A stretch of DNA of 35,851 nucleotides from a virus, in IMG/VR virus record IMGVR_UViG_3300027969_000236, positions 1 through 35,851 of that record; one strand, 5' to 3'. Below, piece by piece: positions 1 to 35,851 of this stretch. A program made the position numbers and the translations under genes. Under the pieces are notes generated by a model. It was not told where the DNA came from. It did no database searches and worked only from the letters and a program-made list of their open reading frames with translations. The stretch's first letter is position 1. Every line of letters starts with the position of its first letter.

Positions 1-40
1 GTTGTTTTTTGTGAATATTGGCATAAAGTCCAGATTTCAT
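1..40 (-). CDS. Partial small phage protein, cut by the left edge
   Basis: Only the first 13 codons are present (MKSGLYANIHKKQ), starting with ATG at 40 and running off the window. A run of seven G residues lies four bases upstream on the minus strand and could serve as ribosome binding site. The GLYANIH opening matches my memory of a common family of short, basic phage proteins of unknown function. Joining the two window ends as a circle gives a frame that no longer resembles that family, so sequence is probably missing at the edge. Confidence 0.55.
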   Translation of the reverse strand, partial: MKSGLYANIHKKQ

Positions 41-55
41 ATATCCCCCCCTTTT

Positions 56-412
56 TTATTTAAGCCGCAATTGAAAAATTGTAGAGTCTATCTGATCCGC
101 TATTTCATCTATAAGGTTTTGTATCTCGCTATCTTGAGGCAACAAAGTTCTTGTTTGAGCTACATAGTCTTTTAATCCCTGCAATTCATCCATTCCATTG
201 TCTGCTGGGTGGTAATAAGCTTCAGGGAATTTAGGAGTTAAATCGTATTTACCGATCATGGCCTCGGCTACCGAGTCCGCTAATTCTTGAAGGTTTGTGT
301 AAAACTCCCCTAAAGCTTTGTGCTCGGCATAGGATTTAGTTGTCCAATGCAATAAATGGGTGTTGGTTACCCCGTGGAGTAAAGTTAAGAGAAAATCACC
401 TATTACATCCAT
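56..412 (-). CDS. Dps/ferritin-like helical protein (DUF5856-like)
   Basis: This 118-residue, all-helical protein carries a Dps-like signature near its N terminus. His22-Trp23 is followed by His31, Asp46 and Glu50. The spacing His31-15-Asp46-4-Glu50 equals that of the His43/Asp58/Glu62 ferroxidase residues of bacterial Dps, while the His22-His31 loop is three residues shorter. Dps proteins bind iron and protect DNA; phage DUF5856 proteins look like trimmed relatives (about 120 residues against 150-170). Iron binding here is inference. The ATG shares one base with the stop of the nuclease gene before it (TAATG), and GAGGTGAAATA precedes it. It may sequester iron or peroxide during infection, or be purely structural. 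Confidence 0.6.
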   Translation of the reverse strand: MDVIGDFLLTLLHGVTNTHLLHWTTKSYAEHKALGEFYTNLQELADSVAEAMIGKYDLTPKFPEAYYHPADNGMDELQGLKDYVAQTRTLLPQDSEIQNLIDEIADQIDSTIFQLRLK

Positions 413-699
413 TATTTCACCTCTATTAGGTTGTTTTCAAAAAGATAAGCAATGGTTCTACGATGAGCCATCTCCCACAAATCAATTTTTTCCTGTTTAT
501 CTAGTTTATTGCTTTGGTCAATTGACATATGGCAGTTGTAGCAAAGGGCAGCGATACGGTAATCGTGGCTCTTAAGCCCCCTGCCTTTTCCATCTCGAAG
601 TTGGTTTGAGTGTGCCCCAACAACGGTTCCATCATCAATTTGGCAGATTTGACAAGGCAATTCTCGCATAAGTTTGAGTAATTTGGGATTTCTGTACAT
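412..699 (-). CDS. YbcO/DUF1364-type HNH-like nuclease
   Basis: A 95-residue protein with paired cysteine motifs: Cys16-x2-Cys19, His30 and Cys53-x2-Cys56-His57, in the order expected of a zinc-bound HNH/beta-beta-alpha nuclease core. Length and motif order fit the YbcO (DUF1364) family found in the ninR-like region of lambdoid phages and prophages. Its place downstream of a Cro-like gene and a RusA resolvase matches that setting. Function is presumed DNA cleavage during recombination or replication; the substrate is unknown. The ATG directly follows the stop of the previous gene (TAAATG), implying coupled translation. Confidence 0.75.
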   Translation of the reverse strand: MYRNPKLLKLMRELPCQICQIDDGTVVGAHSNQLRDGKGRGLKSHDYRIAALCYNCHMSIDQSNKLDKQEKIDLWEMAHRRTIAYLFENNLIEVK

Positions 700-1029
700 T
701 TACAATCCATTCTTAATTTCAACACGTTTGTTGTATTCTAGAACCTTAAATACTTCTATTTTAAGCTTGGCAGCGTCAAGCATATATCTAAGATGCTCTT
801 TGGTGTTTTCAGCGGTTCTAAGGGCTTCTAACAGGCTTACATAGTCCCTGTGAGCATAAGCAAACTGTTCTTTGGCTCCTAATGAACCTACTTCTTCACC
901 CATCAATTCTGCTTTCTTGGTTTTTAGGTATCTCTCCAAGTAATTAGCTTCAGCAACAGCCTGGGCATAGTTTTTAGACTCTATTTGGATGTATTCGATA
1001 GCTTTAATGGGGTTTATTTCATTTTCCAT
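700..1029 (-). CDS. Conserved phage coiled-coil protein, function unknown
   Basis: I chose the ATG at 1029 over the GTG at 1035, because a run of eight G residues lies seven bases upstream of it. The 109-residue product is almost entirely helical, rich in Ala, Glu, Lys and Tyr, and probably forms a coiled coil. No catalytic motif, signal peptide or membrane segment is visible. The pattern (YLERYLKTKKAELM, then a central Ala-rich helix) resembles small uncharacterised proteins found in many phage early or middle operons. It sits between a 50-residue ORF and the YbcO-type nuclease. Confidence 0.7.
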   Translation of the reverse strand: MENEINPIKAIEYIQIESKNYAQAVAEANYLERYLKTKKAELMGEEVGSLGAKEQFAYAHRDYVSLLEALRTAENTKEHLRYMLDAAKLKIEVFKVLEYNKRVEIKNGL

Positions 1030-1064
1030 GACCACCCCCCCCTCTTTTTCTCCACCCCGTGTTT

Positions 1065-1217
1065 TTATTCATGGTGTCCTCCAAAAAAATCAACTGGCAC
1101 ATTGTTGTGGATAGGGTTTGGATCGTCAAAATCACCCAATTTATGAGTAGAAAGCCACAAAGCAAAACCATCCACTACCCACATTCCAAATTCATTTTGG
1201 ACTAAAAAATCAGTCAT
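1065..1217 (-). CDS. Short ORF, 50 residues, function unknown
   Basis: An ATG at 1217 preceded by AAGGAAACAA opens a 50-codon frame ending with TAA at 1065. The product begins MTDFLVQNEFGMWVVDG and ends DFFGGHHE. It is acidic and aromatic-rich, with no membrane segment or known motif. It fills the otherwise empty gap between the XRE-type gene and the coiled-coil gene, and the good ribosome binding site supports it. Nothing can be said about function. Confidence 0.6.
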   Translation of the reverse strand: MTDFLVQNEFGMWVVDGFALWLSTHKLGDFDDPNPIHNNVPVDFFGGHHE

Positions 1218-1234
1218 TTGTTTCCTTGAATTGT

Positions 1235-1633
1235 TTATTCAATTTTCATATCGTAAAGAGTTAAAAGAGCTAAGAAATGTTCTAGTGGTGGTTTACTTGC
1301 TCCAATTTCCCATTGAGACACAGATACACGGGAACAACCTATAAATGAAGCAACTTGATGTTGTTTTAATTTTAAATCTTCTCTTTTTTTCTTTAATAAA
1401 AGGCCAATATCTTCAGCTTTCATTTTTTGATCTTTTGCTCTAATTTTGAATGCCATATCTTTTATATGCTCATCAGTAACTATATTTTCGTAAACATAAT
1501 CACACATCTTTGCACACTCTTCACGTTCATAATGTGCAATTAGTTTGGCAAATTCATATAAAGGCATCATGTTTGTAGCAGGGTTATCCCATCCACATTT
1601 TTTAGCTATTTGAATGATTTCTTCTTTAGTCAT
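1235..1633 (-). CDS. XRE-family HTH protein with N-terminal phage domain
   Basis: Two parts are visible. Residues 1-50 (numbered from the ATG at 1633) contain a pattern ending EREECAKMCD, a sequence style seen in many short phage proteins of unknown role. Residues about 73-132 form an XRE/Cro-CI helix-turn-helix, with LKLKQHQVASFIGCSRVSVS as the recognition core and a WEIGASKPP turn. The likely role is DNA binding and transcriptional control. It lies late in the leftward operon, roughly where lambdoid phages keep late regulators. A TTG three codons upstream (1642) overlaps the previous stop; the ATG is preferred, though its ribosome binding site is weak. Confidence 0.75.
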   Translation of the reverse strand: MTKEEIIQIAKKCGWDNPATNMMPLYEFAKLIAHYEREECAKMCDYVYENIVTDEHIKDMAFKIRAKDQKMKAEDIGLLLKKKREDLKLKQHQVASFIGCSRVSVSQWEIGASKPPLEHFLALLTLYDMKIE

Positions 1634-1638
1634 TTTTT

Positions 1639-1899
1639 TCAATGTTTAGTAATTTCAAATATTTGATCCAAAGCATAAAGCTTTTTAACTTCTTCTAAAG
1701 AAGGATATTTCATTGTGTGTTCTTCGCCCATCATGGCATTAAAAGTTTTTATTTTGTATTCCTTCAGAACAAGTCCAGCAAATTCAAGTTCTGCTTTAGA
1801 AACCTTTTCCATAATTTCTAAGGCGCAGATCAAGTCTGTTTTTTCTTTGTCTGTTAAATCGAAATTCTCAGCTTGCTTTTCAATTAATTCTTTATTCAT
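1639..1899 (-). CDS. Small helical protein, function unknown
   Basis: The frame is open further upstream, but the ATG at 1899 has a strong GAGGAATCAAA ribosome binding site and overlaps the previous stop as ATGA, so I start there (86 residues). The product (MNKELIEKQAENFDLTDKEK...) is helical and charged, with no cysteine pairs, membrane segment or recognised motif. It is translationally coupled to the cysteine-rich gene upstream and precedes the XRE-type gene. Confidence 0.65.
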   Translation of the reverse strand: MNKELIEKQAENFDLTDKEKTDLICALEIMEKVSKAELEFAGLVLKEYKIKTFNAMMGEEHTMKYPSLEEVKKLYALDQIFEITKH

Positions 1900-2129
1900 T
1901 TTGATTCCTCGTTTAATACATTTTTCCAAACATAGTGGTGGTGCATATCAACAACACAACTCATTGGGCTACCAATAAGACTACAGTCCATTTGTTCTTC
2001 TTCGTTATAAAATATACATCCTTCACAACCATTGTCGTGATCAACGGATATTCCTTTTACCAATTTAATACGAACGTGTTTTAATTTGTCGCCAGAATAA
2101 TTAAACAATTTTTCTTTTATATCAATCAT
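1896..2129 (-). CDS. Small cysteine-rich protein, possible metal binder
   Basis: This 77-residue protein carries Cys-x2-Cys (CEGCIFY) followed by single cysteines in DCSLIG and MSCVVD and a His-His-His run near the end. The spacing is consistent with a small zinc site, although no named family is recognised. The frame starts at an ATG with a modest AAAGAAAGTAACC leader and ends in a 4-base overlap with the next gene. Similar short Cys-rich proteins are common in phage early or middle operons. Metal binding is inference. Confidence 0.6.
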   Translation of the reverse strand: MIDIKEKLFNYSGDKLKHVRIKLVKGISVDHDNGCEGCIFYNEEEQMDCSLIGSPMSCVVDMHHHYVWKNVLNEESK

Positions 2130-2145
2130 TGGTTACTTTCTTTAG

Positions 2146-2334
2146 TCATTCCAATACCTCAATTGTTACTTTTACCTTAACTACTTTATGAGTCCCAGGT
2201 TTCTCAAATATTACACAAGTCATTGCATCCATTTTTCTGCGAAACAACAAATAAGGTATTTCATCGACAAAAGGTTTAACTAATTGCCCACCTTTTTTGA
2301 TAATTGCAAACCTTTCACACATTATTTTTTTCAT
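2146..2334 (-). CDS. Small protein, function unknown
   Basis: A 62-residue basic protein with a beta-rich C-terminal half (THKVVKVKVTIEVLE). No motif, signal or membrane segment is recognised. Its ATG shares a base with the stop of the previous gene (TAATG), which places it in the same translation chain. The family is unknown to me. Confidence 0.5.
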   Translation of the reverse strand: MKKIMCERFAIIKKGGQLVKPFVDEIPYLLFRRKMDAMTCVIFEKPGTHKVVKVKVTIEVLE

Positions 2335-2567
2335 TAGAAGTTCTCATTGATAAGTTTCATTAAACCTTTGTTAAGGTCACCATCCCCATATTCAATTAAC
2401 AATTTCACTTGTATTGGATTGGGGTCAATCATTACACCCATGCCTATTTTCTGTTTAGGTCTACCCGCCCCTTTTCTTTTACCCCCCCAGTTTTCATTTC
2501 GCACCCCCGTAAACCACCAAGGCTTACCCTTTTGTTTGATCTTGTCTACCAAGTCGAAGTCAAGCAT
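2334..2567 (-). CDS. Small basic protein with a GGKRKGAGRPK motif
   Basis: A 77-residue protein. Residues about 28-38 (GGKRKGAGRPK) form a motif common in small phage and terminase-associated proteins. Its Gly-Arg-Pro core recalls an AT-hook, suggesting nucleic-acid contact, but this is inference. The C-terminal half is helical (IQVKLLIEYGDGDLNKGLMK). The start overlaps the end of the 33-residue membrane protein by eight bases. It is unlikely to be a complete small terminase, since another candidate lies beside the large subunit. Confidence 0.55.
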   Translation of the reverse strand: MLDFDLVDKIKQKGKPWWFTGVRNENWGGKRKGAGRPKQKIGMGVMIDPNPIQVKLLIEYGDGDLNKGLMKLINENF

Positions 2568-2661
2568 TTAACTTCTCCAAAGCAAGCCAAACCAATGCTG
2601 CCACCGCAATGATGATTGCCGCCCAAAAGAACAACAAAACAATAGTCCAGAAAATACTCAT
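2560..2661 (-). CDS. 33-residue single-pass membrane microprotein
   Basis: An ATG at 2661 behind a full AAGGAGGCAG ribosome binding site opens a 33-codon frame. Its ATG overlaps the stop of the RusA gene (ATGA), and its end overlaps the start of the next gene. Residues about 3-28 are one continuous hydrophobic helix (SIFWTIVLLFFWAAIIIAVA onward), followed by the short charged end EKLNA. This is a single-span inner-membrane peptide. Its role is unknown; a host-membrane effector or accessory lysis factor is possible. Confidence 0.65.
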   Translation of the reverse strand: MSIFWTIVLLFFWAAIIIAVAALVWLALEKLNA

Positions 2662-3077
2662 TCTGCCTCCTTGATCAATACCTCAATAAATGGCTCTCCA
2701 TATACTTTGGTTGAATGTAACTCAATTATCTGTCGGTCGTCAACATAAATAATTCCGTTGCAAGAGTCCATGATCTGCTTACAAAAATTATCAATGTCTC
2801 CACGGGTAATGGGCTTCTCTGAGCCATTTAAACAAGCTTCCCTGCGCTTTTTACTATAAGAGGGTGGAATTGCTAGGCTGATGTAAATAAACGCTTCTAA
2901 AGCCGTTTCTAGCGGTTTTGATGCCCCCATAGCAATTGATGCAATCTGTTTGATAGTGTCTTCGTTTGTTTTGGTCTTGGCATCTGTATAAGTACGAACA
3001 AATTTACCCATCCGAGCAAACCGAGGTCTACCTTTGGGTACTGGAGTTCCTTCTACCTTAAATGTGATTTGAAACAT
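2658..3077 (-). CDS. rusA: RusA-family Holliday junction resolvase
   Basis: A 139-residue protein with the RusA signature. GTPVPKGRPRF lies near the N terminus, and RGDIDNFCKQIMD (92-104) is followed by IIYVDDRQI (109-117). Asp94, Asp96, Lys100 and Asp113/Asp114 match the acidic and lysine residues that bind magnesium and cut junctions in E. coli RusA. Length is slightly above the usual 120. RusA dimers resolve four-way DNA junctions, which suits a phage with an annealing-type recombinase on the opposite strand. It overlaps the preceding gene by 20 bp and is coupled to the membrane microprotein after it. Confidence 0.9.
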   Translation of the reverse strand: MFQITFKVEGTPVPKGRPRFARMGKFVRTYTDAKTKTNEDTIKQIASIAMGASKPLETALEAFIYISLAIPPSYSKKRREACLNGSEKPITRGDIDNFCKQIMDSCNGIIYVDDRQIIELHSTKVYGEPFIEVLIKEAE

Positions 3078-3270
3078 TCAATTCCTTGATTCTTTGAGCC
3101 ACCGCTTTACCAATGCCCTTATAGATGCCAGTAGGATGCTTTTCCATCTCCATTACTTGATGCCTGGCATGATCTACCCAACCTTCTATGAGAGCCAATT
3201 TGGCGTAGTGCTCAATAAATATCTGAGGGTCCAGTAATCCAAGGGGGGTTAAAGTTTCTGTTTGTGTCAT
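3058..3270 (-). CDS. Small protein, function unknown
   Basis: A 70-residue frame starting at ATG 3270 with a weak AGGG upstream. It is predicted helical (EHYAKLALIEGWVDHARHQV, then a charged end), with no recognised motif. Its first 59 bp overlap, in a different frame, the end of the preceding small gene, an unusually long overlap for this operon. Because the upstream start is better supported, an internal start for this one is possible. Confidence 0.5.
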   Translation of the reverse strand: MTQTETLTPLGLLDPQIFIEHYAKLALIEGWVDHARHQVMEMEKHPTGIYKGIGKAVAQRIKELNVSNHI

Positions 3271-3421
3271 CTAAAAACCCTGTTTGAATTAATTTATGCT
3301 CAAGATTGGTTAGATTATTAAGGTCCCCCGTAACAATTAGGGCCTCTGTTATTTTGGTAACGGGTTGCACCATTCCAAATTTCACGTTGTTTAAGATTTG
3401 GTTTGCTTCTTCATAATTCAT
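3212..3421 (-). CDS. Small protein, function unknown
   Basis: A 69-residue frame with a good ribosome binding site (AAAGGAACTAAC before the ATG at 3421). The N-terminal half (NYEEANQILNNVKFGMVQ, then ITEALIVTGDL) has the look of a conserved phage early/middle protein in which a helix is followed by an AL-x2-TGDL turn, but I cannot name it. It is the first protein gene downstream of the structured RNA at 3440-3810. Confidence 0.55.
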   Translation of the reverse strand: MNYEEANQILNNVKFGMVQPVTKITEALIVTGDLNNLTNLEHKLIQTGFLDDTNRNFNPPWITGPSDIY

Positions 3422-3432
3422 TGTTAGTTCCT

Positions 3433-3801
3433 TTAGACATAGTTACTCCTAGGGTGATAAGAGGGATTCTTATCGGCCTTCTCCAGGTCATTTATTGTTT
3501 CTAAGACACAAATGGCCCCAAGTGCGCTGGACGGATTAATTCGCTTATACACAAAGGCTAGTTTCACCTGAGTTCCTTTGTGCTTTAGTAGTCGCTTAAT
3601 CAACGCTACTCGCTTTTTACTCTGGGGTGAACAGAGTGCGGTGTTTTCTCCTAGGCAGTCCATGCAGACTCTCTTCTTTCGTGTAGGGTACGGAAGTGTG
3701 GAAACAAAAAAAAGGCCACTAGAGTTAAGTACCTTGGTGGAAACCCCGTTGTTACAGGGCAAGATACTTACTTTAATGGCCTTCAATCTGTTGTTTTCCA
3801 C
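3433..3801 (-). CDS. Doubtful 122-codon frame across the structured RNA
   Basis: A frame with a GTG start and no ribosome binding site. It begins about nine bases after the predicted transcription start. The conceptual product has Cys47-x2-Cys50 and Cys58 but resembles nothing I know. The same DNA folds into a 28-pair hairpin ending in eight T residues, plus several other hairpins with complementary loops. I therefore judge it more likely to be an RNA gene than a protein gene, although an open frame this long is uncommon by chance. A dual-function RNA cannot be excluded. Confidence 0.25.
   Translation of the reverse strand: MENNRLKAIKVSILPCNNGVSTKVLNSSGLFFVSTLPYPTRKKRVCMDCLGENTALCSPQSKKRVALIKRLLKHKGTQVKLAFVYKRINPSSALGAICVLETINDLEKADKNPSYHPRSNYV
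3440..3705 (-). ncRNA. Structured extension downstream of the terminator-like hairpin
   Basis: Past the T run the minus strand keeps forming hairpins. Perfect stems are 3619-3624/3632-3637, 3550-3557/3575-3582 (plus one wobble pair) and 3456-3462/3468-3474. A bulged stem lies at 3587-3594/3604-3610, and an imperfect one at 3486-3498/3506-3517. The loop at 3626-3631 is perfectly complementary over six bases (GGUGAA/UUCACC) to the loop at 3563-3568, as in a kissing pair. The 6-mer CCTAGG occurs at 3448-3453 and 3650-3655 and could close the domain. If transcription reads through the T run, a folded RNA of about 370 nt would result. All of this was found by eye. Confidence 0.5.
3706..3781 (-). 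terminator. Strong intrinsic terminator in the leftward operon
   Basis: The long hairpin of the structured RNA (outer arms 3771-3781 and 3714-3724) is followed without a gap by eight T residues on the minus strand (3713-3706). By ordinary rules this would stop transcription arriving from the Cro-like promoter, after the replication-like gene and before rusA. The position is analogous to lambda tR1/tR2, so expression of the genes further left would need antitermination or another promoter. Confidence 0.7.
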
Positions 3802-3810
3802 GACAACGAT
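3706..3810 (-). ncRNA. Structured phage RNA of about 105 nt with pseudoknot
   Basis: Transcription should start near 3810, seven bases past a TATAAT box. The RNA would form a 5' hairpin (3803-3807 with 3790-3794, loop 3795-3802). A long rod follows: 3771-3781 with 3714-3724 (one mismatch, one wobble), 3760-3770 with 3726-3736 (one wobble) and 3754-3759 with 3744-3749 (one wobble, loop AACA). The 7-nt bulge at 3737-3743 (UUUCCAC) is exactly complementary to the 5' loop (GUGGAAA, 3795-3801), giving a pseudoknot. Eight U residues follow directly. No known RNA family is recognised. Possible roles are a regulatory small RNA, a polymerase-modifying put-like element, or a regulated operon terminator. 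Confidence 0.75.
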
Positions 3811-3816
3811 GAATGT

Positions 3817-3844
3817 ATTATACCGAGATTAGTTTCTTTTTCAA
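3817..3844 (-). promoter_or_regulatory. Sigma70 promoter for the structured RNA
   Basis: On the minus strand TTGAAA (3844-3839) and TATAAT (3822-3817) are separated by 16 bp, a near-consensus pair lying inside the last codons of the replication-like gene. The expected start is near 3810. It is among the best-matched promoters I see in the window. Confidence 0.7.
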
Positions 3845-4198
3845 TTCCTGTAATTTTTTTCTTATTTCTTCAGGCATTTCTATTGCCTCTTTCCTATCCT
3901 CTTCGATCTTCTTGAGTGCAGGGTCTTTGTATCCAACAGTCACCGTGATCTCCATCTCAGGAACCTCGGCTCCATCCCACCGTTCTTGATTTAAATAAAC
4001 AAGGGGAGCTGGAATAAAGTTACCGTCTGATTTACGCCACATATCTGTCGTTTTCAGCCAGGTAACGTGTTTATGTATCTGTTTCCAATCCTTGTCTAGC
4101 CCCTTAGACTTCCATTTCTTCTCACAAATAGACTTAGAGGCTTTACGTGGGCTTTTAGGCCACACTTCCCAGAACAGTTCAAAGCAACTTTTATCCAT
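3818..4198 (-). CDS. Replication-protein-like C-terminal domain protein
   Basis: The N-terminal 75 residues carry the pattern F-x2-FW-x3-P followed by KASKSICEKKW and FIPAPLVYLNQERWDG. This is the domain found at the C terminus of many phage O-like replication initiators and helicase loaders. Here it stands alone: the usual N-terminal winged helix is absent, and the rest is a charged coiled coil. It may recruit a host helicase to the phage origin; that is inference from domain and position, two genes after a Cro-like repressor. The start overlaps the preceding gene by eight bases. No helicase or polymerase is encoded in the window. Confidence 0.65.
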   Translation of the reverse strand: MDKSCFELFWEVWPKSPRKASKSICEKKWKSKGLDKDWKQIHKHVTWLKTTDMWRKSDGNFIPAPLVYLNQERWDGAEVPEMEITVTVGYKDPALKKIEEDRKEAIEMPEEIRKKLQELKKKLISV

Positions 4199-4391
4199 TT
4201 TTATTACTCATTTCATATTGATCGTAAACTTCTTTACGTCTAGCCTTCTGCTCATCACTAGACCACCACTTCCAGGCAGTAAAAGGGTCATATTGAGCCT
4301 CAAATTCTTGCAGCCATATAGCTCTAAAACGCTTAATCATCTCTTTGTCCTCACGTTCTAGGCGTATTAATTCTTCTTTGGTAAGAACCAT
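4191..4391 (-). CDS. Small charged helical protein, function unknown
   Basis: A 66-residue protein of mixed charge (LTKEELIRLEREDKEMIKRF), with a Trp-rich middle (FTAWKWWSSDEQ). It is predicted helical and has no recognised motif. It overlaps the end of the Cro-like gene by 25 bp and the start of the replication-like gene by 8 bp, so it is part of the early leftward operon. Confidence 0.6.
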   Translation of the reverse strand: MVLTKEELIRLEREDKEMIKRFRAIWLQEFEAQYDPFTAWKWWSSDEQKARRKEVYDQYEMSNKNG

Positions 4392-4537
4392 TCAGGTCTC
4401 AATTCTTTGAGTTGATAGAGGCGCAAAGGGGGAATCTGCTCCTTTTTCTCCCACTTATAAACAGCAGGAGGTGATATTTTTAGGATTCGTGCCACTTGGT
4501 ACAGGGTGGCGTGCTGTTTGAGTTCGGTTATAGTCAT
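4367..4537 (-). CDS. Cro-like helix-turn-helix repressor
   Basis: From the ATG at 4537 the product is 56 residues. The helix-turn-helix spans about residues 12-31 (LYQVARILKISPPAVYKWEK), followed by IPPLRLYQLKELRPEWF, the layout of small Cro/YdaS-type phage repressors. I reject the upstream start at 4606: it would read through the promoter and give an unrelated N terminus. A promoter with TTTACA and TACTAT boxes puts the transcription start within about a base of this ATG, so the mRNA is probably leaderless. The first gene of the minus-strand operon, it probably binds the two palindromes at 4540-4554 and 4617-4631 and represses both divergent promoters. Confidence 0.8.
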   Translation of the reverse strand: MTITELKQHATLYQVARILKISPPAVYKWEKKEQIPPLRLYQLKELRPEWFLPKKN

Positions 4538-4539
4538 GT

Positions 4540-4554
4540 TGTGTATAGTACACA
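4540..4554. promoter_or_regulatory. Candidate repressor operator, left
   Basis: A perfect palindrome TGTGTA-TAG-TACACA (6-3-6) overlapping the -10 box of the Cro-like gene promoter. It shares the core GTATAGT-N-CA with the second palindrome at 4617-4631. Binding by the Cro-like protein would shut off its own leaderless transcript. Confidence 0.6.
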
Positions 4555-4573
4555 TAAATCTATTAAATGTAAA
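4545..4573 (-). promoter_or_regulatory. Promoter of the Cro-like gene (leaderless)
   Basis: On the minus strand TTTACA (4573-4568) and TACTAT (4550-4545) are spaced by 17 bp. The A of the ATG at 4537 is eight bases past the -10 box, so the predicted transcript starts at or one base before the start codon, and no ribosome binding site is present. Confidence 0.65.
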
Positions 4574-4600
4574 TAACATAGTAAACCGTAGGGTTAATGG

Positions 4601-4630
4601 TTGCATTGGTTTATTAGACTATGGTATAGT
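4601..4630 (+). promoter_or_regulatory. Promoter of the rightward early operon
   Basis: TTGCAT (4601-4606) and TATAGT (4625-4630) are spaced by 18 bp, with an expected start near 4637, ahead of the AAGGAG site and ATG of the first rightward gene. The -10 box lies inside the palindrome at 4617-4631, consistent with repression. Confidence 0.6.
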
Positions 4631-4631
4631 C
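4617..4631. promoter_or_regulatory. Candidate repressor operator, right
   Basis: A perfect palindrome GACTAT-GGT-ATAGTC (6-3-6) covering the -10 box of the rightward early promoter. Its GTATAGT core is shared with the left operator, supporting control of both promoters by one protein. Confidence 0.6.
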
Positions 4632-4655
4632 CATACATCTTAACAAGGAGTCGAT

Positions 4656-4829
4656 ATGAAAGAAGTTAATTTTAAATCTTTGGTAATCGTTGGCGGTAAT
4701 TGGACAGATACTTCTGATGCTTATATTGAGTCAGGGTACTATGAAGATGGTACTGAGATTGAAGATAGTGTTTTAGATGAGTTGACCAATGAGTGTGATC
4801 TTTCCCAAATGTTATTTGATCGGGGATAA
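4656..4829 (+). CDS. First rightward early gene, 57-residue acidic protein
   Basis: The ATG at 4656 follows an AAGGAG ribosome binding site and opens 57 codons (MKEVNFKSLVIVGGNWTDTS...). The product is strongly acidic with many Asp, Glu, Tyr and Ser residues, and has no membrane segment or known motif. As the first gene after the repressible early promoter it would be made first and in quantity. Small acidic phage proteins in this position often target host proteins or mimic DNA, but nothing here proves that. Confidence 0.65.
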   Translation: MKEVNFKSLVIVGGNWTDTSDAYIESGYYEDGTEIEDSVLDELTNECDLSQMLFDRG

Positions 4830-4831
4830 AA

Positions 4832-5056
4832 ATGTTTAAAGCTGTAGCAAAATACTTTCCTACAAATGCACTTTTATCCATGCCAGTTGGCTTTGGTGAA
4901 GGAAACACCTGGTTAGAAGCCTTGGTGGCTTGTTTTGAAGACATTGTTTATCAAGACACGGAAAATGATTTGTCTGATTTAGATAAAGATTGTGAAATCA
5001 TCATAAATTTTGGCAATAAAGTAGCAAGAATCCCCGTCATTTGGTTAAGGAACTAA
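4832..5056 (+). CDS. Small early protein, function unknown
   Basis: A 74-residue protein beginning two bases after the previous stop. The N-terminal half is mixed hydrophobic (KYFPTNALLSMPVGFGEGNT), the middle is acidic (DTENDLSDLDKDCE) and the end is beta-like. No motif is recognised. It is part of the compact rightward early operon. Confidence 0.6.
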   Translation: MFKAVAKYFPTNALLSMPVGFGEGNTWLEALVACFEDIVYQDTENDLSDLDKDCEIIINFGNKVARIPVIWLRN

Positions 5057-5058
5057 AA

Positions 5059-5235
5059 ATGAAATTATTTGATTTGATTGAAACTGAAAAAGCATTGAAA
5101 GCTTTGGTAAATGCCAATGTCCATGACATAGAAACAATGCGAAGATTGCAATTGGAAGCAGTTAGACCTATGGTCAAACTTTATGTAGAAATAATTGGAC
5201 ATAGTCAAAAGGAAATTGAAATTGAAACAGTTTAA
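5059..5235 (+). CDS. Small helical early protein, function unknown
   Basis: I start at the ATG at 5059, which has AAGGAACTAAA upstream, not at the TTG at 5041. The 58-residue product is a helical, Leu/Glu-rich peptide (KLFDLIETEKALKALVNANV) with no recognised motif. Its end overlaps the next gene by 14 bp. Confidence 0.55.
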   Translation: MKLFDLIETEKALKALVNANVHDIETMRRLQLEAVRPMVKLYVEIIGHSQKEIEIETV

Positions 5236-5398
5236 GTACATCGAGCAATTCAAGCCCGTTCAATTTACTGAAGATGAAGAGTTCATTCAGGATTTACTCT
5301 TAGACAATAAAACGTATCACTATGATACATTCGAGTTAGTTGCTAGTTATGTGTTTGCAATTTGTGTAGTTGTATTTTTAATTTGGAGGTTACTATGA
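5222..5398 (+). CDS. Single-pass membrane protein, TTG start
   Basis: No ATG exists in this frame. The TTG at 5222 lies eight bases after an AAAAGGA site and gives 58 residues; TTGs at 5195 and 5216 are worse placed. The N-terminal part is soluble and acidic (FTEDEEFIQDLLLDNK). The C-terminal end is a hydrophobic helix of about 20 residues (ASYVFAICVVVFLIWRLL), giving a tail-anchored topology. The stop overlaps the next ATG (ATGA). It may act at the host inner membrane early in infection; the function is unknown. Confidence 0.55.
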   Translation: MKQFKYIEQFKPVQFTEDEEFIQDLLLDNKTYHYDTFELVASYVFAICVVVFLIWRLL

Positions 5399-5607
5399 AA
5401 GTTAAAGCAATGTTTGGAGACTTTGTAAGTCAATACAAAAGTCAGTCAGCGAATGATTTGTATTGTGCTTACTGTATATCGATCAAGACTACCAATGTGA
5501 GGTGTTGCGATGACAATCATTTCATTGCATTCAAGCAGTTTGACGATGCAACACAAACAAATATAATTGAAGAAGAATATAGAACTATGTATGGAGTTGC
5601 AGCATGA
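5395..5607 (+). CDS. Small cysteine-containing early protein
   Basis: A start at ATG 5395 is chosen for its GGAGG ribosome binding site and 4-base overlap with the previous gene, giving 70 residues. Cys24-x2-Cys27 and Cys37-Cys38 plus His42 could form a small zinc site. It overlaps the ERF gene start by four bases (ATGA). No family is recognised. Confidence 0.6.
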   Translation: MKVKAMFGDFVSQYKSQSANDLYCAYCISIKTTNVRCCDDNHFIAFKQFDDATQTNIIEEEYRTMYGVAA

Positions 5608-6239
5608 ATGTATATCAAAAACTTAATCTTGCTAGACAAGACTTCCACAGCTCAAAGATTAAAAAAACTGGGATTAATAAATTTGCTAATTACACATACT
5701 TTGAATTGGGAGACTTTATTGTCCCTGCAATCAAGATATTTAAAGACCACGGTTTAATAGGGATCGTATCTTATGGAAAAGAAATTGCTGAACTTAGGAT
5801 TATCAATGAAGACAATCCTGAAGAACAAATTACTATAACCTCTCCCATGTCTGAGGCAGCATTAAAGGGTTGTCATCCCGTCCAAAATCTGGGTGCAGTC
5901 GAAACCTACATTCGGAGGTATTTGTGGGTAAGTGCGCTTGAGATTGTTGAGCACGATGCCCTAGACATGACCACAGGCAAAGACACGCCTAAAGATGCAC
6001 CCAAGCATAAACCCACCGATGGTGCGATAGTAACTGAAGAGCAAAAAATAATTGTCAGAGATGTTGCAATGGAAATCATTGATCATTTCAACAAAGATGA
6101 CATTGTTGGAGCATATGAAGAATATCTTGGTTTAACTGATCCAGAAGAAAAACAATTTCTTTTTACTCTTCTGGATTCAAAAGTTAGAAGAGCACTCAAA
6201 GAACATCAAACATTATTAAGGAATCAAAATGCAAGTTAA
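5604..6239 (+). CDS. erf: ERF-family single-strand annealing protein
   Basis: A 211-residue protein with ERF landmarks: a conserved N-terminal patch around residues 20-37 (KKTGINKFANYTYFELGD) and the signature GAVETYIRRYLWVSALEI (97-114). A variable, charged C-terminal part follows. ERF proteins bind single-stranded DNA and anneal complementary strands, promoting genome circularisation and recombination (P22 Erf). It is coupled to the upstream gene by ATGA and overlaps the next gene by 11 bp. The neighbouring single-strand-binding-like protein and the RusA resolvase on the other arm complete a plausible recombination set. Confidence 0.85.
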   Translation: MNVYQKLNLARQDFHSSKIKKTGINKFANYTYFELGDFIVPAIKIFKDHGLIGIVSYGKEIAELRIINEDNPEEQITITSPMSEAALKGCHPVQNLGAVETYIRRYLWVSALEIVEHDALDMTTGKDTPKDAPKHKPTDGAIVTEEQKIIVRDVAMEIIDHFNKDDIVGAYEEYLGLTDPEEKQFLFTLLDSKVRRALKEHQTLLRNQNAS

Positions 6240-6549
6240 AATTCAATGGATAGACGGTCAATATCCTTCATTCAATGTAATGGTCTCATCAAAAGAGGGT
6301 ATGGACCCCTTCATTACCATTAAAGGGTGCGATATAAAAACAGGTATTAATGGAGAATTTATTGGTTATCCATCTAAAAAAACCAATGATGGAAAGTACT
6401 TTAGGTTTATGTATGGGTCAGACAAATTTAATGCAATTGTTATGGAACAAGCTAAATTAGCTAAACCAGAGCGGTCTATCAATGAGCCTACTAGGCGTGG
6501 AAAAACAACTGACTTTTCAGATGACATCCCAGATGATATTAAATTCTAA
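6229..6549 (+). CDS. Single-strand-binding-like protein with acidic tail
   Basis: A 106-residue protein. Residues about 29-70 (ITIKGCDIKTGINGEFIGYP, then KYFRFMYGSDKFNAIV) resemble the beta-rich core of small SpoVG-like or SSB-analogue phage proteins. The end is a disordered linker and an acidic tip, FSDDIPDDIKF, very like the SSB C-terminal tail (DDIPF) that docks replication and recombination partners. It starts behind AAGGAATCAAA, overlapping the ERF gene, so the two are probably made together. No canonical OB-fold signature is visible, so the fold assignment is inference. Confidence 0.6.
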   Translation: MQVKIQWIDGQYPSFNVMVSSKEGMDPFITIKGCDIKTGINGEFIGYPSKKTNDGKYFRFMYGSDKFNAIVMEQAKLAKPERSINEPTRRGKTTDFSDDIPDDIKF

Positions 6550-6557
6550 GGACTATT

Positions 6558-6857
6558 ATGCTTACACATTTATTTGGAACCCTACCCAAGTTTCTGCACC
6601 GCAAAGAGGCCGTAGAAACCTCTGTTCAAGCAGCATATGCCGTAGATAGCAAGACCCTTGAAAAACTTGTTTATGAGGTCATTAGGAGCCATCCAGAGGG
6701 GTGTATATCTGATGAGGTACTTGGTGAGCTTAAAGGGCTACCCTATGGCAGTATAACCGCCCGTTATAAGGCTTTGAAGACCAAGAAGCTCATTGAAGTG
6801 GTAGGAACCAAGATAGGACATTCTGGGAAAGCTCAGGGAATAATGAGGGCAATATGA
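6558..6857 (+). CDS. Winged-helix-like DNA-binding protein
   Basis: A 99-residue protein. Residues about 33-99 have a winged-helix pattern: a helix (TLEKLVYEVIRSHPEG), then ISDEVLGEL, a recognition-type helix (YGSITARYKALKTKKLIEVV) and a wing ending at the C terminus. The first 30 residues are a separate leader. The likely role is regulation of phage or host transcription. It has an AAGGACT ribosome binding site and is coupled by ATGA to the next gene. Confidence 0.65.
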   Translation: MLTHLFGTLPKFLHRKEAVETSVQAAYAVDSKTLEKLVYEVIRSHPEGCISDEVLGELKGLPYGSITARYKALKTKKLIEVVGTKIGHSGKAQGIMRAI

Positions 6858-7081
6858 CTGAAGAAAACCATTTACTAAACTTTATTAAGATTCAAAGCGA
6901 TACGATTGTTGCTCTGAACGATCTACTTAGAATGTTGACAATGCCAAAAATAACCAAAGAACCACGTTGGAAAGAATGGCGTGGGCTGAACAATGAGGAG
7001 TATCAGTATTGCGTTGAACTTAAAAACCCCAAAGCAATTGTTGAAGAAGTTGAAGCCAAACTCAAGCAAAAAAACACATAA
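6854..7081 (+). CDS. Last rightward early gene, small helical protein
   Basis: A 75-residue protein of two charged helices separated by a Pro/Trp segment (EPRWKEWRGLNNEEYQYCVE). It has no recognised motif. It overlaps the winged-helix gene by four bases and ends just before the terminator at 7087-7108, closing the early operon. Confidence 0.6.
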   Translation: MTEENHLLNFIKIQSDTIVALNDLLRMLTMPKITKEPRWKEWRGLNNEEYQYCVELKNPKAIVEEVEAKLKQKNT

Positions 7082-7108
7082 AAAAAGGGAGAGGAATTAC
7101 CCTCTCCC
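7080..7108 (-). terminator. Intrinsic terminator between convergent operons
   Basis: A perfect 8-bp stem (7087-7094 with 7101-7108, six-base loop) is followed on the minus strand by seven T residues (7086-7080). It is therefore a classical terminator for the leftward late operon, just after the endolysin gene. On the plus strand the T tract is poor, so early transcripts are less efficiently stopped. Confidence 0.8.
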
Positions 7109-7122
7109 GAACTTCTTTGCAT

Positions 7123-7719
7123 TTAAGAAAGGACAGCAACTGCTTGATCTGTCCGTTTTATTCTATCATCAAGACCAATAGTCCCCCCATTAATTTTCTT
7201 GGTTAACCCTATCCAATCCTGAGCTTCTGCCAAAGCATTACAGTTGTGGGTAGACCAAAACCACCCTCCCGTCATTGCAGCATATTGGGGGGTAGCTACT
7301 AAATCAGGGTTTATTACAAAATCCACTCCACAAGACTGACTAGCATGATAGTAATTAGAATGACCAGTAAGCTGGATACAGCCCCGTCCTTTAAATCTAT
7401 ACCCATCACCCGATGCTTCATCTCTGTTGCCCATGCGGTTGCTGTAGACCATGTTGGCAATTTTTTTAGGATTTTTTTCATAGGAATTGGCTATTTCTAG
7501 TGTTGGAAAGCGTTTAGGCCACAACTTCATTAGTGTTGCAGCACGATAATTAAGGTTTTCTTCTAAAGTACGGAAATTACCGCACTCATGGGCACATTGG
7601 CCTATAAAAGCAGCCTGTTGTCTAACCGAGACAATATTGAACTTTGCAAAAGTGTCGTTCAAGGCAGAGACCCATTCGACTCCTATACCCAGGCGTTGAA
7701 GTTGTTCAAGGTTTACCAT
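7123..7719 (-). CDS. GH19 (chitinase-like) endolysin
   Basis: A 198-residue single-domain glycoside hydrolase family 19 protein. The catalytic region reads AHECGNFRTLEENLNYRA (43-60), with Glu45 as probable acid and a second Glu at 53/54. Further family marks are RFKGRGCIQLTGHSNY and the helical GGWFWSTHNCN segment. In phages these act as muramidases that cut peptidoglycan at lysis. No signal or membrane anchor is seen, so release depends on a holin. It starts inside the end of the Rz gene behind GAGGGAAAC and is the last gene of the late operon. Confidence 0.9.
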   Translation of the reverse strand: MVNLEQLQRLGIGVEWVSALNDTFAKFNIVSVRQQAAFIGQCAHECGNFRTLEENLNYRAATLMKLWPKRFPTLEIANSYEKNPKKIANMVYSNRMGNRDEASGDGYRFKGRGCIQLTGHSNYYHASQSCGVDFVINPDLVATPQYAAMTGGWFWSTHNCNALAEAQDWIGLTKKINGGTIGLDDRIKRTDQAVAVLS

Positions 7720-8200
7720 TAACAGTTTCCCTCACTTGGTTGTAAGAATCAATACAGGCGTTTAATTGGGCAGTATTCCTATCACCTTGGGCGACTATTT
7801 CTGCAATTGCTTGGAGGGTTGCTCGCTCGGCATCAGAAGCTTGGTCAGTCGATCCGTCAGGTTTACTTGTTGTTTCTGGGCTATTTGTGGGGGCAATGGA
7901 GGTATTTGTGGGGGCTTGAACGCAACTTGGGGTGGGGAGGCGCACCCTCCCAGAACGAATAGCACGATCAAGAGCAGTTTGTTTTTCAGCGATACCATTG
8001 TTGGCCTCCAAAAGTTTACTAGATTGTTCATTCAGTTTCACATTCATTTCTTGTTCTTTAGTCCTAGACTCTTCATTCTTGATGGCAATTTCTGCTTGCA
8101 TTTCAGCATCTCTTTGGTTCCATCCTTTGTGATGACCATAAAAGAAAGTACTGATCACAAAAATGATCACACCAATAATTACCCAAGGATTAGGAATCAT
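7706..8200 (-). CDS. Rz: Rz-like inner-membrane spanin
   Basis: A 164-residue protein with one N-terminal membrane helix (residues about 6-22, WVIIGVIIFVISTFFYG), then a long periplasmic coiled coil rich in Glu, Lys and Gln and a Pro/Thr/Ser linker. It pairs with the outer-membrane lipoprotein encoded inside it in another frame. Spanin complexes fuse inner and outer membranes in the last step of lysis. The ATG overlaps the previous stop (ATGA) with GGAGGCTCT upstream. Confidence 0.85.
   Translation of the reverse strand: MIPNPWVIIGVIIFVISTFFYGHHKGWNQRDAEMQAEIAIKNEESRTKEQEMNVKLNEQSSKLLEANNGIAEKQTALDRAIRSGRVRLPTPSCVQAPTNTSIAPTNSPETTSKPDGSTDQASDAERATLQAIAEIVAQGDRNTAQLNACIDSYNQVRETVNGKP
7795..7998 (-). 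CDS. Rz1: Rz1-like outer-membrane spanin lipoprotein, embedded in Rz
   Basis: From the ATG at 7998 (ribosome binding site GGAGGCCAACA) the 67-residue product has a lipoprotein signal with the lipobox LGGC, so Cys19 is the lipidated residue. A proline-rich stretch (SPPQVAFKPPQIPPLPPQIA) follows, as in Rz1 proteins. The gene lies wholly inside Rz in a different frame, the classic embedded spanin arrangement. An open frame continues upstream to 8031 but lacks a good ribosome binding site. Confidence 0.85.
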   Translation of the reverse strand: MVSLKNKLLLIVLFVLGGCASPPQVAFKPPQIPPLPPQIAQKQQVNLTDRLTKLLMPSEQPSKQLQK

Positions 8201-8685
8201 AGAGCCTCCAATTTAGCTACTGCTCTTTCGTTGGCTATCTCTTCTTTACTCGGGTCTATATAGTCTGGGGGCGTTGTGGGTGGTGGAGGTGCTCTCCACT
8301 CCTCATCCAGTTTAGGATTCACAAACCCCATGAAATTAAAGTCTGGCATTCCACTACTGGAAACAGGTGGAGGAGGTGTTATTTGAGGCGTAGGTGGTGT
8401 AGGAGGTGGAGAAATCTTATCTGCAACTGCCTGAACACCCTTTCTGGTCATTACTCCACCAATACCTCCAACAATTAACAAGACAATATCGTTGAGCATT
8501 TTACTGAATGCCATGTCGATAGGAGCCATAGACTTGATGGGCTGCACTACAAAAGCCAGGCTATAGAGCATGAACATCACAATACCTGCCAAGATGATGG
8601 TCACTATGATGACCACCGTAGCCCATACACGGACTTCTATTTCTTCACTTGTCAGTAGGCGTTGGATTTGGAACTTGTGGGACAA
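8197..8685 (-). CDS. Two-span membrane protein, holin candidate, TTG start
   Basis: The start is TTG at 8685, with GGAG seven bases upstream; no suitable ATG precedes the first membrane helix. Two hydrophobic spans (about residues 22-46 and 66-80) are followed by a proline-rich stretch (residues about 92-127) and a charged end. The second span (MLNDIVLLIVGGIGGVMTRKG) recalls phage holins. Its position just before Rz/Rz1 and endolysin supports a lysis role. Length (162) is more than usual for a class II holin because of the proline-rich tail. The 74-residue protein at 9688 is an alternative holin. Confidence 0.6.
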   Translation of the reverse strand: MSHKFQIQRLLTSEEIEVRVWATVVIIVTIILAGIVMFMLYSLAFVVQPIKSMAPIDMAFSKMLNDIVLLIVGGIGGVMTRKGVQAVADKISPPPTPPTPQITPPPPVSSSGMPDFNFMGFVNPKLDEEWRAPPPPTTPPDYIDPSKEEIANERAVAKLEAL

Positions 8686-8857
8686 CTTGTTTCTCCAATA
8701 TGGGTGCTACTAAATAATCAGGACAGTCTTGGCTAAATAGGCAATCAGGACGTTGGCATCTTTTTGCAGGAAAGTTTTTAGGGTCTTGACAAAAATATCT
8801 ATAGCGGTCTTCACATCCCATTAACAACAAAAATATTAAGCATATCAGGCGTTTCAT
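8645..8857 (-). CDS. Small cysteine-rich lipoprotein
   Basis: A 70-residue protein with a signal peptide ending in lipobox LLMGC (Cys15 lipidated). A compact cysteine-rich segment follows, with four further cysteines between YFCQDPKNF and SQDCPDYLV, probably two disulfides in the periplasm. A short proline-rich end completes it. The CQDP pattern recurs in small phage lipoproteins next to lysis genes; exact role unknown, possibly blocking superinfection or aiding lysis. It is coupled by ATGA to the gene upstream. Confidence 0.65.
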   Translation of the reverse strand: MKRLICLIFLLLMGCEDRYRYFCQDPKNFPAKRCQRPDCLFSQDCPDYLVAPILEKQVVPQVPNPTPTDK

Positions 8858-9096
8858 TTTGGTTCTAATTTTTTAATTAGTTTTTGAACTTTAATTTCAG
8901 TTTGTCTAATGTCCATATACATCCACATCAAAACGGGCATAAAAAACATGATAATACATAGCAAAACCACAATGACTATGACGTAGAAGGAATCATCGCC
9001 AGAATCGTTAGCCACACCCACAGGATCACCATTGTTGTTGCTATTCCCACCGTAATTCTGAACTGGATTTTGTCGATAACCTGTCTTCGTTGCCAT
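8854..9096 (-). CDS. Single-span membrane protein overlapping its neighbour
   Basis: An 80-residue protein with an Asn/Gly-rich N-terminal part and one membrane helix (about residues 38-60, YVIVIVVLLCIIMFFMPVLM), then a charged coiled-coil end. The start has AAAAAAGGATG upstream. Its first 121 bp lie, in another frame, over the end of the preceding gene, where that gene also encodes a membrane helix. Function is unknown, presumably at the cell envelope. Confidence 0.6.
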   Translation of the reverse strand: MATKTGYRQNPVQNYGGNSNNNGDPVGVANDSGDDSFYVIVIVVLLCIIMFFMPVLMWMYMDIRQTEIKVQKLIKKLEPK

Positions 9097-9686
9097 GCCA
9101 ACATCCTTTTTTTGTCCAACTCCTCCTTACGGGCTAATTGTTGTTGGTTAGCAATGTGTCCAATCATTGCGTTAACTCTGCTATACAAATCTTTCATTTC
9201 TGATGGAACATGGTAGACCATATATTCCCTGAGTTCATCATTTAACTTTTCCATTTGCAAATTGGCAATAACTAGTTTAATTGCAATGTCTTGGCCTTCC
9301 TCATTGCTTACCGTTGCAGATAAAGCCTCTTGTTCTTCCATATAAGCTTTGAGGCCGTTGTATGCGTGGAAAAACTTGGTTAAAGCATCTGCTACATCTG
9401 CATAAATCTGGTTCTCATCAAACTCAGGAGCCTTTTGTTTTACCTTTTTAACTGGCTTTTCAACGGATTTTTGTTGAATTACTTCTTTTTTGCCACTAAA
9501 AAGACTTGTTAAGAAACCCCAAACTCCTTTGACATCTTTTTGTACAGATTTAACGTCTTTGATAACGCCATCAATTTCTTTCTTGGCATCAACAACAAAC
9601 TGCCTACCCTCTTTGTACATCTCGCATGATTGCTTGACAAGCTTAAAAGCCCCAGAAGCAAGTGCAACAAGTGTAAAGGGATCAAT
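8976..9686 (-). CDS. Coiled-coil protein with C-terminal membrane anchor
   Basis: The first ATG is at 9620, but the frame continues upstream to an ATT at 9686 that sits eight bases after AAGGG. The extra 22 residues read (M/I)DPFTLVALASGAFKLVKQS, a sensible hydrophobic N terminus that also closes an otherwise empty 67-bp gap. I therefore favour a non-standard ATT start, with ATG 9620 as fallback (214 residues). The middle is a long charged coiled coil, and the last 30 residues contain a membrane helix (TVGIATTMVILWVWLTILAM). Similar coiled-coil proteins occur beside lysis or ejection genes of short-tailed phages. Role unknown. Confidence 0.6.
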   Translation of the reverse strand: MDPFTLVALASGAFKLVKQSCEMYKEGRQFVVDAKKEIDGVIKDVKSVQKDVKGVWGFLTSLFSGKKEVIQQKSVEKPVKKVKQKAPEFDENQIYADVADALTKFFHAYNGLKAYMEEQEALSATVSNEEGQDIAIKLVIANLQMEKLNDELREYMVYHVPSEMKDLYSRVNAMIGHIANQQQLARKEELDKKRMLAWQRRQVIDKIQFRITVGIATTMVILWVWLTILAMIPSTS

Positions 9687-9687
9687 T

Positions 9688-9912
9688 TTACTTACCCTTG
9701 AAGTATTCCGAAAGAAAGGTAATAGCCCCTAGAATGCCCACTATCCAAATTATAGGTTTGGCAATGACAGATATCCATCCAAGCACTTTAAACGCCCCTT
9801 GGACCGCATCAAAGCCATCTACAAGGGCTTTAGTATTGTTGTCAATCTTGTCTACCTTTAATTCGACTGCACATAATCTAGCGTAAATTTGTTCGTGAGT
9901 AATGTCATCCAT
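9688..9912 (-). CDS. Small holin-like membrane protein
   Basis: A 74-residue protein with a charged N-terminal helix (residues 1-30) and a hydrophobic C-terminal half (about 40-68, FKVLGWISVIAKPIIWIVG onward) that could form one long or two short membrane helices. The size fits a holin or a small membrane accessory, and it leads the lysis/membrane block. The start has GAGGTAATC upstream. An alternative holin candidate lies at 8197-8685. Confidence 0.6.
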   Translation of the reverse strand: MDDITHEQIYARLCAVELKVDKIDNNTKALVDGFDAVQGAFKVLGWISVIAKPIIWIVGILGAITFLSEYFKGK

Positions 9913-9914
9913 GA

Positions 9915-11510
9915 TTACCTCATACCTGGTGGTGCAATTGCCGATCCGCTAGTAGGCATTTTTTGCAATTCTTGTAACAATAAATTCTTGTATTCAGGAT
10001 TTTTAGTAGATTTTAACTTTTGCACTAATTCTCTTTGATAAGAAGGATTACCTGCGGTTACATAACTACTACCCAAATTGCCTAATTCTTCAGCCTTATT
10101 GGTAAAGATGTCAGGCGATACACCCAAGTCTTTAATTGCTTTAGATGCTTTAGCCATAGCCTCTTGGCCTTTTTCAGACCCTGCAAGACCCAATAAAGCA
10201 GCAATTCCACCTGTACTAGCCAACATTCCCAATGATGCATTGCCTCTAATAAAGTTAGGAACAGTTGCTTCTCTAGGAAAACTACCACCTCTTCCAACCT
10301 CATTCACCGTAGGCCCTTTTAATCTTTCTTCTTTTACGGCTTGAGTAACATCTTTGTAAGATTGATTTGTTCTACCAAATGTACGCAACCAATTTTCTTC
10401 TGCCTCTGGACCCATTTGTCCTTGATACCAGTTGTATCCACCTTTGCCAATTACATCACTTCCTTGTTTATTTTTAAATTCTTTAGTCCCACCTTTTTTA
10501 GTCTTAAATTCCATGTAATTAGGAATTCTTCCTTCAGGAATTTCTGGTGTAGGTTTAATTGGTCCTACAAATTCATTAGCTGTAGGTTTTAAAGGAGTAG
10601 CAGATTCTGTAATGTCATTAAGTTGTCTTGCTTTCATTAAAATTCTTTTTTCGTTGTCATTTAAAGAATTCTGATGCGTTGTTACTAAATTTTCACTTTG
10701 TGCAGGTGGAGTTGTAGAAGTAACGCCAGATTCTTGGGTAACTATTTTTGCTGTTGCTTCTTGCTCTGGAGTACTTACTAAAGCAGGTGCATCAGCATAA
10801 GGGCGAGGTCTTCCTTCTTTATCGGCCTTGTTGTTTTCACTTTGCATCAAGGTTTTGACAATTTGTGAATTATCAAGTGGACCATTTGTTAAATTTTCTA
10901 AACCTGTAACACCTTGGTAACCTGTAGTTGATTTAGCAAAATCAGGCAAAGGACCAGTAGTGCCTGTTTTAGAAACATCAAACTGTGGCTCATGCGGTGT
11001 AGGTTGTGTAACCGCAGCAGCGTTTGCTTTGTCAAAATCAAAAGTAGGTTCAATTCTTTTAATATCTCTTTCAGATATAGACAAACCTTTTTTCTTTCCT
11101 AATTGATAAATACCAGCAGCACCCAATCCAAGTCCTAATGCCGCTGCACCTCCACCTAACATATAAGGTGTTAAATTGTTTGTATCAATTGAACTTTGAG
11201 CTTTAGGAGCACCAATGTCTTTTTTTAATTCTTGAGCTTGGTTTTTTAAAGCATTGATATCAATAGAAGGTGCGGTTATTGCATTGGTTGGTAAAGATGG
11301 GGTTTGTAAACTAGGTGTTTGCAGAGTAGGTGATTTAAAACCTGGTGGCAGAATTGCACCATTATTTTGTGCTGAACTTGGAACAGGAGCAGTTAATTCC
11401 TGTTTAATCACAGCTCTTTCAATTTGCTTTTCTTCTTTTTTAATTTGTTTTAAAGGCTCTGAAACAACATCAGATTCAATAACAAATGGATTAAATCGAT
11501 CATCTTGCAT
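9915..11510 (-). CDS. Putative internal virion/ejection protein
   Basis: A 531-residue protein with disordered, Pro/Thr/Gln-rich stretches, including a short tandem repeat at 61-75 (PTLQTPSLQTPSLPT). A Gly/Ala-rich membrane-like helix lies at about 116-138 (YMLGGGAAALGLGLGAAGIY), and a second hydrophobic segment is near 430-450. Large, low-similarity proteins with membrane-like helices after the tail genes of podoviruses are usually ejected into the cell envelope with the DNA. That assignment is inference from position and composition. Its ribosome binding site lies inside the end of the previous gene (11-bp overlap). Confidence 0.6.
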   Translation of the reverse strand: MQDDRFNPFVIESDVVSEPLKQIKKEEKQIERAVIKQELTAPVPSSAQNNGAILPPGFKSPTLQTPSLQTPSLPTNAITAPSIDINALKNQAQELKKDIGAPKAQSSIDTNNLTPYMLGGGAAALGLGLGAAGIYQLGKKKGLSISERDIKRIEPTFDFDKANAAAVTQPTPHEPQFDVSKTGTTGPLPDFAKSTTGYQGVTGLENLTNGPLDNSQIVKTLMQSENNKADKEGRPRPYADAPALVSTPEQEATAKIVTQESGVTSTTPPAQSENLVTTHQNSLNDNEKRILMKARQLNDITESATPLKPTANEFVGPIKPTPEIPEGRIPNYMEFKTKKGGTKEFKNKQGSDVIGKGGYNWYQGQMGPEAEENWLRTFGRTNQSYKDVTQAVKEERLKGPTVNEVGRGGSFPREATVPNFIRGNASLGMLASTGGIAALLGLAGSEKGQEAMAKASKAIKDLGVSPDIFTNKAEELGNLGSSYVTAGNPSYQRELVQKLKSTKNPEYKNLLLQELQKMPTSGSAIAPPGMR

Positions 11511-13095
11511 TTAGTGGCTCCCATTGACCCTTGCGATATATTTCAGGGCGGTGCGTTGATGGATTAGCTGAAATGTCACCTTCTTTAAGTGTAGGAGCTT
11601 TTCCAGATAGAACTGAATTCATTCTTGAATCATACAAATGATTGATGCCTTTTAAAGTATTGGTATTTGCAAACTCTTCTGCCAATTGATCTCTACTACC
11701 TACCCGTCCATTATTTTCATTTATTTTTCTATATAAAAATGATTCCCAATAAGCAGTAATTGCTGCGTTCTTTTTGCCTTGCTCATCTTGCAACAATAAA
11801 TTTTTTCTTCCCGTCAATAATGGGTCATACATTTTGTTTACAGGAACAGTACCAGGAGCTTTATTTTCCAAATCAAGGGTAGATGCTACAGAATTAATTT
11901 CATTTGTTAATGATAAATATCTTTGCAAATCTTGAAATTCTTGTGGGGTATTTATTTTTGAACCAATAATTGATTCAACTTTATTTCTAAATTGTTGTTG
12001 AATTTGATTTGTTGTACCCGCTGAACTAGCTGCTTCTGCTCCTGTAGTTTGATTTACCGTAATTCCATTTGTTGCAGAATTAGATATACCACCACTAATG
12101 TTTGCATTTAAAGATGGGGCAATACTACCACCAGGACCTAATTGATTAGGGCCAAATCCTCCTCCAAATGAACCACCAATTTTATTGGCATTGGTATCAC
12201 TTGTTTGAACACCCGCAGCATTACCACCTCTTAAACCACTAGATAAATTTTGATTTAAAGTAATATATTGTTGATTAGCTTGATACAAATCTTTAAATTC
12301 TTCAGGCTTTAGTGTAGAGATTGCATCTACCCAAGAATTTGTCAATTTTCCATTGGCATCTCTTTTAGTAAATAATTCTGTTCTATTTTTTAAAAGATTA
12401 GCGTAACCAGCAGCTTTAGCACCTACATCAGCAGCGGTTTGATATTGTTGCAAAACAATCTTAGGTGCTCCTGTCATAGCAAGTTGTGCTAATTCAGATG
12501 CGCCTTTATAACGTGCATCTTGAAGAGCAGTAGTATCTCTTCTATTTATGAAATACCCGCCTTTTTTTTCAATGTCATTAATTAATTGTGGATCAATAGG
12601 AGTTAATGCTCCATTTTTATCTTTTGAAAAATAACGGCCAGTAAAACCTACTAGGTTATATTCTTTAACTGCATAACCATGAGTAGGAGAATATGCTTCT
12701 TCGTATTCTTTTGGACCACCGTTATAGTATTTGAATGCTCCTTTTATGTCATTTGTTAAAAGACTCATCAAAACGCCATCCCATTGTGTTTGGGTATTTA
12801 TATGGGCTGTTTTATCTATATCATTTTTCTTAACAATGACATCGCTAACTTTTTGGTTGTTTTCAGCATTTGGATTTGTAACCCAATTTCTCATGGTCTG
12901 AACAGCATCTGTACTTTGTTTATCTAATGGATTAGAAGTATCAGGTGTAGTCAACGTATTGATTACAGATTGTTCAGAAATCTTAGGCGTAGGAGGTATT
13001 GGAGCCAACGAACGAACATTATCAGGAGTTACAGTTGACAACTGCACAGGTGCAGGGATTGCGCCTGGTATTGGTTTTTCTAATACTTCAGCCAT
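11500..13095 (-). CDS. Putative internal virion/ejection protein
   Basis: A 531-residue protein, coincidentally the same length as the next one but not similar to it. It opens with a Pro-rich arm (GAIPAPVQLSTVTPDNVRSL) and continues with helical segments, a Gly/Asn-rich linker around 300-350 and a helical C-terminal third. No enzymatic motif is visible. Between a tail-associated protein and the membrane-segment protein, it is likely a virion component, perhaps part of the ejection apparatus. It has an AGAGG ribosome binding site. Confidence 0.55.
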   Translation of the reverse strand: MAEVLEKPIPGAIPAPVQLSTVTPDNVRSLAPIPPTPKISEQSVINTLTTPDTSNPLDKQSTDAVQTMRNWVTNPNAENNQKVSDVIVKKNDIDKTAHINTQTQWDGVLMSLLTNDIKGAFKYYNGGPKEYEEAYSPTHGYAVKEYNLVGFTGRYFSKDKNGALTPIDPQLINDIEKKGGYFINRRDTTALQDARYKGASELAQLAMTGAPKIVLQQYQTAADVGAKAAGYANLLKNRTELFTKRDANGKLTNSWVDAISTLKPEEFKDLYQANQQYITLNQNLSSGLRGGNAAGVQTSDTNANKIGGSFGGGFGPNQLGPGGSIAPSLNANISGGISNSATNGITVNQTTGAEAASSAGTTNQIQQQFRNKVESIIGSKINTPQEFQDLQRYLSLTNEINSVASTLDLENKAPGTVPVNKMYDPLLTGRKNLLLQDEQGKKNAAITAYWESFLYRKINENNGRVGSRDQLAEEFANTNTLKGINHLYDSRMNSVLSGKAPTLKEGDISANPSTHRPEIYRKGQWEPLNAR

Positions 13096-13104
13096 AAAAA
13101 CCTC

Positions 13105-13464
13105 TTAGTTATTTAAAAAATGACCAAATGAAATGTCATTGTTTGGTTGTGGATTATTTATACCAAATGCTGAGACAGGTTTTTGCATGGTATTGTAAGC
13201 ATTCATTACATTACCTTGTGAAAGCTGACTACCCGCTGAAGAAAATTGATTAAATGCATTTTTTGCAGGTTGAATTTGACGGTCAAAATATTCACTTAAA
13301 TTTTTTGGTGGTTCAATAGGTTTACCTGATGCATCAGTTGTCTCTAGTGGTGGCTCAACGCCAGGGCTAAAATCTCTTGTACCTGTTACTCTATTAAATC
13401 CTGCATAGGACGCCCAATCTCCAAAAGAATTTGGGCTTTTAAATTGAAAAGAATAATCATTCAT
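13105..13464 (-). CDS. Small putative virion protein
   Basis: A 119-residue protein rich in Asn, Phe, Pro and Ser, with no membrane segment or recognised motif. Its ATG overlaps the stop of the upstream gene as ATGA, so translation is coupled. A structural or ejection-associated role is inferred only from its neighbours. Confidence 0.55.
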   Translation of the reverse strand: MNDYSFQFKSPNSFGDWASYAGFNRVTGTRDFSPGVEPPLETTDASGKPIEPPKNLSEYFDRQIQPAKNAFNQFSSAGSQLSQGNVMNAYNTMQKPVSAFGINNPQPNNDISFGHFLNN

Positions 13465-14243
13465 CTGCCTGTCCCAGCCATAAAGTTCATACCAGAACCA
13501 GAAGTGTTACTTCCAATAGTTCCAGTAAAGTTAGGAGTAGCACTTTGTGGAGTGCCATAAAGGATACTTGCATATTTTGAATACAAGTCTGTAGGGGCAT
13601 TAGAAAACTGAAGGGCTGCTTGATTATTTCCAAGAGCAGCACCAATACCTTGAAATCCCATAGTGCCTAAAGTTCCCGCAGCACCAATTTGTTGTCCAGT
13701 AATATTAGATATAGCACTAGCAACTGCTTGAGATTGTCTTTGTTTATCTAAAGATGCTAAATTGGCATCTGCTAAAGCAGCTCTTGATGATCCTAAATTA
13801 CCAGAACCACCAAATGAAGCAGTTTGTTGATTTCTTAATTCTCTAGTTTGTTCTTGAATAGGTTGCGTGGCAGCAGCCAATTGATTCTTTATATAATTAG
13901 GATCAATAATGCTTTTTAATGTTTCAGCAGATGTTCCAATAGCATTAAGTGAAGGTTGATTTAATTGATTTGCAGTACCAAGCGAAGTATTAAATCCTTG
14001 TAATGCACCTTTGTTTAAATAAGGAGAAGACATATCATAAACATTTTGTGCTCCACCAGTTGCTTTTTGATATGAAGGCAAAAATGTATTCTTAAAAGCT
14101 TCTGTTTGAGCTTTTAAAAGATCACTCTGTTCTGGAGTTAAAGTTGGTGTAGTTGTGCTTGACCCACTTCCTCCACCAAGAGAAACAACAGTAAATCTAG
14201 GCACAAGACCAATAAATTTAAATAGATGGCTTAGTTTCAACAT
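13461..14243 (-). CDS. Tail/ejection-associated virion protein
   Basis: A 260-residue Ala/Gln/Asn/Gly-rich protein. After a hydrophobic N terminus it has a helical body with a conserved-looking segment, TRELRNQQTASFGGSGNLGS, followed by SRAALADANLASLDKQRQSQ. This combination of a Gly-rich turn and SRAALA helix is common in DNA-injection or tail-associated proteins of podoviruses. It probably enters the virion. It overlaps the preceding gene by 26 bp and has AAGGAAC upstream of its ATG. Confidence 0.6.
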   Translation of the reverse strand: MLKLSHLFKFIGLVPRFTVVSLGGGSGSSTTTPTLTPEQSDLLKAQTEAFKNTFLPSYQKATGGAQNVYDMSSPYLNKGALQGFNTSLGTANQLNQPSLNAIGTSAETLKSIIDPNYIKNQLAAATQPIQEQTRELRNQQTASFGGSGNLGSSRAALADANLASLDKQRQSQAVASAISNITGQQIGAAGTLGTMGFQGIGAALGNNQAALQFSNAPTDLYSKYASILYGTPQSATPNFTGTIGSNTSGSGMNFMAGTGR

Positions 14244-14697
14244 TTAGATGTTCCTTACGATAATCATCAAATCTTTCAAAAAAGATTGTTTTCCACATTT
14301 TAGGCAAATACTCTTTTGCCTTTTCAGGACCAACACAAAGATAGATTGAGTAAGCAATAATGTTTCCCGCTGCGTATCTCAAACTATGCGATATTTCAAT
14401 TCCGTGTTCATCTTTTTCTTTTTCCAATTGATTGGCGGTTTCATAAGAAGAAATGACCGTTATCCACATTGGCATTATTTGATATTGAATTTGTCTATAA
14501 AAAGCATTCATAGGCAAATATATCAAACACATTGAAAATACTTTATTAATTAAATCTTCTGATGTTTCTTTATCTTTGTCTACCAAATCATCCCATATAT
14601 GGGAAATGAAAACAAACATATTAAACATTTCCAAGGCATCTTTATCGCCTCCAAACCATTCCAATCTTTCAGAAACTACTTGTTCATTGGCTTCCAT
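14218..14697 (-). CDS. All-helical protein with a DDxxD motif
   Basis: I start at the ATG at 14697; a GTG three codons earlier is possible. The 159-residue product is helical throughout and carries HIWDDLVDKDKET, with DDLVD at residues 36-40. That pattern looks like the first aspartate-rich motif of isoprenoid synthases (DDxxD). A second magnesium motif is not evident and the protein is about half the usual size, so catalysis is doubtful. I recall comparable uncharacterised helical proteins near tail genes of aquatic podoviruses. It may be structural; the motif is the only clue. Confidence 0.6.
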   Translation of the reverse strand: MEANEQVVSERLEWFGGDKDALEMFNMFVFISHIWDDLVDKDKETSEDLINKVFSMCLIYLPMNAFYRQIQYQIMPMWITVISSYETANQLEKEKDEHGIEISHSLRYAAGNIIAYSIYLCVGPEKAKEYLPKMWKTIFFERFDDYRKEHLNVETKPSI

Positions 14698-14923
14698 TAA
14701 ATCCACTTTGCATATTATTATTAGGCATTCCCATCATGGGTTGCCCTGATGTTGCTGAATTAGTCACATTACCCTTACCCATTGGCATATCAGGCATAGA
14801 CTGACCTGACTGAATAGGATACTGATTACCATCTTGGTTGCCTGTAGACAACGTAGGTTGTTGCGGTAACGTAGGTTGCATACCCATTGATGATTGAGCT
14901 TGGTTTTGTACTGGAGCACCCAT
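14684..14923 (-). CDS. Low-complexity Gln/Gly/Met/Pro-rich protein
   Basis: A 79-residue disordered protein made mostly of Gln, Gly, Met, Pro, Asn and Ser (SMPDMPMGKGNV, QPMMGMPNNN). No folded domain is apparent. A good AAAAGGATTAAT ribosome binding site supports translation. It may be a flexible virion linker or assembly factor; there is no direct evidence. Confidence 0.55.
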   Translation of the reverse strand: MGAPVQNQAQSSMGMQPTLPQQPTLSTGNQDGNQYPIQSGQSMPDMPMGKGNVTNSATSGQPMMGMPNNNMQSGFNGSQ

Positions 14924-14959
14924 ATTAATCCTTTTGGTGAATTTTACCGATGTTTACGA

Positions 14960-15235
14960 TTAAAGGCTATTTCTTTGTAAATCAACATAATGCCACAAAT
15001 CATCGTTTCTATACGTTCCTGTAGGTTTGTCTGGACACCATGAAAGGGGAGGCCCATTTAATTCTTTGTAATCATCGCCTTCAACTGTAAAAGATTGCAT
15101 AGTTTGGTTTAATAAAAAATTACCGTTTGCATCTACCAAACCTACTAAAAACCTAACAAGAATATTAGGAATTTCTTGAATATCATTAATTGCTTCAGTA
15201 ACTGTGGTTGATGGAATTGTGATTGTTCTACTCAT
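14960..15235 (-). CDS. Small putative virion protein
   Basis: The ATG at 15235 with AAAGGTATATTT upstream is preferred to the longer frame, giving 91 residues starting MSRTITIPSTTVTEAI. It is beta-rich with a Trp/Asp-rich end (SWCPDKPTGTYRNDDLWHYV). It lies directly after the fibre-like gene and may be a small tail accessory. No family recognised. Confidence 0.55.
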   Translation of the reverse strand: MSRTITIPSTTVTEAINDIQEIPNILVRFLVGLVDANGNFLLNQTMQSFTVEGDDYKELNGPPLSWCPDKPTGTYRNDDLWHYVDLQRNSL

Positions 15236-15245
15236 AAATATACCT

Positions 15246-16871
15246 TTAATTAGATATCCAAACGGGAATTTGATACGAAACTCCGTTAATATAAAATTCA
15301 AGCCATTGGTTGTTACCAGAATTTGTTCCAGGTTTATTTGTTCCTACAAAAGTGGCAACACTTGATCCTACTGTAGGACCTTGATAAAAATACATTGGAA
15401 TATTAGAAAGTTGTCCAACCAAATTAACTGTATTTTGTGCATATAAATTATTTACAAGATTAGTACTAGAGGTTCCTATTGGGCCTTGAGAGTAAACCCC
15501 ATAAGTTCCACCTTGAGCAGTTATACCTCTTGCCCCACCTACAGCAGTAATTGCCGTACCGACAGTAGAATTAGCAGTTAGTCCATATCCAGTTACAGAA
15601 TCACCCTGTATTGCACTTCCAGAGCTTGAGTTTCCATAAACACCTATACCAGTAGAACCTGAAGAACTTAATGCGTAAACCCCAAATCTTTGGGTATTAG
15701 ATAGATTAGCTACAACTGCTGCATAACTTCCTGACCCTGTTGGAGAAGCTCCATCAAATTGAGAAATTCCTCTTCCATAAATGCTATTTAAATACATATT
15801 TCCAGTAGTTCGCTGAATGTAATATCCAGCAGTACCCAAAGGAGAATAAGGCCCTGAAGTAGGAGGGATTCCACCATCCCAGTTGTCAGATCGAATATCT
15901 TGAAAAACAGAAGCAGCAACTGGAGCACCCCATTGGGTTTGACCCGCAGGAATGCCACTTATGGTTCCTGAGCTACCATTGTATTGTCCAAAAATATACC
16001 AAATGACATTGCCAACTGTAACGGAACCAGGTGCGGTCAATGTCCACCCAGTTGGGGCTACAGGTCCCGTAGTATTGGATGGAGTAGCAGGAACGCCACT
16101 TGATTGGTTTTGTTGTAAATAGGCAGTTAAAGAACTAAGCCCAGTACTTCCCGTAGTGCCTGTTGCGCCATTTGCGCTAAATTGCACAATTGGGTAAGCA
16201 ACATTAGTCCAATCTATGACTGAAGTTGCAGTATTAGAATTTGCAGTAATTGGCACAAAGATAGCCCATTGGACATACCCTGCTGTGCTGTTGGTAGAAG
16301 GGGTTGCAGTCCATCCAGAAGGAGCTGTAAAGGAGGCAGTAGCCCAAGTATATGTTGAGGTTGTTGAAGGTCTTGCAGGGGCACTTCCAGATGTCCATTG
16401 GTATATAGCAGGGATAGCTACATTTTGGGTGCTTGTTGTCGTGACAATGTCTATGTCAATTGCAGTCCCAGGGTCTATAACGTAATAAGCACTTGGAGCA
16501 GTTGGGCTTACAAAAAAATCAATTTGCCTACCTCCAGCTACCGTGTAATAAAGATAATTGGTAGTCCCAAATCCAGTTGTTTTATTCCAAATATAATCAT
16601 TAGGCTCAGTAGATTCAGTTGAACTATTGTTATTTCTAATCCCGTAATAAATAGCATTTGTAGGTACATTACTAAATCCTACTGAACCATCATACGATGT
16701 AGCATACTTAATTTGAATGTATTTATAAAGATTAGATATTCTTCCAGTAGGACCCGCAATAATTCCATTTGCTATATCAATAGAAACATTAGAACCAAAA
16801 TTACTTAAAAGGTAATTAATGGCATCAGAAATTTCATTCAGATTAGGGTTGGAATTTAAAGCAAAAGGCAT
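15246..16871 (-). CDS. Tail fibre/spike-like protein
   Basis: A 541-residue Ser/Thr/Gly-rich protein. Residues about 150-320 contain repeated Trp modules (SGW or TGW, a Pro, then a VxW core). Residues about 395-465 are a regular Gly/Ala/Ser repeat (GVYALSSSGSTGIGVYGNSS, GITAQGGTYGVYSQG) that resembles a trimeric beta-roll or beta-helix shaft. The C-terminal 45 residues (NNQWLEFYINGVSYQIPVWI) look like a beta cap. This is the composition of a receptor-binding fibre or spike. The Trp module reappears in the collagen-like protein at 24014-25336. The ATG shares a base with the preceding stop. Confidence 0.7.
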   Translation of the reverse strand: MPFALNSNPNLNEISDAINYLLSNFGSNVSIDIANGIIAGPTGRISNLYKYIQIKYATSYDGSVGFSNVPTNAIYYGIRNNNSSTESTEPNDYIWNKTTGFGTTNYLYYTVAGGRQIDFFVSPTAPSAYYVIDPGTAIDIDIVTTTSTQNVAIPAIYQWTSGSAPARPSTTSTYTWATASFTAPSGWTATPSTNSTAGYVQWAIFVPITANSNTATSVIDWTNVAYPIVQFSANGATGTTGSTGLSSLTAYLQQNQSSGVPATPSNTTGPVAPTGWTLTAPGSVTVGNVIWYIFGQYNGSSGTISGIPAGQTQWGAPVAASVFQDIRSDNWDGGIPPTSGPYSPLGTAGYYIQRTTGNMYLNSIYGRGISQFDGASPTGSGSYAAVVANLSNTQRFGVYALSSSGSTGIGVYGNSSSGSAIQGDSVTGYGLTANSTVGTAITAVGGARGITAQGGTYGVYSQGPIGTSSTNLVNNLYAQNTVNLVGQLSNIPMYFYQGPTVGSSVATFVGTNKPGTNSGNNQWLEFYINGVSYQIPVWISN

Positions 16872-18559
16872 TAGTAAGCATCCTCAGTAACCGTTGCTTG
16901 CCAATTCATAGCAGTCAAATTAAAAGAATTTGTAGCATCATTTGATTCAATTTTGATAGCAACTGTTCTAAACGTATTTTGTTGAGTAGTCACCCAAGGA
17001 TTGTCTGTAACAATAGAAACCGTTCCAGTTTGCCCATAAACCGCAGTTTGAGCAGTTGAATTGGCTCCTCCTACCGTGATATTGATGGTTCCAGTTCCTG
17101 ATATTTCAGGCATCAATCGGTGTATATATACTTTAGAAGAAAAAGAAACAGGGCCATCAGTACTGACCAAAGCAACATTTGTACGCTCAAAAAGCACAGG
17201 AATAGTATTTCCACTAAAAGAGTTTCCTATTGAAGTCTCTACAAGCTTTTGACTAGCAGTACCGCCTTTAGCATACACCACGGCTCTTGAGGCAAGATTA
17301 AAGTAATCAGTTGATGCATCTATCCATCTTGGTCCCTCGCACCCTGCACAGGCGTATTGAACGTCTTTAGGAGCATTCCATACTTGCAAGTCATATCTCC
17401 ATGAAAGCATTTTATTGCACCATGAAGTACTGTTCTTGTCTGGATAGTAAATCTCGATCTGGTTCTTTTGGGTATTGTTGACCATAAACATACGGTCAGC
17501 ATAAGGTTGCCCCGCAGAATCTAGTGCGGTATTGATGTTGGAAAAGAAATAATCCCTAACCCTTTGATTGCCCAATGGCTGAAAGTTAGAACCATCAAAC
17601 ACCCAAATGTCCCTAGCATCAACACCATATACATTGGAATCGGTATTTGACCAACAATTATTGTTGAAAAGCCCTCTACCTTGATTAAATAAGCGTATAC
17701 CAAAGATGGGAGCATTAGAAGACTGATAAGCAATGGGAGAAAAAACAACCGTATCCCAATAGGAACATACATAGAAATTACCTCCTAAAAAGAATCCGTC
17801 AATGATGGGACCACGAACGGGAATCTCAACTTCATTAGCCACATTAGATAACTTTGGAGACCAATCTGTAGGAACACCCGTATTTGCAAATTGTTGAGAC
17901 CATCTAACCGTAGTTGGATAGTTGATGACACTTCCTGAAGCATATGTTTTAGTTAAATTACCCGCAATAAGGATATTGCCCACATTCGGTGAGCAGAAGT
18001 TTCGCATAAAGTTAGCTACTACTTTTGTTACAGATGGGGAAAGTCCTATTTCGTAATTCCAAATATAGTTATTAGGCGCAGCATCATAATAATAAATTTC
18101 ATCTTGAGTTGCTCTGTAATACATTGGAGCACTTAAACCATCGTTTATAAAAAATACGTTTCCTACCCAAGAAGTAGTAATGTTGATGTTTTCTGTATAT
18201 AAATCAATATATGCACTAGGATTTGCTCCGTAGCCTGGGGTAATATTTTTAACTGCGCCAGTTGCTTTTACTTGATACCATCTACCATGATTTGATGAAT
18301 CTCTGGTTGCAACAAGATATGACCAAACAACGGCATTTGGGTCTCCAGTATTTTGCAAAAATCCACCGTCCATGAATAAGGCAATATTGGGGATGGTAAC
18401 AATAATATCCACTTCACCAAATACCTTTTTAATCCCTCTAACGTCAGCTTCCACGTTTAAGCCTGAGTTGTACTCATTGGGCCCCAAAGCATTGCTAGGA
18501 ACATCTGGAGTAAAACTCATGTTCGAGAAAGGAGTTCTTAACGGGGTATATTCGCTCAT
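16871..18559 (-). CDS. Tail nozzle / tubular-protein-B-like protein
   Basis: A 562-residue beta-rich protein with recurring aromatic strands (RWYQVKATG, VRWSQQ, DARDIWVFDGSNFQPLG, LSWRYDLQVWNAP), consistent with a beta-propeller-like body. Length, position between adaptor and ejection genes, and composition fit the nozzle (tail tubular protein B, or P22 gp10-like stabilisation) protein that forms the distal end of a short tail. Assignment is by context and fold style, not by a diagnostic motif. There is no clear ribosome binding site upstream of its ATG. Confidence 0.65.
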   Translation of the reverse strand: MSEYTPLRTPFSNMSFTPDVPSNALGPNEYNSGLNVEADVRGIKKVFGEVDIIVTIPNIALFMDGGFLQNTGDPNAVVWSYLVATRDSSNHGRWYQVKATGAVKNITPGYGANPSAYIDLYTENINITTSWVGNVFFINDGLSAPMYYRATQDEIYYYDAAPNNYIWNYEIGLSPSVTKVVANFMRNFCSPNVGNILIAGNLTKTYASGSVINYPTTVRWSQQFANTGVPTDWSPKLSNVANEVEIPVRGPIIDGFFLGGNFYVCSYWDTVVFSPIAYQSSNAPIFGIRLFNQGRGLFNNNCWSNTDSNVYGVDARDIWVFDGSNFQPLGNQRVRDYFFSNINTALDSAGQPYADRMFMVNNTQKNQIEIYYPDKNSTSWCNKMLSWRYDLQVWNAPKDVQYACAGCEGPRWIDASTDYFNLASRAVVYAKGGTASQKLVETSIGNSFSGNTIPVLFERTNVALVSTDGPVSFSSKVYIHRLMPEISGTGTINITVGGANSTAQTAVYGQTGTVSIVTDNPWVTTQQNTFRTVAIKIESNDATNSFNLTAMNWQATVTEDAY

Positions 18560-18605
18560 GGTGTTTAATAGTGGAAGTTGAGCATCGTTTTAATTTTACC
18601 AAGTT

Positions 18606-19043
18606 CTAGAATAATTCCAATGCTTTTATTACCTCATTTGGGTCTACATAGACATCTGGGACATATTCTTGCTCTTCCCAGATAATAAATTGAAATTTAG
18701 TCAAACAATCCCTACTTTTGAGAAGATTGACGTTTTCAGGATGTCCAAAGATCAAAGGGTCTGATCTGGAGAACAAAACTATTCCTTTCTTGCCTTCCCT
18801 CCAAGCCATATGTTGAAAGAACGAATCGCACCCAATCCAAGTGCGACATTCCTTTAAAAGTGCTCTAAGTTCATCAAAACTAAGATTTACCCTGAAATCC
18901 TCACACAATTGCTTTTCACCAGGTATACCAATCTGGACTACAGGTTCCTTGATGCCTTTAAGGACTTCTTCCCAATAAGGGTAGTTCTTAGGGTTTTCTT
19001 TGCCATTCCTTAGAGCCTTGGAATAGGGGCTGATAATAATCAT
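18606..19043 (-). CDS. GT9-type glycosyltransferase, C-terminal half only
   Basis: A 145-residue protein matching the C-terminal domain of family 9 (heptosyltransferase-like) glycosyltransferases. It has VVQIGIPGE, then LSFDELRALLKECRTWIGCD, SFFQHMAW and GKKGIVLFSRSDPLIFGHP, in the order used to hold the nucleotide sugar. The N-terminal half of such an enzyme appears fused to the end of the preceding glycosyltransferase. The ATG overlaps that gene's stop (ATGA), so the two halves are probably made together and may assemble. Likely role: glycan modification of virion or host surface. Confidence 0.7.
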   Translation of the reverse strand: MIIISPYSKALRNGKENPKNYPYWEEVLKGIKEPVVQIGIPGEKQLCEDFRVNLSFDELRALLKECRTWIGCDSFFQHMAWREGKKGIVLFSRSDPLIFGHPENVNLLKSRDCLTKFQFIIWEEQEYVPDVYVDPNEVIKALELF

Positions 19044-20008
19044 AAGTACAACTTTCTAAAAGCGTTCTCTAAAGAACCCTTCCATTCCCATTGGGACATT
19101 TTCAAATAGATATTCCATTGATCTAAGTTACCAAACCCCCGCTCTGCATGAGCAATAGCATGACCAGGCACAATGTCTGGATAACAAGAAAATATCAAAG
19201 GCTTCTTGATTTCTGGCAATATTTTGGAAAAGACTATGTGATCTCCTAAACCGCAGTTTAATACCACAATGGTATGGTCTCTGTATTGCATAAAATTAGC
19301 AAAGATTTGCTCATCATGGATGTACAAGGATTCATCAGTCTCGCTCCTTATACCGCCATCAGGGTTCTTTAAATGCCATGTAATAGCATCAGGAACCACA
19401 TAGAGCTTAAATCCTCTCTGATGTAGCCCGTAGCTAAACAAAGTTTCTTCACGGTGCGCTACCCTAGAAAGCCCTGTGTTGTAGTCATACTCCCCTGCTC
19501 GGTAGACAAAACTACAATGCAAGTGCTCTACTTGTTGTTCTTTGGTAATAAGTCCCCATTGGATGTTGGGTTCTTCGTTGATCTTTTCTATTTTCCCAGT
19601 AGCCTTAAATGGTTTAGGTAATGGAGGAGTCAGGATCGAGCCTCCTACCGCCCCTGCATTCTTGCGTATAGCATAACTTAACAAGGTTCTAAGCACATGA
19701 GGTTCTGGGATGCAATCATCGTCCATTCTCCAAACCCATTTGTAGCCCATTATGTTGGCAGTCTGGTGGTTCCAATGAGTTCCCTTTTTATGAGCAAAAA
19801 CCCATTCCCATTCAATGTTCTTTAACTCCATCATCTGGAACAGGTTCTTGTAGATCAGTTCCTCACGAACATCTCTAGGCTCATCGTTGTCATCAAAGAT
19901 AATGAGCTTATCGGGTATCTTTGTTTGGTTAACTATTGCTGCCAATGCTAGAGGAAGTGTGGTGTCGTATCGGCCTCTAGTCCCGATGGAGCAAAGCACA
20001 CTATCCAC
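19040..20008 (-). CDS. GT2 glycosyltransferase fused to a GT9 N-terminal half
   Basis: A 322-residue protein. The first 240 residues form a GT-A family 2 glycosyltransferase: an N-terminal Rossmann-like start (VLCSIGTRGRYDTTLPLALA), then YKWVWRMDDDCIPEP with the metal-binding aspartates at 96-98, and later an acceptor region with His-rich segments. From about residue 246 the sequence changes to HTIVVLNCGLGDHIVFSKIL, which resembles the GLGD opening of GT9 heptosyltransferases. It ends SLENAFRKLYL. The missing GT9 half is the next gene. It overlaps the methyltransferase upstream by eight bases. Confidence 0.75.
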   Translation of the reverse strand: MDSVLCSIGTRGRYDTTLPLALAAIVNQTKIPDKLIIFDDNDEPRDVREELIYKNLFQMMELKNIEWEWVFAHKKGTHWNHQTANIMGYKWVWRMDDDCIPEPHVLRTLLSYAIRKNAGAVGGSILTPPLPKPFKATGKIEKINEEPNIQWGLITKEQQVEHLHCSFVYRAGEYDYNTGLSRVAHREETLFSYGLHQRGFKLYVVPDAITWHLKNPDGGIRSETDESLYIHDEQIFANFMQYRDHTIVVLNCGLGDHIVFSKILPEIKKPLIFSCYPDIVPGHAIAHAERGFGNLDQWNIYLKMSQWEWKGSLENAFRKLYL

Positions 20009-20660
20009 GGTCCCACCTTAGAATCATCAAGTTACATTGGTTTTCTTTGCTGATCGGAGTGGCGGTATCGGATACCCGTCCGTTTTGATCAATGTAGTTA
20101 AACTGAAACCCCTTAAAGTGAGATTCATTGAGTCCGTGTATCTTGTGGTGCGGTCCCCAGAAACCTACAGGCTCATTCCAAGGCACGGTGATTAGTAGCC
20201 TATCACAATGATTTTTAAGCTCTTCTACGATCTCTAAACCGTTATCTAGGTGCTCTATGACCTCAAAGGCAATGATGGTGTCGTAGTGGTCTAGGGCTAC
20301 TTGGTTGATGTCACCCTGAACAAACTGAGCTTTTTCTAACCAGTTCTGTTCTTGGGCAACACTAATAATGACAGGATCGTAATCAAGTCCAAGATAGTCT
20401 ACATCGTTGGGTAGGAATTGACATCCATAACCAGAAGAGCATCCTAGTTCAAAAACCTTTTTACCCAGTAGATTTTGATTAGCCCACATATATCGTGTAG
20501 CTTCTCTAGGTAAAACAGGGTCTCCTTTTAGGAATACTGCTCTTTCGTAATTATTGGTTAAAGCCCATCGATACCATTCTGGGTGAAGTTCTTTTGCTAG
20601 TTTTATACAATGAATCTTGAGAATATCTTCCCATTGTGTCTTTACATCCAAGCCATACAT
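20001..20660 (-). CDS. SAM-dependent methyltransferase (class I)
   Basis: A 219-residue protein with a Rossmann methyltransferase core. Motif I is VFELGCSSGYG (69-79), the acidic residue after strand 2 is Asp93 in YLGLDYD, and IIAFEVIEHLDN (129-140) is the post-II/motif IV region typical of small-molecule or sugar methyltransferases. About 65 residues precede the core. It begins a three-gene cassette with two glycosyltransferases, so the likely substrate is a sugar on a glycan rather than DNA. That is inference from context. Confidence 0.8.
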   Translation of the reverse strand: MYGLDVKTQWEDILKIHCIKLAKELHPEWYRWALTNNYERAVFLKGDPVLPREATRYMWANQNLLGKKVFELGCSSGYGCQFLPNDVDYLGLDYDPVIISVAQEQNWLEKAQFVQGDINQVALDHYDTIIAFEVIEHLDNGLEIVEELKNHCDRLLITVPWNEPVGFWGPHHKIHGLNESHFKGFQFNYIDQNGRVSDTATPISKENQCNLMILRWDRG

Positions 20661-20675
20661 ATTACATTTCCAATT

Positions 20676-21056
20676 TTAGTTAATAATTTCTACCCAGTTA
20701 ATTGTATCTTCATCCCATCTGTACATTTTAGGTGGGTCACCTTGACCTGCATCACTAGGCATAGCTACTGGCGCATCCCATCTGCAAGTAGTTTCATTCA
20801 AAACCCATGAAGCATAAGGTTTTGGAGGTATAAAAGCATCACGGTCTTTGTCATAGGTATATCCAATACCCGCATAATTCTTTCTGATGTTGCCGTTATA
20901 ACTTGTTTTTACCCAAGTGCCACCAAGCAAACGCTCACAAAAGGCAATACCAATAGATTCTTTCTCATCGCCTTGAGCAGTTGAAGTGTCTGCATTGCTA
21001 ACCACAATGACTTGCGTCACCACGTTATTTGTATCTAGTTGGGCAAAGTGTGCCAT
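20676..21056 (-). CDS. Conserved phage fibre-associated protein, function unknown
   Basis: A 126-residue protein with a distinctive conserved style: MAHFAQLDTNNVVTQVIVV at the start, WVKTSYNGNIRKNYAGIGY in the middle and YRWDEDTINWVEI at the end. I recall this family from many aquatic phages, where it is usually encoded next to tail fibre genes, without a proven function. The ATG shares a base with the preceding stop (TAATG). It may be a fibre accessory or assembly protein. Confidence 0.7.
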   Translation of the reverse strand: MAHFAQLDTNNVVTQVIVVSNADTSTAQGDEKESIGIAFCERLLGGTWVKTSYNGNIRKNYAGIGYTYDKDRDAFIPPKPYASWVLNETTCRWDAPVAMPSDAGQGDPPKMYRWDEDTINWVEIIN

Positions 21057-21280
21057 TATCTACCTCCAAGTTCTTTAATTTGTTCGTCTGTCCAAATGGT
21101 GTTGATTGATTCTTCAAAAGCCTTAATCTTTTCCATCGTTGCATCTATTTCTTCCCAAGTTGGGCACGGTCTAGGGTCATCCCACTCAGTAATATCACGG
21201 TTGGATATTTGCCATTTGGCATTGGGTCTGAGCAGTTGCATTGCTGTGTCAATGCCGTAGAGTTGGAGTATTTTTACCAT
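21056..21280 (-). CDS. Small fibre-associated (XkdW-like) protein
   Basis: A 74-residue protein with a beta start (MVKILQLYGIDTAMQLLRPN), a Trp-Asp-Pro segment (ITEWDDPRPCPTWEEIDA) and a helical end. The pattern resembles the short XkdW-like domains found after phage fibres. It overlaps the end of the glycine-rich adhesin by seven bases and is coupled to the conserved protein downstream. Probably a fibre accessory; similarity is weak. Confidence 0.55.
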   Translation of the reverse strand: MVKILQLYGIDTAMQLLRPNAKWQISNRDITEWDDPRPCPTWEEIDATMEKIKAFEESINTIWTDEQIKELGGR

Positions 21281-22902
21281 GTGATGATTACAATTCCTGA
21301 ACCGCCATTACCGCCATTCAACGGGGTATATGCTGAGCCACCATTGCCACCTCCACCGCCACCTAAATTTGCAGTTCCAGCAGTAGCATTTGTAGTTTGA
21401 TATGCGCCTGTGCCACCTCCACCAGTACCTCCAGCACCACCTATATTAGAATTAGTGTAGCCACCGCCTCCTCCTCCTCCAGCATAGGTAACGCTACTTC
21501 CGCTATAGCTGTTTGCAGTCCCATTTCCACCCGCATAACCAGCTAGTTGCCCAGTTCCACCACCTCCAGCCGCACTTGCGCCTCCACCTCCACCGCCACC
21601 ATAAACATTGTTTATAACTGAACCACCAACATTACCTTGACCTGATGTTGCAGAACCTCCTACTTGTCCCGCACTACCGCCAGAAGAACCACCCCCTGAT
21701 CCACCTGACAAACCATTATTTGAACTTGTACCAGAGTTACCACCACCGCCTCCACCAACTGAACCTGTTGATCCATTGACTAAAGTACCAAATTTAGAAT
21801 TACCACCTGAACCACCATTGCCTTCTGTTGTTGCTCCAGCACCTCCTCCACCAACAGTAATTGCATAAGTAGTACCAGCAGTTACAGAAAGACCTGTGCC
21901 TGTTAAAAATCCACCAGCACCTCCACCTCCAGCCGCAGAATAACTGCCTCCAGTAAAAGTTCCACCACCACCACCACCACCACCTACAACAAGGTAATTG
22001 ACGCTTGTCACGCCTGTAGGTGCAGTCCATGAACCTGAACCAGTAAAGACCGATGTTGTTGTTGTGGATGGGACTAAATAAGAAATGATGACTACACCTG
22101 AACCGCCGTTAGAAGCAATTCCACTACCTCCATAAGAACCTCCCGAGCCACCACCAGTATTTGCAGTTCCCGCAGTTGATGTTTGATTTATAACAGCTCC
22201 TGCACCACCACCGCCAGAACCTCCAGAACCCGCAGTTCCGATGCCAACGGCCCCTCCACCACCACCCGCATAAGTGACGCTACTGCCAGTTATGCTTGAT
22301 GCTGTACCAGAACCTCCATTTCCTCCTAAACCAGTCGATGGTACTGTTCCATTACCACCAACAGCACTTGATCCTCCACCGCCTCCAAAGGCATCAGCAC
22401 TACTTATTACAGTTTTTCCACCAGCATTACCTTGCCCTGATGTTCCACTAGAAACAGTTGTTGAATTTGTATATCCATTACCACCACCAGAACCACCAGA
22501 TGCGCCAACTGCATTACCGTTGCCCCAATCTACACTTTCAGCACCGCCTTGACCGCCACCAACTGATCCAGTAGAACCATTGACCAAAGAACCAATTTTA
22601 GAATTTGATCCTGCTGTTGTACTTGATCTATTGTTATATGTTTGTCCTGTTCCTCCTCCTCCTACTGTAATTGCATAAGTTGTACCTGGAGTAACAGACA
22701 ATCCTGACCCCGCTAAATATCCTCCAGCACCTCCACCTCCACCGTTTACACTTCCAGCTCCACCACCACCTACGCATAGGTAATCAACGCTAGTAACCCC
22801 AGTAGGAGCAGTCCAACTGCTTGTAGAGTTAAATTGTTGAATTACTCGGTAAAAAGAAACTGCTTTCTTACCAGTAAAAAAGAAATTAGGTGCGCCAAAC
22901 AT
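21274..22902 (-). CDS. Glycine-rich tail adhesin with two tandem modules
   Basis: The ATG at 22902 immediately after the previous stop is preferred to the upstream start, giving 542 residues. After a 20-residue N-terminal segment there are two copies of a module of about 255 residues (22-275 and 285-542). Each begins with SWTAPTGVTSVxYL, then a Gly-rich patch, GLSVTxGTTYAITVGGGG, a long polyglycine region and a hydrophobic end (GSGVVIISY, GSGIVIITW). Polyglycine blocks of this type pack as polyglycine-II sandwiches in some phage adhesins (for example gp38 of S16). Receptor binding is therefore plausible. Confidence 0.7.
   Translation of the reverse strand: MFGAPNFFFTGKKAVSFYRVIQQFNSTSSWTAPTGVTSVDYLCVGGGGAGSVNGGGGGAGGYLAGSGLSVTPGTTYAITVGGGGTGQTYNNRSSTTAGSNSKIGSLVNGSTGSVGGGQGGAESVDWGNGNAVGASGGSGGGNGYTNSTTVSSGTSGQGNAGGKTVISSADAFGGGGGSSAVGGNGTVPSTGLGGNGGSGTASSITGSSVTYAGGGGGAVGIGTAGSGGSGGGGAGAVINQTSTAGTANTGGGSGGSYGGSGIASNGGSGVVIISYLVPSTTTTSVFTGSGSWTAPTGVTSVNYLVVGGGGGGGGTFTGGSYSAAGGGGAGGFLTGTGLSVTAGTTYAITVGGGGAGATTEGNGGSGGNSKFGTLVNGSTGSVGGGGGGNSGTSSNNGLSGGSGGGSSGGSAGQVGGSATSGQGNVGGSVINNVYGGGGGGGASAAGGGGTGQLAGYAGGNGTANSYSGSSVTYAGGGGGGGYTNSNIGGAGGTGGGGTGAYQTTNATAGTANLGGGGGGNGGSAYTPLNGGNGGSGIVIITW
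21277..22839 (-). repeat. Tandem duplication inside the glycine-rich adhesin
   Basis: The two protein modules correspond to 22078-22839 and 21277-22050. They share start, middle and end motifs but differ in loop lengths, so this is an old or fast-diverging duplication. On the plus strand the DNA is a long series of CCACCACC-type runs from the glycine codons, a likely substrate for slippage and module exchange. Confidence 0.6.
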
Positions 22903-22903
22903 A

Positions 22904-24004
22904 TTATGCAAACGCCTGTGCAAATGTTCCGTACCAGTTTGTACCGTCAGACACAAAACTAAGAATATCCACCGCAGATGCTGTAGCAGTTATAGTTGGG
23001 GCAGTACCACCAGGCCATTTAACGCTAGTAAATGTTGCTGTGGTCATTCCACTAGATGCTTGAATTAGTTTAAGAATAAATGATTTACCCGCAGTAGCTG
23101 TTGGCATTGTAAATGTGCAAGGTGTTGATGCTGTTAATGTTGCCGTCAATACTGTGCCAGTTGTTAACGCCAATGTGCTTGTTGACCCTACCGTTCCTAC
23201 TGCTTGAAGTGTTTCAACATAATTAGTAACTGTTGGATTGGTAAGGGTCTTATTGGTAAATGTCTCAGAACCCGCTAATGTGGCCAGAGTACCAGTTGTG
23301 GGCAATGTGACTGTTGTGGTTCCTGTTGCTGTTAGAGTGGTGCTATATGCTCCACTTGTTACCAATGTTGAACCATCAGCCAAAGTCAATGTTGCTGATG
23401 TTGCTGGAGCTGTTAAAGCAACCTTGTTTACACTTGTTGCCGTTGCGACTCCAATGGTAGGAGTTGTTAAAGTTGGAGAAGTTGAAAATACTAAATTGGT
23501 AGAAGTAGTTCCAGTTGCACCAGATGCCGTATAACCAGTTATATTGTTAAACGATGTAATGCTTGCAGTACTTGCATTTGTTCCACCATTTGCTATGGGC
23601 AAAACACCCGTAACTCCTGTTGTTAAACTAATGCTTGATTGAATCGTCTTTAAATTACCATTTGTATCCGTAGTTCCATCAGTTGACCATGTATCACCAA
23701 CTTGCAAAGTTACTTTGGCAATATTTCTAAGAGTGCTTGCGTTGTTTAAAGTAACAGTAATTGTTACCGCAGCAGTATCTCGGTTTTCAACATAAATTGT
23801 TTTAATCAATCTGCGAGTAGATGCAGCAGGTGAAGCCACCAATGTGACTTGAGTAGTGCCATTCAATGCACCATCACTAGAACCCTCAACAAAGGTTGTT
23901 CCATTGTCATCAGAGTAAGCAGTTACAAAGTCAGGATTTGTCGTGGCAGGAGCACCTGACATTGCTACCGTGATCGATTTGGTTGTTGTATCTAAAACTA
24001 ACAT
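22904..24004 (-). CDS. Tail fibre protein
   Basis: A 366-residue Thr/Ala/Ser-rich protein with two widespread fibre motifs: LPIANGGTNASTA (after a TGVTG turn) and GTLATLAGSETFTNKTLTNP. It ends with a small C-terminal domain closing in FVSDGTNWYGTFAQ. The N-terminal 110 residues are a beta-rich attachment domain. Such proteins trimerise into thin fibres. It is followed immediately by the glycine-rich adhesin, which may bind its tip. Confidence 0.75.
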   Translation of the reverse strand: MLVLDTTTKSITVAMSGAPATTNPDFVTAYSDDNGTTFVEGSSDGALNGTTQVTLVASPAASTRRLIKTIYVENRDTAAVTITVTLNNASTLRNIAKVTLQVGDTWSTDGTTDTNGNLKTIQSSISLTTGVTGVLPIANGGTNASTASITSFNNITGYTASGATGTTSTNLVFSTSPTLTTPTIGVATATSVNKVALTAPATSATLTLADGSTLVTSGAYSTTLTATGTTTVTLPTTGTLATLAGSETFTNKTLTNPTVTNYVETLQAVGTVGSTSTLALTTGTVLTATLTASTPCTFTMPTATAGKSFILKLIQASSGMTTATFTSVKWPGGTAPTITATASAVDILSFVSDGTNWYGTFAQAFA

Positions 24005-24013
24005 TTTGAACCC

Positions 24014-25336
24014 TTATCTTGAAATGAACCATGCAAATGCAGAGCCACCAGTTCCAGTAGAACCCGTACCAGAATATCCACTAAATCCACTTACACCTGA
24101 AACACCTGAATACCCTGAATAACCAGAAGTGCCAATACCTGAATAACCTGAATATCCACTTACACCCGATCCAGAATAACCTGAAATACCTGAAAAACCT
24201 GATATTCCAGAATACCCACTATAGCCACTATAACCAGATTGAGTATATGTGACTTGTGTTGCAGTAAGAATGATTGATGGTGTTCTTGGGAACGAGCCAC
24301 CAGCGGCTACCGTTTCAAGATATACACTTGTATTTGAAGTCAACCAATAAACTTGAATGTAGTCACCCGCAGTCAAACTTAAAACATAATTAACCGTCAA
24401 AATCTCTGAACTATATGCGCTTCCTTGTTTATCAGGAACATCATAATGAGAGTTGGTGTCTGGTATATCTGTTCCGTTTTTACGCAACCAAACATCTGTA
24501 TTCCCAAGTGCCGTGCTATGGTTGGTAAATTGAATGGAGAATGTAATACTGTAAACACCAGTATTTGCAAATGTGACTCGACTACTGGATGCGACAGATA
24601 CACCAGTATTTCCAGTATCAGCACTATTTATTGTGATGGCATAAGGAGTGTTGATTGCAGCAGCGGTCTGAGTTGTTGTATCCCAAAATGATCCCCAAAA
24701 GCCTCTTGTACCACCCGCACCAACAGCTCCAGAATAGCCTGAATAACCGCTATAGCCCGAAACACCACTACCCGAATACCCAGATATACCTGAACCAGAA
24801 TAACCGCTTATACCGCTATATCCTGAGATTCCACTAAAGCCTGAAATACCAGAGTATCCCGAAGTTCCTATTCCACTATATCCGCTGTAACCAGATGTAC
24901 CCGATCCTGAATATCCTGATACTCCACTTCCAGAATATCCACTTATGCCTGAATAGCCTGAAATGCCAGAAAATCCTGATATGCCTGAATAACCGCTGTA
25001 ACCCGATCTACCAGAATAACCACTAGCCCCCGATGCACCCAATTGAACAAAAGGAGCTGGGGCTGACCAAGTAAATGTAGTTCCTGTCTTAGAGTTAACA
25101 AACGCTATGGATACCCAAACAATGTTCGTAGGGCTTACAGGAGGACTTTGAACCCATCCTGTAGGAGGTACACCTACATTGGTGAGGAAGTTCCATGAGC
25201 CACCCGTGGGTGTCGCAGGGGCAGTTGCTGATTCATAAAAGATAAACCATTCAAAATAGGTTCCACTAAAGGATACAGTATTCCCATACAGACCAACTGT
25301 TTCAACTGACTGACCGTATAAACCACCTGTTGCCAT
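24014..25336 (-). CDS. Collagen-like fibre with an internal C1q/TNF-like domain
   Basis: A 440-residue protein in four parts. Residues 1-99 are a Trp-module domain (PTGW, NIVWVSIAF). Residues 100-206 are collagen-like Gly-X-Y repeats, mostly SGYSG/SGISG/SGFSG. Residues about 210-363 are a jelly-roll-type domain resembling C1q/TNF heads (GVYSITFSIQF, DVWLRKNGTDIP, LTAGDYIQVYW). Residues 367-430 are a second collagen-like block, with a short Trp/Phe end. A head domain enclosed by two collagen stalks is unusual; C1q-like heads normally sit at the C terminus. A trimeric, flexible fibre is likely. AAGG precedes the start. Confidence 0.75.
   Translation of the reverse strand: MATGGLYGQSVETVGLYGNTVSFSGTYFEWFIFYESATAPATPTGGSWNFLTNVGVPPTGWVQSPPVSPTNIVWVSIAFVNSKTGTTFTWSAPAPFVQLGASGASGYSGRSGYSGYSGISGFSGISGYSGISGYSGSGVSGYSGSGTSGYSGYSGIGTSGYSGISGFSGISGYSGISGYSGSGISGYSGSGVSGYSGYSGYSGAVGAGGTRGFWGSFWDTTTQTAAAINTPYAITINSADTGNTGVSVASSSRVTFANTGVYSITFSIQFTNHSTALGNTDVWLRKNGTDIPDTNSHYDVPDKQGSAYSSEILTVNYVLSLTAGDYIQVYWLTSNTSVYLETVAAGGSFPRTPSIILTATQVTYTQSGYSGYSGYSGISGFSGISGYSGSGVSGYSGYSGIGTSGYSGYSGVSGVSGFSGYSGTGSTGTGGSAFAWFISR
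24047..24238 (-). repeat. Collagen-like repeat tract, C-terminal block
   Basis: Degenerate tandem DNA repeats with 9-bp periodicity encode the Gly-X-Y block of residues 367-430. The unit is roughly TATTCAGGT/TATAGTGGC, decoded mainly as Tyr-Ser-Gly or Ile-Ser-Gly. Confidence 0.7.
24719..25039 (-). repeat. Collagen-like repeat tract, N-terminal block
   Basis: A longer tract of the same 9-bp-period repeat encodes residues 100-206. With the second tract it forms a pair of related direct repeats about 480 bp apart, a possible site for recombination that would loop out the head domain. Confidence 0.7.
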
Positions 25337-25345
25337 GATTGATCC

Positions 25346-26335
25346 TTATCTGAAACTATAACGATAGTCTCTAGGCTGAAACTCTGATGTGAGATGTTGA
25401 TCTCCACCACGCCATTTATCTTTAAAGTTCTGATCTTCAATAAGACCATAAGCCTCATCAAACCTTGCTCTCCACTTTTCAGCTTCAGATGTATTCTTGT
25501 TCTTGTCGTAATAAGACTCTAAAGTACCGTAGAAGTAGCCTTCAGGGAAGGTTGCCAATACAGAGTTATTCTGAACCAAAGGATCTGTTACATCTGAAGT
25601 TGCGCTAAAAAGAAAAGGAAATGTCTTTTGGTAATAGGCAAGAATCTGAACGCCAGAGCCAGGGTTTGGGGTAAAAACGTAGTTAGGACCCACTTCAGAG
25701 AAAGATGCACGAATTACCCTTGGTACTCCAAAAGGTTTGACGTACAACTGGTCAATCATCTTTCTGCGAATGATCTCTCTATCCCCTACACGGTCATAGA
25801 TGATCCAAGGACCAAAGCCCGCAGCGTTGGAACCTGGCTCAACAGCAGAACTGGGCGTTTGTTGGAAAAACAAAATAGGCCAATTCATATCCGCAGGGAT
25901 AGGAGCCAATCCTTGAGCATTTGTGGTTAGATAATCTGGAGTGGTTGCGTTATAAGGGTCAGAACGCAATGCGGGGAGTTCTACCGTCCTCATCTTGAGT
26001 TCTGCCATCTGAATAGAGTTTTGTATCTCCAAGACAGATTGAGTGGGCAGTTTTAGAAGAGCAGTTGGGAAAGTTGCAGTACTCCAGATCAAGTCTGGGT
26101 CATTGACGGTAATGGTGGATACGCCTACCGCAGTAACCACGGTAAAAGGAAAGCTCATGTTGTAACCAACAAAGTCCCCTACATTCAATACACCCACCAA
26201 AGAAGAGGCAGTTCCTATAGACCCACTACCAGAAGTATAAGAAGTGGCATTAACGCTAGTAGATGAGGCTATGGCTCCTACCCAAGATGCAACACGGCTT
26301 ACAAGAGTATTGGCAGACTGGATAAATTGAGCCAT
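25346..26335 (-). CDS. Head-tail adaptor protein (SU10-adaptor-like)
   Basis: A 329-residue protein placed after capsid genes and before fibres. Its C-terminal two-thirds have the look of the SU10-type adaptor: a DYLTTN...PADMNWPILFF segment, WIIYDRVGDREIIRRKMIDQ, then VQNNSVLATFPEGYFYGTLE and a helical end (KWRARFDEAYGLIED) with an arginine-rich tail. The N-terminal 60 residues are a Ser/Gly-rich extension. Adaptor dodecamers link portal and nozzle. The assignment rests on motif style and gene order. Confidence 0.7.
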   Translation of the reverse strand: MAQFIQSANTLVSRVASWVGAIASSTSVNATSYTSGSGSIGTASSLVGVLNVGDFVGYNMSFPFTVVTAVGVSTITVNDPDLIWSTATFPTALLKLPTQSVLEIQNSIQMAELKMRTVELPALRSDPYNATTPDYLTTNAQGLAPIPADMNWPILFFQQTPSSAVEPGSNAAGFGPWIIYDRVGDREIIRRKMIDQLYVKPFGVPRVIRASFSEVGPNYVFTPNPGSGVQILAYYQKTFPFLFSATSDVTDPLVQNNSVLATFPEGYFYGTLESYYDKNKNTSEAEKWRARFDEAYGLIEDQNFKDKWRGGDQHLTSEFQPRDYRYSFR

Positions 26336-26343
26336 AAGTTTCC

Positions 26344-26841
26344 TTAACGTGTCGGTATAGCAGGATTATAAGGTATTGGTATCTTTCCGCTAGGGTGACA
26401 AACAAAATCTGAGTAATATTCGTTCACTATTGCGTAAAAAAGAATCTTGTCTTTTTTCTCTTTCTTGATCAGTTCCCAAGGACGATTATTAAACCATCTA
26501 GACTCAATTTCGTGGGCAAAGCATTTAGGCAATTCCATTACATGAGCAGTACCCGCAAAGAATGGATTGTCTGTGCCATGTTTGGCATAAAACTCTCTTC
26601 TTTCTTTACAAAATTCTTTTATATTTTCTACATTGTGTTGAGTGTATTGAACATACCTCTCTCCATCAATTGCCCCAACTTTATAGTCTAGGTTAGTCGT
26701 CTTGAATGTTTGTGACCATGTACCCGATTTAACTTCATTGAACAGTTTGTCGTTTTGACGGAAAACCCCATCAAAACCAGCCTCCAGATTACCTTTTAAA
26801 TAATAATCTTCGCTTACTTCATCTGTTTCATACTTTTCCAT
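26344..26841 (-). CDS. Uncharacterised protein between capsid and adaptor
   Basis: A 165-residue soluble protein rich in aromatic and charged residues, with two cysteines and an HVMELPKCFAHEIESRWFNN helix. Its position next to the major capsid gene suggests a head-completion or decoration role, but no motif supports this. The ribosome binding site AAAGGAG is part of a self-complementary stretch (26850-26865), so its translation may be limited by structure. Confidence 0.55.
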   Translation of the reverse strand: MEKYETDEVSEDYYLKGNLEAGFDGVFRQNDKLFNEVKSGTWSQTFKTTNLDYKVGAIDGERYVQYTQHNVENIKEFCKERREFYAKHGTDNPFFAGTAHVMELPKCFAHEIESRWFNNRPWELIKKEKKDKILFYAIVNEYYSDFVCHPSGKIPIPYNPAIPTR

Positions 26842-26849
26842 GCATTTAA

Positions 26850-26865
26850 CTCCTTTCCAAAGGAG
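26850..26865 (-). promoter_or_regulatory. Hairpin that would hide a ribosome binding site
   Basis: CTCCTTT-CC-AAAGGAG is a perfect 7-bp palindrome between the capsid gene and the next gene. On the minus-strand mRNA its 3' arm is the AAAGGAG ribosome binding site of the 165-residue gene. Closing the inner two pairs is sterically unlikely, but a 5-bp stem with a 6-base loop remains. It may keep that gene's translation low relative to capsid protein. Confidence 0.4.
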
Positions 26866-26894
26866 GCTCCGTAGAACCCCCTTCAGAAAACCGT

Positions 26895-28070
26895 TTAGGT
26901 CAAATAACGCTTAACTTGCGTTGATGTTCTAGCAGCAGTAACCGCAGTACCCGTTGGGCTAACCGCAGCGAGAACCGCTACACCCGCAGGATTGCGAACA
27001 ATCAATGTACCTTCCATGATGTATTGATCCAAAGAAGCATCAGCGTTTGAGAACACTTCGTTATTTGGGCCAAGCTCACGGAGTGAACCCCATTGGATGA
27101 CATCAGGATTTAAGAACAATGCAGAAGTATTGTCTGAACCTGTTTGGTCCATGATCCAACTGTCATCGATCTGATAGGTATAGTTGAAGTCACCTTCGTA
27201 TGTACCAATCGTGTCACCTTTGTCAGCAGGGTTGAACCTGTTGATTGAACGGCTTGTAGGCATCTGATCAGAAATATGGGTTCTCATTGAAGTGGGAACA
27301 ACCATGTTGGTGATTTTTGCGTTAAAGCGTTGTTCAGCAGTTGTTACCAATTGCTTGTACAAGAATGGGCTGAATTGCTGAAGAGTTACGCCAGAAGCAC
27401 TTGCGGTGAAACTGAAATAACCCAAACCTGCATTAGACAAAGAACCGTTAAAAGGTGTGTTAGTGCTAACACCACTAGTTACGTCATTGGCATCAGATGT
27501 TGCAAGGTTCAATACGTCTGTACCAGAAGCAGCATTGCCTGAACGTGTTCCTGCAAACGAAAACAAAGAACCAAATCTTCGTCCTTGGTTAACAGAAGTT
27601 ACGCCAGAAGGTTGTGTACCTGCTTGACCTGAGTACTTGATTGAACCACCGTCTGCACGAACCATCTGGAGTTCTACGTCAAACATAATCTCAGTCAATT
27701 GCTTGACTTCTTGATATGCTTGTGGGTCACCACCAGCTTGTTCAACCGCACGGGCTGTACCTGTAGCACCAATCACAGTTGTAAAAATCTGTGTGTAGTT
27801 ACCGCAGTTAGCACGGGTGTTTGAAGATGCAGTTGTAGAGTCTACGGCAGCTCCTTCCAATCTAGCGTTTAAGCCAGGTACACGGAAGTAGTCGATAGGC
27901 CAAATGTGCAAAGTTGAATTAACTTTACGCTTTTTGGACATAGCCATATTTGTTAAAGGCGTTCTGTCTTTAACGTAGTTGGAGACTGTTAAGTCCATGT
28001 CTTTAACAACGATATCGGTATTATATGTACCGTTACCATTGCCAAGTGATGTTGATGTAATCGTTGCCAT
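26895..28070 (-). CDS. Major capsid protein (SU10/DUF5309-like)
   Basis: A 391-residue protein with features of the SU10-type (DUF5309) HK97-fold capsid protein. A short N-terminal arm leads to DRTPLTNMAMSKKRKVNSTL and a W-x2-D strand, then the long helix region TEIMFDVELQMVRADGG, a variable surface domain (residues about 150-230) and the C-terminal A-domain segments NMVVPTSMRTHISDQ and QIDDSWIMDQT. It should build the icosahedral head. AGGAG sits upstream of the start, and the scaffold-like gene lies just before it, as expected. Confidence 0.8.
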   Translation of the reverse strand: MATITSTSLGNGNGTYNTDIVVKDMDLTVSNYVKDRTPLTNMAMSKKRKVNSTLHIWPIDYFRVPGLNARLEGAAVDSTTASSNTRANCGNYTQIFTTVIGATGTARAVEQAGGDPQAYQEVKQLTEIMFDVELQMVRADGGSIKYSGQAGTQPSGVTSVNQGRRFGSLFSFAGTRSGNAASGTDVLNLATSDANDVTSGVSTNTPFNGSLSNAGLGYFSFTASASGVTLQQFSPFLYKQLVTTAEQRFNAKITNMVVPTSMRTHISDQMPTSRSINRFNPADKGDTIGTYEGDFNYTYQIDDSWIMDQTGSDNTSALFLNPDVIQWGSLRELGPNNEVFSNADASLDQYIMEGTLIVRNPAGVAVLAAVSPTGTAVTAARTSTQVKRYLT

Positions 28071-28087
28071 CTGAAATACTCCTAAAG

Positions 28088-29197
28088 TTACTTACGTCTT
28101 TTGTTTGACGCAAGCATGGTTGCTAAAAGATCCCTAGCCGCATTCTTATCGCCTTTATCAGCACGTTTCTGAAGGTCTTCAGTTGGATCAGGCATACTTG
28201 TTTTACCTTTAGCAGTTTGCTTGCCCGCAGCAGCGAGTGAGCCTCCAGCATTCTTAATCTTTGGTCCTTCTCTGAACTTAAGTCCATCCCTGACCAAACT
28301 TAACAGGTATTCATCACTAGACACCAAATCAATATTTGGAATGCCTGGGACGATTGCAAGATTTGCACCTTTCCAATCCCTAGCCAACTTATCCCGTAAT
28401 TCGGTGTAGTGGGCTTTGTTGGACAATTCTTTATCCGTAAAACTTTGTCTTGCTTGTTCTAATTGCTGAGAAACAAGCTGACTCCGTTGTTGAAAAAATT
28501 GTTCAACTTTAGGACGATTCGTTTGAATAAATTGTGACTTTTCTTGGATCAATTCTTGGTTTCGAGCAATTGCTGCTTGAGCTTCAGATTGACGTACAGG
28601 ATCAGTCGCATTTTGTAGAATACGGTTCCATTCTTGGTTATATTTTTGAATTGTGATTAATTCATCAGCTACAGCTTGTAACTCAGGAACTATGGTCAAC
28701 TCTAAACCAATTTGTAACCCATCTATTTCATTCCTACGTTTCACTTCAAATTCTTCAAACTCGGCTCTATCAGCTTTCAGTTTGCGGGAATTTTCATCCA
28801 AAGCACTTGTTTGACCAAGAAGAGTAGCCGCCTTCTTTGCAGTTAACTCAACAAAACCGCCTTCTACGTTTTTATTGGGTATTTTGAACTTTAAATCAGG
28901 ATTCTCTTCAGCAAATGCAAAGAAATTGACTGTATCGTTATCTCCTTCGGAGGACTCTACACTATTCTCTTCATCTACTGTTTCTTCAGTCTCACTCACG
29001 CTTTCTTCAGGTTCGCTTCCATCTTCAGGTTGCGCCTGTGGGGTAGGGGATGACTCCTCTACTTGTCCACCTGGTGGCGGTGTGCTTCCATTGGGCTGTG
29101 GACTGTTTCGTCTGTTGACGGCAATCATTTCAGCTATGTTGGCAACTGGGTCACCAGTTTGTTGGGTAACGGTCTCAGGTGAGGTCACGTTTTCCAT
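28088..29197 (-). CDS. Head scaffold-like protein
   Basis: A 369-residue protein with a disordered, very acidic N-terminal third (PEESVSETEETVDEENSVES), a long coiled-coil middle (residues about 130-270) and a basic C-terminal tail (LLATMLASNKRRK). This composition, directly before the major capsid gene, is typical of internal scaffolding proteins that guide procapsid assembly and leave before DNA packaging. No protease is visible, so removal by cleavage is not indicated. Confidence 0.75.
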   Translation of the reverse strand: MENVTSPETVTQQTGDPVANIAEMIAVNRRNSPQPNGSTPPPGGQVEESSPTPQAQPEDGSEPEESVSETEETVDEENSVESSEGDNDTVNFFAFAEENPDLKFKIPNKNVEGGFVELTAKKAATLLGQTSALDENSRKLKADRAEFEEFEVKRRNEIDGLQIGLELTIVPELQAVADELITIQKYNQEWNRILQNATDPVRQSEAQAAIARNQELIQEKSQFIQTNRPKVEQFFQQRSQLVSQQLEQARQSFTDKELSNKAHYTELRDKLARDWKGANLAIVPGIPNIDLVSSDEYLLSLVRDGLKFREGPKIKNAGGSLAAAGKQTAKGKTSMPDPTEDLQKRADKGDKNAARDLLATMLASNKRRK

Positions 29198-29223
29198 TAG
29201 TTTATCCTATTCTATAAAAAATG

Positions 29224-29547
29224 TTAATTCTTTTTATCGATTTGTGTTTGCACACTAGACGATAAGTAAACGGTCAATTCAATGAAATCAATAAAATCCC
29301 TTGCTCCACTTATAAAGTGGGCATCCCGAATTCTATCCAAATCGGTCTTTGCATCCTCCATTCTTTCCATCAAGCTAAATCTATAAAGATTGAACATCAA
29401 AGCAAAATCTGAGTTTTTAAGAAGACGGGTGGCTATTTCCCCGTTTTCTATAAAGACTACCTGTTTTTCAACTTGGTCACTTTTGACATCTCGATGCTTG
29501 GTTCGCCTATTGAAGTACTCAGTTATGTTCCCTAATAAACTTTTCAT
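29224..29547 (-). CDS. Small helical protein between scaffold and portal
   Basis: A 107-residue helical protein (LMFNLYRFSLMERMEDAKTD) with a clear AAGGAGC ribosome binding site. No motif is recognised. Position between portal and scaffold suggests a head assembly role, but that is only context. Confidence 0.6.
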   Translation of the reverse strand: MKSLLGNITEYFNRRTKHRDVKSDQVEKQVVFIENGEIATRLLKNSDFALMFNLYRFSLMERMEDAKTDLDRIRDAHFISGARDFIDFIELTVYLSSSVQTQIDKKN

Positions 29548-29555
29548 TTTGCTCC

Positions 29556-31727
29556 TTAATCTACTTGCACCGCACTTAACTTGTTTCTAGAAGCAGCCAA
29601 TGATTCAAACATATTGTCGGTATCAATGTCATCGGTCTTCTTCTTGATAAATTGAGTATTTGCCACGGTCTCTTGTGCTTTAGCCAATTGAACTTGAGTC
29701 TTAGATTTGATTTGCTCATCTTGTGAAGATGGTGGTTTCTGAGACATGAATTGGCTGATCTTGGTCCATTCTTCCAAAGTTGGTAAATAAGCATCAAGGT
29801 GCTTGATGCCCAATGACCTTAAAGTGTCCTCATAAGGTAACCTGAGTTTAGTAAACATTTCAGGCATTTGAGGGGGGACTTGCATCATGGCTTGACCAAA
29901 TTGTTGTTGGGCAGCGGTGATGAGTTGTTGACGAGTCAGTCTGTTTTCTTCAGACATAAAGCCCATTGCCAAATCCAAACTTATCATTTTGCGGTCAATA
30001 AATTGGTAATTCTCAACTGCCATTGCATCCAAAAATCCACCAGAGTTTTGTGAGCAAGCGTGAGCCAATTGCTGGATGTTATAGTCATCAGAGTATTGGA
30101 TCATGGTTTTCCATGTCAGATAGATAACGTCTTTGAGACCAATGGCGCAATTCTTGACCATTTCGTCTTGGATTAACTGGTTGGGTCCCATAGCGGTCTG
30201 AAGCTTGAATCCAGAGTTTCCGTCTTTCATCACTTCAGGATTGAGCGTATCCCCAGGTGAGGTCATCCCAATCATTGCCATTTTTTCACCGTCAAATCTT
30301 GCCATAGAAGATTGGACATATCCAAGGTTTCCTTGGAGTGCTTGTGGCTCCCAAACGTGTTTATTAGGATCAAACTTTCTATCCAAAATAAACATGGCAG
30401 ATACACCACGTTGGATTTCTTCAGCATCTAAGAACTCAGGGTTTACACCTATTCTTGGTGTAGAAGATTGAAGCGCAAAAGCCAGTTCAGCTCTGCGGAT
30501 AGAAGTGGCATATTCTTGCATGGGCACTAAACGCTCACCCAATGAATACCCAAAGAAATTACCAACAAGGGGCTTGGGGTTCATGTTAGCCAATGGAATA
30601 AAGTCCACTTCCTTGGCATACAGAATGTAAGAACCTGAATAACATAACTCAATAATTTCTTCTTCGCCATCATTGTCAATGTCTTTTCTGAGCCAAACCG
30701 TAGTCAGCATGACCACTCTGGAATAACGATCTGCACCTTGAGAGGCAATGACACCTTGACCAGGTACGGGGGTTGAGTCTCTGGCATGAAGAGCCAAATC
30801 ATTCTCTAGAGCACCCGCTTGGTAAGCACCAGCAGGACCATAGGCAGCGTGATCGGCAAACTTTTCAAGGTCAATGTAAGGATAGAGAACCTTGGCCTCA
30901 TGGATGGTCATTGGGTCATAGAACCCAATAAAGTCTTGATCGGCAATCTTAGGAACGGTTGGGTTGCATACAAAGTAATGTTGGGCAACGTGCTTGATCT
31001 TGATGTTTGTTGAGTATCCAGTTAACTTGTATTTGGCTTTATAAATAGTGTTATTTTTTAAAGCATCGTTCAGTTCTTCGCCTTGGGTTTCTGGACCGTC
31101 TTCTTCTGAAGGTTGCATCATTTCAGCCATTGCACCTTGGATATTAACGTCTACACGTTTCATGTTTTGGCGTTTGGTGGTTAATCCTGAATCGGCAGCT
31201 TGGATTTCAAAAGCCCTTAATTGGTCTCTAGTGCCTTCAACTTCCTTGTACATGGTGACCGTTTCCCGAATGGGCATGACCATGACAATGCCGTTTTTAT
31301 GAAGAAGTGAATCTTGTGCCCAATCCCTGATAATGGCATAAGCATCATTTCTATCATTGATAAAATACTTCACCATGTCGGTGGCTTGTTTGGCAGAAAC
31401 AGCATCCAACTCATTAAACCGCCCAAATTCAAAGTTGACCTGACCATCTGGCATCAAACACTTGGTAATCACCGCAGTTGCATAGTCAATGCCTGGGGTC
31501 ACAATAGGCGCAATGTAATCAATTCCACGAACAGGTTCAGTAGAGTTGGATACGGGGATTTGTAAGTAGTGGTAATCCGTAAATCGGTTGTAGGTATTCT
31601 TGGATTGTGTAAGTCTCAAGTAATCCACCATCTTGACATAGGCTTCGTGCGCTACTTGTTCGACAATCCCACGTTGACCAGTAGGACTAGCTAGGTTTTC
31701 TACCACCACGTTTTGTTTGTCTAACAT
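29556..31727 (-). CDS. Portal protein
   Basis: A 723-residue protein placed directly after the large terminase. Its size and segments fit large podovirus portals: an alpha/beta body with VRGIDYIAPIVTPGIDYATA and WAQDSLLHKNGIVMVMP, a stem region near PLVGNFFGYSLGERLVPMQ, and a long helical, Gln/Lys-rich C-terminal barrel (KSKTQVQLAKAQETVANTQF). A dodecamer would form the DNA gate and motor docking site. The C-terminal residues are acidic and probably disordered. AAGGATATAAG precedes the ATG. Confidence 0.85.
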   Translation of the reverse strand: MLDKQNVVVENLASPTGQRGIVEQVAHEAYVKMVDYLRLTQSKNTYNRFTDYHYLQIPVSNSTEPVRGIDYIAPIVTPGIDYATAVITKCLMPDGQVNFEFGRFNELDAVSAKQATDMVKYFINDRNDAYAIIRDWAQDSLLHKNGIVMVMPIRETVTMYKEVEGTRDQLRAFEIQAADSGLTTKRQNMKRVDVNIQGAMAEMMQPSEEDGPETQGEELNDALKNNTIYKAKYKLTGYSTNIKIKHVAQHYFVCNPTVPKIADQDFIGFYDPMTIHEAKVLYPYIDLEKFADHAAYGPAGAYQAGALENDLALHARDSTPVPGQGVIASQGADRYSRVVMLTTVWLRKDIDNDGEEEIIELCYSGSYILYAKEVDFIPLANMNPKPLVGNFFGYSLGERLVPMQEYATSIRRAELAFALQSSTPRIGVNPEFLDAEEIQRGVSAMFILDRKFDPNKHVWEPQALQGNLGYVQSSMARFDGEKMAMIGMTSPGDTLNPEVMKDGNSGFKLQTAMGPNQLIQDEMVKNCAIGLKDVIYLTWKTMIQYSDDYNIQQLAHACSQNSGGFLDAMAVENYQFIDRKMISLDLAMGFMSEENRLTRQQLITAAQQQFGQAMMQVPPQMPEMFTKLRLPYEDTLRSLGIKHLDAYLPTLEEWTKISQFMSQKPPSSQDEQIKSKTQVQLAKAQETVANTQFIKKKTDDIDTDNMFESLAASRNKLSAVQVD

Positions 31728-31729
31728 TC

Positions 31730-33322
31730 TTATATCCTTTGTACCTTGCCCTCGATGGGCACAAACCTACGTTTTTCAAAGTTGTTAGCCCGACTGACAA
31801 CGGATTCTCCATGACCTTGAATTAATGCAAGTATACCTATTCTTGCGGAATCTATACAGTCATCTGGATCGCTGAAACGGCCTTGTTGGTCTATGGCATA
31901 GTTGCGACATTCGTCTAGAAAGTCTCTACAAGACTCATTGATCATCAATGATCTACGCTCTAGCCCCATTCGCATTATATTGATTCCGTAGGCTTTGTGG
32001 TTGGTTACTTTACCTTGGTCATTGACAGGGTTTAGGATCGCCCCTGAAATGCAGTTAAGCCCGTAGCTATCTTCAAATACTTCCCTAACACTTTGTTCTG
32101 TAAGCGTGTACCTACCAGCGGTTGCTGCATCATGGGGTAACGCAATCGGGACACCCCTTGTTTCTCTGTCAAGCAAGTAATGAACATACTCATCTGGCGT
32201 TTCCCCTGTAGGGATTTTGATTTGCCTGTGTAGATAAATTGTCTCTTCAACTGGATCACGAAAAAAGAATGAGATAACGGTCGGATCATTTTTAATCCCT
32301 AAGTCAAAACTAATTAACCTCTCCAAAGATTCATTGTTCCTAAGTTCTATATCTGTGGCTTTGTAAGTAGGCCAATCCAATATAGGAAACACCACGCCTT
32401 GACCCACCAAAGGAATACCGTTAATTCGGCATTCTCGCTCCCAAGGCATAAAGTCTCTAGCCAACTGTTCACGCTCTGCTTTGGTGAAGAAAGGTTCATC
32501 CCATTCATTAACGTAGGGCACATCATCCCAAGTTACCCTGACATGGCAATATCCTTCGGTCTGATCCCAGAACTTTCTGACCAATCCTGTCAAACCTTTA
32601 AGGGGGGTAAAGGAACAAATGACCTGACCATTCCTACTGGCGGTACGCACCACAAGCTCGGAAAAAGTTTCATCTGGGGGTTGTTCATCCAAGACCACCA
32701 AGTCCAGTTCATACCCTTGAAGATGACGAGTCTCTTGGGTGTAATTAGAAAAATAAAGTTTAGACTTCCCACCTGTAACGTGCCATATCTCAATCGACAA
32801 GACATTGGCGCCATCGGCTCGGTAGGATTTAAAGTCAATAGTCTCTTTAGGTATAGCACCTGACCCCAATTTATAGCCTTGTTTGATATCGTCACACCCC
32901 AGTATTTTGGACTGTAGCGTTTTAGCAACTTGTTCCCAAGACTCCCCTGAGCACATGGCAATGATGGGTTGCTCAAAGACTTTGCCCTTCCATCCTTTGG
33001 GATATCGGCCTGTCAGGTGGTAGGCGGTCTCAAAGGTAGATGCAATGGTCTTGCCAGAACGGTTGGCAGCGATCATCCCTCTACGGGTATGGGTGGAGCC
33101 TGTGGCAAAGAACTTCTTTTGGTATTCAAAGGGCTTAAACCACTTAAGCTGATTAAATTGCATATCGTATGCAATCTTGTCCCTAGCGGTTTTCATTGCC
33201 ATCTTTTGATCATCGGTCATCAGCTTAATGGCTTTTTTGCCACCAGAGACTTGAACCAAATACTTTAACGCCCTACTCTTGTATAGGGGTAGGACATAGT
33301 CGCTTGCTTCACTTTTTGCCAT
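31730..33322 (-). CDS. terL: Terminase large subunit
   Basis: A 530-residue packaging motor. The ATPase has Walker A AANRSGKT (85-92) and Walker B LDLVVLDE (206-213), with Glu213 as catalytic carboxylate, then a coupling motif in VICSFTPLKG. The C-terminal RNase H-like nuclease has Asp340 in LISFDLGIKNDP, Asp398 in ALPHDA and Asp487/488 in FSDPDDCIDSA. It cuts and translocates DNA into the procapsid through the portal. It lies two bases before the portal gene. Confidence 0.92.
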   Translation of the reverse strand: MAKSEASDYVLPLYKSRALKYLVQVSGGKKAIKLMTDDQKMAMKTARDKIAYDMQFNQLKWFKPFEYQKKFFATGSTHTRRGMIAANRSGKTIASTFETAYHLTGRYPKGWKGKVFEQPIIAMCSGESWEQVAKTLQSKILGCDDIKQGYKLGSGAIPKETIDFKSYRADGANVLSIEIWHVTGGKSKLYFSNYTQETRHLQGYELDLVVLDEQPPDETFSELVVRTASRNGQVICSFTPLKGLTGLVRKFWDQTEGYCHVRVTWDDVPYVNEWDEPFFTKAEREQLARDFMPWERECRINGIPLVGQGVVFPILDWPTYKATDIELRNNESLERLISFDLGIKNDPTVISFFFRDPVEETIYLHRQIKIPTGETPDEYVHYLLDRETRGVPIALPHDAATAGRYTLTEQSVREVFEDSYGLNCISGAILNPVNDQGKVTNHKAYGINIMRMGLERRSLMINESCRDFLDECRNYAIDQQGRFSDPDDCIDSARIGILALIQGHGESVVSRANNFEKRRFVPIEGKVQRI

Positions 33323-33497
33323 ATTTTTCGGACATATCCAAGAGTATCTCTGCTGCGCTTGCTAGATAGAATATTTCTTCAGGGGTGAAAGTTTGTTCAC
33401 CTCGAAGATTTTTTTCTAAAAGTTCAAGGCTTTTTCTGGCACAGATTTCTGTTTGATCAGGAAGTTTGTGCCTAAAGACTTTGGAGTAATCGTCCAT
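33309..33497 (-). CDS. Small helical protein beside the large terminase
   Basis: A 62-residue helical, charged protein (TEICARKSLELLEKNLRGEQ, then FTPEEIFYLASAAEILLDMS). It overlaps the start of the large terminase by 14 bp, the usual place for a small terminase subunit. It has no visible helix-turn-helix and is short. The protein at 34845-35207 is an alternative small terminase. Confidence 0.6.
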   Translation of the reverse strand: MDDYSKVFRHKLPDQTEICARKSLELLEKNLRGEQTFTPEEIFYLASAAEILLDMSEKYGKK

Positions 33498-34139
33498 TTA
33501 AGCCCAAGGATTGGCGATGTTCTTTTCGGTAAATGTGATGATGTCTTTGTCGATCAAAGGCCATATCCCTGCACCCTTTTCTCCGATACAGTATGAATAG
33601 ATACCCCTTCCCTTTTCGGTGTAGGAACCATCTTGTCTTCTAAGAAGAATCTCTTCTGTACGGGGGTCTATCCATCCGTACTTTTCAGGTTGAGTTTGAC
33701 CAAACTTATTGATTCTAGAACCGATTGCGACTTGTTCTACAGGGCCTGATATCTGATAGGTGATCATGCCATTTTCATACTTCCAGAAGTTGATCATTAC
33801 CTTTTTATCAGACTGTGGGTCTAATGGGTGGGGCATATTGGTTGCGCCAAAGAAATGAATTCTGGCATCTTCTGGGGGAAGGTCTGTAGGTCTTGGGGGG
33901 ATTTTTTTCATCTCATCGACAGGAATGAGTTCCTTGCGGTCTATGTAAGGATTTTCATCTGTCTGATAATCTTGGGGAATCTTCTTTCCTTCAAGAGCAT
34001 TCTTAGCAACCAGGTACTGTTCTTCTTTTGGCTTACCAATTAAATCTAGAGCAATTTGAGTTTTGTCATAAACAAACTGCGACAGTTCTTTAGCCGTGGG
34101 TAAGTCGGCCTTTAAAGCCTCAACATCATAAGTAGCCAT
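33498..34139 (-). CDS. Uncharacterised late protein
   Basis: A 213-residue soluble protein: a helical N-terminal third with Pro-rich linker (IPPRPTDLPPEDARIHFFG), then a beta-rich part (INFWKYENGMITYQISGPVE, WIDPRTEEILLRRQDGSYTE). No family is recognised. AAAAGGAATTG precedes the ATG. It lies among small genes before the terminase and may be a virion or packaging accessory. Confidence 0.6.
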   Translation of the reverse strand: MATYDVEALKADLPTAKELSQFVYDKTQIALDLIGKPKEEQYLVAKNALEGKKIPQDYQTDENPYIDRKELIPVDEMKKIPPRPTDLPPEDARIHFFGATNMPHPLDPQSDKKVMINFWKYENGMITYQISGPVEQVAIGSRINKFGQTQPEKYGWIDPRTEEILLRRQDGSYTEKGRGIYSYCIGEKGAGIWPLIDKDIITFTEKNIANPWA

Positions 34140-34150
34140 TTCAATTCCTT

Positions 34151-34372
34151 TTAAACGTTTTTAGGTACACTAGCTTTGGTAAATTTACCGCTGTTGCGAA
34201 TGTTGTCGGTGTGTTGAGTGCTTACGGTATTGACCTTGTAGGCATCAAGTACCGCATTAGCCACGACAGCTCTACGCTCATTCTCGCCCTCAAACCCTTC
34301 GAGTTTGTTGTTAATGCCTTTGGTCAGGCCTTTGGACATTTGCTTGCCACCATCAATTATTTTTCCGTACAT
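34151..34372 (-). CDS. Small late protein, function unknown
   Basis: A 73-residue basic protein (MYGKIIDGGKQMSKGLTKGI) with a helical middle and a basic end (KFTKASVPKNV). No known motif. It may contact DNA or other virion proteins, judged only from charge. Confidence 0.5.
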   Translation of the reverse strand: MYGKIIDGGKQMSKGLTKGINNKLEGFEGENERRAVVANAVLDAYKVNTVSTQHTDNIRNSGKFTKASVPKNV

Positions 34373-34379
34373 GGTATTC

Positions 34380-34694
34380 TCACTTTAAGTAGTTGGTGCG
34401 ATCAGCGTTCATGTAGCCATCGTTGTGACAATTGCCATCGTACAACTGTTTGGCTTTGGCAACCATGACCTTTTGACCTATACCAGAGGTAACACCTACG
34501 TTGGTATTGGCGGTTGCTTTCATACACTTAGGAGCACCTTGGTTACCAGGGGGTTGGCTCAAGCTACCTTGAGGACGGGTTACAGCAGTCACACCTGTAG
34601 TGTGTGATGCCATCATTCTGCCGATGTTTCCCTTGCGATTGGGGGCTTGCGCCATCAATGTAGGAGCTTTGTTACCAGAAGTATATCCACTCAT
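34380..34694 (-). CDS. Small late protein, function unknown
   Basis: A 104-residue Gly/Thr/Asn-rich basic protein, mostly disordered, with two cysteines and the end [19 protein letters not shown]. Its ATG overlaps the stop of the preceding gene (ATGA), so translation is coupled. No family recognised. Confidence 0.55.
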
Positions 34695-34843
34695 TTTTTG
34701 CCTTTCGGTTTGCGTTTGTTTTCAGATTCACGTTTCATAGCATAGGCAATTGCCACAGCTTGTTTTTCACCCTTACCAGCTTCACGCTCTGTAGCAATGT
34801 TCTTGCTCATAGCTTCTTTGCTCTTCGAGTTAATTAGTGGCAT
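34691..34843 (-). CDS. DUF6496-like small basic protein
   Basis: The start at ATG 34843 has AAAGGTGTAAT upstream, giving 50 residues: [20 protein letters not shown], then [20 protein letters not shown] and a Lys-rich tail. The pattern of a SKNI-x-TE helix followed by GK-x-x-KQAVAIA is a very common small phage/prophage family (DUF6496-like), function unknown. The longer frame upstream would overlap the previous gene and is rejected. Confidence 0.7.
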
Positions 34844-34844
34844 A

Positions 34845-35207
34845 TTACACCTTTTTAAGAGATTCAAGAAAGTTTTCCAAAGCTTGTTCAGCATCTTCTT
34901 CCTCATCTTTCTGGATGTTTTGAACGTGCTCTATGGAGATTATAGGTGCTCTTGAGGATTCAAAGGGTGCTAATTTATCAGCAATTCTAGCCTTGTCTTT
35001 CATGTCCAGTTCATCAGATTGCATGGCATCTATCAAAACTTCCATAGCGGTCTTCAAGGGTGGCAGTCCCTTTTCTTGTCTTTCAGTATTCAGTCTATTA
35101 AAGAGTGCCCCATACTCGGTCACATTGTTGACCACAGACTTGGCCTTTGGGGTTCTCTTACCCGTAGCCAGTTCAATGGCTTTCTTTGTTTCTTTTACCG
35201 TATCCAT
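34845..35207 (-). CDS. Candidate terminase small subunit
   Basis: A 120-residue helical protein: a basic N-terminal part ([16 protein letters not shown]), a middle with [20 protein letters not shown] and [17 protein letters not shown], and an acidic C-terminal coiled coil. The [16 protein letters not shown] pattern is seen in small terminase-like proteins near the start of phage packaging modules. No obvious helix-turn-helix is seen, so this stays a candidate. AAGGGG precedes the ATG. Confidence 0.55.
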
Positions 35208-35692
35208 TTAACCCCTTCCTTGGTATCTATCCAAGCATATGACCCATTGACAGTAAACCCACGTCTCTCATGCACCCTCATAAACCCTTCAAAGTCCTTC
35301 CTGATACTGGTAGAACACACAACAGGAATACCCCAAGTATCAGCCCATAAAAGATGTTGGTCAATCATAGCATTAAGTATCTTAATCCTTTGTTTAATAG
35401 GTAAAGACAAATCTATAAAGTGGAACTTACTGTGGCTGATCTCTTTTGTCGAGTAGGTAGCATACCCACCACGGTCAAACCAACAAAACCCCAATAACTT
35501 ATCCACACCCTCCAAATAAGCAAAGTACTCCTTACCCTTATCAAACATCTGAACAGTAGCACACACCGTCATGTTCTTTCTAATAAAGCCTTCATCATAC
35601 CCAAGAACACCAGACTCCCCCTCATACTGCTCCCTAAACGTATTAATAACTCTATCCACATCCCGTATAGGATCAACAAGTTGCCATTCCAT
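35195..35692 (-). CDS. GNAT-like acyltransferase
   Basis: The ATG at 35692 has GGAGAACTTAAT upstream, giving 165 residues, and is preferred to the non-ATG start at 35770. The layout suggests a GNAT fold: an N-terminal strand-helix (MEWQLVDPIRDVDRVINTF), central strands (YFAYLEGVDKLLGFCWFDRG), a helix (IKQRIKILNAMIDQHLLWAD) and the C-terminal FMRVHERRGFTVNGSYAWID segment. The acetyl-CoA loop (Q/R-x-x-G-x-G/A) is not obvious, so catalysis is uncertain. It heads the late operon. A target could be a host or virion protein. Confidence 0.6.
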   Translation of the reverse strand: MEWQLVDPIRDVDRVINTFREQYEGESGVLGYDEGFIRKNMTVCATVQMFDKGKEYFAYLEGVDKLLGFCWFDRGGYATYSTKEISHSKFHFIDLSLPIKQRIKILNAMIDQHLLWADTWGIPVVCSTSIRKDFEGFMRVHERRGFTVNGSYAWIDTKEGVKWIR

Positions 35693-35851
35693 ATTAAGTT
35701 CTCCGTTGAGTGAGTATAACTTTTTGTAGAAAATTTGGGAATGGGTGAGTGGGCCCCCCCTTTTTCCCACAGTATCCAGTCGTACCCCCCCCTCCCCCCC
35801 TCGTTTGCTGGTGGTTTGCAGCGGGATAGGAAAAACCCTGTAGGGGGGTCC
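35693..35851. other. Non-coding right end with C/G runs
   Basis: No gene is seen here. The stretch contains C7-T5-C3 at 35754-35768, a C8-T-C7 run at 35785-35800 and a GTAGGGGGGTCC end. Similar C-run/T-run blocks occur upstream of the genes at 40 and 1029. A packaging site or DNA end is possible but unproven. Confidence 0.35.
35713..35741 (-). promoter_or_regulatory. Candidate late promoter
   Basis: On the minus strand TTCCCA (35741-35736) and TATACT (35718-35713) are 17 bp apart, four and five matches to the sigma70 consensus. The start would be near 35706, just ahead of the GNAT-like gene and the packaging and head genes. Confidence 0.4.

Follow-up and report, generated by a model that had tools for sequence, protein, structure and literature searches.

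A short structured RNA gene with a covarying loop–bulge pseudoknot in many uncultured phages

Described phage RNAs and the unit in the window

CI RNA, the immunity RNA of satellite phage P4 (P4 CI/C4 type), matures by processing of a longer transcript. It is a small structured RNA set beside replication genes and recognises two complementary sites that flank it, seqA and seqC, which causes termination (PMC4825925). The RNA analysed here is likewise small and structured, lies beside a replication-like gene and is linked to a terminator, and its recognition sequence is also complementary to two stretches of its own unit, one of them downstream. These two sites are a bulge in the RNA itself and a stretch past the terminator, to which the match is weaker. 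It also recalls IsrK of prophage Gifsy-1, which occurs in two forms, one short and terminated, the other made by read-through, with a further stable RNA downstream; the IsrK read-through product, however, is an mRNA for orf45 and anrP (PMC4825925), whereas here the terminator is followed by a structured non-coding zone. Unlike P4 CI, the present RNA has, judged by sequence, its own promoter and terminator and carries one of its targets within its own rod; no integrase was found in 15 phage records and no Rfam match for the RNA, which is not a member of the CI family.

Three further systems share parts of this architecture. The prohead RNA (pRNA) of phi29 keeps its shape while its letters change and has a covarying loop-to-bulge pairing, as does the present RNA, which nevertheless differs from it in lacking an Rfam match, in its secondary structure, in having its own terminator in the rod and in occurring together with terminase proteins. 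RydC combines a pseudoknot and a terminator in one small RNA, features also seen here; it is a host sRNA with a seed region that is bound by Hfq (PMC4337610), whereas the loop of the present RNA is hypervariable. GOLLD and ROOL are structured phage RNAs with covarying kissing loops, and in ROOL a covarying tertiary contact proved to be quaternary (PMC12286853). They measure several hundred nucleotides and often lie near tRNA islands, while the present RNA is about 100 nt long and ARAGORN reported no tRNA or tmRNA genes in the 65 loci scanned.

The window, by which we mean the whole stretch of DNA analysed, is a 35,851-base IMG/VR virus record that encodes terminase, portal and head proteins, an endolysin, RusA and an Erf-like protein. 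The RNA (3706–3810, minus strand, as are all features below) lies between a replication-initiation-like gene (PHROG 9474; 3818–4198) and RusA-like nin-type genes, in keeping with the location given by a first-pass annotation of the sequence. Its sigma70-type promoter matches the consensus at 11 of 12 positions and consists of a TTGAAA –35 element (3839–3844), a 16-nt spacer and a TATAAT –10 element (3817–3822), with the stop codon of the upstream gene falling inside the TATAAT box. The 5′ end of the RNA is expected at, or a few nucleotides from, the 5′ hairpin P1 (3790–3807), whose GUUGU/ACAAC stem (3803–3807/3790–3794) carries the loop GUGGAAA (3795–3801). This loop is the 5′ strand of a pseudoknot, the 3′ strand being a perfectly complementary bulge, UUUCCAC (3737–3743). 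Rod P2/P3 with its cap hairpin P4 extends from 3712 to 3783; P4 itself (3744–3759) varies in length among homologues, and the base of the rod is the stem of an intrinsic terminator whose U8 tract (T8 in the DNA sequence) occupies 3706–3713. Directly behind the U tract, and thus past the terminator, lies a second UUUCCAC (3698–3704) that also complements the loop, and a preceding UUG extends this match to the loop plus the 3′ strand of P1. Behind it follows a structured non-coding zone (zone B, here of type B1; 3440–3697).

The promoter, 5′ hairpin, loop, bulge and T8 tract were thus all present where the first-pass annotation had placed them. Its count of 11 + 11 + 6 paired positions for the rod came close: we find about 24 pairs (10 + 3 + 11), interrupted by one A·C mismatch and a single bulged A, and six further pairs in the cap. 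The fold it had proposed for the minus strand is likewise borne out, with –44.2 kcal/mol for 3706–3810 compared with –22.5 ± 3.4 kcal/mol for dinucleotide shuffles (z –6.5), none of the 200 shuffles folding as well as the RNA. The features by which phage small RNA genes are recognised—a promoter, a structured RNA, a G+C-rich stem and a U tract—were all found in the unit. A lower stem below P1, termed P0, looks good in the window and in part of the homologues; as it does not hold for all of them, we do not claim it.

An RNA family defined by covariation

The first homologues were met behind relatives of the upstream gene. A scan with a pattern built on the window's own pseudoknot letters returned 43 stretches, which were set aside because these very letters vary in alleles found later. 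A degenerate pattern applied to viral contigs returned at least 120 stretches, which together with the earlier loci amount to at least 96 distinct sequences. Because this pattern prescribed parts of P1, of the linker and of the rod base, some of the conservation seen there stems from the search itself; a second scan of the viral contigs was therefore run on the rod alone, without requiring P1, and yielded at least 75 further distinct relatives. The collected family thus has at least 171 distinct members in several gene contexts. A covariance model (R1) matched all 98 viral loci scored, on the right strand and with 58 to 110 bits. Each of 14 phage records held one copy of the RNA, and nearly all further weak matches in these records came from this copy read on its opposite strand.

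The seven-nucleotide complement between loop and bulge, noted by the first-pass annotation for the window, turned out to be a property of the family. At least seven contiguous Watson–Crick pairs join loop and bulge in 94 of the 96 distinct sequences listed, compared with 3% when loops are swapped, and 40 different pairing sequences occur at this position in the 96-sequence set. The independent rod-only set gave the same picture, with at least seven pairs in 75 of the 75 sequences listed (13% for swapped loops); P1, for which these sequences had not been selected, was found in 73 of the 75. In alignment A3 (98 sequences), 93.5% of cells pair, compared with 80.2 ± 0.3% in shuffles, which leave the relatedness among the sequences in place, and with 42–50% when partners are slid. 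Two-sided changes occur in 26 of 38 pairs, and the covariation score is 0.424 versus 0.175. Since there are many different alleles, descent alone is an unlikely cause of the kept pairing. Few letters are conserved in A3 outside the search patterns, and the distance from the rod base to the bulge is nearly constant (mostly 19–21 nt, and 17 nt in a subgroup whose match has 9 bp). The loop–bulge pseudoknot is real: its shape is kept while its letters change.

We assume that loop and bulge pair within a single molecule; covariation fits pairing within and between molecules alike, so the two are not separable on this ground. By a rough estimate from A-form geometry, the 6–7 nt linker suffices for the hairpin to reach its own bulge.

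Protein coding was considered for the GTG frame 3433–3801, and was rejected. The frame has no PHROG match, the homologues have lengths in each of the three phases, and most of the variation is compensatory; G·U cells outnumber A·C cells by 400 to 57, as expected for an RNA transcribed from the minus strand. The excess of G·U over A·C, together with the lengths in all three phases, argues that the sequence is not coding. Codon-like variation without compensatory change, which the first-pass annotation had named as the observation that would speak against an RNA, was looked for, and the outcome strongly favours RNA. The promoter is a family feature as well: a promoter with a score of 9 of 12 or better lies near the expected place in 59 of 75 non-redundant upstream regions, compared with 3.9% of shuffles, and the –10 box lies nearly always 6, 7 or 9 nt ahead of GUUG. 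We conclude that this short, self-contained phage RNA gene, which makes no protein and whose RNA of about 100 nt is structured almost throughout, represents a family common to many uncultured phages.

Consistent with the earlier impression that the RNA belongs to no known family, Rfam 15 at the gathering score returned no family for the whole window. At E values up to 10, the region 3380–3880 gave one weak 21-nt match, located outside the RNA, and none of 41 homologous loci gave a match on the RNA; a search of the open-licence literature found no description of it. The RNA is thus of a known broad kind, a phage-encoded structured small RNA, with an architecture that we cannot place in any known family, and the collection adds a widespread and well-supported phage RNA gene family where Rfam has none. 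Among the phage and plasmid records searched, only MW202484 (Manatee Spring) carries the RNA. The degenerate pattern gave 68 matches in bacterial and archaeal genomes, which we take as chance because none of the 68 scored with the covariance model. The same model found no RNA in 399 Burkholderiales genomes, a negative that, with no positive genome in the set, proves nothing by itself. No relative was thus confirmed in the bacterial genomes or plasmids searched; as uncultured hosts are poorly covered, this does not prove absence from bacterial genomes.

A second loop partner, exchanged alleles and candidate roles

The copy past the terminator in the window is not an isolated case. With one locus taken per loop, the duplex of loop plus P1 3′ strand with the downstream stretch reaches –8.5 kcal/mol, compared with –6.7 ± 0.32 kcal/mol for swapped partners, none of 5000 swaps being as good as the native match (z –5.5; z 5.2–6.1 by another score). 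Control positions 60–86 and 120–146 nt downstream showed no such effect, and the independent rod-only set gave z –3.7 (1 of 5000). The match is clear in about half of the loci, where it extends up to 12 bp, and weak or absent in the remainder. In four loci (L149, L155, L165 and L168) where about 100 nt are inserted, it is found at the edge of the following core and not at the U tract. Calculated for the read-through RNA of the window, the extended rod that this match creates has –49.7 kcal/mol, the P1 form –40.8 kcal/mol and the pseudoknot helix about –7.3 kcal/mol; since these energies are close when the costs of the pseudoknot loop are left aside, two nearly equal states may be available after read-through.

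Closely related phages differ at precisely these elements. Over the aligned stretch, three sister phages (L008, L009 and L010) agree in every letter as far as GUUG and, a few seam letters aside, once more where the core of the downstream zone begins; they differ in the RNA and the downstream copy. For the segments compared, identity is 98–99% in the gene and 97–98% in the downstream zone, but 68–87% in the RNA. Between L010 and L011 the gene is 100% identical and the RNA 67%. Where L008 and L010 differ by C to G in the loop, the bulge has changed from G to C and so has the downstream copy. These comparisons indicate that RNA alleles are exchanged among sister phages. The family as a whole offers a ready-made set of loop alleles with matching compensation, some of them in sister phages that show hardly any other difference, and with such a set at hand, self-recognition, conditional termination and RNA assembly become testable by simple swaps.

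Our preferred, if tentative, reading is that of an allele-specific, self-recognising control RNA that may act at its own conditional terminator and work like P4 CI RNA. RNA polymerase starting at the RNA's promoter would mostly stop at the U tract and release the RNA, and the loop would recognise its match in the read-through transcript of the same phage. Recognition might proceed in cis, with the P1/pseudoknot fold switching to the extended rod, or in trans, with the loop of an RNA from a sister genome pairing with the read-through transcript, and would determine to what extent the structured non-coding zone downstream is produced or matured. As recognition would need matching alleles, phages could gain by changing or swapping them. 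Covariation, the promoter, a downstream match specific to the native partner, the near-equal states, the exchange of alleles and the P4 precedent make such a control RNA the leading candidate, though a tentative one. Several points count against it: once the RNA is released, its bulge can keep the loop occupied, roughly half of the loci show a weak downstream match or none, and one locus (L164) keeps the RNA although most of its downstream zone is deleted. A role in the immunity of lysogens is unsupported, since no integrase or resolvase scored over the cut-off in 15 phage records. As an unlikely variant, recognition might be a matter of RNA only, the hypervariable loop distinguishing, when a cell is co-infected, the genome of its own phage from foreign ones and gating the exchangeable structured RNAs behind it.

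That L164 retains the RNA would suit a trans-acting structural or protein-binding sRNA, a scaffold or decoy for RNA polymerase, a ribonuclease or an RNA chaperone, for example, in which the pseudoknot would only hold the fold in place and the downstream copy would help to process the read-through transcript, for instance by RNase III. The single copy per genome, the strong promoter and the sealing of both RNA ends in structure would agree with this somewhat doubtful account, as would the scarcity of conserved letters outside the patterns, which means that shape is kept rather than sequence; yet a scaffold alone leaves unexplained why the downstream copy tracks each loop allele and why otherwise identical sister phages differ in theirs. 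Loop and bulge might instead pair between molecules and build RNA dimers or rings, like phi29 pRNA, or like ROOL and GOLLD with their kissing loops. Covariation fits this equally, the near-constant distance from rod base to bulge would agree with it, and both ROOL and GOLLD have documented kissing loops between molecules, with covariation that is conserved (PMC12286853). We nevertheless regard such oligomers as quite unlikely, given that the short linker, by the rough estimate above, dispenses with a second molecule, and that a packaging RNA is not required where the large terminase subunit is encoded in the window and the small one beside the RNA in other loci.

The first-pass annotation had listed a regulatory small RNA, a put-like RNA that modifies the polymerase and a controlled terminator as roles. 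Regulatory small RNA and controlled terminator both remain candidates, and because a second loop complement sits just past the terminator, a terminator-linked control RNA has become more attractive. The put-like role gained no support: the RNA does lie just after an early promoter and ahead of downstream sequence, as put does in HK022, but a cis element that lets RNA polymerase pass terminators is very improbable in a unit that has its own terminator and no Rfam match, where same-strand genes do not always follow the downstream zone and nothing was found that would make the polymerase read on. Loop, bulge and downstream copy form inverted repeats, which template switching can homogenise; the unit might therefore be a terminator only, its complementarity stemming from DNA-level repair of imperfect repeats and its RNA being without function. 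That pairing is kept in practically all sequences listed from both sets, that independent two-sided changes occur throughout the rod, that G·U exceeds A·C on the transcribed strand, that the promoter distance is near-fixed and that the cap varies together render this the least probable account of all.

The non-coding zone and other features of the contigs

Beyond what the first-pass annotation had covered lie the breadth of the family, the downstream complement and the structured non-coding zone behind the RNA. Such a zone is seen behind the RNA almost without exception (in about 90 loci) and mostly measures 200–450 nt to the next open frame by simple ORF calling. By similarity, the zones form three groups (65, 16 and 8 loci) and two singletons; that of the window resembles those of L011 and MW202484. 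Zone and RNA of the window together fold better than shuffles (z –5.5), with part of this contributed by the RNA itself. Since no promoter-sized gap follows the U tract, the zone is probably made by read-through, and in some loci it is not followed by same-strand genes. The family thus points to a conserved site at which phages keep exchangeable structured RNAs.

The only Rfam-known RNA among the zones is Betaproteobacteria-1 RNA (RF02932), a separate RNA that lies directly behind the studied one in six loci, all of one group (L122, 5235–5351; L128, 4206–4323; L091, 309–425; L175, 1112–1241; L154, 8304–8433; L182, 9692–9809). It also occurs in four of 300 Burkholderiales genomes, where the studied RNA was not seen just upstream of it.

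Individual loci depart from the common layout. Some have extra inserts of about 70–100 nt between the RNA and the zone core. In L164, the RNA (3285–3385) is intact and most of the zone behind it is deleted, while the zone of the related L158 is full. About 100–200 nt downstream of the RNA, L156 has an insert that looks tRNA-like by eye (motif GGGTTCGAAGCC), for which ARAGORN reports no tRNA. Elsewhere in two viral contigs, we found the int-alpA RNA (RF02996; L156, 47–114; L126, 9069–9137). In L126, moreover, a terminase-like protein (cluster 3) contains an inserted stretch that appears intein-like by eye, beginning with CIPGTL and ending with HNC.
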